DNA of 64,000 nucleotides, taken from positions 1 through 64,000 of the forward strand of contig NZ_KB898667.1 of assembly GCF_000377765.1 (NCBI RefSeq), read 5' to 3'. Shown here in pieces: positions 1-64,000 of this stretch. Under the pieces are notes generated by a model. It made no database searches and was not told where the DNA came from. It saw only the letters and a program-made list of their open reading frames with translations. The position numbers and the translations under genes were made by a program. Position 1 is the stretch's first letter. The number at the start of each line of letters is the position of its first letter. The DNA comes from Gracilibacillus lacisalsi DSM 19029 (GTDB lineage Bacteria > Bacillota > Bacilli > Bacillales > Amphibacillaceae).

Positions 1-322
1 TGATCAAGGATGGCATTATCAGCACAACCAATGGGTAAGTACATTAAAACAAAATAAAGTATTCCAAAGCATGTCACGTAAAGCTACTTGTGCAGACAAT
101 GCTTCAATAGAGAATTTCTTTGGTCTATTGAAACAAGAAATGTATTATGGAGAAGAACTAGTAAGCTATGAGGAATTAAAAAGACGAATTGAAGAATACA
201 TCTACTGGTATAATCACGAACGATCAAAAGAAAAATTGGCTGGATTGAGTCCAGTAGAATACCGAACTCAATCTAACCAATCAGCTGTATAACAAGACTC
301 TAACTTTTGGGGGTAACCACCA
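1..322 (+). mobile_element. Right end of an IS3-family insertion sequence
   Basis: The window opens inside the transposase gene. About 30 bases follow its stop, including the stretch actctaacttttgggggt (about 298-315), which resembles the C-rich/G-rich terminal inverted repeats of IS3-family elements. The left end lies outside the window, so the outer boundary, the target duplication and whether the element is intact cannot be judged. The right boundary is approximate. Confidence 0.6.
2..292 (+). CDS. IS3-family transposase (OrfB), C-terminal part
   Basis: The frame is open from base 2 and begins DQGWHYQ, the typical IS3/IS150 OrfB motif around the second catalytic Asp. The segment DNASIENFFGLLKQE carries the third acidic residue (Glu) of the DDE integrase core. 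The protein ends WYNHERSKEKLAGLSPVEYR, the usual IS3 C-terminus. About 97 codons are visible, so roughly two thirds of the protein is missing upstream because of the window edge. It catalyses transposition of its own element. An internal ATG at 71 is not a real start, because homology runs upstream of it. Confidence 0.85.
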   Translation, partial: DQGWHYQHNQWVSTLKQNKVFQSMSRKATCADNASIENFFGLLKQEMYYGEELVSYEELKRRIEEYIYWYNHERSKEKLAGLSPVEYRTQSNQSAV

Positions 323-369
323 TGCTTCACAGTTTTTTTGTGTACAATATAGGGTAAGGAGTGATGAAT

Positions 370-1302
370 ATGAAAGTGATTTTAGATTGTGATCCCGGGC
401 ATGATGATGCGATTGCTATTATTCTAGCAGCGTCTAAAGTTAGTCCGTTAGATATCGTCGGTATTACAACGGTTTCGGGAAATGTAGAAGTAGAAAAGAA
501 TACCTTAAATGCATTAAAGGTTTGTGATATTATCGGTTTAGACGATGTTCCGGTAGTACAAGGTGCAGCACGGCCGATGGTAAGAGAACCAGAAATAGCA
601 GAGCATATTCATGGAGAGACCGGTTTAGACGGTCCTAATCTGCCGAAGACTCCAAAAAGAACAGCGATTAGTCAACATGCGGTTGATTATATTATTGAGC
701 AATTACACCATTCAGCAGAGCCGATTACCTTAGTTCCGACAGGTCCATTAACCAACATTGCCTTGGCACTAGTCAAAGATCCTTCTATCAGGACGAAGAT
801 AAAGGAAATTGTCTTAATGGGCGGGGGTACTTTTGGTAATTGGACACCGGCAGCAGAATTTAATATTTATGTGGATGCAGAAGCAGCAAAAGTCGTGTTT
901 GAGAGTGGACTTCCGATTCGAATGTTTGGATTGGATGTAACACATCAAGCCCTGGCTACCAAAGAAACAGTAGAACAGTTAAAAGAAATTGCCAATCCAG
1001 TAAGTGAATTTGTGGCAGAGTTATTAGTCTTTTTTATGCAAGCGTACAAAGACTATTTTGCATTTTCAGGTGGCCCGATTCATGATGCATGTACGATTGC
1101 ACATCTTATTGATCCTTCCATTTTTGAATTTGAAGATGTTCATGTTGCGATAGAAACAAAAGGAGAGCACAGTTACGGGATGACGGTAGTCGATCGTTTA
1201 GCTGTAACAGGTCATCAGCCGAATGCTTATTTTGCTACGGGACTCGATCAGGGGAAATTTTGGAGCTTATTTAAAAAAGCGTTAGAATCATACTCCGAGT
1301 GA
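370..1302 (+). CDS. Inosine/uridine-preferring nucleoside hydrolase
   Basis: About 310 aa, full length for the family. It hydrolyses the N-glycosidic bond of ribonucleosides to give free base and ribose in the cytoplasm. The N-terminus carries the Ca2+-binding signature DCDPGHDD, and the middle has VPTGPLTNIALAL and a MGGG turn, all typical of the IUNH/Rih fold; an HDAC segment near residue 240 supplies the late active-site His-Asp. I chose ATG 370 rather than GTG 361 because AAGGAG (356-361) sits 8 nt upstream. rbsK follows after 15 nt, so the released ribose can be phosphorylated at once. Substrate preference cannot be read from the sequence. Confidence 0.9.
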   Translation: MKVILDCDPGHDDAIAIILAASKVSPLDIVGITTVSGNVEVEKNTLNALKVCDIIGLDDVPVVQGAARPMVREPEIAEHIHGETGLDGPNLPKTPKRTAISQHAVDYIIEQLHHSAEPITLVPTGPLTNIALALVKDPSIRTKIKEIVLMGGGTFGNWTPAAEFNIYVDAEAAKVVFESGLPIRMFGLDVTHQALATKETVEQLKEIANPVSEFVAELLVFFMQAYKDYFAFSGGPIHDACTIAHLIDPSIFEFEDVHVAIETKGEHSYGMTVVDRLAVTGHQPNAYFATGLDQGKFWSLFKKALESYSE

Positions 1303-1317
1303 GAGGAGACGTCAGGA

Positions 1318-2187
1318 ATGAATCAACCTAAAATCACGGTGATTGGCAGTATTAATATGGACTTAGTTACCGAAACAGATATAATGCCAGTCCAAGGTGA
1401 AACGGTAAGAGGGGCCAATTTCCAAACGGTACCTGGTGGAAAAGGTGCAAATCAAGCAGTAGCGGCTGCTCGTTTGGGAGCGGAAGTAACGATGGTTGGC
1501 CGTGTGGGTGACGATCAATTTGGTGATGTTTTAATGGATCATTTACGGAAAGAAAACATTCAAGTAGACCACGTTGATCATGTAAGGGATACACCAACAG
1601 GTCTTGCTAATATCATCTTATCTGAACAGGATAATCGAATCATTATCATTGCTGGAGCAAATGGCAAAGTGACAAAGGATTATATCGAACAAATCAAAGC
1701 TGCGATTCTCAAGAGTGATTATGTTTTACTTCAATTTGAAATTCCGAAAGAAACGATTGTATATAGTATGGAATTATGTTATAAACATGGGATTCCTGTT
1801 ATTGTTAATCCTGCACCAGCTATGGAATTGGATCAAGCAACATGGGAACAAGCTACATATATTACGCCGAATGAAACCGAACGGCAACAACTATTCGGAA
1901 ATCAGTCTAATGAGAAATTAATTATCACAAAAGGTAAACAAGGTGTATCTTTTGTTGAAGCTGGCAAAGAGCAAGAAGTAGCAGGTCATCCAGTAGATGT
2001 TGTAGATACAACAGGTGCTGGTGATACCTTTAATGGAGCATTAGCAGTGGCGTTAGCCGAAGGTCAAGCTTTAACGAAAGCTGTCACGTTTGCGAATGCA
2101 GCAGCAGCGTTATCCGTCGGCAAGAAAGGAGCCCAAGGCGGTATGCCGACAAAAGACCAAGTAGAACAATTTTTAGGAAAAGGTTGA
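1318..2187 (+). CDS. rbsK: Ribokinase
   Basis: 289 aa PfkB-family kinase that phosphorylates ribose at O5 using ATP. Visible motifs are GSINMD at the start, the glycine-rich [16 protein letters not shown] segment of PfkB signature 1, NPAPAM, and [13 protein letters not shown] (signature 2) with the catalytic Asp. The gene sits 15 nt behind a nucleoside hydrolase with a GAGAGGAG ribosome site, while no ribose transporter genes are nearby. The likely role here is salvage of ribose from nucleosides rather than uptake of external ribose (inference from context). Confidence 0.92.
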
Positions 2188-2192
2188 TAGTT

Positions 2193-2867
2193 ATGACGAC
2201 AAAAATATTGAATAATGATTGGGCAGAGTTATTAGAAGCTGAATTTCAAAAGGATTATTATGTGCAATTACGAGAGTTTTTGAAACAGGAGTATCAGAAC
2301 TACACGATTTATCCCAATATGTATGATATTTATAATGCGTTACATTACACACCTTTTCATCATGTGAAAGTGGTGATTCTAGGTCAGGACCCTTATCATG
2401 GACCTAATCAGGCGCATGGTTTAAGTTTTTCAGTTAAGCCAGAGGTTGATATTCCGCCTTCACTTAAAAATATCTATAAGGAATTACATGCAGATATTGG
2501 ATGCCCCATTCCGAATCATGGTTATCTCGTGAAATGGGCAGAACAAGGTGTACTGCTACTTAACAACGTATTAACCGTACGGCAAGGACAAGCACATTCT
2601 CATCGTGGTAAGGGATGGGAGCAATTCACTGACCAAGTTATCATGACATTGAATCAAAAAGAAACACCTGTCGTATATATCCTTTGGGGAGCAGCAGCAC
2701 AGAAAAAACAAGCTCTGATTGATTTAACTAAACATTATGTAATCAAATCACCACATCCAAGCCCATTATCAGCTCATCGCGGATTTTTCGGTAGCAAACC
2801 ATTTTCTAAAGCTAATCAGATTCTTGAAGGAAATGGACAAGAAGCAATAGATTGGGAGATTGAATAA
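2193..2867 (+). CDS. ung: Uracil-DNA glycosylase, family 1
   Basis: 224 aa. It removes uracil from DNA as the first step of base excision repair. The water-activating motif GQDPYHG (Asp near residue 66) and the DNA-intercalation loop [13 protein letters not shown] are intact, and the length matches bacterial Ung. I chose ATG 2193; the frame also opens at TTG 2184, which overlaps the rbsK stop, but homology begins after the ATG. The gene is almost contiguous with rbsK and probably cotranscribed, though the functions are unrelated. Confidence 0.93.
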
Positions 2868-2922
2868 TAGAGATAAATAGGAATCGTTCATTTGTTCATA
2901 AGAAAGAAAGTATAAAAATTAG

Positions 2923-2990
2923 GTGTCTGTCTAGCTCCAAGCACCAGAAACTACCGCTACGTTTCTAAACGGGCGCTTTTCGCTTTTCTT
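2923..2990 (+). repeat. Dispersed repeat beginning TGTCTAGCTCC, copy 1
   Basis: The element starts GTGTCTGTCTAGCTCC, continues through GCACCAGAAAC and ends in GGGCGCTTTTCGCTTTTCTT. A second, more degenerate copy starts TGTCTAGCTCCGAGCACC at 22302. Similar TGTCTAGCTCCAGCGCC ... GGCGCTT elements occur between genes in many Bacillaceae (general knowledge, not checked here). The function is unknown. Confidence 0.6.
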
Positions 2991-3074
2991 ATTTATAAGG
3001 AAAGCATTATACGCGGCATGATAGTGTTTTTTTGTATCATAGGTGGTCATTTTGAAATGATATGTAGACGGAAA

Positions 3075-3215
3075 GCATCGCTCCGGCTGCCCGCTTCCCT
3101 TTCTGGAGTTTTACCTTCAGCTAACTTTTCCAAGCAAAAACCGCTTGAAAAAGTGGATCTTCAGGTAAAACAGTTTCCACAGGAGTTGAAGTGGGCAAGC
3201 CGCAGCGGTTGTTTA
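3075..3215. repeat. Long imperfect inverted repeat
   Basis: The left arm contains GGCTGCCCGCTTCCC, GTTTTACCTTCAG and CTTTTCCAAGC. The right arm contains, in reverse order and complementary, GCTTGAAAAAG, CTTCAGGTAAAAC and GAAGTGGGCAAGCCGC. The arms enclose a loop near 3143. The whole could fold into a hairpin of about 130 nt, with mismatches and small bulges. It resembles the large palindromic intergenic elements of Bacillales; its family is unverified. Confidence 0.5.
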
Positions 3216-3344
3216 ACCTTTTATTCATGTCAAAATAACTACTACTTTATAACTACTACTTTGGACAGGGTCGGGTGGGCTTTGCCGGTTTTTCTTAACT
3301 TGGATAGATGCAAGGAGATATCCAAGGAACAAAATTAGAAAGGT

Positions 3345-4124
3345 TTATTTATTCTGTAACATTTCCTTCAGCTCTCGTATTTCTTTCCGCAATTCTTTAA
3401 TTTCACTTGTATCCTCTTTGATCTCATCTGTATCTTCTTCAATATCGTCAGTGATTTTTTGTGCATTATTGACGATTTCCCCAACGATTAAATTAATCAT
3501 GATGAACGTTGCGATCACAATAAAGGATAGGAAGTACAGCCATGACCATGGTTCTTCTGCAAATATTGGGCGGAAAATACCACTTGCCCAGGATTCCAAA
3601 GTGAAAATCTGGAACAATGTAACAAAGCTTAAAAAGATATCACCAAAATATTCAGGTGCAATATCGCCATAAAAAGATGTACCGAGAATGGCATAAACAT
3701 AGAAAATGATGGTCATAATTAACAACACACTGCTGATCGTTGGAATAGCCATAAATAGTGCGGATACAATCCGTCTTAAAGTGGGAATAACGGTAATCGT
3801 ACGGAAAACACGCAAAACACGAAAAATACGTAATACACTAACGAACGGGGTACTATATAAAATCAAACTTCCCAGTACGATCACAAAGTCAAAAATATTC
3901 CAAGGATTAGAGAAAAAACCTTTTTTCAGTACAATAATTTTTAAAATCACCTCTAAAGTGAAAATGGCGAGAATGATTATATCAATTACAACAAAGTAAG
4001 TATGATAGTTTTCATAAATATTTGGGAATGTTTCAAGACCAATTAAGATCGCATTAAATATAATTAGTCCTGTAATAAAGCGATTAAAGCGTATATCCAT
4101 GACAAATTTTCTTAATGAATTCAT
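3345..4124 (-). CDS. Bacterial voltage-gated sodium channel (NaChBac family)
   Basis: 259 aa, one six-helix ion-channel subunit that would assemble as a tetramer in the membrane. S4 has arginines at three-residue spacing (R99, R102, R105, R108). The pore loop carries TLESWAS (residues 175-181), the NaChBac selectivity filter that defines Na+ selectivity. S6 ends INLIVGEIVNN and is followed by an acidic then heptad-like tail (about 225-259), matching the C-terminal four-helix coiled coil of the family. Known homologues support Na+ entry for motility, chemotaxis and pH homeostasis in alkaliphiles. It is transcribed alone and convergent with ung. Confidence 0.93.
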   Translation of the reverse strand: MNSLRKFVMDIRFNRFITGLIIFNAILIGLETFPNIYENYHTYFVVIDIIILAIFTLEVILKIIVLKKGFFSNPWNIFDFVIVLGSLILYSTPFVSVLRIFRVLRVFRTITVIPTLRRIVSALFMAIPTISSVLLIMTIIFYVYAILGTSFYGDIAPEYFGDIFLSFVTLFQIFTLESWASGIFRPIFAEEPWSWLYFLSFIVIATFIMINLIVGEIVNNAQKITDDIEEDTDEIKEDTSEIKELRKEIRELKEMLQNK

Positions 4125-4237
4125 CCGATTTCTCCTTTTCTATATAACAAATCACATTATATCTCTCCAAATTATTTTAAAATGAAATGAGGATAAACAC
4201 AAACTTGATACTATAATAAAAAAAGGAGTCGATATAA

Positions 4238-4684
4238 ATGAAACGACATGAAGCGCTGCATCCGTTATCTCATCATCATCACCACACACTAGTAATGGCA
4301 CAACAGTTAAAAAATGCAGATGAAAAAGCGAGTATTCAGGAGATGACAAGAGATGTTATTAAGTTCTGGAAAAACGATGGAGAAGATCATTTTCGTGATG
4401 AAGAAGAAGTGTTATTACCATTGTTTGCCCAATATCAAGAGATAGATATCCCTGAAATTCGTGAAATGCTGATGCAACATGTGCAGATCAGAAGCTATGT
4501 TCAACAAATCAGAAGTATGCAACGTAAAGATCGTCAAATTTTCCGTGATTTAGGGGAGTTGTTGCAAAAGCATGTCCGGTTAGAGGAACGAGTAATTTTC
4601 CCGATGATAGAGCAAGCTATTCCTGAGAATTATTTGTATCAGGCGAACGGCAGGTTTCATCGAGATTCATACAGCGGATTTTAA
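4238..4684 (+). CDS. Hemerythrin-like HHE-domain protein
   Basis: 148 aa soluble four-helix bundle. Candidate iron ligands are spread as in the family: HHHHHT near residues 10-15, HFRDEEEVLLP in the middle, MQHVQIR, and HVRLEERVIFPMIE in the last helix. Such proteins bind a di-iron centre and are linked to O2, NO or redox sensing. AAAAAGGAG lies upstream of ATG 4238. The five consecutive His near the start look like a native tag; only some can be ligands. No partner gene identifies its specific role. Confidence 0.85.
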   Translation: MKRHEALHPLSHHHHHTLVMAQQLKNADEKASIQEMTRDVIKFWKNDGEDHFRDEEEVLLPLFAQYQEIDIPEIREMLMQHVQIRSYVQQIRSMQRKDRQIFRDLGELLQKHVRLEERVIFPMIEQAIPENYLYQANGRFHRDSYSGF

Positions 4685-4751
4685 AATTAACTAGGATTCC
4701 ATTTCTATTTTTTGCTATAATGTCAGTTGTAGCACTAGAAAATAGAAAGAA

Positions 4752-6131
4752 GTGAACACTGTGCGTAAAAGATTAGGTATTTTTTTTGATAAATTAAGTA
4801 ATTTGTCTGGTATTCATCTTATTGTTTTATTTTATTTTTCAGCTGCATTATTATCTACATTTTTACTTAGTATCCCATACTTCCACCGTGAAGGTGTCGA
4901 GCTATCCTTGTTAGATAGTATCTTTACTGCAGTCAGTGCCATCAGTGTGACAGGACTCACTGTTGTATCTACAGCTGACACGTTTAATAATATCGGTTAC
5001 TTCGTTTTAGCGTTTGTCTTGCAATTTGGCGGGATTGGTATTATGACGTTAGGAACATTTATATATTTAGTGCTTGGTAAAAAAATCGGAATACGAACAA
5101 GGCAATTGATTCAAATTGATCAAAATCGCAATACATTAGCAGGATTAGTCCAATTGATGTTGAAAATTTTAAGAACGATATTAGTCATTGAATTGTTTGG
5201 TGCTGTCGTTCTTTCCATTTACTTTCTAAAGTATTTTGATACATGGCAAGAAGCATTAATACAAGGAATTTTTGCATCTGTGAGTGCGACAACAAATGCA
5301 GGTTTTGATATTACTGGTGCTTCGCTTGTACCTTTTGCACATGACTATTTCGTGCAATTTATTACCATTCTTCTTCTAGTTTTAGGGGCAATTGGATTTC
5401 CTGTTTTATTAGAAATACAGGAAGTACTTTGGGGAAGATATCGCAATTTAGAATGGAAATATCAATTCTCTTTATTTACGAAAATAACTACGATTACGTT
5501 TTTTATATTAATTGTGGTCGGAGCCATAGGTATTTTTCTGTTTGAACATAATCATTTCTTGCAGGGAAAGGCATGGCATGAATCGTTGTTTTATAGTCTT
5601 TTTCAGTCCGTTACAACACGAAATGGTGGTTTGGCAACAATGGATGTTGCAGAATTCACCACACCTACGTTATTACTTTTGTGTGCACTTATGTTTATTG
5701 GAGCATCCCCTAGTAGTGTAGGAGGCGGAATTCGTACTACAACGTTTGCCATTATGATGCTGGCTATTTTTCATTACGCAAAAGGGCATAATACGATTAA
5801 AGTGTTCAAACGTGAGGTTGATCCTGATGATGTAACAAGATCATTTATTGTTGCGATTACAGCGATTATGTTATGTGGTAGTGCCATCGTGTTTTTGATT
5901 TGGATAGAGCCACTATCGAATATGGCAATTGTTTTTGAAGTGTTTTCGGCTTTTGGTACCACGGGGCTGTCAATGGGAGTGACATCCGATTTATCGGTAA
6001 TCGGTAAAATAGTGATTATTTTATTGATGTTTATCGGAAGAATTGGAATTTTCTCTTTCTTGTTCTTAATTCGTGGAGAGGACGTTCACGACCGCTATCA
6101 CTATCCAAAAGAAAAGATGATAATTGGATAA
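4752..6131 (+). CDS. TrkH/KtrB-family potassium transporter (first of tandem pair)
   Basis: 459 aa membrane protein with the four-fold M1-P-M2 architecture of KtrB. All four filter glycines are present: VTGLT (66-70), TTNAGFD (180-186), RNGGL (290-294) and FGTTGLS (401-407). GASPSSVGGGIRTT (318-330) matches the gating-loop region. It moves K+ (with Na+) across the membrane and normally needs a KtrA-type RCK subunit, which is not encoded nearby. The GTG start at 4752 gives MNT, matching the start of the downstream paralogue; GTG 4761 is the alternative. Confidence 0.9.
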   Translation: MNTVRKRLGIFFDKLSNLSGIHLIVLFYFSAALLSTFLLSIPYFHREGVELSLLDSIFTAVSAISVTGLTVVSTADTFNNIGYFVLAFVLQFGGIGIMTLGTFIYLVLGKKIGIRTRQLIQIDQNRNTLAGLVQLMLKILRTILVIELFGAVVLSIYFLKYFDTWQEALIQGIFASVSATTNAGFDITGASLVPFAHDYFVQFITILLLVLGAIGFPVLLEIQEVLWGRYRNLEWKYQFSLFTKITTITFFILIVVGAIGIFLFEHNHFLQGKAWHESLFYSLFQSVTTRNGGLATMDVAEFTTPTLLLLCALMFIGASPSSVGGGIRTTTFAIMMLAIFHYAKGHNTIKVFKREVDPDDVTRSFIVAITAIMLCGSAIVFLIWIEPLSNMAIVFEVFSAFGTTGLSMGVTSDLSVIGKIVIILLMFIGRIGIFSFLFLIRGEDVHDRYHYPKEKMIIG

Positions 6132-6181
6132 ATCTATGATAAACTATCCTCTAGTTTGAATTATACCAAGGGGTCATAGAG

Positions 6182-7549
6182 ATGAATACCATCGAAAAAT
6201 TAAAACATGTGATGAAACAATGGACAGCCATTCATCATATCGTTATCTATTACTTGTTAGCGGTCATTATTGCAACTATAATTGTTAGTTTGCCAATTTT
6301 TCATAATCCAGGAATCGAATTATCATTTATTGACGCTATGTTCACTGCGGTTACATCGATAAGTGTGACAGGATTAACGGTTATTACTGTTGCAGATGTC
6401 TTTAACCCAGCTGGTCAGATTGCCATTGCGGTAATATTACACCTTGGTGGTATAGGGATTATGGCGATGGGGACCTTTATCTGGGTAGTACTCGGTAAAA
6501 AAATCGGTATTCGCAGTCGGAAAATGATTATGGTTGAGCAAAATAGTAAAACACTTTCTGGTCTAGTTAAATTAATGCTGGAGATCTTTAAACTGATTTT
6601 GTTGATTGAGTTGATTGGTGCTGCCATTTTATCGATTCATTTTCTCAATTATTATGACAGTGTCGGAGAAGCTATGTTACACGGTTTATTTGGAGCAGTC
6701 AGTGCAACTACGAACGGTGGTTTAGATATTACTGGTGCTTCGTTAATCCCGTTTGCTGATGATTATTTTGTACAATTTATCAATATGATTCTGATTGTTT
6801 TAGGAGCCATTGGTTTTCCAGTGTTAGTCGAAGTGCAGGAAGTTCTAAAAGGAAGAAGTCAAGTAATTAATGATCGTCATAAATTTTCTTTGTTTACCAA
6901 AATTACGACAGCTACATTCTTTTGGCTGGTTGTGATTGGAACTTTGCTGATCTTTTTACTTGAGAAAAACGCATTCTTTGCGGATAAATCATGGCATGAA
7001 ACATTCTTCTATAGCTTGTTCCAATCGGTTACCAGTAGAAGTGGTGGTTTGGCAACAATGGATGTGTCTGAATTTTCAACGGCTACACTATTTTTAATCA
7101 GTGCCTTAATGTTTATTGGTGCTTCTCCAAGCAGTGTTGGAGGTGGGATTCGAACGACAACATTTGCGATTATGCTTTTGACGATTTGGAATTATGCTAA
7201 AGGGAATTCAAGTGTGAAAGTATTCGGACGTGAAATTCACCAAGAAGATATGTTGCGATCTTTTATCGTCATCACTACTGCATTAATGCTTTGTGTCGGA
7301 TCGGTTATTATTCTAAATAAAACAGAGCCATTTACTCTGATGGAAATTATCTTTGAAGTAGCATCTGCTTTTGGTACTACCGGTTTATCAATGGGGATTA
7401 CTCCTGAATTATCTACTTTTGGTAAATGTTTAATCATGTGTCTCATGTTTATTGGTCGGATCGGACTCTTTACCTTCTTATTTATCATCCGTGGCGATGA
7501 TACCAAAGATCGTTTTCATTACCCAACAGAACGAGTTATTATCGGATAA
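6182..7549 (+). CDS. TrkH/KtrB-family potassium transporter (second of tandem pair)
   Basis: 455 aa, clearly a duplicate of the preceding gene: same length, same order of segments and very similar through all four pore regions (VTGLT, TTNGGLD, RSGGL, FGTTGLS). The N-terminus, the loop around residues 225-235 and the stretch before the fourth repeat have diverged most. AAGGGG lies upstream of ATG 6182. The 50-nt gap to the first copy suggests one transcript. A filter substitution (Asn-Ala-Gly-Phe against Asn-Gly-Gly-Leu at P2) could change ion preference or affinity; that is inference. Symbol withheld because KtrB and KtrD cannot be separated by eye. Confidence 0.9.
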   Translation: MNTIEKLKHVMKQWTAIHHIVIYYLLAVIIATIIVSLPIFHNPGIELSFIDAMFTAVTSISVTGLTVITVADVFNPAGQIAIAVILHLGGIGIMAMGTFIWVVLGKKIGIRSRKMIMVEQNSKTLSGLVKLMLEIFKLILLIELIGAAILSIHFLNYYDSVGEAMLHGLFGAVSATTNGGLDITGASLIPFADDYFVQFINMILIVLGAIGFPVLVEVQEVLKGRSQVINDRHKFSLFTKITTATFFWLVVIGTLLIFLLEKNAFFADKSWHETFFYSLFQSVTSRSGGLATMDVSEFSTATLFLISALMFIGASPSSVGGGIRTTTFAIMLLTIWNYAKGNSSVKVFGREIHQEDMLRSFIVITTALMLCVGSVIILNKTEPFTLMEIIFEVASAFGTTGLSMGITPELSTFGKCLIMCLMFIGRIGLFTFLFIIRGDDTKDRFHYPTERVIIG

Positions 7550-7579
7550 CCTCAAGGCCTTTGCATGGGGTTATTTTTG
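7546..7579 (+). terminator. Intrinsic terminator after the second K+ transporter
   Basis: ATAACCTC (7546-7553, overlapping the stop codon) pairs with GGGGTTAT (7567-7574), with a 13-nt loop and a following T-run. Confidence 0.6.
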
Positions 7580-7942
7580 TGGAGAAGTATTGAATTTACG
7601 ATTTGACAAACCTGACCTCGGTCGGACATTTGTTCCGCTATTCATCGAAAATTACGCTAATTTTCACCAAAAGTAACCGAATAAGGAACTAAATGTCCGC
7701 TAACATCGAGAAATGGTAGTTATTTTGCCAAATAACGCACTATATGTCCGCTCAATAAATGTTGACGTTCCATTTTGTGGTGTGCTCGAGTCTTCACAGT
7801 TTTTGAAATCAATCTATGCCGGAGAAATCCAAGATTTTCTTCATTCACCTAGATTAATCAGTAGGAAAAGGGGGTTATAATATAGTATAGTTATAGGTAG
7901 TAATAGTTTCGGGAAAGAGTAGTGAGAATGGAGGCGGATAAG
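7580..7942. other. Intergenic region with a 51-nt-period repeat and the yeaC leader
   Basis: About 360 bases without a gene. The first half holds copy 1 of a dispersed repeat (7623-7750). The second half has a possible sigma-A -10 box TATAAT (7876-7881) ahead of the yeaC operon; its -35 region (ATTAAT, 7853-7858) is poor, so the promoter call is weak. Confidence 0.45.
7623..7750 (+). repeat. Dispersed GGACAT/ATGTCCG repeat, copy 1
   Basis: CGGACAT at 7623 is followed 70 nt later by ATGTCCG (7693) and 51 nt after that by a second ATGTCCG (7744). Intervening text such as TTCCGCTATTCATCG, CTAAATGTCCGCTAACATCG and CAAATAACGCAC is shared with copies at 34659-34837 and, inverted, 39601-39745. The identical 70-nt and 51-nt spacing in all three shows a common element. 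Confidence 0.85.
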
Positions 7943-8893
7943 ATGGATTACGGAAACGAAGTAGGACAAATTCTAGAAAACATTGAAAAAGTTATGATTG
8001 GAAAGGAACGTGAGGTAACACTCAGTCTTGTTGCTCTGTTAGCTGATGGGCATGTATTATTGGAAGACGTACCAGGTGTAGGAAAAACAATGATGGTGCG
8101 AGCATTGTCAAAATCATTAAATTGTGATTTTAAAAGAATCCAATTCACACCTGATTTATTACCTTCTGATGTAACAGGTGTTTCGATATATAATCCAAAA
8201 GAAATGGTATTTGAATTTCGAAGTGGCCCTATTTTTGGTGATATCGTATTAGCGGATGAGATTAATAGAACCTCACCAAAAACCCAATCCGCTTTACTGG
8301 AAGCGATGGAGGAAATGAATGTAACAGTAGATGGCATGACAAAATCACTGCAAAAGCCTTTTTTCGTAATGGCAACCCAAAATCCAGTAGACTATGAAGG
8401 AACATATCCACTACCTGAAGCACAACTTGACCGTTTCCTCATGAAGTTAAGTATGGGATATCCCAACGAAGCAGATGAATTAGAAATGTTAAATCGAACT
8501 GATCGTGAGCATCCAATTGATGAAATAGAAGCAGTTATCAATAAAGAACAATTACTAAATATGCAAAAAGAAGTAGACAGTCTCTATGTTGATAACACGG
8601 TAAAACGTTATATTGTTCAACTGGTATCTGAAACGAGAAAAAGTCCTTACGTTCAACTAGGGGTAAGTCCACGTGGTTCGATTTCATTGATGAAAGCAGC
8701 AAAAGCATATGCTTATATTCAAAAACGCGACTATGTGATACCAGACGACATCGTTTATTTAGCTCCTTATGTTCTATCACACCGGGTCATATTACGTCCG
8801 GAAGCAAGATATGAAGGTGTTACCCAATCTTCTCTTATTACGCAAATACTAGAAGAAATCGATGTCCCTGTACGGAAGGAATTGCATGGATGA
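7943..8893 (+). CDS. yeaC: MoxR-family AAA+ ATPase
   Basis: 316 aa. MoxR proteins are chaperone-like ATPases that act with the DUF58 and transglutaminase products encoded next to them. Visible are Walker A (GVGKT in DVPGVGKTMMVRAL), Walker B (ADEINR), and sensor-type motifs ATQNPVDYEGTYPLPEAQLDRFLMK. I chose ATG 7943 because GGAGGCG (7930-7936) precedes it; the frame opens earlier at GTG 7922 without a ribosome site. The next gene overlaps the stop by 4 nt, so the three genes form one operon, in the same order as B. subtilis yeaC-yeaD-yebA. Confidence 0.9.
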   Translation: MDYGNEVGQILENIEKVMIGKEREVTLSLVALLADGHVLLEDVPGVGKTMMVRALSKSLNCDFKRIQFTPDLLPSDVTGVSIYNPKEMVFEFRSGPIFGDIVLADEINRTSPKTQSALLEAMEEMNVTVDGMTKSLQKPFFVMATQNPVDYEGTYPLPEAQLDRFLMKLSMGYPNEADELEMLNRTDREHPIDEIEAVINKEQLLNMQKEVDSLYVDNTVKRYIVQLVSETRKSPYVQLGVSPRGSISLMKAAKAYAYIQKRDYVIPDDIVYLAPYVLSHRVILRPEARYEGVTQSSLITQILEEIDVPVRKELHG

Positions 8894-10158
8894 AACGAAT
8901 CATTAAAAAAATGGTAAGAGAACTGCAACTACTTCTTTTACTAGGGATCTTGTTTGTATTTGCAATGTTTCAAGGAGGATTTGTTAGCTGGTTTTTATTC
9001 TACAGTATGTTACCTATTATTCTCTATATGCTGTTTATCCCATTCTATCCGATTCACAATTGGAAGATCGATAGAATATTATCGGACCGGTATTTGGAAA
9101 CAGGTAGTGAGATAGAGGTAACGATTACGATCAAGCGAAAATCACGCTTTCCTATTTTCTATTTAGTTTTAGAAGAGATGTTTCCTGAAACACTTCAGTT
9201 TCAAGATATCGGCAAGAAAAAATATCAATCTCTTTCTGATCAACCATCCTATAATAGAAAGCGTTATGTAAAAAAAGTCATATATCCAGGTTTTCAGAAA
9301 GAATTTACTGTTTCGTATCGGATAGAGCATCTGCCACGAGGAAAACATCAGTTGTCCGATATCAATCTGAAAATGGGTGATCCATTCGGTTTTGTTGAAT
9401 GTAATCATCCATTTTATGTCACGAAAGAGTTTTTTGTTTATCCTGCTATTCAAGACTTGAAGTGGAAACAGCAATCTATGAGTTTAGAAGAAGGCTCCAA
9501 TTCCTCACATGTCCATGACGAAAAGCTGACAAATGTTGTATCAGGTGTTCGAGAATATATTCCCGGGGATCGCTTTTCATGGATTGATTGGAAAACGACT
9601 GCTCGGAAAAATACTGTGATGACAAAAGAGTTTGAACAGGAAAAGGATTCCAGTATTGTCGTTGTTTTAGATGTGGGTGGCCTACAACAATCGCAACGAT
9701 TAGTGTTTGAAGCAGTAGTGGAATGGACAGCATCTGTTTTACAGTCGTTGCGTAAGAAAGATCAAAACATCTCGTTTTATACGTTCGGAAAAACGGAGAG
9801 ATTTTTCTCCAATCAACAATTACAGTTCCAATTTCCAGCAGTGCAAAACTACCTCGCAACTGTAACACAAGAACAGGTATCATTAGCAGAACGAATAACA
9901 ACTCCAATGAAGGAACTTTCAAGAGGAAGTGTCATTTTGTTTGTTATTCATCATTTAGATGAATTATTAGTAGAGAGATTATCCAACTGGAAGAAACAAG
10001 ATTATACCATAGTAGTTTGCTATGTTATTCCAGAAAAACAATTGAACGATAAAGAAGAGCAATATATTCGGGCACTACGCTTGAAAAATATAAGTGTACA
10101 AGCCGTAACAGAAAGGGAACTGAAGCAAGAACAGTGGGAGGTGCAGGCATCTCGATGA
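8890..10158 (+). CDS. yeaD: DUF58-domain membrane protein
   Basis: 422 aa. Two membrane segments lie at about residues 12-55 (two hydrophobic runs separated by SWF), followed by a soluble part with the DUF58 signature YIPGDRFSWIDWKTTARKN near residue 220 and a von Willebrand-like fold after it (VVVLDVGG). The family is always found with MoxR ATPases. It overlaps yeaC (ATGA) and yebA (ATGA) by 4 nt each, so translation is probably coupled. The molecular activity is unknown. Confidence 0.88.
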   Translation: MKRIIKKMVRELQLLLLLGILFVFAMFQGGFVSWFLFYSMLPIILYMLFIPFYPIHNWKIDRILSDRYLETGSEIEVTITIKRKSRFPIFYLVLEEMFPETLQFQDIGKKKYQSLSDQPSYNRKRYVKKVIYPGFQKEFTVSYRIEHLPRGKHQLSDINLKMGDPFGFVECNHPFYVTKEFFVYPAIQDLKWKQQSMSLEEGSNSSHVHDEKLTNVVSGVREYIPGDRFSWIDWKTTARKNTVMTKEFEQEKDSSIVVVLDVGGLQQSQRLVFEAVVEWTASVLQSLRKKDQNISFYTFGKTERFFSNQQLQFQFPAVQNYLATVTQEQVSLAERITTPMKELSRGSVILFVIHHLDELLVERLSNWKKQDYTIVVCYVIPEKQLNDKEEQYIRALRLKNISVQAVTERELKQEQWEVQASR

Positions 10159-12368
10159 AAAAAAATATCTCTTTAGAATCTGTATCTTCTTTTATTCTAT
10201 TATTAGCAGGTTTTCTATTATTCTGGGAATGGCTCCGCCCGTTAGAACAAATAACAGATACAGGTAATGTGCATTTGTTTGTCATTTATACGGCTATTTG
10301 CTTTGTTACTTCTTTCTTAACAAGGAATGGCTGGGCCAAGTTCGTAATCAAATCTGTTTCCCTACTGTTTATACTAGATTATTTATTTCTTGATGCTACC
10401 TTGTTGTCTCGTGAATGGATACAGACTTTAACGTTGGAATTAAGGTATAATCTCGCAGCGGTTTGGAAAAACGATTGGGTATTAATGACATCCTTTTTCA
10501 GAAGCTTTTTATTCTTGCTATTGTTATGGCTTATGAGCTATCTATTACACTATTGGTTTATGGTTGCTAATAAATTCTTCTTATTTGTTGTTTTAACGTT
10601 CGTTTATTTAGCAGTATTAGATACGTATACGATATACGATGGTCAAGCAGCCATGATCAGAACGTTTGTCGTATCCTTTCTGGTTCTCGGACTCAGCAGA
10701 TATGTGAAATTGATGAATAATGTGGATACCACTCATCGTAAGCAACATGTTTGGAGTTGGATGACACCGGTGCTGGTCATTGTACTGTTTGCTACCATAC
10801 TTGGTATCTATTCACCGAAGTTAAATCCACAATGGCCAGATCCTGTTCCTTTTATTCAAAGTACAGCAGGACATGTTGGTTTTAGTGATGGTCCAGTACA
10901 AAAAGTCGGTTATGGGGAAGACGATTCACAATTGGGAGGTTCTTTTGTACAGGATGATTCTCCTGTGTTTGAGGCAATTGCTCATGATGATATTTATTGG
11001 AGAATAGAATCGAAGGACTTGTATACTGGAAAGGGCTGGGAACGTTCAACAGAATTAGACTTTCAAGAATTAACCAATGGTAATCTAGGTTGGAGTACTT
11101 TTTCACAACAGGTGGAAACAACTTCATACAATGCGGAGGTACGACCAGTAAATCAAAATCAATTGCCGAAAGTTGTATATCCGTATGGTATTAATCGTAT
11201 TACGTCATTAGACCAAGGACAGTTTTTTACGGATAGTGAATTCGGTCTGATAGAATCTGAATCATCCGAACAGAATCAAAATTTGTCTTATACGATTGAA
11301 TATGATGCTCCTTCCTATGCGATAAATGAATTGAGAGATAATTCAGGCGATGATCCTGCAGGGATAAAAGAACAGTATTTGCAATTACCAGACAGTCTAC
11401 CAGAACGCGTAAGTGAATTAGCACTTGAGATAACAGACGGAGAAGACACTAGGTACGATAAAGCACAGGCGATAGAAAGCTACTTCTCTACCAATGGGTA
11501 CGTGTATCAGATCGAAGATGTATCTGTCCCAGAAGAAGGCGAGGATTATGTTGATCAATTTTTATTCGAGACCAAAGTAGGTTATTGTGATAATTTTTCA
11601 ACTTCTATGGTCGTGATGCTTCGTGCTTTGGATATCCCTGCACGGTGGGTGAAAGGATTCACTGGTGGCGTGGAAGCGGCAGATCAGCCTCCACTTCCAG
11701 ACGACTATTCTTTATATGAAGTGACGAATAATAACGCGCACTCATGGGTAGAGGTATATTTTCCTGAAACTGGCTGGGTACCTTTTGAACCAACAAGTGG
11801 TTTTACGAACCCAACTGACTTTTATCTAGAAACGAGCGGAGATGTGAACACAGAGGATTATATGATCGATGAAGAAGAAACGGAAGAAGAAACGGAGCAA
11901 GAATCAAGTGAAGTCGAACAGGAAAATGAACAACTAAATCCAGATGAAGATGAAAGTGAAGTTGGTGGTGCCGATAATGAGGAGAAAGGAAATGGTGGAA
12001 ACTATTATTGGATAGGTGCTGTACTGCTCATCTTAGCGATTCTTGCTACCATCATTTATCGTAAACTTACGGAACTAAGAGATTGGTATTTGTTAAAGAA
12101 ATGGGATCGATTAAAACAAAGGTTAGAGATAGAAGCATCTTATGTCTACTTACTGGAAATACTAGAAAAAAGAGGGATGCCTCGAACGAAAGGGCAAACT
12201 TTACGACAGTATGCCAAAGAAGTAGACAGGCGTTTAGGAACTTCAGAAATGTATGATATCACACTAGCATATGAAGAATACCTGTATCGTGACCAACCAT
12301 CATTAGCAAAGGATAACAAGCGATTACATGGGTTATTCCAACAAATGATTGATCAAATATTAGCTTGA
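10155..12368 (+). CDS. yebA: Membrane-bound transglutaminase-like protein
   Basis: 737 aa. An N-terminal block of about six membrane helices (to about residue 225) precedes an extracytoplasmic transglutaminase-core domain with GYCDNFSTS (Cys about 478) and NAHSWVEVYF (His about 529). The third triad position reads WVPFEPTSG, Glu rather than the more usual Asp. A very acidic linker (EEETEEETEQ) leads to another helix at about 618-640 and a cytoplasmic DUF4129-like tail. I chose ATG 10155 (ATGA overlap with yeaD) over GTG 10134. The family is thought to act on cell-surface proteins; no substrate is known. Confidence 0.87.
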   Translation: MKKNISLESVSSFILLLAGFLLFWEWLRPLEQITDTGNVHLFVIYTAICFVTSFLTRNGWAKFVIKSVSLLFILDYLFLDATLLSREWIQTLTLELRYNLAAVWKNDWVLMTSFFRSFLFLLLLWLMSYLLHYWFMVANKFFLFVVLTFVYLAVLDTYTIYDGQAAMIRTFVVSFLVLGLSRYVKLMNNVDTTHRKQHVWSWMTPVLVIVLFATILGIYSPKLNPQWPDPVPFIQSTAGHVGFSDGPVQKVGYGEDDSQLGGSFVQDDSPVFEAIAHDDIYWRIESKDLYTGKGWERSTELDFQELTNGNLGWSTFSQQVETTSYNAEVRPVNQNQLPKVVYPYGINRITSLDQGQFFTDSEFGLIESESSEQNQNLSYTIEYDAPSYAINELRDNSGDDPAGIKEQYLQLPDSLPERVSELALEITDGEDTRYDKAQAIESYFSTNGYVYQIEDVSVPEEGEDYVDQFLFETKVGYCDNFSTSMVVMLRALDIPARWVKGFTGGVEAADQPPLPDDYSLYEVTNNNAHSWVEVYFPETGWVPFEPTSGFTNPTDFYLETSGDVNTEDYMIDEEETEEETEQESSEVEQENEQLNPDEDESEVGGADNEEKGNGGNYYWIGAVLLILAILATIIYRKLTELRDWYLLKKWDRLKQRLEIEASYVYLLEILEKRGMPRTKGQTLRQYAKEVDRRLGTSEMYDITLAYEEYLYRDQPSLAKDNKRLHGLFQQMIDQILA

Positions 12369-12393
12369 CCAGCCTCGTATCGATTGATAGAAT
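12365..12393 (+). promoter_or_regulatory. Sigma-A-type promoter for guaA
   Basis: TTGACC (12365-12370) and TAGAAT (12388-12393) are separated by exactly 17 nt. The -35 box overlaps the yebA stop codon. Transcription would start near 12400, ahead of the riboswitch. Confidence 0.6.
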
Positions 12394-12446
12394 AGATGAA
12401 AATTAAAGCGAATATTCGATGCAGTCTTCCCTGCATCATCATATCA

Positions 12447-12517
12447 CCTTCATATATGTTTGAGAATAAGGCTCAAACGTTTCTACCGGAACACCGTAAA
12501 TGTTCGGACTATGAAGG
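12447..12517 (+). promoter_or_regulatory. Guanine riboswitch aptamer of guaA
   Basis: Classic purine aptamer: P1 pairs CCTTCATA (12447-12454) with TATGAAGG (12510-12517); P2 is GTTTGAG/CTCAAAC; P3 is CCGGAACA/TGTTCGG with the conserved loops GTTTCTACC and CCGTAAA. The specificity base in GGACTATG is C, which in this family means guanine or hypoxanthine rather than adenine. Ligand binding should favour the terminator downstream, switching guaA off when guanine is plentiful. Confidence 0.95.
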
Positions 12518-12536
12518 CGGGGGTCTTGCCGGGATT

Positions 12537-12575
12537 TCTGCCTTTCTGTTTATTATGAAGAAAGGCAGATTTTTT
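12537..12575 (+). terminator. Riboswitch-controlled terminator before guaA
   Basis: TCTGCCTTTCT (12537-12547) pairs perfectly with AGAAAGGCAGA (12559-12569) and is followed by six T. Placed 20 nt after the aptamer, it is the expression platform. Confidence 0.9.
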
Positions 12576-12588
12576 ATGATAAAGATGA

Positions 12589-12789
12589 TTTCGCAATAAA
12601 CAATGGGGATTTCGCAATAAAGATAGCGAGTTTCGCAATAAACAATGGGGATTTCGCAATAAAGGTAGCGAGTTTCGCAATAAACAATAGGGATTTCGCA
12701 ATAAAGGTAGCGAGTTTCGCAATAAACAATAGGGATTTCGCAATAAAGATAGCGAATTTCGCAATAAACGATGGAGATTTCACAACAAT
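12589..12789 (+). repeat. 21-bp tandem repeat array in the guaA leader
   Basis: Ten units of exactly 21 bp start with TTTCGCAATAAA at 12589 and every 21 bases after; the last, at 12778, is degenerate. Units largely alternate between two forms, one continuing CAATGGGGA-like and one AGATAGCGA/AGGTAGCGA-like, giving a 42-bp higher order. The array lies between the riboswitch terminator and the guaA ribosome site, so it is transcribed only when the terminator is read through. Because 21 is a multiple of three, long open frames appear on the opposite strand; they are artefacts. Confidence 0.95.
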
Positions 12790-12853
12790 TAATGAGTAAC
12801 TATCATCATGCATGTATGATATAGAATGTAATCAAACTGAAGGAGTGGACAAC

Positions 12854-14392
12854 TTGGAAGTAAACAATGAAATGATCTTAGTATTAGATTTTGGTAGTCA
12901 ATACAATCAATTAATTACACGACGTATCCGTGAATTTGGGGTATATAGTGAACTGCATTCTCATCGTTTAACAATCGATGAAATAAAAGAAATGAATCCA
13001 AAAGGAATTATTCTATCAGGTGGTCCTCACAGCGTGTACGGTGAAAACAGCTTCCGTTGTGATGAGCGTATTTTTGATTTAGGAATACCGGTTTTAGGTA
13101 TTTGCTACGGCATGCAGTTGATGACCCATCATTTCGGCGGTGTAGTAGAACGTGCTAATGAGCGTGAATATGGTAAAGCAGATATTCATGTCAAAGAGGG
13201 AGCATTACTTTTTGAAGGAACTCCGGAAGAACAAGTAGTCTGGATGAGCCATAGTGACAAGATTATCGAGCCGCCAAAAGACTTTGATATTGAAGCAACA
13301 AGCTCTTCCACACCAGTTGCAGCAATGAGTAATAAAGATAAGCAGCTATTTGGTGTACAATTCCATCCAGAAGTACGTAACACGGAATATGGCAATGACT
13401 TATTAAAATCATTTGTTTTCCAAGCTTGTAATTGTGCAGGCGATTGGACAATGGCAAACTTCATTGATATGGAAGTAGATAAAATCAGAGAGCAAGTCGG
13501 TGATCGTAATGTACTATGTGCATTAAGTGGTGGTGTTGACTCTTCTGTTGTTGCTGCACTTATTCATAAAGCGATCGGTGATCAGTTAACATGTATTTTC
13601 GTTGATCACGGCTTATTACGTAAAGATGAAGGTGAAACAGTAATGCGTACCTTCCGTGATCAGTTTAATATGAATATTATCAAAATCGATGCCCAGGAAC
13701 GTTTTCTTTCCAAGTTAAAAGGTGTGTCCGACCCTGAACAGAAGCGTAAAATTATTGGTAATGAATTTATTTATGTTTTTGATGATGAAGCAGCAAAGCT
13801 AGAAAACATGGATTTCTTAGCTCAAGGAACGCTTTATACGGATATTGTTGAAAGTGGAACGGAAACAGCTCAAACGATTAAATCTCACCACAATGTTGGT
13901 GGGTTACCAGAAGATATGGATTTTCAGTTAATTGAACCATTAAATACGTTGTTTAAAGACGAAGTACGTGCTTTAGGAACAGAGCTTGGAGTACCTGATG
14001 AGATCGTATGGCGTCAACCATTCCCGGGACCTGGCCTTGGTATCCGTGTACTTGGCGAAATCACGCCAGAGAAAGTAGAAATTGTCCGTGAATCAGATGC
14101 GATCTTGCGTGAGGAAATTAAAAAAGCTGGATTAGATCGTGACATCTGGCAGTACTTTACAGTGTTACCGGACATCCGCAGTGTAGGTGTGATGGGAGAT
14201 GCGCGTACGTATGATTACGCGATCGGTATCCGTGCGGTAACGTCGATTGATGGAATGACATCTGATTGGGCTCGAATTCCGTGGGACATTTTGGAGAAGA
14301 TATCTGTACGGTTAGTTAATGAAGTGGACCACATTAATCGTGTGCTGTATGATGTGACAAGTAAGCCACCAGCTACGATAGAATGGGAATAA
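12854..14392 (+). CDS. guaA: GMP synthase (glutamine-hydrolysing)
   Basis: 512 aa. It converts XMP to GMP using ATP and glutamine. The class-I amidotransferase domain has the nucleophile in GICYGMQ (Cys about 84) and the FHPEV His-Glu pair; the ATP-pyrophosphatase domain begins with the P-loop SGGVDSSV, and the C-terminal dimerisation domain ends PPATIEWE as usual. I chose TTG 12854, 8 nt after AAGGAG (12840-12845); an upstream in-frame ATG at 12812 has no ribosome site and adds non-homologous residues. Control is by the guanine riboswitch, consistent with its product. Confidence 0.96.
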
Positions 14393-14507
14393 AAGATGAG
14401 AATATTTTGGTAAAAAATATATTGATTATACTACATTTTTGAAGATAATTAAGGGATTGTATGTTTAATCAGTGAATAATATGTTTTGAATAAATAATTA
14501 GAAGTGA

Positions 14508-14544
14508 AGAATAGCCGATACCATCAGGTTTGGGCTATTCTTAG
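14508..14544. terminator. Possible bidirectional terminator between guaA and the acetyltransferase gene
   Basis: AGAATAGCC (14508-14516) pairs with GGCTATTCT (14533-14541). The T-run on either side is weak, so this may be only a stem-loop between convergent genes. Confidence 0.4.
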
Positions 14545-14552
14545 TCTAACTA

Positions 14553-15074
14553 TCAATCAAGCAAAAGTTGGTATGCTTTACGCTCACCGTGTTCAATAGG
14601 AAAATAGATCATTCCCCTATAATTAAATCCTGCATTCACAATCACTTTTTGCATAATCTCATTTTTCGGATATGTATCAACACGTACATCTTTAAATTCC
14701 ATTTGACGTGAGAGCACAATTAAATCATGTAATAGTATTTTAGATAACCCTTTCCCACGGACATGTAAATCTACCGCAATTCTATGGATAACGATGTAAG
14801 AATCTTCTTGTTCTTCCCATGATCCTTCCGTTATATTTTCGTAAGGCGCTTCTGGACCAGGAACTAACGCACCGTACCCCGCTACCTTGTTATCGTAGAT
14901 TAAGACATGTGCATATCCTTTTTCGATATCCTGTTTAATTAATTCAGGTGTCGGGCCTTCTCCATTTTGCCATTGTGGCACCCCTTGCTCCTTTAAATAG
15001 GCAATTCCATCATTTAAAATCGACATGATTGCTTCTGCATCATGTATCGTTGCTTTTCGAGTATAGACGAACAT
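14553..15074 (-). CDS. GNAT-family N-acetyltransferase
   Basis: 173 aa single-domain acetyltransferase. The acetyl-CoA binding segment reads RIAVDLHVRGKGLSKILL, which fits the R/Q-x-x-G-x-G/A motif (VRGKGL). The N-terminus (TRKATIHDAEAIMSILNDGI) is the standard first strand and helix. Targets of these enzymes vary too much to predict one. It lies convergent to guaA and divergent from the zinc operon, with no operon partner. Confidence 0.85.
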   Translation of the reverse strand: MFVYTRKATIHDAEAIMSILNDGIAYLKEQGVPQWQNGEGPTPELIKQDIEKGYAHVLIYDNKVAGYGALVPGPEAPYENITEGSWEEQEDSYIVIHRIAVDLHVRGKGLSKILLHDLIVLSRQMEFKDVRVDTYPKNEIMQKVIVNAGFNYRGMIYFPIEHGERKAYQLLLD

Positions 15075-15287
15075 CGTTTAATCCTCCGATTTTTTAAAAT
15101 GTGTTTTCTTATTATTACCGAGTTTAGACCGTTTTAACAAGCAAAACGCACTTCTTAAAGATAGCAAATGGTTTTTAAATTGTGTGCCTACTGTTCTTCA
15201 TACCGATTAAAACTAAAAGAATAATAGTTTCTATCAAAAGATGACCAACTTCCTAAGGACTCCCGACTGAAATTACTAAAATCGCAT

Positions 15288-15308
15288 AAATCATAATCAT
15301 TACTATTT
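15288..15308 (+). promoter_or_regulatory. Zur box (imperfect)
   Basis: AAATCATAATCATTACTATTT differs at two positions from the Bacillus Zur consensus AAATCGTAATNATTACGATTT. It lies just upstream of the putative -35 region. Confidence 0.6.
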
Positions 15309-15340
15309 ACGTTTCGGGTTTAATGGTTTATAATATCATG

Positions 15341-15361
15341 TAATCGTAATGATTACGATTT
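15341..15361 (+). promoter_or_regulatory. Zur box (near-perfect)
   Basis: TAATCGTAATGATTACGATTT matches the Zur consensus at all but the first base. It lies immediately after the TATAAT box, covering the likely transcription start, so Zn-loaded Zur would block transcription of the ZinT-like gene. Confidence 0.88.
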
Positions 15362-15509
15362 GACCTTATTTGGATAGTTATATTGATTCTTTATAGAAAG
15401 GAGAACGTAGGTTTAAACTTAAATTTATTGGTCGAGAAGATAAATAAGTGCTGCTATCAAAACGTAATAATGATGATTAAAGAAAAAATGTATAGGAGAG
15501 GGAAGAAGA

Positions 15510-16520
15510 ATGAAAAGATTACTTACTAGTTTATCAATTTTATTGTTAATCAGTTTTTATCTAACTGCATGTCAAGGCACAGAAGGTGAGCAAGTGGATG
15601 GAACAGAGGAAGGGGAACAAGAAGTACATACAGACGAAGAACATGACCATGACCATCATGAAGACGAAGGACAAGAGATAGAAGCACCAGAAGGTATTGA
15701 AATCGAAGGAGTTGCTGACCATTATCATACAGGGGATACAATGGAGCTAACTGCAGTCTTAGAAGAAGATTCAGAGTTCGATCATTGGCACTGGTATAGT
15801 AGAGAAAGTGAAGAAGCTGAATGGGAAGTTGTTTCAGGACAGGAGTCAGAAACGTTTACAGGTGAAGCAACAGTCAATGGATTAGAAATTAAAGCAGTTT
15901 TATTCGATGATGATCACGAGCCTAGTGTTCAGTCCGCACCAGTTGAAGTTATCATTGATGACCATCATGGACATGATGAAGAAAGTCAACAAATCTATGA
16001 AGGTTACTTTGAAGATAGTCAAGTAGAAGATCGTGAGTTGTCAGATTGGGAAGGGGATTGGCAATCGGTTTATCCATATCTGTTATCTGGAGATTTAGAC
16101 GAAGTGTTTGAACATAAAGCAGAAGATGGAGATATGACAGCAGAAGAGTATAAGGAGTACTACACTATTGGATACGAAACGGATGTTGAGCGCATCATTA
16201 TTGAGGATGGCCAGGTAACCTTTTTTGAAAATGGAAATGAATATTCAGGAGAGTACAAATCAGATGGTTACGAGATTCTTACTTATGAAGCAGGTAATAG
16301 AGGTGTACGATTTATATTTGAATTAGTGGATGGATCAGATGAAATGCCTCAGTATATTCAATTTAGTGATCATAATATATTCCCGGTCGATTCTCATCAT
16401 TATCACTTATATTGGGGTGATGATCGTGAAGAACTGTTAGAGGAAGTTACGAATTGGCCAACGTATTATCCTTCCGAATTAGATAAGGATGGAATCGTTC
16501 AGGAAATGCTAGCACATTAA
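15510..16520 (+). CDS. ZinT-like zinc-binding lipoprotein with an N-terminal His-rich domain
   Basis: 336 aa. A signal peptide ends in the lipobox LTAC (Cys21), so the protein is anchored outside the membrane. An acidic His-rich spacer (about 40-55) is followed by a DHYHTGD ... DHWHW domain (about 62-152), then a complete ZinT/YodA domain (about 160-336) with YEGYFEDSQV, a YTIGYETDVERI strand and the His cluster SHHYHLYWG near the end. ZinT proteins bind zinc and feed it to ZnuA. Streptococcal AdcA fuses ZnuA to ZinT; here the two are separate genes in tandem. The upstream Zur boxes imply expression under zinc limitation. Confidence 0.9.
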   Translation: MKRLLTSLSILLLISFYLTACQGTEGEQVDGTEEGEQEVHTDEEHDHDHHEDEGQEIEAPEGIEIEGVADHYHTGDTMELTAVLEEDSEFDHWHWYSRESEEAEWEVVSGQESETFTGEATVNGLEIKAVLFDDDHEPSVQSAPVEVIIDDHHGHDEESQQIYEGYFEDSQVEDRELSDWEGDWQSVYPYLLSGDLDEVFEHKAEDGDMTAEEYKEYYTIGYETDVERIIIEDGQVTFFENGNEYSGEYKSDGYEILTYEAGNRGVRFIFELVDGSDEMPQYIQFSDHNIFPVDSHHYHLYWGDDREELLEEVTNWPTYYPSELDKDGIVQEMLAH

Positions 16521-16664
16521 TTGTTTGAACGACGTTATTCCAATGGTTTGATAAGAATTCTTTAACCCTCAAGGGCTAACAAACCTGCTGAGGGAAGTCT
16601 GACTTTATCATAAGATAATAAAAAATGTAATGAATATAACAAAGAAGGTATTTTTTTAGTGTTT

Positions 16665-16685
16665 AAATCGTAATCATTACGTATA
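16665..16685 (+). promoter_or_regulatory. Zur box upstream of znuA
   Basis: AAATCGTAATCATTACGTATA has an intact left half and core and about three mismatches in the right end of the Zur consensus. It is 24 nt ahead of the znuA start, so the znuACB genes probably have their own Zur-controlled promoter. Confidence 0.8.
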
Positions 16686-16708
16686 AAGTGGTGTAAGGAG
16701 AATGGATA

Positions 16709-18331
16709 ATGAAAAGAAATTGGTTCGTCACTGTTTTATTTAGTTTCATTATGTGTGCTACTCTCTTGGGATGTAATCAAAATGAGGGTGAAAGCACTGC
16801 AAATGAAAAGTTATCAGTTGTCACATCGTTTTATCCAATGTATGAATTTACGCAACAAGTAGCAGGGGATCGAGCGGATGTATCACTGATGGTCTCTGCC
16901 GGAGAAGATGCACACCATTATGAACCAAGCGCACAAGATGTAGCAGGTGTTAATGAAGCAGAAGTATTGGTTTATAGCAGTGAAGAAATGGAACATTGGG
17001 TAGAGAGTTTATTAAATACAGTAGAGAACGATGATCTTGTAATAGTTCGTACAGCAGATGGTGTTGACCTAGTTAATACTGAAGGTTCAGATCATGACCA
17101 TGATCATGAGGACGAGGAAAATCAAGAAGCTATTGGAAATATAAACATTCAAGGAGTTGCTGATCATTATCACACTGGTGACATGATCGGATTAACAGCG
17201 GAATTAGATGAAGATGTAGAATATGATCACTGGCACTGGTATACAAGGGAAAGTGCTGATGAGGAATGGGCAACTGTTCCGGATCAAGGAGGACCTGAAT
17301 TCGAATATGAAGCCTCAGGAGAAAGTTTCGAACTTCGAGCGGTACTTTTCGATGGCGAACATAATGAATATGCAGCATCAGAACCAGTAGAAATTGTCAT
17401 TGATGATCATGATGGTGACGATCATGATCATAGCGAAGAAGAACACGATCATAATCATGGTGAAGAAGGCGGGCATGATCACGAACATGGCCAAGACGAG
17501 GAATCTGGTCAGGATAATGAAAATGGAACTGGTACCATTGAAATCGCCGGCTTGGCGGATCACTATCACACAGGAGATGTAGTTACACTTGTTGCTCAGC
17601 TCGATGAAAATATAGAGTATGATCATTGGCACTGGTTTACACGTGAAAGTGAAGATGAGCAATGGGAAGTTGTATCTGGTCAGCAAACCGATCACTTTGA
17701 ATATGAAACCACTGGAGAAAGCTTCGAAGTTAAAGCGGTACTTTATGACAACGATCATAATACGTATGCGGAATCTGAGCCAGTGTCCATTATCATCGAT
17801 GATCATGAATCACACGATCCACATATTTGGTTAGATCCGGTATTAGCACAAGAACAAGTGAATGTTATTCGTGATGCACTAATTGAAGCAGATCCAGACG
17901 GAAAAGAAATTTATGAAGAAAATGCGGAAGCCTTTAACGAAGAGCTTCAAGCATTAGATGAAGAATATCAAGCAAAACTTGGAGATGCAGAGAATCGTGC
18001 TTTTGTAGTGCAACACCAAGCATTTGGATACCTTGCAAACCGATATAATTTAGAGCAAATCGCTATTGGCGGTTTATCTACAGAAGTAGAACCAAGTCCA
18101 TCGCGTATTGCTGAGATTGCAAACCTAGTGGAAGAGCATGATGTTCCAGTTATTTATTATCAACAGGGCGCTAATTCAGCAATAGCAGAAACGGTCGCTA
18201 CTGAAACAGGAACAGAGACAGCAGCTATGTATGATTTAGAAGTATTGTCTGAAGAATTACAAGCAGAGGATCTAGGATACGTCGATGCGATGCGTCAGAA
18301 CTTGGAAGCTTTACAGTTAAGTGTTCAATAA
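16709..18331 (+). CDS. znuA: Zinc ABC transporter substrate-binding lipoprotein with two inserted His-rich domains
   Basis: 540 aa, far longer than the usual roughly 310. A lipobox LLGC gives Cys22. The N-lobe (about 35-125) has the first zinc ligand region AHHYEPS (His69/70). The C-lobe (about 368-540) has DPHIW (His372) and QHQAFGYLA (His436). Between them, where ZnuA normally has a His-rich loop, lie two copies of the DHYHTGD ... DHWHW domain (about 144-234 and 276-366) separated by a linker full of HDHNH/HDHEH. Family role: capture of Zn2+ for the ZnuBC importer. The inserts are also present singly in the neighbouring ZinT-like protein, so they probably serve zinc capture (inference). Confidence 0.93.
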   Translation: MKRNWFVTVLFSFIMCATLLGCNQNEGESTANEKLSVVTSFYPMYEFTQQVAGDRADVSLMVSAGEDAHHYEPSAQDVAGVNEAEVLVYSSEEMEHWVESLLNTVENDDLVIVRTADGVDLVNTEGSDHDHDHEDEENQEAIGNINIQGVADHYHTGDMIGLTAELDEDVEYDHWHWYTRESADEEWATVPDQGGPEFEYEASGESFELRAVLFDGEHNEYAASEPVEIVIDDHDGDDHDHSEEEHDHNHGEEGGHDHEHGQDEESGQDNENGTGTIEIAGLADHYHTGDVVTLVAQLDENIEYDHWHWFTRESEDEQWEVVSGQQTDHFEYETTGESFEVKAVLYDNDHNTYAESEPVSIIIDDHESHDPHIWLDPVLAQEQVNVIRDALIEADPDGKEIYEENAEAFNEELQALDEEYQAKLGDAENRAFVVQHQAFGYLANRYNLEQIAIGGLSTEVEPSPSRIAEIANLVEEHDVPVIYYQQGANSAIAETVATETGTETAAMYDLEVLSEELQAEDLGYVDAMRQNLEALQLSVQ

Positions 18332-18383
18332 CAGGATTTTTAAATCATAAGTCGAAAGAATATCATAAAAGAAAGGTCGCTTA

Positions 18384-19094
18384 ATGGTGCATTATATTGA
18401 AGTGAAAAACCTTGCCTTTCAGTACGAAGAAGAACCAGTGTTAGAAAATATTTCATTTGAAGTAGATGCAGAAGATTTTGTAATGCTGACAGGAGAAAAT
18501 GGTGCAGCAAAAACGACACTATTACGTAATATTTTGGGGTTACTTAAGCCATCGAAAGGTAGTGTCCGAATCGCTTCCCAAAATCACTTTGGTGAGAAGT
18601 TAGTTGTCGGATATGTTTCCCAGCAAGTTGCATCCTTTAACGCTGGCTTTCCAAGCACTGTACTGGAGCTTGTGCAATCTGGGCGCTATCAGAGAGGTAA
18701 ATGGTTTAAACGTTTAGATAAAGAAGACAAGATGCATGTCCAACGGTCACTTGAATCAGTGGGAATGTGGGACATGCGGCATAAGAAAATCGGAGAACTA
18801 TCTGGTGGACAAAAACAGCGAATTTCTCTCGCTCGTGTATTTGCAACAGATCCTGATTTGTTCGTACTAGATGAACCTACTACAGGTATGGATGGGAATG
18901 CTCGAAAAGAATTCTATAAGTTACTCAAACACAATTGTAAAGAACATGGTAAAGGTATTTTGATGGTTACCCACGATCATGAAGAAATTCGCCACTATGC
19001 TGATAAACATATTGAGCTAGTGAGGAAGGAGGACTCACCGTGGAGATGTTTTTCCATGGATTCATGCAAAGAGCTTTCCAAGCCTCACTCTTAA
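18384..19094 (+). CDS. znuC: Zinc ABC transporter ATP-binding protein
   Basis: 236 aa ABC ATPase. Walker A reads GENGAAKTT, with Ala where most ABC proteins have Gly before the Lys; I recall this variant from other Gram-positive AdcC/ZnuC proteins. The signature LSGGQKQR, Walker B LFVLDEP and the switch His in VTHDH are intact. It starts 50 nt after znuA and its 3' end overlaps the permease gene by 55 nt, so translation of the two is probably coupled. It powers zinc import together with ZnuB. Confidence 0.93.
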   Translation: MVHYIEVKNLAFQYEEEPVLENISFEVDAEDFVMLTGENGAAKTTLLRNILGLLKPSKGSVRIASQNHFGEKLVVGYVSQQVASFNAGFPSTVLELVQSGRYQRGKWFKRLDKEDKMHVQRSLESVGMWDMRHKKIGELSGGQKQRISLARVFATDPDLFVLDEPTTGMDGNARKEFYKLLKHNCKEHGKGILMVTHDHEEIRHYADKHIELVRKEDSPWRCFSMDSCKELSKPHS

Positions 19095-19882
19095 TATCAT
19101 TAATTGCACCAGTTTTAGGCTTGTTTTTAATTTTACGTAGACAATCTCTAATGGCAGACACGTTATCCCATGTCTCCTTAGCAGGTGTAGCACTGGGCTT
19201 GTTAATTGGTGTTAATCCAACATGGACCAATATGTTAGTGGTAGCGGTGATTGCGATATTACTGGAATATTTGCGTGCGGTGTACCGCACCTATTCGGAA
19301 ATTTCTATTGCGATTTTGATGTCAGCCGGAATGGCTCTAGTATTAGTCCTAATGGGATTAAGTGATGGCGGGGCAACTTTAAGTATCAACCAATTTTTAT
19401 TTGGTTCAATTGTTACCATTAGTGAACAGCAAGTATGGATGTTATTAATGCTTACCATTATTATTAGTCTACTATATTTAGTTTTTCGCAAGCCTATGTA
19501 TATTTTGACATTTGATGAAGAAACAGCCTTCACCGCTGGGCTGCCTATCAACACGATGTCTGTTTTGTTTAATGTATTAACAGGAATAACAATTGCTGTG
19601 ATTATGCCTATCGTTGGGGCTTTGTTGGTTTCAGCCATCATCGTTTTACCCGCTGCTATCTCGATGCGTTTAAGTAAAAGTTTTAATGGTGTTATTTTAA
19701 TCGGAATAGTTATTGCATTAATTGGGATGTTAAGTGGCTTAGTCGCTTCTTATGAAGTAGGTACTCCCCCGGGAGCTACGATTACATTAATATTAATTGT
19801 AGTTTTTGCTATCACAGCATTTATCAAGAATGTATTTCGTTACAATAAATTCGAAAGATTTTTTAAGAAAAGTAATATATGA
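19040..19882 (+). CDS. znuB: Zinc ABC transporter permease
   Basis: 280 aa ABC-3 family permease with about eight membrane segments, including DTLSHVSLAGVALG and the conserved LPAAISMRLSKS region that contacts the ATPase. I chose GTG 19040, 7 nt after AAGGAGG (19026-19032); this places the start inside the end of znuC. The strong terminator just downstream ends the zinc transcript. Confidence 0.93.
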   Translation: MEMFFHGFMQRAFQASLLISLIAPVLGLFLILRRQSLMADTLSHVSLAGVALGLLIGVNPTWTNMLVVAVIAILLEYLRAVYRTYSEISIAILMSAGMALVLVLMGLSDGGATLSINQFLFGSIVTISEQQVWMLLMLTIIISLLYLVFRKPMYILTFDEETAFTAGLPINTMSVLFNVLTGITIAVIMPIVGALLVSAIIVLPAAISMRLSKSFNGVILIGIVIALIGMLSGLVASYEVGTPPGATITLILIVVFAITAFIKNVFRYNKFERFFKKSNI

Positions 19883-19888
19883 GAATAG

Positions 19889-19929
19889 AAAAGAAGTCGC
19901 GACGCTAGAAAAGGTTGCGACTTCTTTTG
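19889..19929 (+). terminator. Intrinsic terminator of the zinc operon
   Basis: AAAAGAAGTCGC (19889-19900) pairs with GCGACTTCTTTT (19917-19928), ending in a T-run. Confidence 0.88.
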
Positions 19930-20094
19930 ACTTCTGTTCATGACTAAACACAACATTTCCCAAAGTAGATGTCTCAGTTAAACCGACTTTTCTGGTTTAT
20001 AGCTCTGCGCTTTGCTAAGAACATTAAAGTGATAAAGACCTAGGATTTTCTATTCCAATTTATGTTAAAATAAAAGAAAAAAGGTGGAATACAA

Positions 20095-20655
20095 ATGAAT
20101 CTAAAGTTGATCGACGAAATCAACATCTTGGTTGATCGAAAGTTAGTTATATGGTTGAATGTATGGGCTATGGTGATGTTCTTCGTGTTGTTAGTTGGTG
20201 GTTTATTCTTGTCTTCAGAAGGGTCTGTCCCTATTACTGCATTAGGTTTATTTAGCTTCTTCATCACTTTAGTGCTTACCTTCTTCTTGCATGAATGGAT
20301 TCATGGCATCTTTTTTAAAGTGTTTGCTCCTGGGTCCAAGGTGCAATATGGATTCAAGAGTGGTATGCTCTATGCAGCTAATCCGGGCACGAAATACAAC
20401 AAACAACAATTCACTTGGATTGTGATCATGCCTTTTGTTATTATCACCTTATTAGTCTTTTTGTCGTTTATTTTTCCCATTAATCGAGTGGCACTCTATT
20501 TACTGTTTGCAATACATACATCTGGTTGTGTTGGCGACTTTTATTATTGCTATAAGTTATGGCGAAACAAAAATCGCCCGATTCTGATCGAAGATACTGC
20601 AGAAGGTATTAAAATATTCGAGGAAATAAAAGCGAACAATACTATAGAAAGATAA
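20095..20655 (+). CDS. DUF3267-family membrane protein, putative zinc metalloprotease
   Basis: 186 aa with about four hydrophobic segments. The first pair is at about 20-65, and the second encloses HEWIHG (about residue 68), an HExxH zinc-protease motif at the membrane face. The downstream GSKVQYGFKSGMLYAANPG matches the DUF3267 pattern. No substrate is known for the family. AAAAAGGTGG precedes ATG 20095. It stands between the zinc operon terminator and pbuG; no Zur box is visible, so a link with zinc supply is only suggested by position. Confidence 0.75.
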   Translation: MNLKLIDEINILVDRKLVIWLNVWAMVMFFVLLVGGLFLSSEGSVPITALGLFSFFITLVLTFFLHEWIHGIFFKVFAPGSKVQYGFKSGMLYAANPGTKYNKQQFTWIVIMPFVIITLLVFLSFIFPINRVALYLLFAIHTSGCVGDFYYCYKLWRNKNRPILIEDTAEGIKIFEEIKANNTIER

Positions 20656-20675
20656 AAGAATATTCGGATTTAGTC

Positions 20676-20704
20676 TTGACTAAATCAAAGCTGCCTAGTA
20701 ATAT
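20676..20704 (+). promoter_or_regulatory. Sigma-A-type promoter for pbuG
   Basis: TTGACT (20676-20681) and TAATAT (20699-20704) are separated by 17 nt. The -35 box lies inside the small palindrome GATTTAGTCTTGACTAAATC. Confidence 0.65.
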
Positions 20705-20744
20705 AGTAATATATTAATGCAAACTTCATATCAACCATAATCAT

Positions 20745-20815
20745 TCGTCGTATAATGTTGGGAATATGGCCCAAGAGTTTCTACCAGAGCACCGTAAATT
20801 GCTCTGACTACGAGG
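20745..20815 (+). promoter_or_regulatory. Guanine riboswitch aptamer of pbuG
   Basis: P1 pairs TCGTCGTA with TACGAGGA (one mismatch), P2 is TTGGG/CCCAA-like, P3 is CAGAGCA/TGCTCTG, with the conserved GTTTCTACC and CCGTAAA loops. The specificity base in CTGACTACG is C, so guanine class. An intrinsic terminator follows before pbuG. Confidence 0.93.
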
Positions 20816-20861
20816 AGGATGTAGGATATAGTTTAATAACCATATGACTACACCGAATTGT

Positions 20862-20901
20862 AAAAAACACTCTTGGAATTTTTTCTAAGAGTGTTTTTTC
20901 T
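20862..20901 (+). terminator. Riboswitch-controlled terminator before pbuG
   Basis: AAAAAACACTCTT (20862-20874) pairs with AAGAGTGTTTTTT (20887-20899), ending in a T-run. Confidence 0.9.
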
Positions 20902-20932
20902 TTCGGTCGGAAACAAAAGGAGGAAAGGTAAA

Positions 20933-22234
20933 GTGAGAAAGTATTTTGAATTTGATCAATTGGGAACAAATTATCGTACGGAAACAGTAGCGGGTATTAC
21001 TACCTTTTTAGCTATGGCCTATATTTTATTTGTTAACCCGGATATGTTAGCTGCAGAAGGAACTGGGATGGATAGAGATGCGGTATTTGTTGCTACAGCA
21101 CTAGCGGCAGCTATTGGTACACTGATTATGGGTGTGTTTGCTAGATATCCAATCGCGCTCGCACCGGGTATGGGATTAAACGCATTTTTTACGTATACAG
21201 TTGTTTTGGGGCATGGAATTCCATGGGAAACAGCTTTAGCAGGTGTGTTAGTATCAGGTATTATCTTTATTATTTTGACGCTTACTGGTATTCGTGAAAA
21301 AGTCATTAATGCAATTCCACCAGTTTTAAAGATGGCAGTAGGTGCCGGTATTGGTTTGTTTATTGCATTTATTGGTTTTCAAAACTCTGGAATTATCATT
21401 GCCGACCCATCAACAATGGTGGCCTTAGGTGACCTAACTGCAGGTCCGACGTTGTTAGCTGTTTTTGGTGTTTTCGTCACGGTTATATTGCTTGCTTTAG
21501 GACTAAAAGGTGGCGTATTTTACGGGATGATCATCACAGCCATTGTGGGTATGATCTTTAGTCAGGTACCAACTCCCGAGGGAATTGTTGCTCCTATTCC
21601 TAGTATGGCTCCGACATTTGGCGCAGCTTTTGCTCATTTAGGGGAAGTATTTACTTTAGAAATGTTAGTGGTTATTTTAACTTTCTTATTCGTAGACTTT
21701 TTTGATACTGCAGGTACGTTAGTTGCCGTTGCTTCCAAAGCAGGTTTACTAAAAGATAATAAACTACCTAGAGCAGGAAAAGCACTATTCTCAGATTCAG
21801 CGGCTACTGTAGTGGGTGCGACATTAGGGACATCAACTACTACTTCTTATGTAGAATCTGCAACAGGTGTTGGTGCAGGTGGACGTTCCGGATTCGCGTC
21901 AGTTATAACAGCAGTATTGTTTATCTTAGCGTTATTCTTTTCACCATTACTAGGAGTAGTTACTTCATCGGTGACAGCACCAGCCTTAATTATTGTAGGG
22001 GTATTGATGGCATCTTCCTTGAAGGACATTCCATGGGATGATTTTGTTGTAGCTGTACCGGCGTTTTTAACGGTAGTAACCATGCCGTTAGCATACAGTA
22101 TTGCGACAGGTATTGCAGTAGGTTTTATTTTCTACCCGATTACAATGGTTGCAAAAGGTAAAGCAAAAGAAATCAACCCGATCATGTGGTTCTTATTCGT
22201 TATCTTCATCTTGTATTTAGCATTCTTACACTAA
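20933..22234 (+). CDS. pbuG: Hypoxanthine/guanine permease (AzgA-like, NCS2 superfamily)
   Basis: 433 aa with about 12 to 14 membrane segments. Family marks are TVAGITTFLAMAYILFVNP near the start, APGMGLNAFFTY, FVDFFDTAGTLVAVA and GTSTTTSYVESATGVGAGGRSG, the substrate-binding segments of AzgA-type permeases. I chose GTG 20933 because AAAGGAGG precedes it; the same frame is open back to 20873 through the terminator hairpin, which is not coding. It imports hypoxanthine and guanine by proton symport. Control by its guanine riboswitch fits, and the guaA-pbuG order matches B. subtilis apart from the inserted zinc block. Confidence 0.94.
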   Translation: MRKYFEFDQLGTNYRTETVAGITTFLAMAYILFVNPDMLAAEGTGMDRDAVFVATALAAAIGTLIMGVFARYPIALAPGMGLNAFFTYTVVLGHGIPWETALAGVLVSGIIFIILTLTGIREKVINAIPPVLKMAVGAGIGLFIAFIGFQNSGIIIADPSTMVALGDLTAGPTLLAVFGVFVTVILLALGLKGGVFYGMIITAIVGMIFSQVPTPEGIVAPIPSMAPTFGAAFAHLGEVFTLEMLVVILTFLFVDFFDTAGTLVAVASKAGLLKDNKLPRAGKALFSDSAATVVGATLGTSTTTSYVESATGVGAGGRSGFASVITAVLFILALFFSPLLGVVTSSVTAPALIIVGVLMASSLKDIPWDDFVVAVPAFLTVVTMPLAYSIATGIAVGFIFYPITMVAKGKAKEINPIMWFLFVIFILYLAFLH

Positions 22235-22242
22235 TAGCGTGG

Positions 22243-22273
22243 AAGGCTTTGGCAGAACGCCAAAGCCTTTTAT
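22243..22273 (+). terminator. Intrinsic terminator of pbuG
   Basis: AAGGCTTTGG (22243-22252) pairs with CCAAAGCCTT (22260-22269), followed by TTATTT. Confidence 0.85.
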
Positions 22274-22301
22274 TTATAGGAAACTATAAAATATGAGAAT
22301 T

Positions 22302-22370
22302 TGTCTAGCTCCGAGCACCCTAAACTTATCACCGTTACACTATTAGCAAGATGCCTCCACTTCATTTTTT
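22302..22370 (+). repeat. Dispersed repeat beginning TGTCTAGCTCC, copy 2
   Basis: TGTCTAGCTCCGAGCACC (22302-22319) matches the start of the element at 2923. The rest has drifted (ACCGTTACAC, GCAAGATGCC), and the GGGCGCTT end is not kept. It sits at the left edge of the pentose block. Confidence 0.55.
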
Positions 22371-22414
22371 CCTATATAAATCAGGTTTCTATTTGAGTTC
22401 AGCTATTTAAAAAT

Positions 22415-22434
22415 AGTTTTGATTATATAAAACT
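22415..22434 (+). promoter_or_regulatory. Possible IclR operator upstream of its own gene
   Basis: AGTTTTGATTATATAAAACT (22415-22434) is a partial palindrome with GTTTT and ATAAAAC halves like the perfect sites at 23287 and 27854. It lies about 50 nt ahead of the regulator gene, allowing autoregulation. Confidence 0.4.
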
Positions 22435-22484
22435 AGTGTGATATACTTTTACCAAAGTTAAAGTATGAAAGAGGTTACACATAT

Positions 22485-23249
22485 ATGCCGATTATCCAGT
22501 CAGTCGATAGAGCATTAAAAATTCTTGATTTATTCAATGAACATAACAGTGAAATGAAGATTACAGAAATTAGCAAGAAATTAGAGTTAAACAAAAGCAC
22601 AACGCACTCATTATTAAAAACATTAAAAGAACATGACTATATTAAACAGGATGCCGATAGCGGAAAATACAGTTTAGGATTAAAATTGTTAGAACGAGGT
22701 CAATTTATGCTAAATAGTTTGGATATAAGGGAAATTGCCCGGAAATATCTGATTGATTTATCCGTCACAACTGGTCAGACAACCCATTTAGTGATACTAG
22801 AAGGTATGTATGGTGTCTACATTGATAAGGTCGAGGGTGAGTCAGCAGTTGTTTATTCTCGAATAGGAAAGCGGGTTCCCATTCATAGCAGTGCTGTCGG
22901 AAAATCACTAATGGCATTTAGACAACCAAAGGACATAGAAGAACTACTTCAACATTATGACTTTTTTGCTCAAACAACCAATACTATTACAGATAAACAA
23001 GTATTTATTGACGAACTAGCAGAAGTTAGAAAACAAGGTTATGCGATAGATAATGAGGAAAATGAACCTGGTATATTCTGTATTGCGGTTCCCGTATTTA
23101 ATCACACCAATCATGTGGTGGCAGCTATTAGTATTTCTACAACAAAACAAACGATAACATCCGCCTTAGAACAAAAAATTATAGATACACTGAAACAAAC
23201 ATGTTCCGAAATTTCCCAAGCGTTAGGTAATAAAGAAATTTATCTGTAA
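22485..23249 (+). CDS. IclR-family transcriptional regulator of the pentose locus
   Basis: 254 aa. A winged helix-turn-helix (about residues 5-65, SVDRALKILDLFNEH ... LNKSTTHSLLKTL) is joined to an IclR effector domain (about 75-250) with the GKRVPIHSSAVGKSLMA segment and EENEPGIFCIAVPVF near the ligand pocket. IclR proteins respond to small organic acids, often keto-deoxy sugar acids. The gene heads the pentonate catabolic genes, and the same 17-bp palindrome recurs before the FAH gene and in the transporter/dehydratase divergent region. It is most likely their repressor (inference). Confidence 0.88.
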   Translation: MPIIQSVDRALKILDLFNEHNSEMKITEISKKLELNKSTTHSLLKTLKEHDYIKQDADSGKYSLGLKLLERGQFMLNSLDIREIARKYLIDLSVTTGQTTHLVILEGMYGVYIDKVEGESAVVYSRIGKRVPIHSSAVGKSLMAFRQPKDIEELLQHYDFFAQTTNTITDKQVFIDELAEVRKQGYAIDNEENEPGIFCIAVPVFNHTNHVVAAISISTTKQTITSALEQKIIDTLKQTCSEISQALGNKEIYL

Positions 23250-23286
23250 AAGGATAAATTTTTTAATAATTATAATAAAGAACTAT

Positions 23287-23303
23287 GTTTTATAATATAA
23301 AAC
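23287..23303 (+). promoter_or_regulatory. Palindromic operator ahead of the FAH-family gene
   Basis: GTTTTATAATATAAAAC is a perfect 8+1+8 inverted repeat. It contains a TATAAT-like -10 box, so a bound repressor would occlude the promoter. It shares its halves with the site at 27854-27870. Confidence 0.65.
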
Positions 23304-23357
23304 TAAAAGGAGGGAATAACGGCTTTCTTTTTATTAAATAAATAGGAGGAATGTTAA

Positions 23358-24257
23358 ATGAAAGTAATCAGATTTAAAAAAGATTCAGGTGTAAATCAAT
23401 TAGCAGTGGTTCATGATGATAATCAAATCTATGAGTTATCGGCAGAGTCATTCCAAGATTTAATGCGTGTAGCAGAGAAAGCAAACAAGAGTTGCAGTCA
23501 GGTTATCGAAGAGGAAATAATCAATAAACAGCCTATTTCGCAAGACTTAGCAGAGTTAAAGTTATTAGTCCCTGTTGTGTCAGATGAAGTATGGGCTGCT
23601 GGTGTCACGTATTTAAAAAGTAAAGAAGCAAGAAACAGAGAAGCAAAAGTAGAAAAAGATTCTTTCTATGATAAGGTATACGATGCTCCAAGACCCGAAA
23701 TTTTCTTAAAATCTACTGCTAGAAGATTAATAGGACCTAATGAACCGGTTGGAATTAGAACAGATTCTAATTGGCAAATACCAGAGCCTGAATTAGCTCT
23801 AGTAGTGAAGGCTGACGGGGAAATTGTAGGTTATACAATTGGTAATGATATGAGTAGCCGTGATATTGAAGGAGAAAACCCACTCTATTTACCACAGGCC
23901 AAAATGTGGAAACATTCTTGTTCGATTGGTCCGGCAATTTTGTTAGCGGATACAGTAGAAGATCCTTATAATTTAGCAATTGAATGTCGGATTAAACGTG
24001 AAGGTGAGTTAGTGTCAAAAGGATCTGCTAATACATCTATGTTGAAAAGATCTTATAACGAATTAGTGTCTTACTTAATCAAAGATAATGATATTCTAGA
24101 TGGAACAACATTACTGACTGGAACTTGTATCATTCCAGATGACAGCTTCACATTACAGGAAGATGATGTGATTGAAATAGAAATCGGATCAATTGGTGTA
24201 TTGAAAAATCCAGTTAAACTAACTAGTAATATTAATAAAAGGGAGAGTCTGATATGA
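23358..24257 (+). CDS. FAH-family hydrolyase, probable 2-keto-3-deoxy-pentonate dehydratase
   Basis: 299 aa fumarylacetoacetate hydrolase fold. The metal-site region is visible as [22 protein letters not shown] (acidic ligands) and [26 protein letters not shown]-family XylX/KdaD enzymes remove water from 2-keto-3-deoxy-xylonate or -arabinonate to give 2-oxoglutarate semialdehyde. That assignment rests on the neighbours: the next gene (overlapping by 4 nt) is a semialdehyde dehydrogenase and the convergent gene is a xylonate-type dehydratase. AGGAGG lies upstream of ATG 23358. Other FAH activities cannot be excluded from sequence alone. Confidence 0.8.
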
Positions 24258-25708
24258 GTGGAAAAGCATTCTTGAATTACATTGGTGGAGAATGGAAAGA
24301 AACAGTGTCAGGTGAAGTGTTGGAAAGCTACAATCCAGCAAATAAGAATGAAGTAGTTGGCAGTGTGCAAAGCTCAACAAGATCAGAAGTAGATGAGGCA
24401 GTAGCACAAGCAAAGAAGGCACAAAAATCATGGAGAAAATTAGCTGGAGCTGAAAGAGGTAATTATCTCTACAAAGCAGCAGCAATTTTAGAAGAAAATT
24501 TAGAAGAGATTGCTACAACGATGACGAAAGAAATGGGGAAATCCTTGCCTGAAGCAAAAGGTGAAACGACCCGAGGTATTCAAATTCTAAAGTATTATGC
24601 CGGTGAAGGGATGCGTTCTGATGGAGATCTCATTCCCTCAACAGATGCCAGTGCCTTAATGTTTAGCAAAAGAGTTCCAATCGGGGTTGTTGGTGTTATT
24701 ACACCATGGAATTTCCCAGTAGCAATCCCAATATGGAAGATGGCACCTGCTTTAATTTATGGGAACACGGTTGTCTTAAAGCCTGCAACAGAAGGAGCGG
24801 TGACTGCTGCTAAGGTAATGAAGTGCTTCGAAAAAGCAGGTTTTCCTGCAGGAGTTGTTAATTTTGTTACAGGAAGCGGATCAGTTATTGGTCAAGGGTT
24901 AGCGGAGAATCCAGATGTTAATGCCGTTACATTTACCGGTTCCAACAATGTGGGGAAAAATATTGGGAAAGTTGTAGCAGCACGCGGTGGTAAATATCAA
25001 TTAGAAATGGGTGGTAAAAACCCAATCATCATCGCAGAAGATGCTGATATTGAAGCAGCCGTAGACGCAACACTTAGTGGCGGACTAAAATCTACCGGCC
25101 AAAAGTGTACTTGCAGCAGTCGTGTTATTGTACAATCTAGTATCTATGATCAGTTCAAAGAACGTTTGATTGAAAAAGCAAAGGAAATTACAGTAGGCGA
25201 CGGAATGGATGCATCAACTTGGATGGGACCATGTGCAAGTGAAGGGCAGTTTAATACGGTGAAGCATTATATTGCTAAAGGGCAGGAAGAAGGAGCGACA
25301 TTGGTACTAGGTGGTAATCAGATAACAGAAGGTAATTTAAAAGACGGTTACTATATTGAACCGACTATCTTTGATGAGGTTACCACTAATATGACAATTG
25401 CTCAAGAAGAAATCTTTGGACCTGTATTGGCTTTAATGAAAGTAGATACAGTGGAAGAAGCAATTGAATTGGCTAATGATGTAGAATATGGACTAAGTGC
25501 TTCGATCTTTTCTAAAAATATTGACCATATTTTATCCTTTATCGATGATATTGAAGCAGGGTTAGTTCGGATTAATTCCGAAACAGCAGGTGTAGAATTA
25601 CAAGCACCTTTTGGAGGAATGAAAGCATCTAGTTCCTATTCCAGAGAACAGGGACAAGCGGCCAAAGAATTTTTTACAACAACAAAGACGGTTTTTCTTA
25701 AAGGATAA
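24254..25708 (+). CDS. Aldehyde dehydrogenase, probable 2-oxoglutarate semialdehyde dehydrogenase
   Basis: 484 aa NAD(P)-dependent aldehyde dehydrogenase. Key segments are [19 protein letters not shown] (cofactor binding), [11 protein letters not shown], the general base in [11 protein letters not shown] and the nucleophile in GQKCTCSSR. Length and motifs match the KGSADH/YcbD group that oxidises 2,5-dioxopentanoate to 2-oxoglutarate. It overlaps the FAH gene (ATGA), so the two catalyse consecutive steps. A succinate-semialdehyde dehydrogenase role is the main alternative by sequence, disfavoured by context. Confidence 0.85.
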
Positions 25709-25715
25709 TCATATA

Positions 25716-25765
25716 AAAAAGCAGAAACTCATGTACTATCATGTAACATGGGTTTCTGCTTTTTA
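25716..25765. terminator. Bidirectional terminator between convergent pentonate genes
   Basis: AAAAAGCAGAAACTCATGT (25716-25734) pairs with ACATGGGTTTCTGCTTTTT (about 25746-25764), with A and T runs outside the stem that serve both strands. Confidence 0.88.
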
Positions 25766-25780
25766 TTTCTTATTACTAAC

Positions 25781-27769
25781 CTAGCGGGCAGAGTATGCCT
25801 CTTTTTTCTTCAACACTTTCTCCCCTGCCTCTAGTACTTCAATAATTCGGTCGACATCATATACACTACCTTTCCAAGTTCCGCCACTCACCTTTTGTAA
25901 GGCAGCCCAAAGACGTGTATCATCAGGTAAATCTTCTGACGGTTTAATAGCTGCATTAACGTTTCTAGTGGCAAGAATACGAGCCCCTTCCTCAGGTGAG
26001 ACTTCCTGATCTTTATCACCTACAAAGTTAATCGAACCTTCTAGATTTTTTGCGTCGATTCGAACTTCAATCAGATCGCCATTTTGTAGTTTGCCGATCG
26101 GCCCATCTGCTAATCCTTCAGGGCCAACGTGGCCAATACAAGCACCTGTTGATACACCAGAAAAACGGGCATCGGTAATTAAGGTGACATATTTTCCGTA
26201 AGATAAATGTTTCAATGCAGAGGTAACCTGATATGTTTCCTCCATTCCTGTACCTAGAGGGCCGCAGCCGGTAAGGATCATAATATCCCCTTTTTTAATT
26301 TGTTGGGTCTTGATTGCTTCAATAGCGCTTGCCTCACTAGTAAAAACTTTTGCTTCACTTTTATGGTAGTAAACTTGATTTTCATCTAATCTCGATGCAT
26401 CAATTGAAGTAGATTTAATAACAGCTCCCTCTGGTGCGATATTACCGGTAGGGAAGGTCACCGTAGAAGTTAATCCACGTGCTTCTGCTTTTTCTTTCGA
26501 CATAATAACCTCGTCGGCATCAATTTGATCAGCTTCTTTTAATTTTTCTTTCATTTTTTGACGGCGTTCAGATTGTTCCCACCAATCTAAGTTTTCTTGC
26601 AGTGTGTGACCAGTAACTGTCATGACATGTTCACGTAATAAACCTAAGTTACGAAGGTGTAACATTACTTCAGGAACTCCACCTGCAAGAAAGGCGCGGA
26701 TAGTCGGATGTGGGGTAGGTCCGTTTGGTAGTACACTAACAAGGCGAGGTGTCTCTTTGTTAATGCGGTGCCAATCTTCCAATGATGGTGTTTTACATTT
26801 TGCTGCATGTGCAATGGCTGGGATGTGTAATAATAGATTGGTAGATCCGCCGAAAGCAGCGTGTACCACCATAGCATTATGGATAGCGTCATCTGTGACA
26901 ATATCTTTTGTTGTCAGTTGTTGATCTTCCATCGCAGTAATAGCTCTTGCTGATTGACGTGCCATCTCTTTCCATACACTTTGACCTGATGGTGCTAGTG
27001 CTGCATGTGGAACAGTCATACCTAATGCTTCGGCAATCACTTGTGCTGTAGCTGCAGTTCCAAGGAATTGGCATCCTCCACCTGGGGTAGCACAAGCCAT
27101 ACAACCTAATTCAGCAGCTTCTTCTAATGACAGTTCATCATTGGAATATCTAGCACCGATAGTTTGCACCTTTCCGGCATCTTCGCCGTATAAAGGTGGT
27201 AAAGTTACACCACCTGGTATGACAACTGTAGGCAAATCATGCATCGAAGCTAAGGCAATGATCATAGCTGGCAGACCTTTATCGCATGTAGCTATACCGA
27301 GAACAGCATCACGAGTTGGTAATGAACGGATTAAACGACGATATACCATAGCTGCATCATTGCGGTAAGGGAAAGAATCGAACATTCCGGTTGTTCCTTG
27401 AGATCTTCCATCACAAGGGTCGCTGACATATGCTGCAAAAGGGATACCTGCATGTTGACTCACTTCATTTGCAGCTTCTTTCATTAAAATATCCACTTCC
27501 CAATGCCCTGTATGGTAGCCTAGGGCTAATGGGTTACCGTCTTCATCCTTTAAACCACCTTGTGTACTTAACAATAATACCTGTTTACCATCTAGCATTT
27601 TGGGACTCCAGCCCATTCCTACATTTTGGGAAAGCCCAAATAAATTGCCGCTTGGTGATTTTCTCAGCATATGATCAGTCAAGGGTAATTTACCAATTGG
27701 TCCCCTTGCAACAGTTTTAATATCGTAGATCGTATCGGGATGATGCATTAAATTATCTAATTTACCCAT
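25781..27769 (-). CDS. YjhG/YagF-type D-xylonate (pentonate) dehydratase, IlvD/Edd family
   Basis: 662 aa, about 100 longer than IlvD, as in the E. coli xylonate dehydratases YjhG/YagF. Iron-sulfur cysteines are visible in [20 protein letters not shown] and [28 protein letters not shown], the long [19 protein letters not shown] insertion and [19 protein letters not shown] closely follow the YjhG pattern. It dehydrates pentonate to 2-keto-3-deoxy-pentonate. I chose ATG 27769, 8 nt after AGGAGAGG. E. coli pairs this enzyme with an aldolase; here its partners are an FAH dehydratase and a semialdehyde dehydrogenase, pointing to the non-cleaving Weimberg route. Confidence 0.9.
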
Positions 27770-27784
27770 CAAGAACACCTCTCC

Positions 27785-27798
27785 TCTAAAGCGTTTAC
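27785..27798 (-). promoter_or_regulatory. cre-like site before the dehydratase
   Basis: Read on the minus strand, TGTAAACGCTTTAG agrees with the CcpA cre consensus TGWAARCGYTWNCW except near its end. It lies between the promoter and the start codon, where CcpA binding blocks transcription. Confidence 0.6.
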
Positions 27799-27810
27799 AT
27801 TAATAATTTA

Positions 27811-27839
27811 AGTATAGAAGCTATAAAACATTGTGTCAA
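27811..27839 (-). promoter_or_regulatory. Sigma-A promoter for the dehydratase gene
   Basis: On the minus strand TTGACA (27839-27834) and TATACT (27816-27811) are separated by exactly 17 nt. A TATAAAAC half-site (27822-27829) of the presumed IclR operator lies in the spacer. Confidence 0.75.
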
Positions 27840-27849
27840 TAATATAAAA

Positions 27850-27874
27850 TTTTGTTTTATATTATAAAACAAAA
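27850..27874 (+). promoter_or_regulatory. Palindromic operator in the divergent pentose control region
   Basis: GTTTTATATTATAAAAC (27854-27870) is a perfect 8+1+8 inverted repeat; flanking TTTT/AAAA extends the symmetry to about 25 bp. It lies between the two divergent -35 boxes (27834-27839 and 27891-27896), so one bound protein could control both transcripts. Confidence 0.72.
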
Positions 27875-27890
27875 TCCTTTGTATTTGTTA

Positions 27891-27919
27891 TTGACAAACC
27901 GTTAACTGCTAGTTATAAT
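27891..27919 (+). promoter_or_regulatory. Consensus sigma-A promoter for the sugar-transport operon
   Basis: TTGACA (27891-27896) and TATAAT (27914-27919) are both perfect and separated by 17 nt. A promoter this strong is expected to be held down by repressors, and operator-like and cre sites surround it. Confidence 0.88.
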
Positions 27920-27935
27920 GACAAATAACAAAAAA

Positions 27936-27952
27936 TGTTTTATAATGGCAAA
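27936..27952 (+). promoter_or_regulatory. Degenerate second operator downstream of the transport promoter
   Basis: GTTTTATAATGGCAAAC keeps the left half of the palindrome and the terminal AAAC. It lies just past the predicted transcription start, a plausible roadblock position. Confidence 0.45.
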
Positions 27953-28056
27953 CATAGTTCGTGATAATAGTATGTTTTTAACTAAGTTTATTCTCTGGAT
28001 GAACTTGTGTAATAAAAAAAGAAGAAAAGGAGGTATAGCTCATATTAGTTGCTAAA

Positions 28057-28070
28057 TGTAAGCGTTAACA
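28057..28070 (+). promoter_or_regulatory. Consensus cre site in the transport operon leader
   Basis: TGTAAGCGTTAACA fits every position of the CcpA consensus TGWAARCGYTWNCW. It lies about 140 nt after the promoter and before the binding-protein gene. Confidence 0.82.
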
Positions 28071-28092
28071 ATTTTGGGAAGGGGTTGTATGT

Positions 28093-29445
28093 ATGATTAA
28101 TAAAAAAATATTTTGGCTAATGTTAGTAACAATTATGTTCGTGTTTGCTGCTTGTGGACCCTCTGATTCAACTGGTACGGATGATGCGCCTGAAGATGTC
28201 TCAGGAGACACGGACACAGAAACAGAAAATAGTGGTGAGGATGCAGAAATAGCAGGGGATGGCGAACAAATTACATTGAACTTGTGGCATATTGAAACTG
28301 GGCCATCCGAAGAAACGATAGAAGTTGCCGTGGAACGTTTTGAAGAAAATAATCCAAATGTTACAGTTGAAGTTTCACAACAAGAAAATGATCCCTATAA
28401 ATCCCAGTTAAGTGTTGCTATGGGTGGAGGTAATCCGCCAGATGTATTTCACTCATGGGGTGGCGGTTGGTTGAAACAATTCGTAGACTCCGATCAAGTA
28501 TTAGATATTACGGATTCCGTTGATGCAAGTCTTTATAATGAAGCAGCACTGTCAGTGGCCACTTTTGATCACAATATTTATGGAGCCCCAGTAAGTATGG
28601 ATGTAGTACCTGTTTTTTATAACAAAGACATGTTTGAAGAATATGGTTTAGAAGAACCAGAAACCTATGATGACTTGTTAGATATTGTTCAGACATTGTC
28701 AGACAATGGTGTCACACCATTTGCCTTGGCAAATCAAACGAAATGGACAGGTTCCTTTTATTTAATGTATTTAGCAGAGCGAATTGGAGGACCAGAATTA
28801 TTTAATGAAGCTTTTGAACGTTCAGGACGTACGTTTGATGACGAGGCTTACGTGGAAGCGGGTAGGAAAATTCAAGAACTAGTAGAAATGGGTGCTTTCC
28901 CTGAAGGTGTTAATGGTATGAACTATGACACGGGTCAATCTCGTCAAATGCTTTATACGGAGAGCGCTGCTATGATGACAATGGGGGGATGGCTAGTAAA
29001 TAACGTACGTGATGAGATGCCTGAGTTTGAAGATAAATTAGGATTCTTCTTATTCCCGTCAGTTGAAGGTGGAGAAGGTGCGAAAAACCATGTAGTTGGT
29101 GGTGTTTCACCAGTATTTTCAGTGGCTCAACAAACTGATCATCCTGAATTAGCTGCTGAATTAGTGAATGAATTAGCTAGTTTAGAAACGGCAACAGAAA
29201 TGGCTAATAATGCTGGTTCTATCTCTGCTGTCATGGGTGTGGAATACGACGATCCATACATCCAAGAAATGAGTGAAGTATTAGAAAGCTCTGAAGCAAT
29301 GCAAACATATTATGATCAAACATTACCTCCAGAGTTGGCACAGGTGCATTTAGATACAACGCAAGCATTATTCGGATTGTCAATGGAACCAGAAGAAGCA
29401 ATGGATGAAGTAGAGGAAAAAGCAGAAGAGGTATTAGAAGAATAA
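28093..29445 (+). CDS. Sugar ABC transporter substrate-binding lipoprotein
   Basis: 450 aa family-1 extracellular solute-binding protein. The signal peptide ends in FAAC (about residue 21), followed by a long acidic linker (to about 60) and then the binding fold beginning TLNLWHIETGPSEETIEVAVERFEENNP. The FHSWGGGWLKQF and AMMTMGGWLVNNV segments are typical of oligosaccharide-binding members. Two permease genes follow, separated from it by a stem-loop. The nearby GH43 enzyme suggests xylo- or arabino-oligosaccharides as substrate (inference). Confidence 0.9.
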   Translation: MINKKIFWLMLVTIMFVFAACGPSDSTGTDDAPEDVSGDTDTETENSGEDAEIAGDGEQITLNLWHIETGPSEETIEVAVERFEENNPNVTVEVSQQENDPYKSQLSVAMGGGNPPDVFHSWGGGWLKQFVDSDQVLDITDSVDASLYNEAALSVATFDHNIYGAPVSMDVVPVFYNKDMFEEYGLEEPETYDDLLDIVQTLSDNGVTPFALANQTKWTGSFYLMYLAERIGGPELFNEAFERSGRTFDDEAYVEAGRKIQELVEMGAFPEGVNGMNYDTGQSRQMLYTESAAMMTMGGWLVNNVRDEMPEFEDKLGFFLFPSVEGGEGAKNHVVGGVSPVFSVAQQTDHPELAAELVNELASLETATEMANNAGSISAVMGVEYDDPYIQEMSEVLESSEAMQTYYDQTLPPELAQVHLDTTQALFGLSMEPEEAMDEVEEKAEEVLEE

Positions 29446-29452
29446 TTATTTT

Positions 29453-29489
29453 AAGAACTACATTAAGGAAGCTCTTTAATGTAGTTCTT
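29453..29489 (+). terminator. Stem-loop between binding-protein and permease genes
   Basis: AAGAACTACATTAA (29453-29466) pairs perfectly with TTAATGTAGTTCTT (29476-29489). The downstream sequence has only a weak T-run, so it probably stabilises the binding-protein mRNA or terminates partially, giving more binding protein than permease. Confidence 0.7.
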
Positions 29490-29513
29490 CATTATTAACC
29501 AGGTGGTGAAGAT

Positions 29514-30443
29514 ATGAGCAGATCCCAAGAAATCAGTTTAGATACGGTACGTGTTCGTAAGAAGAGAAAGAACAAAGATACATGGGCGATTATTGGATTT
29601 ATAGCACCTGCTTTCCTTATTTATGGTGTCTATGTTATTTATTCAATTTTTATGACGTTCTATTATAGTACATTTAGCTGGACTGGTATTGACGCCAATA
29701 TGGTTTTTGTAGGTTTGGAGAATTATATACGATTATTACAGGATGGCGTATTTTGGACATCGATTCAAAACAATTTTCTGCTAGTTATTGCATCACTTTT
29801 AACCCAGTTACCGGTTGGATTAATTATGGCATTATTGCTTTTTAGTCCCATTAAGGGAATGAGGTTATTCCGCTCGGTATATTTTATGCCGTTCTTAATG
29901 TCAACGGTAGCGATCGGTATTCTGTTTATCTTCATTTATGAAGGAAACTATGGTTTGTTAAATACCATATTAGGTGCGGTCGGATTAGAATCATTACAAA
30001 CTGCATGGATTGGAAAAGAAAGTACTGCGATTTGGGCAGTAATCGCAACCGTTTGTTGGCAATTTGCACCTTTTTATATGATCCTCTTTAGAGCAACTAT
30101 TGTCGGCATACCAGAAGAGTTATATGAAGCGGCTGATATCGATGGAGCAAGTGGATGGCAAAGATTTAAAAATATTACGTTACCATTATTAATGCCTATT
30201 ATTATTACCTCGGCGATTTTATCTGTAATAGGTTCTTTAAAATATTTTGATCTCATATATGTGATGACTGGCGGTGGACCGAACAACTCTACAGAATTAA
30301 TGGCAACCTATATGTATAAACAAACATTTACCAATTTTAACATGGGCTATGGCAGTAGTATTTCCTTCTCGATGTTTATTATTGCCTTTATTGTAACAGT
30401 CTTTATATTATTAGGTGACAGAACAAGAAGGGGGAATGAATAA
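29514..30443 (+). CDS. Sugar ABC transporter permease (MalF/LacF type)
   Basis: 309 aa with six membrane segments after a basic N-terminus (VRVRKKRKNKD). The EAA loop that docks the ATPase reads EELYEAADIDGASGWQRFKNITLPLL (about residues 200-225). It forms the channel with the next gene's product, whose start overlaps this stop by one base (TAATG). Confidence 0.92.
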   Translation: MSRSQEISLDTVRVRKKRKNKDTWAIIGFIAPAFLIYGVYVIYSIFMTFYYSTFSWTGIDANMVFVGLENYIRLLQDGVFWTSIQNNFLLVIASLLTQLPVGLIMALLLFSPIKGMRLFRSVYFMPFLMSTVAIGILFIFIYEGNYGLLNTILGAVGLESLQTAWIGKESTAIWAVIATVCWQFAPFYMILFRATIVGIPEELYEAADIDGASGWQRFKNITLPLLMPIIITSAILSVIGSLKYFDLIYVMTGGGPNNSTELMATYMYKQTFTNFNMGYGSSISFSMFIIAFIVTVFILLGDRTRRGNE

Positions 30444-31264
30444 TGATCAAAGTGATAAAAGGTATTCCGTTATATCTATTGGCGATTGGGATTTTGGTAG
30501 TCACCGGTCTTCCTTTTTTGATCATGACTTTAACATCATTTAAAGGACAAATGGAATTCATGACCTCACCTTGGTCTATTCCTAAAAGCTTTTCATTGGA
30601 TAATTACATGCTTTTAGTCGAACTGGAGTTTTTCGGTTATTTTGCTAACAGTTTGTTTGTTTCGGTTGTCTCGGTATTTATTGTGATTATTATCGCGGCA
30701 ATGGCCAGTTATCCGCTAGCAAGGTTAAAGTTTCGATTGAGTCGGCCAATCTTTATTTTATTTATGGTCGGAATGATGATACCCATTCATACTACACTTG
30801 TTCCAATCTTTATCTTAACCAATAAGATGGGGATATATGATTCATTATTTGGATTGATCGGCCCTTATATCGCATTTGCACTACCGATTTCTATTGTAAT
30901 TTTTACGCAGTTTATGCGTGATATACCAAAGGAGTTAGAAGAATCGGCAAAAATTGATGGCTGCAGTCATTTACGGTTATTCTGGAATATCATTTTTCCA
31001 TTATTGACGCCAGCTGTAGCAACAGTTGCTATTTATAATTTCATTCATATATGGAATGAATTTATTTTTGCTTTAGTGCTAACGAATTCCAGTCAAAATG
31101 CTACCCTTCCGATTGGCTTGAGAGAGTTCTATGGTGAGTTTTCGGTTAACATTCCTGGAATTATGGCAGCCCTTACACTTGGAAGTCTACCCCTTTTATT
31201 GGTATACTTTATAGCACAGGAGAAAATAGTAACTGGACTTGCAGCTGGTTCGGTGAAGGGCTAA
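30443..31264 (+). CDS. Sugar ABC transporter permease (MalG/LacG type)
   Basis: 273 aa with six membrane segments and an EAA loop KELEESAKIDGCSHLRLFWNIIFPLL (about 160-185). It is the second half of the importer channel. No ATPase gene follows; Gram-positive importers of this class usually share a MsmX/MsmK-type ATPase encoded elsewhere. The GH43 gene starts 12 nt downstream in the same transcript. Confidence 0.92.
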   Translation: MIKVIKGIPLYLLAIGILVVTGLPFLIMTLTSFKGQMEFMTSPWSIPKSFSLDNYMLLVELEFFGYFANSLFVSVVSVFIVIIIAAMASYPLARLKFRLSRPIFILFMVGMMIPIHTTLVPIFILTNKMGIYDSLFGLIGPYIAFALPISIVIFTQFMRDIPKELEESAKIDGCSHLRLFWNIIFPLLTPAVATVAIYNFIHIWNEFIFALVLTNSSQNATLPIGLREFYGEFSVNIPGIMAALTLGSLPLLLVYFIAQEKIVTGLAAGSVKG

Positions 31265-31276
31265 GGAGGTAAAGAG

Positions 31277-32854
31277 ATGAAAGCGATAACAAATCCAGTA
31301 TTGCCTGGTTATCATCCTGATCCATCGATCGTAAGGGTAGGAGATGACTATTATATTGCCGTTTCCACCTTCGAGTGGTTTCCAGGTGTGCAAATCTATC
31401 ATTCTAAAGATCTAATAAATTGGGAGCTAACAGGTTATCCGTTAACAAGAGAATCACAGTTAAATATGTTAGGTAATGTTAATTCAGGAGGCGTTTGGGC
31501 GCCATGCTTGTCTTATGCCGATGGTGTTTTTTACTTAATCTACACGGATGTCAAAAGCAGACAGGGAGCATTTAAAGACACCCATAATTATCTCGTAACA
31601 GCAAAGAATATCGAGGGACCATGGTCAGAACCTATTTATCTCAATAGTAGTGGGTTTGATCCTTCTCTTTTTCATGATGACGATGGTAAGAAGTGGCTCG
31701 TCAATATGATTTGGGACCATCGTAAAGGAACGAATTCTTTTGCGGGTATTGCTTTACAGGAGTATTCGCCTGCTGAGCAAAAATTAATTGGTCCAATTAA
31801 GAATATTTTCAGAGGTACGGAACTAGGATTAACAGAGGCACCTCATTTATATAAACGAAACGGCTACTATTATTTGTTAACTGCTGAAGGTGGGACATGG
31901 TATACCCATGCAGCAACCGTAGCTCGTTCTAAGTCGATTGATGGCCCATATGAAGTGGATCCAACTAATCCAATTCTAACTTCTGATAAATCGCAAGAAA
32001 ATCAGCTACAAAAAGCGGGGCATGGTTGTTTTGTAGAAACACAAGACGGTGAATGGTATATCGCCCATTTATGTGGACGACCTGTTATGGATGACAAGTG
32101 TATATTAGGGAGAGAAACAGCGATACAGAAATGCTATTGGACAGATGATGACTGGATTAGAGTTGTAGATGGGCCACATCCGAGTACTACAGTCGAAGCT
32201 CCTAATCTACCAGAATTTAAAGCGGAGAAACTACCAGACTATGATGATTTTAATGATAATAAGCTACTAAAATATTGGAATGCATTGAGACGCACCTTTG
32301 AAGGAGATTGGTTTAACTTAACAGACAGACCTGGTTATTTACGGTTATTTGGTGAAGAATCAGTAAGTTCGTTCCATCGACAAAGTATGTTGATGAGAAG
32401 GTTGGAACATTTTGATGTAGAGGTCGAAACCAAAATTGATTTCCAACCAGATCATTTTCAACAAATGGCAGGCTTAATGATTTACTATGATACCAATGAT
32501 CATGTCTATTTACGAGTAACAGAGCATGAGGAGCATGGTAAATGTTTAGGTATCATCGAAACGAAGTATGGTGAGTATGATGAACTGCTCGACAAAGATG
32601 TCGCATTACCAGAAAATACGGAAATATATTTAAAAGCAGAGATTCATCGCCACCTTTTACAATTCTTTTACGCGACAGAAGAAGGAAACTGGCAAACTAT
32701 TGGAGAACAAATAGATATAGGTCATCTATCTGATGATGACGCAGCATACATTCGTTTTACGGGAACCTTTGTAGGCATGGCCACTCAGGATTTAAGTGGC
32801 CAGCAAAAACATGCAGACTTTGATTATTTTCACTATAAAGTATTAGCTAACTAA
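31277..32854 (+). CDS. Glycoside hydrolase family 43, probable beta-xylosidase
   Basis: 525 aa with no signal peptide, so intracellular. The five-bladed propeller supplies the catalytic triad: Asp15 in HPDPS, Asp128 in GFDPSLF and Glu187 in TEAPHLY. The C-terminal beta-sandwich (about 320-525, DDFNDNKLLKYWNALRR onward) is the usual GH43 accessory domain of XynB-type exo-xylosidases. It would release xylose (or arabinose) from imported oligosaccharides. Sequence alone does not separate xylosidase from arabinofuranosidase. Confidence 0.88.
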   Translation: MKAITNPVLPGYHPDPSIVRVGDDYYIAVSTFEWFPGVQIYHSKDLINWELTGYPLTRESQLNMLGNVNSGGVWAPCLSYADGVFYLIYTDVKSRQGAFKDTHNYLVTAKNIEGPWSEPIYLNSSGFDPSLFHDDDGKKWLVNMIWDHRKGTNSFAGIALQEYSPAEQKLIGPIKNIFRGTELGLTEAPHLYKRNGYYYLLTAEGGTWYTHAATVARSKSIDGPYEVDPTNPILTSDKSQENQLQKAGHGCFVETQDGEWYIAHLCGRPVMDDKCILGRETAIQKCYWTDDDWIRVVDGPHPSTTVEAPNLPEFKAEKLPDYDDFNDNKLLKYWNALRRTFEGDWFNLTDRPGYLRLFGEESVSSFHRQSMLMRRLEHFDVEVETKIDFQPDHFQQMAGLMIYYDTNDHVYLRVTEHEEHGKCLGIIETKYGEYDELLDKDVALPENTEIYLKAEIHRHLLQFFYATEEGNWQTIGEQIDIGHLSDDDAAYIRFTGTFVGMATQDLSGQQKHADFDYFHYKVLAN

Positions 32855-32867
32855 TGGAGGGATAGTT

Positions 32868-33518
32868 ATGAAGAAGGCATTAATTTTTCAAGGTGGTTGG
32901 CAAGGTCATGAACCAGAAGATGTAGCAAATATTTTAGGAGGAATCCTAGAGGAAGAAGGGTTTTCTGTTAAAATAACGGATACTTTAACCACCTTACAAG
33001 AAGATGATTTAACAGAATATGATTTGATCGTTCCTAATTGGACACAAGGTACAATTGAAAAGGAACAACTGCAGCCTTTATTGGACGCAGTTGCCCAAGG
33101 CACAGGTTTAGCAGGCCTTCATGGCGGTATGGGTGACTCGTTCCGCTGGGAAGTTGACTATCAATTTATGGTTGGTGGCCAATGGGTAGCACATCCGGGT
33201 AATGACGGAGTTTCCTATCATGTACATATTGTAGATCCAGATCACCCATTAACAGAAGGAATGGAGGATTTTACCGTTGTATCGGAACAGTATTATATGC
33301 ATGTTGACCCTGCTGTAAAAGTGCATGCGACAACACGTTTTCCAGTAGCAGAAGGACCTTACCAGACCAATGGAGAAGTAGATATGCCGGTGGTTTGGAC
33401 GAAAAAATGGGGCAAAGGCAAAGTGTATTACTGTGGGTTAGGTCATGTAGCTGAAATTGTCCGTTTGCCAGAGGTAATGACATTAATGAGAAACGGAATG
33501 ACTTGGGCAAGTAGATAA
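32868..33518 (+). CDS. ThuA-like domain protein
   Basis: 216 aa, class-I glutamine amidotransferase-like fold of the ThuA family. Marks are FQGGWQGHEPEDVANIL at the start, GLHGGMGDSFRWEVDYQFMVGGQW in the middle and PVVWTKKWGKGKVYYCGLGH near the end. ThuA proteins accompany Gfo/Idh/MocA oxidoreductases in sugar operons, as here, where one follows 13 nt later. They are thought to help convert keto-sugars; the exact reaction is not settled. Confidence 0.82.
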   Translation: MKKALIFQGGWQGHEPEDVANILGGILEEEGFSVKITDTLTTLQEDDLTEYDLIVPNWTQGTIEKEQLQPLLDAVAQGTGLAGLHGGMGDSFRWEVDYQFMVGGQWVAHPGNDGVSYHVHIVDPDHPLTEGMEDFTVVSEQYYMHVDPAVKVHATTRFPVAEGPYQTNGEVDMPVVWTKKWGKGKVYYCGLGHVAEIVRLPEVMTLMRNGMTWASR

Positions 33519-33531
33519 AGGGGGAGTCAAC

Positions 33532-34644
33532 ATGAAGGTTGGAATTATAGGTTGTGGGAATATCAGTCGTATTTATTTACAGAACGCAGCAAGGTTTGGC
33601 AATTACGAGATCGTGGCAGTTGCAGACATTGTGAAAGAACGTGCAGAGGAACGTGCCCAGGAATTCGGAATTCCGAAGGCATACACAACAGAAGAATTGT
33701 TAGCGGATTCAGATATTGAGTTAGTTATTAATTTAACAATTCCAGCAGTTCATGCAGAAATAGCGATTCAAGCACTAGAAAATGGTAAGCATGTTTATGG
33801 CGAAAAGCCGTTAGCAGTTAGCCGAGAAGACGGTAAGCGGATGTTAGAAGTGGCACAGGAAAAAGGGTTATATATTGGTAATGCCCCAGATACCTTTTTA
33901 GGAGCAGGGATTCAAACGTCACGTAAATTGATCGATGATGGTTGGATTGGAAAGCCAATCTCTGCCACAGCATTTATGATGATTCCGGGTCATGAGAGCT
34001 GGCATCCAGACGCTACCTTCTATTATCAAGAAGGCGGAGGACCAATGTTTGATATGGGACCATACTATTTAACGGCTCTTATCAATTTAATGGGACCAGT
34101 ATCCCGTATTACTGGATCAGCTCAAATGACTTATAAGGAAAGAACGATCACAAGTGAACCGAATTTCGGTAAAAAAATTCAAGTAGAAGTTCCGACGCAG
34201 ATTAACGGTGTACTTGATTTTGAATCTGGTGCAGTTGCTTCTATTATTACAAGCTTTGATACTTGGCACCATCAGCTTCCGAAAATTGAAATTTACGGTA
34301 CGGAAGGTACGATTTCTGTCCCGGATCCGAATAATTTTGGTGGTCCTGTATATGTAAGAAGAAAAGAGCATAAAGAATGGTCAGAAGTACCTTTGACACA
34401 CGGTTTTAGTGATAATAGCCGTGGGTTGGGTGTTGCAGATATGGTTGATGCCATTGAGAATAAGCGTATGGCAAGAACAGATGGACAGCTGGCGTTTCAT
34501 GTACTTGATATTATGCACGGGGTACATGATGCATCACGAGACAATAAACATTATGTATTAACAAGCAGCTGCAAACAACCCGAACCATTACCAATAGGCA
34601 TTGATGAAACATTTTTTAATAAAAAAACGAGGCTCCCAAGGTAA
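33532..34644 (+). CDS. Gfo/Idh/MocA-family NAD(P)-dependent oxidoreductase (first)
   Basis: 370 aa. The Rossmann motif GIIGCGNIS is at the N-terminus, the conserved EKPLAVS Lys-Pro motif near residue 94, and the C-terminal alpha/beta domain carries GGGPMFDMGPYYLTALINLMG with the catalytic-His region replaced by the usual D-x-G-x-Y pattern. Members oxidise or reduce sugars at several positions. It could supply the pentose dehydrogenase step missing from the nearby Weimberg genes, or act with the ThuA-like protein on a keto-sugar; sequence does not decide. Confidence 0.85.
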   Translation: MKVGIIGCGNISRIYLQNAARFGNYEIVAVADIVKERAEERAQEFGIPKAYTTEELLADSDIELVINLTIPAVHAEIAIQALENGKHVYGEKPLAVSREDGKRMLEVAQEKGLYIGNAPDTFLGAGIQTSRKLIDDGWIGKPISATAFMMIPGHESWHPDATFYYQEGGGPMFDMGPYYLTALINLMGPVSRITGSAQMTYKERTITSEPNFGKKIQVEVPTQINGVLDFESGAVASIITSFDTWHHQLPKIEIYGTEGTISVPDPNNFGGPVYVRRKEHKEWSEVPLTHGFSDNSRGLGVADMVDAIENKRMARTDGQLAFHVLDIMHGVHDASRDNKHYVLTSSCKQPEPLPIGIDETFFNKKTRLPR

Positions 34645-34658
34645 ACCTGGACAGAATG

Positions 34659-34837
34659 CGGACATTTGTTCCGCTATTTGTGACAAAAATGGCATTTTTA
34701 GGAATTCAGCGGACATCTATTCCGCTATTCATCGAAATTAATGCTGATTTTTAACGAAAGCTACTAAATAAGGGATTAAATGTCCGCCAACATCGAAAAT
34801 AGGCTATTATTCAACTAAATAACGTACTAAATGTCCG
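34659..34837 (+). repeat. Dispersed GGACAT/ATGTCCG repeat, copy 2
   Basis: CGGACAT at 34659 and 34710 (51 nt apart), then ATGTCCG at 34780 (70 nt on) and 34831 (51 nt on). This is the fullest copy: two direct units facing two inverted ones. Shared text with copies at 7623 and 39601 includes TTCCGCTATTCATCG and GGATTAAATGTCCGC. It sits inside the sugar operon, between two genes on the same strand. Confidence 0.9.
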
Positions 34838-34911
34838 CTTAACAAACGTTAGCAATAGTTATCTATCGGGCTTCTGCCCGGTTAAAAAAATTACTAAATG
34901 AGGTGAATGGA

Positions 34912-35880
34912 ATGAAGTTAGGAGTATTTGCTGTTTTGTTTGGTGATAAGTCGTTAGAAGAAGCACTTGATCAGGTAAAGGACGCAGGGTTGGAAGCTGT
35001 TGAAATAGGGACAGGAGGATATCCAGGGAATGCCCACTGTAATCCGGCAGAGCTTTTAGCGGATGAAGCAAAATTAGCGGCATTTCAGCAAGCTTTTACC
35101 GAAAGAAATATTGAAATTAGTGCACTTAGTTGTCACGGTAATCCATTACATCCTAATCAAAATATCTCCGGTCAGCATCATCAACAGTTTGAAGAGACAG
35201 TGTTATTAGCCGAGAAGATCGGTGTCGACACGGTAGTTACCTTTTCCGGATGCCCAGGAGAATCGGAGTATTCTCAATATCCAGTATGGGTGACTGCTGC
35301 ATGGCCAGAAGATCATCCAGAAGTTTTAGAATGGCAATGGCAAGAAAAAGTCATTCCTTACTGGAAAGAGCAAAATGACTTTGCCGCACAACACAATGTC
35401 CGTATTGCCATTGAACCTCACCCAGGATTTGTCGTGTTTAATAATGAAACCGCTTTGAAGCTTCGTGATGCATGTGGGAAGAATATCGGTGTCAACTTTG
35501 ATCCAAGTCATTTGTACTGGCAGCAAATGGATCCTGTCGCTAATATTAAAGAGCTTGGAAAGCATGATGCGTTGTTCCATTTCCATGCAAAGGATACGGC
35601 AATTGATCCGCAAAACACAGCGGCAAATGGTGTGTTAGACACAAAACCATATAGTGATGAACTAAATCGTTCTTGGATTTTCCGTACTGTTGGTTATGGA
35701 CATGGTGAAGAAGAATGGAAAAGAATTATTAGTGCGCTACAACTAGTAGGCTATCAAGGTGCGGTAAGTATTGAACATGAAGACAGCTTAATGTCTGTTG
35801 AGGAAGGGTTCCAAAAAGCAGTAGCAGTTCTGAAAAATGCTTTAATTAAAGAAAAGGTTGGTGAAATGTGGTGGGCGTAA
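34912..35880 (+). CDS. Sugar phosphate isomerase/epimerase (xylose isomerase-like TIM barrel)
   Basis: 322 aa. The barrel has metal-ligand motifs IAIEPHPGF (Glu), GVNFDPSHLYWQ (Asp, His), FHFHAKDT and SIEHED near the end, the pattern of the AP_endonuc_2/IolE-like family. I chose ATG 34912, after GAGGTGA; GTG 34903 overlaps the ribosome site. It overlaps the next oxidoreductase by 13 nt, and such isomerase-oxidoreductase pairs act on ketosugars or inositols. The substrate is not identifiable. Confidence 0.82.
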   Translation: MKLGVFAVLFGDKSLEEALDQVKDAGLEAVEIGTGGYPGNAHCNPAELLADEAKLAAFQQAFTERNIEISALSCHGNPLHPNQNISGQHHQQFEETVLLAEKIGVDTVVTFSGCPGESEYSQYPVWVTAAWPEDHPEVLEWQWQEKVIPYWKEQNDFAAQHNVRIAIEPHPGFVVFNNETALKLRDACGKNIGVNFDPSHLYWQQMDPVANIKELGKHDALFHFHAKDTAIDPQNTAANGVLDTKPYSDELNRSWIFRTVGYGHGEEEWKRIISALQLVGYQGAVSIEHEDSLMSVEEGFQKAVAVLKNALIKEKVGEMWWA

Positions 35881-37031
35881 ATCAAAAAATAAGAATCGGT
35901 ATGATTGGTTATCAATTTATGGGTAAAGCGCATAGCCATGCTTATCGTGATCTCCCATTTTACTTTGATAATCCATTGGTACCGGAGCTAAAAGTGATTG
36001 CTGGTAGGAATGTGGAAGCGGTCAAAGAAGCCCAAGAGAAAATGGGTTGGGAAAGCTATGAAACAGATTGGAAAAAGGTAATTGAGCGAGATGATATTGA
36101 TGTGATCGATATCGTAACACCGAACCATACTCATGCAGAGATTGCGATTGCAGCAGCCAAAGCAGGGAAACATATTATTACCGAAAAACCACTAGCACTA
36201 ACTGTAGAGGAAGCAAAAGAAATGCTTCAAGCGGTGGAAGACAATGGTGTAAAACATATGATTTGCCATAATTATCGCTTCGCACCAGCTGTTCAATATG
36301 CCAAAAAATTAATGGAAGACGGTAAAATAGGTCGTGTCTATCATTATCGAGCGAATTATTTACAAGATTTTATAATGGATCCCAATTTCCCATTGGTATG
36401 GAGACTGAAAAAAGAAGTATCCGGATCTGGAGCGTTAGGTGATATCGGCGCTCACAGTATTGACCTTGCTCGTTTCTTAATTGGTGAATTCGCGGAAATC
36501 ACTGGCACGATGGAAACGTTCATTAAACAGCGTCCAATCGGCGAGATGACTGGGGGGCTTAGTGCCAAAGGTGATACAAATGAAATGGGTGAAGTAACCG
36601 TTGATGATGCTGTAGCCTTTCTTGCTCGCTTTGAAAATGGCGCATTAGGTACATTTGAGGCAACTCGATTTGCTGGAGGAAACCGCAACAAAAACAAATT
36701 CGAAATTAACGGTGAAAAAGGCTCGATCCGTTGGGACATGGAAAACATGAATAATTTAGAAGTCTATTTTGCGGATGACGAGGAGGGTACACAAGGCTTT
36801 CGCCTGATCAATTGTACCGAAGAAGTCCATCCATATGTTGGTGCATATTGGCCACCAGGACATATTATTGGATATGAACATACCTTTATCCATTTAATTG
36901 ATGAATTTTTCCGTGGTATCGCAGAAGATTACCAACCTGCTCCAAACTTTGAAGACGGTGTGAAGAACCAAGTCATCTTGGAAGCAGTAGAGAAATCATC
37001 AGAAACGAAATTATGGGTATCCATTGAATAA
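35868..37031 (+). CDS. Gfo/Idh/MocA-family NAD(P)-dependent oxidoreductase (second)
   Basis: 387 aa. GMIGYQFMGKAHSHAY is the Rossmann loop, EKPLALT the conserved Lys-Pro motif, and SGSGALGDIGAHSIDLARFL carries the Asp-His catalytic segment. It is only distantly similar to the oxidoreductase at 33532. The GTG start at 35868 lies inside the end of the isomerase gene, suggesting coupled translation. It ends the pentose operon: a strong terminator follows directly. Confidence 0.85.
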   Translation: MVGVNQKIRIGMIGYQFMGKAHSHAYRDLPFYFDNPLVPELKVIAGRNVEAVKEAQEKMGWESYETDWKKVIERDDIDVIDIVTPNHTHAEIAIAAAKAGKHIITEKPLALTVEEAKEMLQAVEDNGVKHMICHNYRFAPAVQYAKKLMEDGKIGRVYHYRANYLQDFIMDPNFPLVWRLKKEVSGSGALGDIGAHSIDLARFLIGEFAEITGTMETFIKQRPIGEMTGGLSAKGDTNEMGEVTVDDAVAFLARFENGALGTFEATRFAGGNRNKNKFEINGEKGSIRWDMENMNNLEVYFADDEEGTQGFRLINCTEEVHPYVGAYWPPGHIIGYEHTFIHLIDEFFRGIAEDYQPAPNFEDGVKNQVILEAVEKSSETKLWVSIE

Positions 37032-37035
37032 AAGG

Positions 37036-37076
37036 AAAAAACAGGAGAGGCGACACTACTGGTTTCTCCTGTTTTT
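37036..37076 (+). terminator. Intrinsic terminator of the pentose operon
   Basis: AAAAAACAGGAGA (37036-37048) pairs with TCTCCTGTTTTT (37064-37075). The symmetrical A and T runs could also serve the convergent Hsp20 gene. Confidence 0.87.
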
Positions 37077-37081
37077 ATCAT

Positions 37082-37513
37082 CTACTCCTCAAATTCCTCA
37101 ATGTCAATGGCATGTTTTTTCTTCTTATTATTTACCAGCCGGTGAAGGTGGATCGTCATCAAACCTTGTTTCAATGTCGCCGTAATACGATCCTCCCTTA
37201 CTGGAAAAGGTAAGTCAATCTTTCTCGAGAATTCTCCATGTAAGATTTCCTGCTTTATTAATTTCCCCGACTGTTTAACAGGAAAAAGCGTCCCCTTTAA
37301 TTCCAATACTTCATAATCAACGAAAACTTTCACTTGTTTACGATCCTTAATTCCGGGCAAATTAACATAAACGATTACTTCATTGTCTAATTCGTACATA
37401 TTAACTGCTGGAATTGGCGGTTTAACCATATGTTCAAAGTCGTCCCAAAAGTTGCCGCCAAAGAATTGATCTAAGTTATTTTTCCAATCATGCATATGTT
37501 GAAACGGATCCAA
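37082..37513 (-). CDS. Hsp20/alpha-crystallin small heat-shock protein
   Basis: 143 aa. The alpha-crystallin domain (about 38-130) carries VNLPGIKDRKQVKVFVDYEVLELKG and FSRKIDLPFPVREDRITATLKQGLMTIHL, where GLMTI replaces the common GVL motif. The N-terminal arm is rich in aromatic residues (FFGGNFWDDFEHM). Such proteins hold unfolding proteins; some Bacillus relatives are spore-coat associated. No CIRCE-like element is visible upstream. Confidence 0.85.
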   Translation of the reverse strand: MDPFQHMHDWKNNLDQFFGGNFWDDFEHMVKPPIPAVNMYELDNEVIVYVNLPGIKDRKQVKVFVDYEVLELKGTLFPVKQSGKLIKQEILHGEFSRKIDLPFPVREDRITATLKQGLMTIHLHRLVNNKKKKHAIDIEEFEE

Positions 37514-37615
37514 AATTATCTCTCCCCTTTCTCTTTTTGCTGTGATAAAATGGTTTCGCTATGTTATAAGATATGACTTTGACAAATCGTTGTGCATTAG
37601 CGGAGGTGTGTTAAA

Positions 37616-38227
37616 ATGCTTGAAAACGCGTTTATGATGATTGTTATTATTATGATCATCAATATTGTCTACGTATCGTTATCCACATTAAGAGTAATTC
37701 TTATGCTAAAAGGTAGACGATATATTGCTGGAGCAATCAGTATATTCGAAATCATGATCTATACGCTAGGTCTTGGCATCGTGTTAGATAACTTAGGAGA
37801 GATTCAAAATCTAGTGGCTTACGGGTTGGGGTATGGCCTTGGTGTAGTCATCGGTTCAAAAATAGAAGAAAAATTAGCGCTTGGATATATTACGGTAAAT
37901 GTGATTTCATCAGATCCAGATATCTCATTTACAAAACAGTTAAGGGATAAAGGCTATGGCGTAACGAGTTGGTATGCGTACGGCATGGACGGCGACCGGT
38001 TATCGATGCAAATTTTATCACCGCGAAAATATGAGCTTCATTTATACGAAACGATTAAATCGATTGATCCGAAAGCCTTTATTATCGCCTACGAACCAAA
38101 ACAAATCCATGGTGGGTTCTGGGTAAAACAAGTTAAGAGAGGGAGGATTCGCAAAAGTGTCCAAAAAGCAGAAGAAGAAGAACAACAACAAGCCAGCCAA
38201 GAAGAAGTTCGAAGTAATGGAGAATGA
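37616..38227 (+). CDS. yebE: UPF0316/DUF2179-type membrane protein YebE
   Basis: 203 aa. Three hydrophobic segments (about 5-25, 38-58, 65-82) precede a cytoplasmic DUF2179-like domain ([38 protein letters not shown]). The C-terminal tail is charged and Gln-rich. Position before yebG and purE is the same as in B. subtilis. Function unknown. Its 3' end overlaps yebG by 71 nt. Confidence 0.88.
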
Positions 38228-38381
38228 AACCATTGATGATTGCTTAGATAGAATAAAGCAGGAAGGGTATCAGCCGACAAGGCGGGTGGAGGAACCAATT
38301 TTCATAGAAGAAAATGGTCAACCTGTTCCTAATGACAGAAAGATAGTGTTTGATGCGAAATTAGTAAAACACGAACATTAA
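38157..38381 (+). CDS. yebG: NETI-motif small protein YebG
   Basis: 74 aa. The core [30 protein letters not shown] contains the eponymous NETI motif, and the N-terminus is a run of Lys and Asn. The GTG start at 38157 follows GGGAGG (38141-38146); ATG 38217 is a shorter alternative that loses the basic region. The gene lies partly inside the end of yebE in another frame. Function unknown; conserved next to purE in Bacillaceae. Confidence 0.82.
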
Positions 38382-38503
38382 GAGACATTACTATACATGA
38401 ATGGTTCGCTTCATTCTGTACTTTTTTAATTTTCTGATGATAATAATCTACCTCTTGTAAATAATAATTTTGAATGTTTGTAACTATTTAAAGGAGGATG
38501 ATT

Positions 38504-39196
38504 ATGAATCGTTTTAGGTGGGGTATAGCTGTTGTATTTCTTTTAGTAACAATCACGACTTTGAATTACGCAGGTATTCTTAATTCTACAGATGCAAATT
38601 CGGTAAGTGCAGTTGAAACAAGGGCATTTACGGAGCATCACAAGCAAGAGGCTGTTCCGGTGTTTTTTAATAAGAAAGGTGAAGAGGAGGAAGAGAAAGA
38701 AGACGTTGAAACGAAATTAAAGGAGCAAGCAAATCAAATAATAGAATTATTAGCAAATCAAAACTTTGAAGAGCTTGCAAACTATGTACATGAGGAGAAG
38801 GGACTCTTATTTTCCCCATATGTTAATGTGAGTGAAGATGATCTTGTATTTGAGCCAAGCGAAGTAGCAGCATTCAAGGAAGATACAGAAGAGTATGTTT
38901 GGGGTGTGGAAGATGGTAGTGGATTTCCTATTGAGTTAACCCCAGTCGAATATCATGAAGAGTATGTTTATCAAGCTGATTACCTTAATCCAGATGAGGT
39001 AACGTTTGATAACACGGATAGCCGTGGAAATATGATCAATAATATTAAAGAATTCTTTCCAGATTCGCATCACGTAGAATTTTATAAAGAAGGTCAGGAA
39101 GAGTTAGATTGGAGCAGCTTGCATGTCGTTTTTGAGCCAAATGAACAAGGTGAATGGAAACTCGTTGCATTGGTGAATGATGAATGGACGATATAG
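38504..39196 (+). CDS. Secreted or membrane-anchored protein of unknown function
   Basis: 230 aa. An N-terminal signal or anchor (WGIAVVFLLVTITTLNYAG) is followed by a Glu-rich stretch (GEEEEEKEDVETKLKEQ) and an acidic globular part beginning QANQIIELLANQNFEELANYVHEEKG. This resembles the start of other Bacillaceae extracytoplasmic proteins, but I cannot name a family. I chose ATG 38504 because AAAGGAGG (38490-38497) gives correct spacing; ATG 38498 is too close. Its own terminator separates it from the pur operon. Confidence 0.75.
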   Translation: MNRFRWGIAVVFLLVTITTLNYAGILNSTDANSVSAVETRAFTEHHKQEAVPVFFNKKGEEEEEKEDVETKLKEQANQIIELLANQNFEELANYVHEEKGLLFSPYVNVSEDDLVFEPSEVAAFKEDTEEYVWGVEDGSGFPIELTPVEYHEEYVYQADYLNPDEVTFDNTDSRGNMINNIKEFFPDSHHVEFYKEGQEELDWSSLHVVFEPNEQGEWKLVALVNDEWTI

Positions 39197-39197
39197 A

Positions 39198-39243
39198 AAC
39201 AAGAGCTTGTATGGCCAAGATGGTCAGCAAGCTCTTGTTTTTT
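39198..39243 (+). terminator. Intrinsic terminator upstream of the pur control region
   Basis: AACAAGAGCTTG pairs with CAAGCTCTTGTT, followed by five or more T (to 39243). Confidence 0.88.
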
Positions 39244-39289
39244 AGCGTTTAAACTTCCTATTAACTAGAGTTCAGACGATCAACTTCTT

Positions 39290-39335
39290 AAAAACCGAAC
39301 GTTGGCATAAACTCTTATTTTAATGTTCGATTTTT
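39290..39335 (+). promoter_or_regulatory. PurR operator: two inverted PurBoxes
   Basis: AAAAACCGAACGTT (39290-39303) and, inverted, AATGTTCGATTTTT (39322-39335) each contain the CGAAC core of the Bacillus PurBox. Their opposite orientation and spacing match the B. subtilis PurR control region, immediately upstream of the -35 box. Confidence 0.88.
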
Positions 39336-39337
39336 TG

Positions 39338-39367
39338 TTGACAGAATTCGAGTGCTCTTGTTATCAT
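39338..39367 (+). promoter_or_regulatory. Sigma-A promoter of the pur operon
   Basis: TTGACA (39338-39343) is followed after 18 nt by TATCAT (39362-39367). It directly abuts the second PurBox. Confidence 0.75.
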
Positions 39368-39400
39368 AACAGTGTAGTAAAAAACCTAACAAAGTAATTA

Positions 39401-39466
39401 CCTCATATAATTTGAGAATACGGCTCAAAAGTTTCTACCCATCACCGTAAATGATGGACTATGAGG
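39401..39466 (+). promoter_or_regulatory. Guanine riboswitch aptamer of the pur operon
   Basis: P1 pairs CCTCATA (39401-39407) with TATGAGG (39460-39466). P2 is TTTGAG/CTCAAA and P3 CCATCA/TGATGG, with GTTTCTACC and CCGTAAA loops. GGACTATG has C at the specificity position, so guanine class. Confidence 0.95.
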
Positions 39467-39522
39467 GAAGATGACCGATGATTTTATCGAGAAAAATCAT
39501 CAGGATAGTTATGGAATCACCA

Positions 39523-39566
39523 CCTATTCATCTTCTCTCCTGATAGAGAAATGGATAGGTTTTTTT
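39523..39566 (+). terminator. Riboswitch-controlled terminator before purE
   Basis: CCTATTCATCTTCTCT (39523-39538) pairs with AGAGAAATGGATAGG (39545-39559), with one bulge, followed by seven T. Confidence 0.85.
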
Positions 39567-39600
39567 GTATCCAATGATAAATTAATTGTTATGAACGGAG

Positions 39601-39745
39601 CGGACATTTCGTGCGTTATTTGCTGGAATAACACCTGTATTTTGGTGCTAGCAGACATTTAATCCTTTATTCAGTTCCTTTCTGTTTAAATGAACGGGAT
39701 TTTCGATGAATAGCGGAATAGATGTCCGTCCGAGGCTAAATGTCC
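39601..39745 (-). repeat. Dispersed GGACAT/ATGTCCG repeat, copy 3 (inverted)
   Basis: On the plus strand CGGACAT (39601) is followed 51 nt later by CAGACAT (39652) and 70 nt after that by ATGTCCG (39722). The internal text reads as the reverse complement of the copies at 7623 and 34659 (for example CGATGAATAGCGGAATAGATGT). It lies between the riboswitch terminator and purE, so it is part of the operon's 5' leader. Confidence 0.87.
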
Positions 39746-39823
39746 AAGAACGTGTCAAAGTTCATGTTAATTCGCAGTATATACTAATCAAACAGATATT
39801 AAATAAAGGGAAGTGGGGATTGT

Positions 39824-40315
39824 ATGGCACAAGTTGGTGTTATTATGGGGAGCATATCGGATTGGGAAACGATGCAGCATACTTGTGAAGCGTTGGAAGA
39901 GCTTGGCATTAGTTATGAGAAAGAAGTCATCTCTGCGCATAGAACACCGGAAGATATGTTTGAATATGCCGAAACTGCACGTGATAGAGGATTAAAAGTA
40001 ATCATTGCAGGAGCAGGTGGTGCAGCACACTTACCAGGCATGGTCGCATCCAAAACAACCTTGCCAGTCATCGGTGTACCAGTGAAAACAAGTACACTTA
40101 GCGGTGTCGATTCACTTTATTCCATCGTACAGATGCCAGGCGGTGTACCAGTTGCCACAGTCGCCATCGGTAAAGCGGGAGCGAAAAATGCAGGCATTCT
40201 CGCAGCACAAATCATTGGCACAACAGATCAAGAAACAGCAGCACGATTAGTTGATCATCAAAATCAATTAAAAGATAAAGTAGCGGAAATGAGGGACAAT
40301 CTTGCAGAACAATAA
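39824..40315 (+). CDS. purE: N5-carboxyaminoimidazole ribonucleotide mutase
   Basis: 163 aa class-I PurE, first gene of the operon. It rearranges N5-CAIR to [14 protein letters not shown] forms the nucleotide site, [13 protein letters not shown] holds the catalytic His, and [14 protein letters not shown] the conserved glycine loop. It overlaps purK by 14 nt. Upstream control is by PurR and the guanine riboswitch. Confidence 0.96.
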
Positions 40316-41429
40316 ATTATTATTCGGGTCTACTATCGGAATTATTGGTGGTGGCCAGCTAGGACGAATGATGACAACAGTAGCTAAGCATATGGGATAT
40401 CGTGTTATGGTACTCGACCCTACCCCAGACTGCCCGACCGCACAAGTAGCTGATGAGCAAATAGTCGCAGCTTATGATGATTTAGACGCTGTCAGAGAAC
40501 TTGCTGAGAAAAGTGATGTTGTGACATACGAATTTGAGAATGTTGATTTAACAGCAGCACAAATTTTAGAAGATGCCGGAATTCTTCCACAAGGGGCAAA
40601 CTCGCTGAGGGTTACGCAAGACCGTGAATTAGAGAAAAAAGCAATGGTTGATAGTAATCAGCCAGTGGCCGATTTTGCAATTGTCACATCCACCGAAGAA
40701 TTACAAATTGCAGTTGAAGAAATTGGCTATCCCTCTGTTGCCAAAACATGCCGTGGAGGATATGACGGAAAGGGCCAAGTGAAACTTACTAATAAAACAG
40801 ATATTGAATCAGCAGTAGAAATGCTACAACAAGCAGATCGTTTAATTATAGAAAAATGGGTACCTTTTGATAAAGAAATCTCGATTGTTTTCACAAGATC
40901 ACAATCCGGAGAAATTTCTTATTTTCCAGTAGCAGAAAACATCCATCGTGATCATATTTTACACGCAACAATTGCACCTGCTCGAGTTTCTGAACAGATT
41001 GCCGAAAAAGCTCGGCAAGCGGCAAAAGCCATTGCAGAAACGATCGGTGTTGTCGGCACATTCGCCATCGAAATGTTCGTTTGTGGAGAAGATATCTTAA
41101 TCAATGAATTAGCACCAAGGCCACATAACTCAGGGCATTTTACGATTGAAGCATGTGATGTCTCGCAATTTGAGCAGCATGTTCGTGCCATTTGCGGATT
41201 ACCATTAATACCCGTTCACTCTCATGGTGGAGCAGTAATGGTTAATTTACTAGGAAAAGATGTAGAGCCTTTTTTCAGTCAATTAGATGACAATCCACAA
41301 GCACACATTCATATGTACGGAAAAGCCGAAAATAAGCCACTGCGTAAAATGGGTCATGTAACTTTTATTGGGGACAATCCTTTAATCATATATAATAAAC
41401 TAGTGGAAAAAAAGATAATCGAAAACTAG
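40302..41429 (+). CDS. purK: N5-carboxyaminoimidazole ribonucleotide synthase
   Basis: 375 aa ATP-grasp enzyme that carboxylates AIR with ATP and bicarbonate. [12 protein letters not shown] opens the N-domain, ATP-grasp strands include [15 protein letters not shown] and [18 protein letters not shown]. The start is TTG 40302, 6 nt after GAGGG, inside the end of purE; no in-frame ATG lies before the conserved GGGQLG motif. Confidence 0.95.
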
Positions 41430-41442
41430 GAGGAAACATTTT

Positions 41443-42738
41443 ATGATCGAACGTTATACAAGAGAAGAAATGGGCAAGATTTGGACTGATGAGAATCGCT
41501 TTAATGCATGGCTTGAGGTGGAGATTTTAGCATGTGAAGCATGGAGTGAGTTAGGGATCATTCCAAAAGAGGATGTCAAAAAAATTAGAGAAAATGCTTC
41601 TTTTCATATCGACCGCATTTTTGAAATTGAAAAAGAGACTCGTCATGATGTCGTAGCATTCACTCGTGCTGTTTCAGAAACATTAGGTGAAGAGAAGAAA
41701 TGGGTGCATTATGGTCTTACTTCAACAGATGTTGTCGATACTGCACTCTCCTATATGATAAAGCAAGCAAACCAATTAATCCGTCGTGATATCGAGAATT
41801 TTATTGAGATTTTAAAAGATAAAGCAATCGAGCATAAGAATACTGTTATGATGGGACGTACACACGGTGTTCATGCAGAACCGACAACTTTCGGTCTGAA
41901 AATGGCGCTATGGTATGAAGAAATGAAACGTAACCTTGAACGCTTTGATGCGGCAGCTAAAGTGATTGAAACAGGAAAACTTTCAGGTGCAGTTGGTACT
42001 TATGCGAATATCGATCCATTTGTTGAACAATATGTTTGTGAACAATTAGGATTACAGCCAGCACCGGTTTCTACCCAAACATTACAGCGTGATCGTCATG
42101 CGCAATATATGTCCGCACTGGCATTAGTTGCAAGCTCCATTGAAAAATTCGCAACCGAGATCCGCGGATTGCAAAAAACAGAAACAAGAGAAGTGGAAGA
42201 ATTTTTTGCGAAAGGTCAAAAAGGTTCATCAGCAATGCCTCATAAACGTAACCCAATCGGATCTGAGAACATGACGGGGATGGCTCGTGTTATCCGTGGT
42301 TATATGATGACATCGTATGAAAATGTGTCCTTATGGCATGAACGTGATATTTCTCACTCTTCTGCAGAGCGTGTCATTTTACCGGATGCAACAATAGCCT
42401 TGAATTATATGTTGAACAGATTTGGTAATATCGTGAAAAACTTAACGGTATTCCCGGAAAATATGAAACGGAATATTGATCGTACGTATGGTGTCATTTT
42501 CTCCCAACGCGTATTGCTTTCTTTAATTGATCAAGGTATGAGTCGTGAAGAAGCATATGACATTGTACAACCGAATGCGATGAAGGCATGGGAGACAGCA
42601 ACACCATTCCGTCATCTGATCGAACAAGAAGAGCGTATTAATAGTACATTATCGAAAGAACAATTAGATGATTGCTTTGATTACACGTACCATTTAAAAA
42701 ATGTTGATCAGATTTTCAAAAAAATTGGCCTAGCATAA
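41443..42738 (+). CDS. purB: Adenylosuccinate lyase
   Basis: 431 aa fumarase/aspartase-superfamily enzyme. It acts twice in purine synthesis, splitting SAICAR and adenylosuccinate with release of fumarate. The signature [18 protein letters not shown] is intact, as are [14 protein letters not shown] and [18 protein letters not shown] lies just upstream of ATG 41443, 13 nt after purK. Confidence 0.97.
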
Positions 42739-42751
42739 GGAGAGGAATCCA

Positions 42752-43465
42752 ATGAAAGACAAGCTGTTATATGAAGGAAAGGCAAAGCAAGTATTTACGG
42801 TAGCGGATGATCCGAATTTATTAGTCCTGTCTTACAAAAATGATGCAACAGCCTTTAATGGCGAGAAAAAAGCGGAATTTCAAGGAAAAGGACGCTATAA
42901 TAATTTGATTTCTGCTAAAGTATTCGAATATCTCCATCAAAAAGGGATTAATAGTCATTTTAAAGAAGCATTAAATGAAACGGAACAATTAGTAGAAAAA
43001 ACAACGATTATACCGCTTGAGGTCGTCGTTCGTAATGTAGCGGCAGGAAGCATCGTCCGTCGTACAGGAATCGAGGAGAAAACGATTTTCAATCCGCCAC
43101 TAGTGGAACTTTTTTATAAAAAAGATGAGCTTGGTGATCCGTTAATCAATGACGAACATGCATTGCTTTTAACAGATGTAACCGAAGCAGACCTTGTAAA
43201 AATTAAAAAAATGGCCCTTCAAGTAAATGAGCAATTGCAAGCTTTCTTCAAAGAAATTAATTTACAGCTTGTCGATTTCAAATTGGAATTTGGACGCAAT
43301 GCTAGCGGGGAAATTGTGCTATCAGACGAAGTGAGTCCTGACACTTGCCGTCTTTGGGATATCGGAACAGGCGAGAAGATGGACAAAGACGTATTTCGCG
43401 AAGACTTAGGTGACTTAGTTACTGTATATGACAATATATTATCGAGACTGGAGGCAAAACAATGA
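42752..43465 (+). CDS. purC: SAICAR synthase
   Basis: 237 aa. It joins aspartate to CAIR using ATP. YEGKAKQVF at the start, PLEVVVRNVAAGS and LVDFKLEFGR are the family signatures, and DEVSPDTCRLWD lies in the nucleotide site. The stop overlaps the purS start (ATGA). Confidence 0.97.
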   Translation: MKDKLLYEGKAKQVFTVADDPNLLVLSYKNDATAFNGEKKAEFQGKGRYNNLISAKVFEYLHQKGINSHFKEALNETEQLVEKTTIIPLEVVVRNVAAGSIVRRTGIEEKTIFNPPLVELFYKKDELGDPLINDEHALLLTDVTEADLVKIKKMALQVNEQLQAFFKEINLQLVDFKLEFGRNASGEIVLSDEVSPDTCRLWDIGTGEKMDKDVFREDLGDLVTVYDNILSRLEAKQ

Positions 43466-43713
43466 AACTAGTAAAAGTACACATTACATTAAAAGAGGGC
43501 GTATTAGACCCACAAGGTAAAGCAGTACAAGGATCTTTAAATACATTAGGCTATGATAATGTGAAAGAAGTTCGTGTTGGAAAATATTTAGAATTAACTG
43601 TGAATGATGATGCAAATATCGAAGCAGAGATTGAAGAAATGTGTAACAAACTACTCGCGAATCCAGTTATCGAGAATTATAAATATACAGTAGAAGAGGG
43701 GGTAGTCCAGTGA
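43462..43713 (+). CDS. purS: FGAM synthase subunit PurS
   Basis: 83 aa, typical size. PurS bridges PurL and PurQ and supports ammonia transfer in the three-part FGAM synthase of Gram-positive bacteria. [21 protein letters not shown] is the conserved first half. It overlaps purC and purQ by 4 nt each. Confidence 0.96.
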
Positions 43714-44393
43714 AATTTGCTGTGATTGTCTTCCCTGGTTCCAACTGTGACCGCGATATGTACTATGCAGCTAAGGATGCACTGGGTGAAGAAGCGGATA
43801 TGCTTTGGTATCAAGAAGCAAACTTGGAAGGTTATGATGCGATTTTAATTCCTGGTGGCTTCTCCTACGGTGATTATCTCCGTTCTGGAGCAATCGCGTC
43901 TACATCTGATATCGTCGTACAATTACGAGAACAAGCAGACAAAGGGGTTCCCATTCTCGGGGTCTGCAATGGTTTTCAAATTTTACTAGAATCTGGTTTA
44001 TTGCCAGGTGCAATGCTACGCAATAAAAATCTGAAATTTATGTGTCATTTTGAAAACTTAATCGTGGAAAACAATGATACCCTTTTTACCTCGAAATATG
44101 AAAAAGACGAAGTAGTATCGATTCCGATCGCACATCATGATGGAAACTATTACTGTGATGAAGAGACACTCGCTAGATTAAAAGAAAATAATCAGATTGT
44201 ATTCACGTATGAAAACAACCCAAATGGTTCTGTCGCAGATATTGCTGGAATCATCAATGAACAAGGAAATGTGCTAGGTATGATGCCACACCCGGAACGT
44301 GCGGTAGAAGCAATCTTAAATAGTGATGACGGATTAAAACTATTCCAATCAATGTTAGAAAACTGGAGGGAACGTTATGTTGCAGGCGCCTGA
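43710..44393 (+). CDS. purQ: FGAM synthase glutaminase subunit
   Basis: 227 aa class-I glutamine amidotransferase. The nucleophile Cys86 lies in [12 protein letters not shown] and the His-Glu pair in [17 protein letters not shown] and [15 protein letters not shown] are PurQ-specific. The GTG start overlaps purS; its 3' end overlaps purL by 17 nt, consistent with one-to-one assembly of the complex. Confidence 0.97.
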
Positions 44394-46605
44394 GATTACT
44401 CCTGAATTGGTAGAACAAGATAAAGTCTATCAGGAAATGGGATTAACAGATAAAGAGTATGACATGATTAAAGATATTATGGGTCGTCGCCCTAACTTTA
44501 CTGAAATCGGTATTTTCTCGGTAATGTGGTCGGAACACTGCAGTTATAAAACTTCTAAACCATTATTAAAGAAATTTCCGACGGAAGGACCACAAGTCGT
44601 GCAAGGTCCTGGCGAAGGCGCCGGAGTTGTTGATATCGGTGATGGTCAAGGTGTCGTATTTAAAGTGGAAAGCCATAACCACCCTTCAGCGGTTGAGCCG
44701 TATCAAGGAGCGGCAACAGGTGTCGGTGGTATTATCCGTGACGTTTTCTCGATGGGGGCTCGTCCGATTGCATCATTAAACTCATTACGTTTCGGTAATC
44801 TTCATACTGGTCGGGTTAAATATCTTTTTGATGAAGTGGTCCACGGAATCGCCGGATATGGTAATTGTGTAGGAGTACCAACAGTCGGAGGAGAAGTACA
44901 ATTCGATGATTGTTATGAAGGCAATCCACTTGTTAATGCAATGTGTGTCGGTTTAATAGATACGAAAGATATTCAAAAAGGGATCGCATCAGGACTAGGA
45001 AACACGATTATGTATGTTGGTTCGAAAACAGGTCGTGACGGAATCCATGGCGCAACATTCGCTTCGGAAGATTTATCTGAAGACTCTGAAAGCAAACGTT
45101 CTAATGTACAAGTTGGCGACCCTTTTATGGAAAAATTACTAATTGAAGCATGTTTGGAAGTAATTCATTCTGACGCATTAGTTGGTATTCAAGATATGGG
45201 GGCAGCTGGACTTACTTCATCCGCAAGTGAGATGGCAAGTAAAGCTGGCATGGGCATGGAAATGAACCTAGATCTAATCCCACAGCGTGAAGAAAACATG
45301 ACAGCGTACGAAATGATGTTGTCAGAGTCACAAGAACGTATGTTATTATGCGTGAAACAAGGTGAGGAACAAGAAATTGTGGATATTTTCAAGAAATATG
45401 GATTAGAAGCGGTAGCAGTAGGTCATGTTACCGATGATAAAATGTTCCGCTTATTGCATAAAGGAGAAGTTGTGGCAGACATTCCTGTTGATAATTTAGC
45501 AGAGGATGCACCGATTTTCCATAAAGAATCGAAAGTACCAAGCTTTTATGAAGAATACCAAAGAATGCCTGCATATATCCCAGAAGTGAAAGATCATTCA
45601 GAAACATTGAAAAAGTTATTACAGCAACCTACGATCGCAAGCAAAGAATATGTCTATGATCAATATGATTCAATGGTACAGGCGAACACCGTATTCTCTC
45701 CAGGATCAGATGCGGCAGTTGTCCGTGTTCGTGGATATGATAAAGCAATTGCGATGACAACGGACTGTAATTCCCGATATATTCATTTAGATCCGGAAGC
45801 AGGCGGTAAAATTGCGGTTGCAGAAGCAGCACGAAATATTGTTGCATCTGGTGCAAAACCATTAGCACTTACAGACGGATTAAACTTTGGTAATCCGGAT
45901 AAACCAGAAAACTTCTGGCAAATGGAGAAAAGTGTAGAAGGAATGAGTGCGGCCAGCTTAAAGTTGAACACACCGGTTATCAGCGGTAATGTTTCTCTTT
46001 ACAACGAATCAAACGGTCAGGCAATCTTTCCAACACCAGTTGTCGGTATGGTTGGATTACACGAGTCACTCGATCATATTACACCTTCTCATTTCCAGAA
46101 TGAAGGGGACCTGATTTACGTAATTGGTGAAACAGAAGCAGAGTTTGGTGGAAGTGAGCTGCAGAACCTTTTGGAAGGTAAATACTTCGGTAAAGCTCCG
46201 GCAATTGATTTAGAGACGGAAGCAAAACGTCAAGAGCAATTATTAGCAGCAATCCGTGCTGGTCTTGTTTCCTCAGCTCACGATATTGCAGAAGGAGGGC
46301 TTGGTGTCGCATTAGCAGAATGCCTTTTTACTGAAAAAGGTCTTGGTGCGGACGTCCAAGTAGAAGGAGATTTAACAACGGTATTGTTTAGTGAAACACA
46401 ATCACGTTTTATCGTATCGATTCCAGAGAAAGATCGTGAAGCGTTCGAAGCAAAAGTAGAAGATGCAACATTATTAGGAACGGTAACAAATACGAATAAA
46501 CTAGTGGTTCAAAACGGAGAAACAGAAGCAATCACAGAAGATGTAAGATCATTACAACAACTGTGGAAAGGAGCTATCCCGTGCTTGCTGAAATCAAAGG
46601 CTTAA
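44377..46605 (+). CDS. purL: FGAM synthase large subunit
   Basis: 742 aa small-type PurL that uses ATP and ammonia from Pur[21 protein letters not shown] is the ATP-site signature; [18 protein letters not shown] and [10 protein letters not shown] mark the two AIRS-like halves. Its 3' end overlaps the purF ribosome site and start. Confidence 0.97.
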
Positions 46606-47993
46606 ATGAAGAGTGTGGTGTATTTGCGATCTGGGGACATGAGAAAGCTGCCGAAATGACCTATTACGGCCTCCATGCTCTCCAGCATCGTGGGCAAGAA
46701 GGTGCCGGAATTGTCACAACAGATGGTGAAAAATTAAATGTTCATAAAGGTGTCGGCTTAATCAATGACGTTTTTTCAGAAGGAGAAGTCTCCCGCCTGC
46801 AAGGACATGCGGCAATTGGGCATGTTCGTTATGCCACTCAAGGTGGTGGTGGCTTTGAAAACGTACAGCCACTTGTTTTTCGCTCACAAACGAATAGTAT
46901 GGCATTGGCCCATAACGGAAACCTCGTCAATGCCCATGCCTTAAAGAATCAACTGGAAGCACAAGGAAGTATTTTGCAGACTACTTCAGATACAGAGGTG
47001 ATCGCCCACCTAGTAAAACGCAGTGGTAATGTACCGATGGAAGAAGCGATCTCTTCTGCTTTAGGGATGATCAAAGGTGCCTATGCATTCTCGATTTTAA
47101 CAGAGGATCAACTGTTTATCGGATTGGATCCGCGCGGTTTGCGCCCACTATCTATTGGCCGTTTAGGTGATGCATATGTTGTTGCATCAGAAACGTGTGC
47201 ATTTGATTTAATCGGTGCGACTTACGAGCGTGAAGTAAAACCTGGTGAATTAATCGTGATCGATGATGATGGATTTAGAACCAAACAATTTACGTCTCCC
47301 ATGCAACGCACACTTTGCTCCATGGAATATGTCTATTTTTCCCGTCCGGACAGTGATTTAAATGAGAAAAATGTTCATGCAAGTCGTAAAACAATGGGGA
47401 AACAATTAGCAAAGGAAGCACCAATTGAAGCGGATGTTGTTACAGGTGTACCGGATTCCAGTATATCAGCAGCAATCGGTTTTTCTGAAGCAACTGGTAT
47501 TCCATATGAGTTAGGTTTAATTAAAAACCGCTATGTTGGTCGAACGTTTATCCAACCTTCACAAGAACTACGCGAGCAAGGTGTCAAAATGAAATTATCC
47601 TCCGTACGAGGGATTGTAGAAGGAAAGCGTGTCGTTATGGTAGATGATTCAATCGTCCGTGGCACAACAAGTCGGCGAATAGTTCGATTATTAAAAGAAG
47701 CAGGAGCCACAGAAGTACATGTTCGAATCGCGTCTCCTCCAATTCAAAATCCGTGCTACTACGGTATTGATACATCGACAAAGGGAGAGTTAATCGCAGC
47801 AAATAATACGATCGAAGAAATGCGCGAAATTATCGGTGCAGACAGCTTATTCTTTTTATCAACAGAAGGATTGGAAGTTTCAATCGTAGAGGACCGTGAT
47901 CGTATGCAACATGGTGTGTGCCAAGCATGTTTTACAGGAAATTACCCGACCGAAATCTATCCAGATACGGTAATTCCTGCTTATAAAGATTAA
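46581..47993 (+). CDS. purF: Amidophosphoribosyltransferase
   Basis: 470 aa. It makes phosphoribosylamine from PRPP and glutamine, the committed step. I chose GTG 46581, 7 nt after AAGGAG (46568-46573); the frame opens at 46563 but that would hide the ribosome site. This start gives an 11-residue propeptide before Cys12 (NEECGVF), the N-terminal nucleophile after cleavage, as in B. subtilis. Cysteines in TLCSME, NPCYYG and GVCQAC match the 4Fe-4S ligands of the Bacillus enzyme. [12 protein letters not shown] is the PRPP loop. Confidence 0.97.
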
Positions 47994-47994
47994 A

Positions 47995-48121
47995 AGTGTC
48001 CAGTAAATGGGCGAAAGTGTCCGCATAACTTCTGGAAAGTGTCCAATAAATAGCAAAAAATGTCCAGTAAATGTTGAAAAGTGTCCAATAAACCATGAAA
48101 AGTGTCCAATAAAATCAGACA
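47995..48121 (+). repeat. 21-nt tandem repeat between purF and purM
   Basis: Six units start with AGTGTCC (once AATGTCC) at 47995, 48016, 48038, 48059, 48080 and 48101, that is, 21 nt apart with a single 22. Four continue with CCAATAAA or CCAGTAAA. The array fills nearly the whole 160-nt gap and is transcribed within the operon. Confidence 0.92.
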
Positions 48122-48155
48122 ATAAAAATTCCGCACCAAAAAGGAGTCTATAGGA

Positions 48156-49184
48156 ATGAGTGATATCTATAAAGATGCAGGCGTCGATGTGAACGCAGGA
48201 TACAAAGCAGTTGATTTAATGAAAAAACATATCGCAAAGACGAATCGCCCTGAAGTGATCGGAGGAGTCGGTGCTTTCGCCGGCCTGTTTGACTTAAGTA
48301 AATTCTCATATGAAGAACCAGTCTTAGTTTCTGGAACAGATGGTGTCGGAACAAAACTGAAGCTTGCCTTTATGTTGGATAAACATGACACGGTTGGCGT
48401 CGATCTTGTAGCTATGTGTGTCAATGATATTGTTGCCCAAGGTGCCGACCCACTCTTTTTCTTAGATTATATTGCTTGTGGTAAGAACCAGCCAGAAAAA
48501 ATCGAGCAAATTGTAAAAGGGATAACAGATGGTTGCGTCCAATCGGGTGCTGCTCTAATTGGTGGCGAAACAGCAGAAATGCCAGGCATGTACAGTGAGG
48601 ATGAATATGATCTTGCAGGCTTTGTCGTTGGGATTGCGGATAAAAAACAAATTATTACTGGAGAAAAGATAAAAGTTGGTGACAAAATCATTGGTTTAAC
48701 TTCATCAGGAGTACACTCCAACGGTTTTTCCTTAGTCCGTAAAATAATTGATGATAAAGGGTTACATTACCAAGATCAAGTACCAGAGTTGAGCAAAACA
48801 TTAGGCGAAGCACTTTTAGAACCAACAAAAATTTACACAAAAGCAATTCAACAATTAAAATTAGACCTCACGATCAAAGGGATTAGTCATATCACAGGAG
48901 GTGGCTTCTATGAGAACTTACCACGTGCTATTCCAGAACATCTTGGTGTAAGAATTGAAAAAGGATCATGGCAAAAGCCAGCTATCTTTGATTACTTACA
49001 AAAACAAGCAGATTTACAAGAAGAAGAGATGTATGGTGTCTTCAATATGGGGATCGGCATGGCGGTTATCATTGAAGCACATGAAGCAGATATGGCACTT
49101 CAATTATTAAAAGATATCGACGAACAAGCAGCTATTATCGGAGAGGTGACAGAAGAAACTGGGGTGACATTCTCTAATGAATAA
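48156..49184 (+). CDS. purM: AIR synthase
   Basis: 342 aa. It closes the imidazole ring of FGAM with [17 protein letters not shown] and [19 protein letters not shown] are the ATP-site signatures, [15 protein letters not shown] lies in the C-terminal domain. AAAAAGGAG precedes ATG 48156. The 3' end overlaps purN by 8 nt. Confidence 0.97.
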
Positions 49185-49749
49185 ATTAGCGGTGTTTGCA
49201 TCAGGGACCGGCAGTAATTACGATGCTATTATCGAAGCAACGAAAAATGGTACACTTGAGGCAGAAGTAGCCTTACTTGTTTGTGATAAACCGAATGCAA
49301 AAGTAATAGAGAAGGCAAAACAAAATGGAACACCTGCTTTTGTATTTGATCCAAAGCAATATCGAAATAAGCAGATGTTCGAAGCGAAAATAGTGGAAGT
49401 GCTCCAAGAAGAAAAAATCGATTGGATCATCCTTGCAGGCTACATGCGCTTAATTGGTGACACTTTATTACACCCCTTTGAAGGGAAAATCATTAATATT
49501 CATCCTTCTCTTTTGCCTGCTTTCCCAGGACTAGATGCCATTGGACAAGCATTCGATGCAGGGGTAAAAGTTTCCGGTGTTACCGTGCATTATGTAGATG
49601 CCGGTATGGATACGGGAAAAATTATTGCACAACAAGCGGTAGATGTTGAAGACGGCATGACAAGAGAAGAATTGCAAAAAGCCATTCAGCAAGTAGAACA
49701 TCAGCTTTATCCAACTACGATTCAAAAACTGATCACGAGAGGAGAATAA
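49177..49749 (+). CDS. purN: Phosphoribosylglycinamide formyltransferase
   Basis: 190 aa folate-dependent GAR transformylase. [12 protein letters not shown] binds phosphate, [17 protein letters not shown] holds the catalytic Asn-His pair, and [13 protein letters not shown] the catalytic Asp. It uses 10-formyl-tetrahydrofolate. Confidence 0.96.
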
Positions 49750-49751
49750 CG

Positions 49752-51287
49752 TTGAAAAAACGTGCATTACTAAGTGTTTCTGACAAAAGCAATTTAGTTC
49801 CTTTTGCAGAAGGATTAGATAAATTAGGTTATGAATTAATCTCAACAGGTGGTACATTACGAGCATTACAAGATGCTGGATTACCTGCAAAAGGTGTTTC
49901 GGAAATCACCAATTTTGATGAAATCTTAGATGGTCGTGTTAAAACGTTACACCCATATATCCATGCGGGACTTCTTGCACGTCGAGACCAAGAGTCTCAT
50001 GTCACGCAATTAGAAGAGCGTGACATTACACCGATTGATGTTGTCGTTGTCAATCTTTATCCGTTTAAAGAAACGATTGCAAAAGAAGATGTAACAGAAG
50101 AGGATGCAATTGAAAATATTGATATTGGCGGTCCAACGATGCTACGATCTGCATCGAAAAACTTCCGTGATGTCACGGTAGTAGTGGATCCATCTGATTA
50201 TGATGCGGTGTTAGACAACTTAGGCAATAATGGTGGAACAGTTGAGTTTCGTAAACAACTAGCGGCAAAAGTGTTCCGTCATACCGCAAACTATGATGCA
50301 ATGATTGCGAACTATTTTGTCGATATTACGGGTGAAGAGGATCCGGAAACATTTACTCAAACTTTCGAAAAAGTTCAATCCCTTCGCTATGGTGAAAACC
50401 CACATCAAAAGGCGGCATTTTACAAAGAGGGTAATGTAAAAGGCGCGTCTATCGCCAATGCAAAACAATTACATGGTAAAGAATTATCATATAACAATAT
50501 TCAAGATGCGAATGCCGCTTTAGAGGTGGTACTTGAATTTCCTGAACAACCAGCAGCGGTAGCCGTAAAACATATGAATCCGTGTGGAGTTGGTATCGGT
50601 GACTCAATTTCTGGTGCCTTCAAAAAGGCTTATGCCGGTGATCCGGTATCTATATTTGGTGGTATTGTAGCATTAAATCGTGAAGTGGACGAAGCTACTG
50701 CCAACCAACTGAAAGAAATTTTCTTAGAAATTGTTATTGCACCAAGCTTTTCTGAGAAAGCTCTCGAGATCCTAACCGTGAAAAAGAACATTCGCTTACT
50801 GGAAACACCTATGCAAGTAAACGAGAATGATACGAAAAAAGTAGTCAGCGTGATTGGCGGACTACTTGTTCAAGACCGCGACAATGGCAAAGTGTTAGTA
50901 GAAGATATCGAAGTTGTGACAGATCGTAAACCAGATGCAAAAGAAATCGATGAGCTTCTCTTTGCATGGAAAGTGGTAAAACACGTGAAGTCTAATGCAA
51001 TTGTTGTTGCCAAAGGAGACCAAACTCTTGGAGTTGGTGCTGGACAAATGAACCGTGTTGGTGCTGCAGGAATTGCCTTTGAGCAGGCAGGAGAAAAAGC
51101 AGAAGGTGCTGTCATGGCCTCAGACGCATTTTTCCCAATGCCAGACACCGTAGAAAATGCTGCAAAAGCAGGAATCAAAGCGATTATCCAACCAGGTGGA
51201 TCCAAGCGTGACCAAGATTCCATTGATGAATGCAACAAACACGGTATCGCAATGGTATTCACAAAGATGCGTCACTTCAAGCATTAA
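49752..51287 (+). CDS. purH: AICAR transformylase/IMP cyclohydrolase
   Basis: 511 aa bifunctional enzyme for the last two steps to IMP. The N-terminal MGS-like cyclohydrolase domain begins [19 protein letters not shown]; the C-terminal transformylase domain has [11 protein letters not shown] and the substrate loop [13 protein letters not shown]. The start is TTG 49752 behind GAGGAGAATAAC, 2 nt after the purN stop. Confidence 0.97.
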
Positions 51288-51676
51288 GCAAAAAGGATTC
51301 TCAATAATTTGGGAATCCTTTTTCGCAGATTGAAGCACTCTTACGGACAAAAGCAAGCGAAATCGGCAAAAAGTGTCCACGAGAAGCATTCTCAAGGACA
51401 AAAGCAAGCGAAATCGGCAAAAAGTGTCCACGAGAAGCATTCTCAAGGACAAAAGCAAGCGAAATCGGCAAAAAGTGTCCACGAGAAGCATTCTCAAGGA
51501 CAAAAGCAAGCGAAATCGGTAAAAAGTGTCCACGAGGAGCACTCTCACGGACAAAAGCAAGCGGAATCCGCAAAAAATGTCCACGAGAAGCATTCTCATG
51601 GACAAAATAATCCCAAATCCAAAAAAGTGTCTATGAGAATCTTCCCTTATTCATAGATAGAAAAAGGAGGCCTCCC
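51288..51676. other. Gap between purH and purD, filled by a tandem repeat
   Basis: A weak stem-loop (AAAAAGGATTCTCAA ... GGGAATCCTTTTT, 51289-51323) follows purH and could attenuate transcription. The rest is the 51-bp repeat array listed separately. The purD ribosome site AAAAAGGAGG is at 51661-51670. Confidence 0.65.
51345..51640 (+). repeat. 51-bp tandem repeat between purH and purD
   Basis: Units start with GGACAAAA at 51345, 51396, 51447, 51498, 51549 and 51600, exactly 51 nt apart. Each has GGACA at the start and TGTCC 29 nt later, an inverted pair, followed by an ACGAGAAGCATTCTCA stretch that itself contains GAGAA/TTCTC. The middle units are nearly identical; the outer ones have diverged. 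51 is a multiple of three, so open frames on both strands run through the array. Confidence 0.95.
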
Positions 51677-52933
51677 ATGAAAGTATTAGTAATCGGCGGT
51701 GGTGGTCGTGAGCATATCATCGTAAAAAAATTAAAGAGTAGTGAGCGTGTAACAGAAATTTTCGCTGCACCTGGAAATGGCGGTATTGCGCAAGATGCCA
51801 CATGTGTGCCAATCAAAGATGAAGCAATTGAAGAATTAGTGGCATTTGCGCAAAAGGAACAAATCGATTGGACGATTGTCGGTCCTGAAGTTCCTTTAAC
51901 AAAAGGTGTAGTAGATGCTTTCCAAGAGAAAAATTTAAAAGTATTCGGCCCTAAAAAAGGCGCTGCTCTTATTGAGGGAAGTAAAGACTTTGCTAAAGCA
52001 TTTATGAAACAATATGATATTCCGACAGCGAAATATCAGACATTTACTGATGTAGAAAAAGCAAAGGCGTATATACAACAAGAGGGAGCACCAATTGTAA
52101 TTAAGGCAGATGGACTAGCAGCCGGAAAAGGTGTTGTTGTTGCCATGACAGAGCATCAAGCGTTAGCTGCGGTTGAGGATATGCTGATTGACAATAAATT
52201 TGGCGAAGCTGGAAGCAGAGTTGTGATTGAAGAATATTTAGAAGGAAAAGAATTCTCTCTTTTTGCTTTCGTTGATGGTGAAAATGTCTATCCGATGGTA
52301 CCTGCTCGTGATCATAAACGCGCCTATGACAATGATGAAGGTCCCAACACCGGTGGAATGGGTGCTTTTTCACCAGTACCAGATTTAGATCCAAAGCATA
52401 TTGAGTTTACAGTGGAAAAAATCTTAAAGCCTGTTGCCAAAGGAATGAAGAAGGAAGGACGCACCTATACCGGTGTTCTTTATGGTGGTCTGATTGAGAC
52501 GAAGGAAGGACCTAAAGTAATCGAATTTAATGCTCGATTTGGTGACCCGGAAACACAAGTTGTTTTGCCATTGTTGGAAAATGACTTGATCCAAGTGATT
52601 GAGGATGTCACCGCCGGAAAAGATCCACAACTAAAATGGAAGAAAGGCTACGCAATAGGGACAGTAGTGGCTTCCAAGGGTTATCCTGGTTCATATGCTA
52701 AAAATGTAAGCCTCCCAGATCTTAAGGCAGATGATCAAGTTTATGTAATCCATGCTGGAACAGCCCGTACAGAAGATGGCTCATTCTCCTCTACAGGCGG
52801 TCGTGTTCTATTAGTAGGTTCGATCCAGGACAGTCCGGAGCAAGCACAAAAAGAGATTTATCAATACTTGGAACGATTTGATCAAAACGATGATTTCTTC
52901 TATCGAAAAGATATAGGCTTCTCTAAACAATAA
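51677..52933 (+). CDS. purD: Phosphoribosylamine-glycine ligase
   Basis: 418 aa ATP-grasp enzyme that joins glycine to phosphoribosylamine. VIGGGGREHIIVKKL opens the N-domain, PIVIKADGLAAGKGVVVA is in the ATP-grasp fold and EFNARFGDPETQVVL is the family signature. It is the last gene of the operon, followed directly by a terminator. Confidence 0.97.
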   Translation: MKVLVIGGGGREHIIVKKLKSSERVTEIFAAPGNGGIAQDATCVPIKDEAIEELVAFAQKEQIDWTIVGPEVPLTKGVVDAFQEKNLKVFGPKKGAALIEGSKDFAKAFMKQYDIPTAKYQTFTDVEKAKAYIQQEGAPIVIKADGLAAGKGVVVAMTEHQALAAVEDMLIDNKFGEAGSRVVIEEYLEGKEFSLFAFVDGENVYPMVPARDHKRAYDNDEGPNTGGMGAFSPVPDLDPKHIEFTVEKILKPVAKGMKKEGRTYTGVLYGGLIETKEGPKVIEFNARFGDPETQVVLPLLENDLIQVIEDVTAGKDPQLKWKKGYAIGTVVASKGYPGSYAKNVSLPDLKADDQVYVIHAGTARTEDGSFSSTGGRVLLVGSIQDSPEQAQKEIYQYLERFDQNDDFFYRKDIGFSKQ

Positions 52934-52950
52934 AATAACGAACAAAAGGG

Positions 52951-52986
52951 AAAGCTACTATTCATGCCAGATTAGTAGCTTTTTCT
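52951..52986 (+). terminator. Intrinsic terminator of the pur operon
   Basis: AAAGCTACTA (52951-52960) pairs with TAGTAGCTTT (52973-52982), followed by TTTCTT. Confidence 0.88.
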
Positions 52987-53049
52987 TGATATATAATGCT
53001 TACAAAAGTATAATTACTTACATAAAATAACCTAAAAAGGAGACAAATA

Positions 53050-53898
53050 ATGAATTTTCATCGAAAACCGATTACATTTGTCAGCAATGTCACCGTAAAA
53101 GTGCAGGATTTAATTAGATCGATAGCTTTTTACCAAAAAGTTATCGGTTTTGATATATTAGAAAAAAACAACACAACAGCTGAGCTAACTGCAGATGGTA
53201 AGACAAGTATTCTTACCTTGGAACAACCTGATAATGCTGAGCCGAAACAGTCACGTACAACAGGTTTGTACCATTTTGCTATATTACTACCAACAAGAAG
53301 GGACCTCGCAAACTTTGTTTTTTATAGTATAGATATTGGCTTACCTTTAGCTTCGTCTGATCATTTAGTAAGTGAAGCATTATACTTCTCAGACCCAGAT
53401 GGAAATGGGATTGAAGTTTATCGTGACAGAGATCCTGCTGGATGGACTTGGCAAGATAATCAAGTGGAAATGGCTGTTGACCCATTGGATTTTGAAGATC
53501 TTTTACAAGCAGGAGAAAAAGGGAGATGGCAAGGACTTCCTAAAGAGACTGTGATGGGTCATATTCATTTGCATGTTGCAGAAATGGAGAATACCAAACA
53601 TTTTTATGAAAAAGGTTTAGGTTTCGAAACGGTATCCCAATTCGGTAATCAAGCATTATTTATCTCAACAGGGAAGTATCATCATCACATTGGATTGAAC
53701 ACATGGAATGGAGTAGGTGCCCCGCAACCTTCAGAAAATAGCGTCGGTTTGCAATCATATACGATCAGCTATCCAACAAAAGAAGCGGTCCATCATACGG
53801 TGCAAAAATTGAAGGCAATTGGTGCTTCAGTTAAGGAAGAAGAAAACCAAGCTATTACAAAAGATCCGTCTGGTAATAAGATTATTATTACTTCTTAA
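53050..53898 (+). CDS. VOC-family dioxygenase-like protein (CatE type)
   Basis: 282 aa, two vicinal-oxygen-chelate modules (about 8-125 and 165-280). Candidate metal ligands are His in TGLYHFAILLP, Glu in GNGIEVYRDRDP, and the second-module pair in GHIHLHVAEM and SGNKIIIT, the last lacking the usual Glu. Length and layout match B. subtilis CatE, a catechol-2,3-dioxygenase. Whether it cleaves catechols or acts on other small molecules is unclear. Monocistronic. Confidence 0.78.
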   Translation: MNFHRKPITFVSNVTVKVQDLIRSIAFYQKVIGFDILEKNNTTAELTADGKTSILTLEQPDNAEPKQSRTTGLYHFAILLPTRRDLANFVFYSIDIGLPLASSDHLVSEALYFSDPDGNGIEVYRDRDPAGWTWQDNQVEMAVDPLDFEDLLQAGEKGRWQGLPKETVMGHIHLHVAEMENTKHFYEKGLGFETVSQFGNQALFISTGKYHHHIGLNTWNGVGAPQPSENSVGLQSYTISYPTKEAVHHTVQKLKAIGASVKEEENQAITKDPSGNKIIITS

Positions 53899-53925
53899 GG
53901 CAACTGATGTGATAAACGAAATGAA

Positions 53926-54022
53926 GGACAGAAGATAGGTGAATCAGAAAAAAGTATCCATCATAAGCGTCATGACGGACAGAAAAGTGATAAATCCCAA
54001 AAAAGTGTCCATCATAGATAAT
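53926..54022 (+). repeat. 51-bp GGACA repeat, two units
   Basis: GGACAGAA at 53926 and GGACAGAAAAG at 53977 are 51 nt apart. In each, TATCC or TGTCC follows 29 nt later and then ATCATA. The layout is that of the purH-purD array, but the internal sequence has drifted (AAATCCCAAAAAAGTGTCC against AAATCGGCAAAAAGTGTCC). Confidence 0.88.
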
Positions 54023-54036
54023 GTGCTATAGAAGGA

Positions 54037-54068
54037 GAAAAAGCTTGGTCTACACCAAGCTTTTTTTA
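54037..54068. terminator. Bidirectional terminator between convergent genes
   Basis: AAAAAGCTTGGT pairs with ACCAAGCTTTTTTT across a short loop; T-runs exist on both strands, serving the VOC gene and the AraC-type gene. Confidence 0.9.
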
Positions 54069-54941
54069 CTCTTCAAAATTTAGGTTGGTTGGTTCATCCA
54101 GCAGTACCACATTAATCTCTAAATGTGTTGTAGGCACATTGTTATCTACCTCTTCAAACTTTAATCCATCCAACCATACTTTACCTGCTCCTGTTAGTAA
54201 AATTCCGTAAGAGATAGTGGCACTGTTTTCTGGAATATCAAGTATGATAGCATAGTGATTCCAATTATTTGTGCCGGTAATGGGACGATCATGCATGTTG
54301 TCAAATTGTAATAAGTCCTCTGATGCACTATCCACCCTCATCCATAAACCTGAAAAAGTTGCTACATTTTCAGATTTGATAAAGCCTGAAAGCTTTATTC
54401 TTTTTCCTTTGTACTTGTCTGCATTAACTTGTTGCATTAGTGTTGCAAATTGGTCGTTTTCATCGACTGTGAGTGATTCTAAGTAAGCAGAAGCATTACC
54501 TTGATGAACCTGTTCGCGATCAATTCCGCTTTTGTAAAAGTGCGGATGACTTCCGCTGATAAACCATCCATTAATTTCTTCGTGCATGTGAAGTTCCTCC
54601 TTTTTCACAATCATTTGCTTCATGAATTTTCGATATTGTCCAGGGGGAAGGTGATATATTTTCTTAAATGCTCTAGTAAATGCTTCTTGAGATTCAAATT
54701 GATATGTTAATGCAATATCAAGGATTCTGTCTGATGTATGTAGTAATTTCATTGCTGCATGAACGATTCTTCGTAATCGAATGTACGAAGCAACTGATAT
54801 CCCTACTTCATTCTGGAAAATACGATGAAAGTGATATCTAGAGAAATGGCTGACTCTGGTAACATCGTCAATATGAATCTCTTCTTGAAGGTGCTGTTCG
54901 ATCCAGTCAATGGTTCTTTTTATGGCTTCATTGTATGACAA
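54066..54941 (-). CDS. AraC-family regulator with a C-terminal beta-sandwich domain
   Basis: 291 aa. The N-terminal double helix-turn-helix (about 5-108) carries RVSHFSRYHFHRIFQNEVG and FESQEAFTRAFKKIYHLPPGQYRK. The C-terminal half (from about 125) reads like the carbohydrate-binding type fold often attached to such regulators (KGKRIKLSGFIKSENV, ATISYGILLTGAGKVWLDGLKFEEV). I chose TTG 54941, 8 nt after GAGGGGG; ATG 54962 precedes the ribosome site. The DNA-binding part being N-terminal is the inverse of classic AraC. Target and ligand unknown; the divergent neighbour is a candidate target. Confidence 0.83.
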   Translation of the reverse strand: MSYNEAIKRTIDWIEQHLQEEIHIDDVTRVSHFSRYHFHRIFQNEVGISVASYIRLRRIVHAAMKLLHTSDRILDIALTYQFESQEAFTRAFKKIYHLPPGQYRKFMKQMIVKKEELHMHEEINGWFISGSHPHFYKSGIDREQVHQGNASAYLESLTVDENDQFATLMQQVNADKYKGKRIKLSGFIKSENVATFSGLWMRVDSASEDLLQFDNMHDRPITGTNNWNHYAIILDIPENSATISYGILLTGAGKVWLDGLKFEEVDNNVPTTHLEINVVLLDEPTNLNFEE

Positions 54942-55082
54942 TATAAATTCCCCCTCACACATTCATTATAAAAGCACATTTTTTTCTTTTTTTGATTTTT
55001 TTTGCTTCGAATATGTAAAAAAACTAATAATACCCTTAAATGTAAGAAAATGTTGTATAATTTGATTAAGGAGGATCACATT

Positions 55083-56018
55083 ATGCAAAAAGTATTAATA
55101 GCACTTAGTTGTATGATCGTTCTAACGATTATCTTAACCATTTTTTATGAGCAAAGTCGTGAACCAGTCCCTTTACCTTACTATAATATTGAACAGAACC
55201 AACAACAAGAGGAAAGCAATACACCCGAAGAAAAGGAATCACTAGTTCCGATCAAGGGAAATGAGGAGGATACAATAGGTTATAGCCTTCAAAATGATGA
55301 ATTACAAATGACTAATTATGACGGTAATACATGGACGACTGTTCCTGTTGAAAAGGATCTACTTTTCCAAGGAGAATATCAAGGCGGAGAAACAGAGTTA
55401 ATCGAGAATAGTTTTATTCTAACAGAAGACAATGCTGCTTTTCTTTATTCAGAAGGTGGAATAAAAGTGATCTACTCACAGAATCAGGGGGAAACATGGG
55501 AAAAGAGCATTGTAGATAATGGGATTCCTGTCATCAGGTTCAGAAAAATAGAATTCATGGATGATCAATTCTGGTATGTTATTTTATCTAATAATCGAAC
55601 GATGTCACAGGAGAGATCATTGATATATATATCTACTAATCAAGGTGAAAGCTGGAAATCTATCAATATGCCGGATACAACAAGACTGGTAGCGGATGGT
55701 GGGTTTGTTGATGAGGAGACAGGCTTTATGTCCTACGGTACGATAAACCCTGAGGCACCAGATTTATATGTGACAAATAACCAAGGGGAGACATGGGAAC
55801 AGGCAGTATTTAATATGCCTTCTCAATATGATAGAGTCTTTGTCATAGCCAGAGCACCATATAAAGAAGAGGATCACCTTGCGTTAATAATGGATCAAGG
55901 ACCTAATGGTGATTACTACCAAGATGGATTGATTAGAGCAAAATTTATTTCAACGGATAATGGACGTACATGGGAGTTTGCAGAGGAGGTTGTGCCAGAA
56001 AATGAAGAAATGGGTTAA
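55083..56018 (+). CDS. Secreted BNR/Asp-box repeat protein
   Basis: 311 aa. A single N-terminal anchor (VLIALSCMIVLTIILTIF) is followed by an acidic linker and a beta-propeller-like body with four Asp boxes: SQNQGETWEK, STNQGESWKS, TNNQGETWEQ and STDNGRTWEF. Asp boxes occur in sialidases and in Ycf48/sortilin-like propellers; the sialidase Arg triad is not evident, so glycosidase activity is not claimed. I chose ATG 55083 after TAAGGAGGATCA rather than the upstream ATG 55002. It overlaps the next gene by 17 nt. Confidence 0.78.
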   Translation: MQKVLIALSCMIVLTIILTIFYEQSREPVPLPYYNIEQNQQQEESNTPEEKESLVPIKGNEEDTIGYSLQNDELQMTNYDGNTWTTVPVEKDLLFQGEYQGGETELIENSFILTEDNAAFLYSEGGIKVIYSQNQGETWEKSIVDNGIPVIRFRKIEFMDDQFWYVILSNNRTMSQERSLIYISTNQGESWKSINMPDTTRLVADGGFVDEETGFMSYGTINPEAPDLYVTNNQGETWEQAVFNMPSQYDRVFVIARAPYKEEDHLALIMDQGPNGDYYQDGLIRAKFISTDNGRTWEFAEEVVPENEEMG

Positions 56019-56862
56019 GTGGATCGGGATCAGCTTATTGTTAATAGCTACCTCATTAACCGTATTGCAAATAGGTAGTCTAATTGTTCAATCAAACTAT
56101 CAGGCGGAGTACATTGATAACCGCTTACTTTATATTTTTAATATGGTCATTGCCGTTAGTCTGGCGCTCAGTCTGTTGCTACTATTATCATTGAAGAAAA
56201 TGGGAAATAGTATTCTTGTCGTGATAACGATAATGATTATTAGTGTAAATGGCTATCTGATGTATCAAAGCAATCAAATGATTGAAAATATCACAAGTAT
56301 TTCACCAGATATGAAGCAAGTTTTCTCGTTGAAGAAAAATACGGATACGAATGAAGCGGTCTATTATCGGAGTTATTATCGGATATTAGCTCGTCCGAAA
56401 GAAGCGTTGCCCAGTTCGATTGTTACAGCAGGAGAGATAAAATGGTTAGCGGATGATATTGCTGTTTTTACGTATGAAGATAATCAGAAGCATATTCAGC
56501 AATTTGTAGGTACATATGGTGATCGAAATGACGGGTTATCCTATTCTTATGTTGGAGCTCAAATTCATGGACAATGGAAAGGGGAGAATACGGTAGTAAC
56601 TGCTAGTTCAGAGGGGATCATGGTCGTCCATCATGATGACCAACATCTGTTTAAATGGGAACAGGTACATCAATATGGTACATTGGCTATCGTGTTAGCG
56701 GAAAATAATGAAGCTGTATGGACGATTGGATTAGGGGATGATTTTTACTTTGATCAAAACACAACAGATCCTCCTACCGGTGAAATTATTCTATACCCAG
56801 CAACACTTGTAGATAATAAAATAATCCGATTACAGTACCAGGGAGAGGCACCACTACGCTAG
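56002..56862 (+). CDS. Membrane protein of unknown function
   Basis: 286 aa. Three membrane segments at about 5-28 (WIGISLLLIATSLTVLQIG), 45-68 and 74-94 are followed by an extracytoplasmic domain of about 190 residues ending NKIIRLQYQGEAP. I recognise no family. ATG 56002 lies about 12 nt after AGAGGAGGT; a start at 55960 is possible by frame but has no ribosome site. The overlap with the Asp-box gene implies joint expression and perhaps a shared surface function. Confidence 0.7.
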   Translation: MKKWVKWIGISLLLIATSLTVLQIGSLIVQSNYQAEYIDNRLLYIFNMVIAVSLALSLLLLLSLKKMGNSILVVITIMIISVNGYLMYQSNQMIENITSISPDMKQVFSLKKNTDTNEAVYYRSYYRILARPKEALPSSIVTAGEIKWLADDIAVFTYEDNQKHIQQFVGTYGDRNDGLSYSYVGAQIHGQWKGENTVVTASSEGIMVVHHDDQHLFKWEQVHQYGTLAIVLAENNEAVWTIGLGDDFYFDQNTTDPPTGEIILYPATLVDNKIIRLQYQGEAPLR

Positions 56863-56916
56863 TTTTCTATGATAAAATGAACGAAACAGCTTTCTCTAAA
56901 AAAGGAGTTTAATAGC

Positions 56917-57426
56917 ATGTCACAAGTACACAAAGCAGAAGCACCTAAAATAGTAAGATGTAAAATTATTACCGTCAGCGATACCAGAACAAAAGACACC
57001 GATAAAAGTGGGAAACTAATGCACCAATATTTAGAAGAACATCATCATCAAGTGAATGCGTATGATATTGTAAAAGATGAACAAATAGAAATTAAACGAG
57101 CGATCGAAAATGGTATTCAGCAGACTGACATTGATGCAATCTTAATCAATGGCGGTACAGGAATTGCCAAACGTGATGTGACCATTGAAGTGATTGAATA
57201 TATGCTAGATAAAGAAATACCAGGATTCGGAGAAATTTTTCGTATGCTAAGTTACACCGAAGATATTGGTTCAGCAGCGATTCTTTCCCGAGCAACAGCA
57301 GGAGTAGTGCAGGATAAAGCTATTTTTGCTACGCCAGGTTCCTCAGGAGCTGTTAAATTAGCGATGGAAAAATTGATTATTCCAGAATTGGGACATGTTA
57401 TGAGGGAGATTAATAAGGATATCTAA
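56917..57426 (+). CDS. moaB: Molybdenum cofactor biosynthesis protein B
   Basis: 169 aa MoaB/MogA-type domain that adenylylates molybdopterin. ITVSDTRTKDTDKSGKLM and INGGTGIAKRDVTIEVIEYMLDKEIPGFGEIFRMLSY are the signature segments, and TPGSSGAVKLAMEKLIIPEL closes the fold. The other local Mo genes are moaC and modAB, about 1.5 kb away across a sigma/anti-sigma pair. Confidence 0.93.
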   Translation: MSQVHKAEAPKIVRCKIITVSDTRTKDTDKSGKLMHQYLEEHHHQVNAYDIVKDEQIEIKRAIENGIQQTDIDAILINGGTGIAKRDVTIEVIEYMLDKEIPGFGEIFRMLSYTEDIGSAAILSRATAGVVQDKAIFATPGSSGAVKLAMEKLIIPELGHVMREINKDI

Positions 57427-57756
57427 CGATACTAATCATTCGTAAACCACCCGTTTGAGAGCATAGTGCTGCTTATACTTTTAAAATATTTGAAAGGTGG
57501 TAAGGATGTTGAGAAAAATGAAAATGGAAGACTTGGAGCAAAGAATTGAAGAAAACCGTACAAGCAAATGCTATCATCCGAGAATCTCGACCACCAGGAA
57601 GGCGAAAAAATCCCGAACACGCAGTCCCTCAGAACGAAAAGCACTGGAAAAATCGCAATAGCGAGATGGGAAAAGGCTGTTGCAGAAGGTAAAATAAAAC
57701 GGATCTCAAAAAGGAAAATGTATTATGATTACCGTGAATAAAATAGAGCAGATTAT
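57427..57756. other. Gap with possible decayed small gene
   Basis: 330 bases between moaB and the convergent anti-sigma-like gene. It holds a short open frame (57506-57661), a coding-like stretch in another frame up to 57741, and a terminator (57740-57773). Confidence 0.5.
57506..57661 (+). CDS. Small basic ORF, possibly a decayed gene
   Basis: 51 codons starting MLRKMKMEDLEQRIEENR behind GAAAGGTGG at good spacing, with a very basic second half (RKAKKSRTRSPSERK). Just past its stop, a different frame reads ARWEKAVAEGKIKRIS then KRKMYYDYRE to a TAA at 57739-57741, which also looks protein-like. Either this is a true small basic protein or one frameshifted gene. I recognise no family. Confidence 0.35.
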   Translation: MLRKMKMEDLEQRIEENRTSKCYHPRISTTRKAKKSRTRSPSERKALEKSQ

Positions 57757-57773
57757 TTATTCTGCTCTATTTT
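57740..57773. terminator. Bidirectional terminator
   Basis: AAAATAGAGCAGA pairs with TCTGCTCTATTTT across a short A/T loop. It overlaps the last codons of the anti-sigma-like gene on the minus strand. Confidence 0.75.
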
Positions 57774-58359
57774 CGATAGTTAGTTGAGATGACTCAACAG
57801 AATCTCCCTCAATTGATAAATAATATTTGTTTCCTTTTTCAATCGAGATCGGTATTTTGGGTTCTATAGTTACTCGATTCTCGTTGTCCAAAACAATGGT
57901 AGCTTCTAAGGAAACCTCTCCTTCTAATGTAAAGTCATCCTCTATGAATGGAAAATGGAGTTTCTCACCAGTAGCTATAACAGTATTATCTGCATTGATT
58001 ACTGTTGGATCTGAAATTTTTCGACCATCTTTATAAACGTTCATCGTGATACCATAATACTCAAATGTTGCATTATTGGTAATAATTATTGTTATTTCAT
58101 TGTTATTTTCACCGTTTGAAGACTGCGTTAACATTCCTTTATTTTCTGAGGTATTCATATTACTAAGTATTAAAATAATAGCAATGCAAGCAACTGTAAC
58201 TAAACTTAAGATTGGCTTCAAAAATAAACGAGTTGTAGATTTTTTCTTATTAGGTTCTTGCACTTCTTGAAAAATACTGTCGTATAAATCTGCACTTTCC
58301 TTTTTGGATAACTTAATTTTTTGATCAAGCCCTTGCCATTCGTTATCAAATTTGCTCAT
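57757..58359 (-). CDS. Probable anti-sigma factor (single-pass membrane protein)
   Basis: 200 aa. A cytoplasmic N-terminus of about 45 residues (MSKFDNEWQGLDQKIKLSKKE...) precedes one membrane segment (ILSLVTVACIAIILIL, about 50-65) and an extracytoplasmic beta-rich domain. The start overlaps the end of the ECF sigma gene by 14 nt, the standard sigma/anti-sigma layout. No zinc-type anti-sigma motif is present. The role as antagonist is inferred from position and topology. Confidence 0.72.
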   Translation of the reverse strand: MSKFDNEWQGLDQKIKLSKKESADLYDSIFQEVQEPNKKKSTTRLFLKPILSLVTVACIAIILILSNMNTSENKGMLTQSSNGENNNEITIIITNNATFEYYGITMNVYKDGRKISDPTVINADNTVIATGEKLHFPFIEDDFTLEGEVSLEATIVLDNENRVTIEPKIPISIEKGNKYYLSIEGDSVESSQLTIENRAE

Positions 58360-58861
58360 GAATGTATCCCTCCTTTTGCAGCTCTTTCTTTAACGATTTC
58401 ATAGCCCTAAATAACTGTACTTTCACTTTGTTTTCAGACCAATGTAAAATGGCAGAGGTTTCTTTAATAGAGAATTCTTTAATTTTTCGTAAAATAATGA
58501 TTTCGCGGTAAGAGATCTTTAGCTTTTGTAATGCATGATACAATTCTTTTTCCGACTCATTTAACATTGACATTTGTTCGGGCGTTTTATCTAGTGCCTG
58601 TAGAGTAGTAGGTCGATCTAATAAAAAGGCAATCGGTTTTTGTTTGCGAATATGGTCAATTGTTATATTCCTTGCTATTCGAACTAACCAGCCTTTTTCG
58701 TCACCACCATGGAACGAATCAAATCTGTGATAGGCTCGAACAAACGTATCTTGCATCAAGTCTTTCGCTTGTTCGTGATCACCAATCATAAAATAGATGT
58801 AATTATAAATATTTTGATGGTATTTTTGATACCAATGTTGCAAAGAATCCAATGCCCCCAT
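58346..58861 (-). CDS. ECF-type RNA polymerase sigma factor
   Basis: 171 aa. Region 2 carries HEQAKDLMQDTFVRAYHRFDSFH and GWLVRIARNITIDHIRKQK (core and -10 recognition); region 4 has LKISYREIIILRKIKEFSIKETSAIL followed by the helix HWSENKVKVQLFRAMKSLKKEL (-35 recognition). Size and the lack of regions 1 and 3 define an ECF sigma. It is co-transcribed with the anti-sigma-like gene. The inducing signal is unknown; I do not see a clear self-promoter. Confidence 0.9.
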   Translation of the reverse strand: MGALDSLQHWYQKYHQNIYNYIYFMIGDHEQAKDLMQDTFVRAYHRFDSFHGGDEKGWLVRIARNITIDHIRKQKPIAFLLDRPTTLQALDKTPEQMSMLNESEKELYHALQKLKISYREIIILRKIKEFSIKETSAILHWSENKVKVQLFRAMKSLKKELQKEGYIHEQI

Positions 58862-58914
58862 TCCTTTCTGTTTTTCTACCTTAACAACGTATTCGTTCTC
58901 AAAAGGTTACACAA

Positions 58915-58950
58915 AATAAAAAAAATCACTCAACATCTTATTGAGTGATT
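58915..58950 (-). terminator. Intrinsic terminator of moaC
   Basis: On the minus strand AATCACTCAA (58950-58941) pairs with TTGAGTGATT (58933-58924) and is followed by eight T. The hairpin begins at the moaC stop codon. Confidence 0.87.
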
Positions 58951-59434
58951 ACTCCTCTCTCTTATATACCCCACTTTTCCCACCAGTTTTTTCAACTAAA
59001 TAAGTCTGGCCAATCACCATTCCTTTATCCACTGCTTTACACATATCATAAATCGTTAATGCCGTAACAGAAGCAGCGGTTAAAGCTTCCATCTCCACCC
59101 CGGTGCTTCCTTTAGTCTTGGCTTCTACTGTTATCACTAACTCATAAGTCTCTTCATCGTTCTCCCAATCAAAATGAATGTTGACCCCGCTTAATGGTAA
59201 CGGATGACACATCGGAATAATTGTCGATGTTTGCTTGGCTGCCATAATTCCGGCTACTTGTGCAACAGAAAGGACATCCCCTTTACCAATGGTTTGATCT
59301 ACGATTTTCGTGTAAATCTCCTTGTTTACCAAAATACTTGAGCGGGCAATCGCGGTTCTGCTCGTTATCTGTTTGTCTGTTATATCCACCATTTTTGCTC
59401 TACCTTGTTTATTTATATGAGAAAATTCAGTCAT
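58949..59434 (-). CDS. moaC: Cyclic pyranopterin monophosphate synthase
   Basis: 161 aa. MoaC makes cyclic pyranopterin monophosphate in the first stage of molybdenum cofactor synthesis. [35 protein letters not shown] and the catalytic [29 protein letters not shown] region are intact. I chose ATG 59434 ([18 protein letters not shown]); the frame is open further upstream through the promoter region. No moaA is present here. It is divergent from modA. Confidence 0.95.
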
Positions 59435-59496
59435 GCTATCACCAACCTTCATCTTTATTATACGATAACAACTTGTGATACACCTCACCATTATAC

Positions 59497-59517
59497 TATA
59501 ACAAAACATGTTATAAT
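59497..59517. promoter_or_regulatory. Palindrome and -10 box between moaC and modA
   Basis: TATAACA (59497-59503) and TGTTATA (59509-59515) form a perfect 7-bp inverted repeat with a 5-nt spacer. The right arm overlaps TATAAT (59512-59517), the likely -10 of modA. A bound regulator could control both divergent genes, for example in response to molybdate; the protein is unknown. Confidence 0.55.
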
Positions 59518-59545
59518 AGAAAGATCATGACAGGAAAGGTTACCA

Positions 59546-60313
59546 ATGAACATGAAACGATTACTATACATACTATTAGCTCTAATTTTATTAACGGCAT
59601 GTCAGCAGGAAAAAGAAGAACTAACGATTTCGGCAGCGGCATCCTTAACGGACGCATTACAAGAAATTGTACAACAGTTCGAAGACGAAAACCCTCATAT
59701 CACCGTTTCACTTAATCTAGGCGGATCAGGTTCATTGAGTCAGCAAATTATACAAGGGGCACCAGCAGATATCTTCTTTTCTGCGTCTGTTCCACATTTT
59801 GAACGGGTTTTACAAGAAGGGTTAATCGAGGAAGAGAGTGCTCGCGCTTTATTAGCCAATCAACTAGTGTGGATTCAGCCACAAAATGTTCAACTAGCTA
59901 CTACTGTGGAATCATTTGATCAAATGGCAATTGGTACTCCAGAAACCGTGCCAGCTGGTAACTATGCAAAACAAGCATTGGTAGCTCAGGGAATTTATAA
60001 GGAAATAGAAGAGCAACTCATTTTTACGAAAGATGTTAGACAAGTCGTGCAATATGTAGAAAGTAATAATGTAGATGCTGGGATTGTTTATCAAACGGAT
60101 GCCATGATCTCTGATAAGGTGCAAATCAATGAAACTCTGCCATTGGGAGAGCATGAACCAATCATATACCCCGTAGGTATCATTAAGGATTCCCAAGCGG
60201 TTGAAGCTTTTTATAACTATTTACAGTCAGAAGCAGCACTCGAAATATTTCAACAATACGGATTTCAAGAAATAGATGGTGACACAGATGGAAGCATTTT
60301 TTCAACCGATTAA
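59546..60313 (+). CDS. modA: Molybdate ABC transporter substrate-binding lipoprotein
   Basis: 255 aa. The signal peptide ends in the lipobox LTAC (about Cys19). The binding fold begins LTISAAASLTDALQEIVQQFE and has GGSGSLSQQIIQGAPADIFFSAS, the anion-binding segments of ModA, plus VDAGIVYQTDA. GGAAAGG precedes ATG 59546. It captures molybdate or tungstate for ModB; the 3' end overlaps modB by 26 nt. Confidence 0.94.
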   Translation: MNMKRLLYILLALILLTACQQEKEELTISAAASLTDALQEIVQQFEDENPHITVSLNLGGSGSLSQQIIQGAPADIFFSASVPHFERVLQEGLIEEESARALLANQLVWIQPQNVQLATTVESFDQMAIGTPETVPAGNYAKQALVAQGIYKEIEEQLIFTKDVRQVVQYVESNNVDAGIVYQTDAMISDKVQINETLPLGEHEPIIYPVGIIKDSQAVEAFYNYLQSEAALEIFQQYGFQEIDGDTDGSIFSTD

Positions 60314-60938
60314 ATTATCATTAATTGTTGCAAGTATAGCATTATTGATCGTCTTTATTTTAGGCGTTTCAGCAGCATGGCTGATGTCCAGGAAAGAATT
60401 TAGGGGCAAAGTGTTGATTGAAACGGTATTATTGTTGCCAATTGTTTTACCTCCAACTGTAATTGGTTTTATTTTAATTATGTTGTTTGGTCAAAATGGA
60501 ATATTGGGTACATTAACGAATCTGCTGTTTCATCAATCACTTATGTTTACGATTTGGGCAGCTATTATTGCAGCGGTAGTAGTTGCTTTTCCACTTATGT
60601 ATCAGTCTGTTAAGACAGGTTTATCATTTGTGGACCGTCATATTGAAGATGCGGCAAGAGTAGATGGCTCCAACGAATGGGGCGTTTTTCGGTATATCAC
60701 GTTACCATTAATCAAGAGACCTATTCTTTCAGGTGTGATTCTAAGCTTTGCCAGGGCATTAGGCGAATTTGGAGCGACATTAATGTTTGCTGGAAATATT
60801 CCCGGACGAACACAGACAATACCTATGGCAATTTACGTGGCCTTTGAATCCAATAAAATGACATTAGCATGGGCATGGGTTTTGTCTATCATTGTCGTAT
60901 CTTTTGTTATGCTATTTTTTATACGTAAATCTGCCTAA
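60288..60938 (+). CDS. modB: Molybdate ABC transporter permease
   Basis: 216 aa with five or six membrane segments and the EAA loop DRHIEDAARVDGSNEWGVFRYITLPLI. GEFGATLMFAGNIPGRTQTIPMAIY is the family C-terminal segment. I chose ATG 60288 (MEAFFQPIKLS); ATG 60276 is an alternative. No modC gene follows; the ATPase must be encoded elsewhere or borrowed. Confidence 0.93.
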   Translation: MEAFFQPIKLSLIVASIALLIVFILGVSAAWLMSRKEFRGKVLIETVLLLPIVLPPTVIGFILIMLFGQNGILGTLTNLLFHQSLMFTIWAAIIAAVVVAFPLMYQSVKTGLSFVDRHIEDAARVDGSNEWGVFRYITLPLIKRPILSGVILSFARALGEFGATLMFAGNIPGRTQTIPMAIYVAFESNKMTLAWAWVLSIIVVSFVMLFFIRKSA

Positions 60939-60970
60939 AAAATAGTCATAAATTTGTAAAAACCACACAA

Positions 60971-60999
60971 TGCAAACGCTATCAATGCGTGTTAGAATA
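60971..60999 (+). promoter_or_regulatory. cre-like site and -10 box before yerA
   Basis: TGCAAACGCTATCA (60971-60984) matches the CcpA cre consensus except at its third base. TAGAAT (60994-60999) just after it could be a -10 box. Both calls are tentative. Confidence 0.4.
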
Positions 61000-61033
61000 G
61001 AAGGAAATCACAAAAGAAGTTGAGGAGATTAGG

Positions 61034-62776
61034 ATGAATGATCATTTATATAGATGGAGAAATAAAGAAATTCGTAAGCAAGTAGCTGTAATTGATGGCA
61101 AAGAGTCACCTACACTGATTTTGAAAAATGCGTATTATTTAAACGTTTTTTTAAGAAAATGGTTGGAGGCTCATATTTGGATTTACCATGACCGGATTGT
61201 ATATGTTGGTTCGAAATTACCAACATCCTTAACAGGTATGGAAGTAGTGGATTGTACAGGTAAATATGTGGTGCCGGGATATATTGAACCACATGCACAT
61301 CCATTTCAACTTTATAATCCTTATGAATTAGCTATGTATGCCGGGCAAACAGGAACAACAACATTGATGAATGACAACTTACCATGGCTTTATTTAACTA
61401 ACAGAGAGAAAGCGTTTACATTGTTAGAGGATTTCATGAAGCTTCCTGTATCCATGTACTGGTGGGCAAGATTTGATTCACAATCTGAAATTAATGAGGA
61501 ACAAGAGATTTTTAAGGATGAGGAAGTGCAAGCATGGTTGCAGCATGAAGCAGTCGTGCAAGGAGGGGAATTAACGGCATGGCCGCAAGTCATGCGTGAT
61601 GATGACCGTATTCTTTATTGGATGCAGGAAGCAAAGCGACTTCGTAAGCCGGTGGAGGGACACTTCCCAGGTGCTTCTGAGCATACATTGGTAAAGCTAA
61701 AACTTCTCGGTGTCAGTTCAGATCATGAAGCATTATCTGGTGAAGAGGTATATAATCGTCTATCCATGGGGTATCGCGTAGGTTTGCGCAATTCTTCGGT
61801 ACGCCCAGATTTGGCAAAGTTGTTAAAAGAGCTACAGGACCTCGGAATCCATTCTTATGATTTCCTAACGATGACAACAGATGGTTCTACACCTGCCTTT
61901 TATGAGAACGGCATCATTAATCAATGTATTCAGATCGCAATAGACAGTGGGGTTCCGGAGATTGAGGCATATATGATGGGGACATACAATGCAGCAGAGC
62001 AATTCCATTTAGAGGAACGACTAGGTGGCATTGCACCAGGTCGAGTAGCACACCTAAATATTTTATCAGAAGTAAACAATGCCACACCTGAATCTGTTAT
62101 TGCGAAAGGAAAATGGTTGAAAAGAGACGGGCAATTGGTTGAGCAAAATATCGAAATCGATTGGGATAAATACGGATTAGGAGAGCTTAGCTTAGATTGG
62201 CAGTTAACAGAAAAAGACTTGCAATTCTCGATGCCGGTTGGACTGAAGATGGTTAATGATGTCATTATGAAACCATATCCAATTACGATTGATGCCAATA
62301 CGGAAGAAATTACAAATTCAAAAGATGAATCATTCCTGATGTTAATCGATCGTGAAGGACAGTGGCGAGTAAACACAATTATAAAAGGATTTACGAAAAC
62401 ATTAGGTGGATTGGCCAGTTCCTATTCGTTAACCGGTGATATCGTGTTAATTGGGAAAAGTAAGTCAGATCTATTACTAGCGTTTTCCAGAATGAAGGAA
62501 ATTGGTGGTGGAATTGTTCTTGTACATCAAGGAAAAGTTGTTTTTGAATTACCGTTACAAATTGCTGGCATGATGTACAATGGCAAGATGCCAAAACTGA
62601 TAGAAGAAGATAAGCGATTAAAGGAAATTTTAATTGATCACGGCTATCAATACGAGGATCCGCCTTACAATTTACTTTTTTTATCGTCGATGCATTTACC
62701 TTTTGTCCGGATTACTCCGTTAGGAATCATCGATGTGAAGAAAAAAGACATACTCTTTCCAGCGATTATGCGTTAA
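61034..62776 (+). CDS. yerA: Adenine deaminase-family amidohydrolase YerA
   Basis: 580 aa, same size as B. subtilis YerA. Metal-site motifs are EPHAHP (first His pair), the Glu in VQGGELTAWP, the His in VEGHFPGA, SSDHEALSGEE and the late Asp in TTDGSTPAF. AdeC enzymes deaminate adenine to hypoxanthine. YerA is a divergent paralogue whose activity is less certain. Its place directly after the pur/mo region and before yerB-yerC repeats the B. subtilis order purD-yerA-yerB-yerC. Confidence 0.87.
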   Translation: MNDHLYRWRNKEIRKQVAVIDGKESPTLILKNAYYLNVFLRKWLEAHIWIYHDRIVYVGSKLPTSLTGMEVVDCTGKYVVPGYIEPHAHPFQLYNPYELAMYAGQTGTTTLMNDNLPWLYLTNREKAFTLLEDFMKLPVSMYWWARFDSQSEINEEQEIFKDEEVQAWLQHEAVVQGGELTAWPQVMRDDDRILYWMQEAKRLRKPVEGHFPGASEHTLVKLKLLGVSSDHEALSGEEVYNRLSMGYRVGLRNSSVRPDLAKLLKELQDLGIHSYDFLTMTTDGSTPAFYENGIINQCIQIAIDSGVPEIEAYMMGTYNAAEQFHLEERLGGIAPGRVAHLNILSEVNNATPESVIAKGKWLKRDGQLVEQNIEIDWDKYGLGELSLDWQLTEKDLQFSMPVGLKMVNDVIMKPYPITIDANTEEITNSKDESFLMLIDREGQWRVNTIIKGFTKTLGGLASSYSLTGDIVLIGKSKSDLLLAFSRMKEIGGGIVLVHQGKVVFELPLQIAGMMYNGKMPKLIEEDKRLKEILIDHGYQYEDPPYNLLFLSSMHLPFVRITPLGIIDVKKKDILFPAIMR

Positions 62777-62826
62777 GAAAAGAGGTTGGCGATTAGTCAA
62801 CTTTCCTCTATAATAGAATTAGTTCT

Positions 62827-62855
62827 ATCGGCATGCAGTGAATAAGCATGCCGAT
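62827..62855. other. Perfect stem-loop in the yerB leader
   Basis: ATCGGCATGC (62827-62836) pairs with GCATGCCGAT (62846-62855). No T-run follows, so it is not a standard terminator; it may protect mRNA or be a protein site. Confidence 0.55.
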
Positions 62856-62901
62856 ATTCCGTTTAAACTATTTTTAGAGATTAGAAAAGGTGGCCTTTTG
62901 G

Positions 62902-63951
62902 ATGAAGAAATGGTGTGTACTTTTTATTATTGTATTATGTTCACTTGTAGCATGTTCTAATGATGAAGAAACGACAAACGAGCAAGATCAGGAAGAACCA
63001 GAAGAAATTGTGGAAGAGGAGCCGGTTGAGCCTGAAGAACCGGAGAAACCAGAGCATATATACCCTTTAACAGGGCTTGAAGCGGAGGAGGATGTGACCG
63101 ATCGATTAATTGCTGTTATGGTCAATAACCATCCAAAAGCAAGACCGCAAACAGGCCTTTCTCAAGCAGATATAGTTTTTGAGATTTTAGCAGAAGGCAA
63201 TGTAACTCGGTTTATGGCGCTCTATCACAGTCATATGCCTGATCGTGTTGGCCCTGTCAGAAGTGCAAGACCATATTATTTTAATCTAGCTAACGATTAT
63301 AATGCGCTTTATGTCTATCACGGTGCTGCGGATCATATTGAGAATATGGTTCAATCTGGTGCAGTGCAAGGATTAAATGGCATGTACTATGATAATGATA
63401 AAGTGTTATTTGAAAGATCAACGGACCGGAATCCACCGCATAATTCGTATACCTTATTTGACGGTATCTACCAGCGAGCGGAGGAGAAGGGATTTTCAAT
63501 TGACGCGGAGTATCAACCGATGACATTTTTAGAGGATGAGTCGGTAGAAGGTGAAGTTGCGACTGATATCAGCTTTTCTTATGGTAATAATAGTGTAAGA
63601 TACCAATATGATGAGACAACAGAGAAGTATTTACGATATAGCGATGGTGTACAGACAGTAGAATATGCAGACAGTTCACCTATTCAATTGGATAATGTAT
63701 TAATCATGGAAACAGCCCATCAAGTAATTGATGACGAGGGACGTCGGGAAATTGACTTTAATTCTGGAGGGAATGCTTTATTGCTACAGCAAGGTAAAGT
63801 ACAAGACGTGCAATGGGAGCGAAATGATGGTAGAATAATCCCAACGAAAGATGGAGAGCCTGTTCCCTTTGTTCCAGGTCAAACGTGGATCAATGTGATT
63901 CCTACGAGTCCTGGTATTGATGGTGTAGAACTTTCAAACACGGCGGAGTAA
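62902..63951 (+). CDS. yerB: DUF3048-domain lipoprotein YerB
   Basis: 349 aa. Lipobox LVAC (about Cys18), then a Glu/Pro-rich linker (EEEPVEPEEPEKPEH), then the DUF3048 core: DRLIAVMVNNHPKARPQTGLSQADIVFEI and MPDRVGPVRSARPYYFNLA. The second half (RYQYDETTEKYLRYSDG) is the DUF3048 C-terminal part. I chose ATG 62902, 8 nt after AAAGGTGG; GTG 62890 overlaps that site. Function unknown. Followed 18 nt later by yerC. Confidence 0.9.
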   Translation: MKKWCVLFIIVLCSLVACSNDEETTNEQDQEEPEEIVEEEPVEPEEPEKPEHIYPLTGLEAEEDVTDRLIAVMVNNHPKARPQTGLSQADIVFEILAEGNVTRFMALYHSHMPDRVGPVRSARPYYFNLANDYNALYVYHGAADHIENMVQSGAVQGLNGMYYDNDKVLFERSTDRNPPHNSYTLFDGIYQRAEEKGFSIDAEYQPMTFLEDESVEGEVATDISFSYGNNSVRYQYDETTEKYLRYSDGVQTVEYADSSPIQLDNVLIMETAHQVIDDEGRREIDFNSGGNALLLQQGKVQDVQWERNDGRIIPTKDGEPVPFVPGQTWINVIPTSPGIDGVELSNTAE

Positions 63952-63969
63952 AAAGGAGAGATGTATACC

Positions 63970-64000
63970 ATGCAAATAGATAAATTGCGTGGCAAACAAT
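63970..64000 (+). CDS. yerC: YerC (TrpR-like DNA-binding protein), first ten codons
   Basis: Only MQIDKLRGKQ is visible before the window ends. It matches the start of the TrpR-like YerC family and has AAGGAG upstream at about 63953-63958. Synteny with B. subtilis yerB-yerC supports the call. The rest lies outside the window. Confidence 0.65.
   Translation, partial: MQIDKLRGKQ

Follow-up and report, generated by a model that had tools for sequence, protein, structure and literature searches.

A module of about 94 residues, present in one copy in a ZinT-like protein and in two copies in the ZnuA of Gracilibacillus lacisalsi DSM 19029, is a real domain that is uncatalogued in the libraries searched and serves zinc uptake in two phyla. 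It is read here, with a probability of about 0.7, as a plug-in zinc-capture domain of Fn3/Ig-like type, having two separate predicted metal sites and feeding the ZnuBC transporter. What the computation shows is the module with its predicted fold and its architectures, the covariation of its histidines, the Zur-type boxes and the transporter context; the identity of the metal as zinc, its binding by both histidine sets and its relay are three points that we infer. Accessory zinc-capture domains are already known as a kind, and what is new here is a variant.

The window, by which the whole analyzed stretch of 64,000 nucleotides is meant (contig NZ_KB898667.1, positions 1 to 64,000), holds zinT, znuA, znuC, and znuB in this order, all on the + strand. 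The zinT-like lipoprotein gene (15510..16520, +) encodes a protein of 336 aa with a signal/lipobox, a His-rich stretch, one module and the ZinT domain (residues 159–336; PF09223, E 2.3e-84, 282.2 bits vs. cut-off 27). The protein keeps the H-x8-H-x-H arrangement (H288, H297, H299) of AdcA H452, H461, and H463, as given in the available part of PMC3842936, the comparison being one of spacing without residue-by-residue alignment. The znuA lipoprotein gene (16709..18331, +; 540 aa) encodes a cluster A-I substrate-binding protein (SBP; PF01297, E 1.4e-71, 241.5 bits vs. cut-off 29), and is followed by the genes for a znuC-like ABC ATPase (18384..19094, +; PF00005) and a znuB-like permease (19040..19882, +; PF00950, E 1.1e-72). 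ZnuA H69 aligns with a His of AdcA that is presumably the fourth metal ligand of that protein, and H372, H436, and E511 align with AdcA His140, His204, and Glu279. The latter three are named metal ligands in the available part of PMC7858048. All four ZnuA residues are invariant among 24 sequences, and the SBP metal site, as predicted from these alignments, is intact. The genome encodes two further PF01297 proteins, their frames being 314 and 345 aa long, and neither has a module.

The copy in ZinT (15684..15971, +; residues 59–154) and the two in ZnuA (17129..17416 and 17525..17812, both +; residues 141–236 and 273–368) align without gaps, 42 of the 96 columns being invariant. Pairwise identities are 52, 52, and 59, and pairwise scores are 286–354, whereas 200 residue shuffles of each pair reach no more than 27. 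The three copies that the preliminary description had placed at residues 62–152, 144–234, and 276–366 are contained within these limits, and both ORFs are present. The same description held that the modules replace the His-rich loop of ZnuA, and this part has to be withdrawn: a His-rich linker (DHDHDHEDEE, residues 128–137) precedes module 1 and another (about residues 236–262) remains between the modules, where a His/Asp/Glu-rich inter-module linker is encoded at 17417..17524 (+). Since the His-rich linkers are kept, the modules sit within an expanded loop. When ZnuA is aligned to B. subtilis YcdH, the break falls at YcdH ~128–129.

No Pfam or NCBIfam model exceeds its cut-off on the three window copies; the best library score, 20.6 bits for Phage_tail_2 against a cut-off of 23.8, was obtained with the ZinT copy, and the ZnuA copies have no Pfam/NCBIfam match at E 0.01. 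Among 84 module members, no family of these libraries matches more than 11, Phage_tail_2 matching 11 weakly, and the best E values are 4.9e-4 in Pfam (the ZinT copy of the window) and 0.0088 in NCBIfam. The only PHROGs match across the module is weak (E 0.069), and no sequence relative was found among solved chains, the best match of the module profile being an antibody light chain at E 0.25. The suspicion that the domain is an unnamed one is thus borne out by the profile search. Among the titles and abstract starts listed for ZinT or ZnuA plus Ig-like in the open-licence PMC library, none describes the module, and its motif strings led to two unrelated papers. AlphaFold predicts seven strands for the module alone (pLDDT 93.1, pTM 0.84), and Foldseek places Fn3/Ig-type PDB chains on top, with TM to query of about 0.5–0.7 and none below E 0.001. 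By this model the module forms an Fn3/Ig-like beta-sandwich of its own, in line with the stand-alone beta-sandwich unit proposed earlier. In the model of the whole ZnuA (mean pLDDT 76.2), for which YcdH is the best structural match, both modules are folded and the linkers have pLDDT below 50 (residues 236–273).

Complete frames in fetched loci, after removal of those with identical last 150 residues and with 35 bits as the line for inclusion, gave 142 distinct module proteins; 53 come from loci found by pattern and 89 from loci found by profile. Of the 142, 128 have a ZinT or ZnuA core, a set partly fetched around such genes: 58 are module-ZinT proteins, 37 two-module ZnuA, 31 one-module ZnuA, and two ZnuA with a C-terminal module. 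The modules of 68 distinct ZnuA, one or two in each, lie in the His-loop region. In 67 SBPs two core segments flank the module, the junction being much the same in all (median core position 97, junction 96), and SBP L146 has the same layout, though outside the overlap rule of the script. The remaining 14 proteins are without a ZinT/ZnuA core; among them are small lipoproteins, and surface proteins of Streptomyces that lie next to a metal ABC transporter. Small stand-alone module lipoproteins are four (L029, L031, L063, and L066), L029 and L031 consisting of the module and a long His tail. L156 is a broken module-ZinT, as it ends in the start of the ZinT domain and the rest lies in another frame, and L073 is a truncated module-ZinT, so that neither is a true stand-alone module protein; both are included in the 142.

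The 50 ZinT matches in the family of the window comprise 28 frames of 324–364 aa, all of which match the module too, 12 of 249–289 aa, seven of 529–571 aa, taken from their length as AdcA-like fusions, and three that are fragments or broken genes. The other 19 intact forms (249–289 and 529–571 aa) all lack a module match, so close ZinT relatives exist both with and without it.

The histidines of the module form two sets. In module column numbering, set 1 (H13/H15/H94) consists of the two His in the DHYHTGD of the A-B loop and a third ending the last strand (IDDH), and set 2 (H34/H36/H78) of the two in the DHWHW of strand C and a third in the D-x-x-H of the F-G turn. They correspond to H71, H73, H152 (set 1) and H92, H94, H136 (set 2) in ZinT, to H153, H155, H234 and H174, H176, H218 in the first ZnuA copy, and to H285, H287, H366 and H306, H308, H350 in the second. 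Across 183 copies, set 1 is complete in 179, absent in four and partial in none; the four copies without it, found in L070, L072 (twice), and L114, are all actinobacterial, and set 2 is kept in two of them (L070 copy 2 and L072 copy 4). Among 93 non-redundant copies, set 1 is complete in 90 (H13, H15, and H94 each at a frequency of 0.97) and set 2 in 52, being absent in 19 and partial in 22 (H34 0.70, H36 0.75, H78 0.68). Set 2 is weak in single-module ZnuA (n = 19; H34 47%, H36 42%, H78 26%).

Of 1,268 pairs of variable columns, H36-H78 has the strongest correlation. On a tree that leaves out the histidine columns these two change together on seven branches, with a Jaccard index of 0.269, the highest among 706 control pairs being 0.231; H34-H78 does not stand out there, as 16 of these control pairs equal or exceed it. 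The case for set 1 is mainly conservation, since only two loss events occur on the tree. Loci found by peptide patterns could inflate the His counts, and the copies were hence recounted on profile-found loci, where 72 of 73 copies have set 1 complete and one lacks it, and set 2 is complete in 37, absent in 25 and partial in 11. With the 12 site columns blanked in the profile, 343 domains were obtained in the fetched frames, and the two beyond the full-profile matches were fragments. The histidine pattern is no artefact of the search profile. The histidines of both sets are supported as putative ligands by their conservation and covariation. A single clustered DHYH + HWHW metal site had been expected; such a joint site is not supported by the covariation, which splits the histidines in two sets. 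The strand order of the predicted model and the Fn3 layout would put the two sets at opposite poles of the modeled sandwich, set 1 where the A-B loop and the C terminus lie and set 2 at the strand C/F-G end.

A perfect Zur-type box, TCGTAATGATTACGA, is located upstream of zinT (15344..15358) and is the sole perfect copy found in the 4.4-Mb assembly. A second, weaker Zur-box-like palindrome with two mismatches (15289..15308) is also upstream of zinT, and a Zur-type box with one mismatch (16668..16682) is upstream of znuA. The palindrome has the form TCGTAATNATTACGA, which we take to be the Bacillus Zur box. None of 100 shuffles of the window reached the observed number of box matches. With at most one mismatch, the whole genome has six box places, of which two adjoin S14 ribosomal protein and COG0523-type GTPase genes and one adjoins a metal-type ABC ATPase gene; box place C4 falls within a long open frame and is unlikely to be a promoter. 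In B. subtilis, Zur has S14* and YciC, a COG0523 protein, among its targets, according to the available part of PMC5007448. The box pattern read backwards has five places in the genome vs. six forward, so single near-matches weigh little and the gene content is the argument.

Within 250 bases upstream and allowing up to three mismatches, a Zur-box-like palindrome precedes 98 of the 142 module genes vs. 3/142 in shuffles and 13/461 control frames, the latter being stop-to-stop frames of at least 200 aa and not curated genes. By class, boxes are found for 48/58 module-ZinT, 21/37 two-module ZnuA, 22/31 one-module ZnuA, 2/2 ZnuA with C-terminal module, and 5/14 core-less proteins, all five from Bacillota and including the broken L156. 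Several box-less two-module znuA genes sit just behind zinT. None of eight actinobacterial module genes has a box of the Bacillus-type pattern; the actinobacterial Zur motif differs from the Bacillus type.

Streptomyces proteins L065 and L070 carry two choice_anch_M domains and two modules on one polypeptide; the LAVTG sortase-signal score of L070 is over the cut-off of 27 (27.3) and that of L065 just under it (25.8). In five of six fetched actinobacterial neighborhoods (L113–L117), the module protein adjoins ZnuA-, ZnuC-, and ZnuB-like genes, the SBP being TIGR03772 in all five, and the 10.8-kb neighborhood of L118, a HAF-repeat protein of Nocardioides, contains no ZnuA/B/C-like gene. All five TIGR03772 SBPs scanned have choice_anch_M between two ZnuA core stretches, which is broadly the position of the module in Bacillaceae ZnuA. 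The choice_anch_M/TIGR03769 repeat of anchored-repeat ABC systems resembles the module as a repeated domain common to an SBP and a surface partner and placed between SBP core stretches, but its HxD and HxH are about 150 residues apart, whereas the module has HxH and IDDH. A relationship between the two was rejected (hhalign probability 0.13%), and TIGR03769 is not among the NCBIfam matches of the 84 module members. As they are unrelated by profile, it looks as if two domains are used at one place. C. diphtheriae ZnuE/F/G, which have HxD/HxH, are reported as zinc-binding in the available part of PMC12445094, where the in vitro role of their conserved His is left inconclusive by the authors; from GHID...HTH in L065 we infer that their HxD/HxH domain would be choice_anch_M.

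In the proposed mechanism of zinc capture, site 1 (near-invariant H13/H15/H94) and site 2 (more dispensable H34/H36/H78) would each hold zinc, and modules in ZinT, in the loop or C terminus of ZnuA, in small lipoproteins and in Actinomycetota surface proteins would add extramembrane ligand capacity. Modules and His-rich linkers would together collect zinc in starvation, and the zinc would be handed to the cluster A-I SBP site (H69, H372, H436, E511) and then imported by ZnuBC. Collection in starvation with feeding of the SBP is the economical reading, by analogy with what is speculated for AdcA and proposed for PhtD. AdcA likewise has an extra metal-binding domain on a cluster A-I SBP and a His-rich loop at the interface, and zinc transfer between its domains is speculated upon in the available part of PMC7858048; the window ZnuA and ZinT cores match AdcA, but the added domain is ZinT-like in AdcA and an Fn3/Ig-like module in the window. 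The streptococcal histidine-triad protein PhtD is likewise a surface zinc scavenger, proposed to pass zinc to a cluster A-I SBP (PMC3842936, available part), but its HxxHxH motifs lie in small three-strand units and the three window copies are without HxxHxH; PF04270 (histidine-triad) is not among the families matched by the 84 module members at E 0.1. The cyanobacterial exoprotein ZepA, as described in the available part of PMC10957091, is an Ig-like sandwich and Zur target having a three-His site with H-F/Y-H, but its motif is H-X(2-9)-H-F/Y-H and the window copies, compared by motif alone, have no His in the upstream range.

It is possible, if doubtful, that the module is an Ig-like zinc carrier passing zinc from module to module across the wall, in at one pole and out at the other, and into ZnuA. 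Such a carrier would be common to the surface-protein, free-lipoprotein, ZinT, and SBP layers in two phyla, and the Actinomycetota SBPs would have reached a like design with a different domain at the same SBP part. Storage or buffering in place of relay, in which modules and His-rich linkers act as a zinc reserve or as a shield against excess, would suit the 31 His of ZnuA, the acidic module (pI about 4.05), and the long His tails of L029 and L031; it seems rather unlikely, however, as the Zur-type boxes suggest expression in zinc starvation and not in excess, and the neighbors seen are importer genes. An invariant HxH with a His far off is more than a spacer would require, each His set varies as a unit, the ZnuA modules are placed in the metal-handling loop region, and zinc-uptake proteins account for most uses in a set partly fetched around such genes (128/142). 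These points make it improbable that the module is chiefly a spacer or adhesion-type Ig-like domain, keeping ZinT and ZnuA off the membrane or binding wall or surface polymers and only stabilized by metal, although its fold is the common Fn3/Ig sandwich, it also occurs in Streptomyces sortase-tail-type surface proteins and one HAF-repeat protein, and 19 of 93 copies have lost set 2. Binding of another metal (nickel, cobalt, copper) that would broaden the importer is very unlikely in view of the Zur-type boxes and the zinc-type SBP ligands, although HxH with a third His suits several metals and Co and Ni are reported to bind to the ZinT-like domain of AdcA as well (PMC7858048, available part).

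The zinc-capture reading touches two open questions, the route of zinc across the Gram-positive wall to the SBP and the role of the ZnuA His-rich loop. A discrete foldable unit with predicted ligands in the loop region of 68 ZnuA makes loop function testable by clean deletion, and the module profile offers a way to name unannotated zinc-starvation lipoproteins and surface proteins.

The module is accessory, since 123 of the 159 genomes of the window's family are without a match and 36 have it. In the window's own genus it is found in 3 of 17 genomes, and a ZinT match in 15 of the 17, one of them a fragment. At the order level 21 of 397 genomes have it, three by weak matches only, and in a phylum sample 4 of 299 matched, these being the window itself and three weak ones. 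A genome collection yielded 40 confirmed loci out of 130 pattern matches, mostly in Bacillaceae-type genera; one carrier is a strain named Bacillus methanolicus. The preliminary description had proposed a spread within one Zur regulon. The zinc-uptake context with Zur-type boxes agrees with this, but confinement to one regulon does not hold, as the module occurs in other families of the order and, beyond Bacillaceae-type genera, in Paenibacillus, Desemzia, Alkalibacterium, Streptomyces, Nocardioides, and Microbacterium. As to the link to high salt conjectured in the preliminary description, several carrier genera are not known as halophiles. Of 150 genomes from the genus to which the Streptomyces radicis locus belongs, 13 matched, only two strongly. 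Large proteins of Streptomyces, other Bacillota and three order-level genomes gave weak matches (E 1e-3 to 1e-5) that fell below 35 bits and were not counted; they look like general Ig-like similarity. In the viral, phage, and plasmid collections searched, the module is not a mobile-element trait: none of 49 pattern stretches in viral contigs was confirmed, the phage collection has no module, and the plasmid collection has one record, a 1.4-Mb Niallia replicon with two places.

The module is placed C-terminally, and not in the loop, in the ZnuA proteins of two fetched loci (L129, 2832-4211; L176, 1470-2822), and the Zur-type boxes are perfect for both genes. At a third locus (L156, 1040-2100, - strand) two frames represent one broken module-ZinT gene.

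In Actinomycetota, a HAF-repeat protein of Nocardioides (L118, 8709-10622, - strand) carries a single full module; the 10.8 kb seen around it showed no gene resembling ZnuA, ZnuB or ZnuC. Substrate-binding proteins (SBPs) of the actinobacterial neighbourhoods L113-L117 have two ZnuA core stretches with the repeat domain choice_anch_M between them, a position broadly equivalent to that of the module in the ZnuA of Bacillaceae.

Two other places with Zur-type boxes occur in the genome of the window. In the G000:C2:49544 region (L204), a box with one mismatch is followed by an ABC ATPase of the metal type together with a frame that looks like a permease, and no SBP was noticed among the frames listed for this 3-kb locus. 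The G000:C5:274304 region (L206) has S14 and COG0523 genes on one side and a lipoprotein gene on the other, with two Zur-box-like palindromes between; judged by eye, the lipoprotein looks like a siderophore-type binding protein.

The residue preceding the Walker A Lys is usually Gly. The window ZnuC (18384-19094) has Ala directly before this Lys (GENGAAKTT), as is also seen in L066, the locus of a small module lipoprotein. Upstream of guaA, a frame at 12483-12764 (- strand) of the window shows LLRNP.CLLRNSL repeatedly; this tandem repeat is perhaps a non-coding array.
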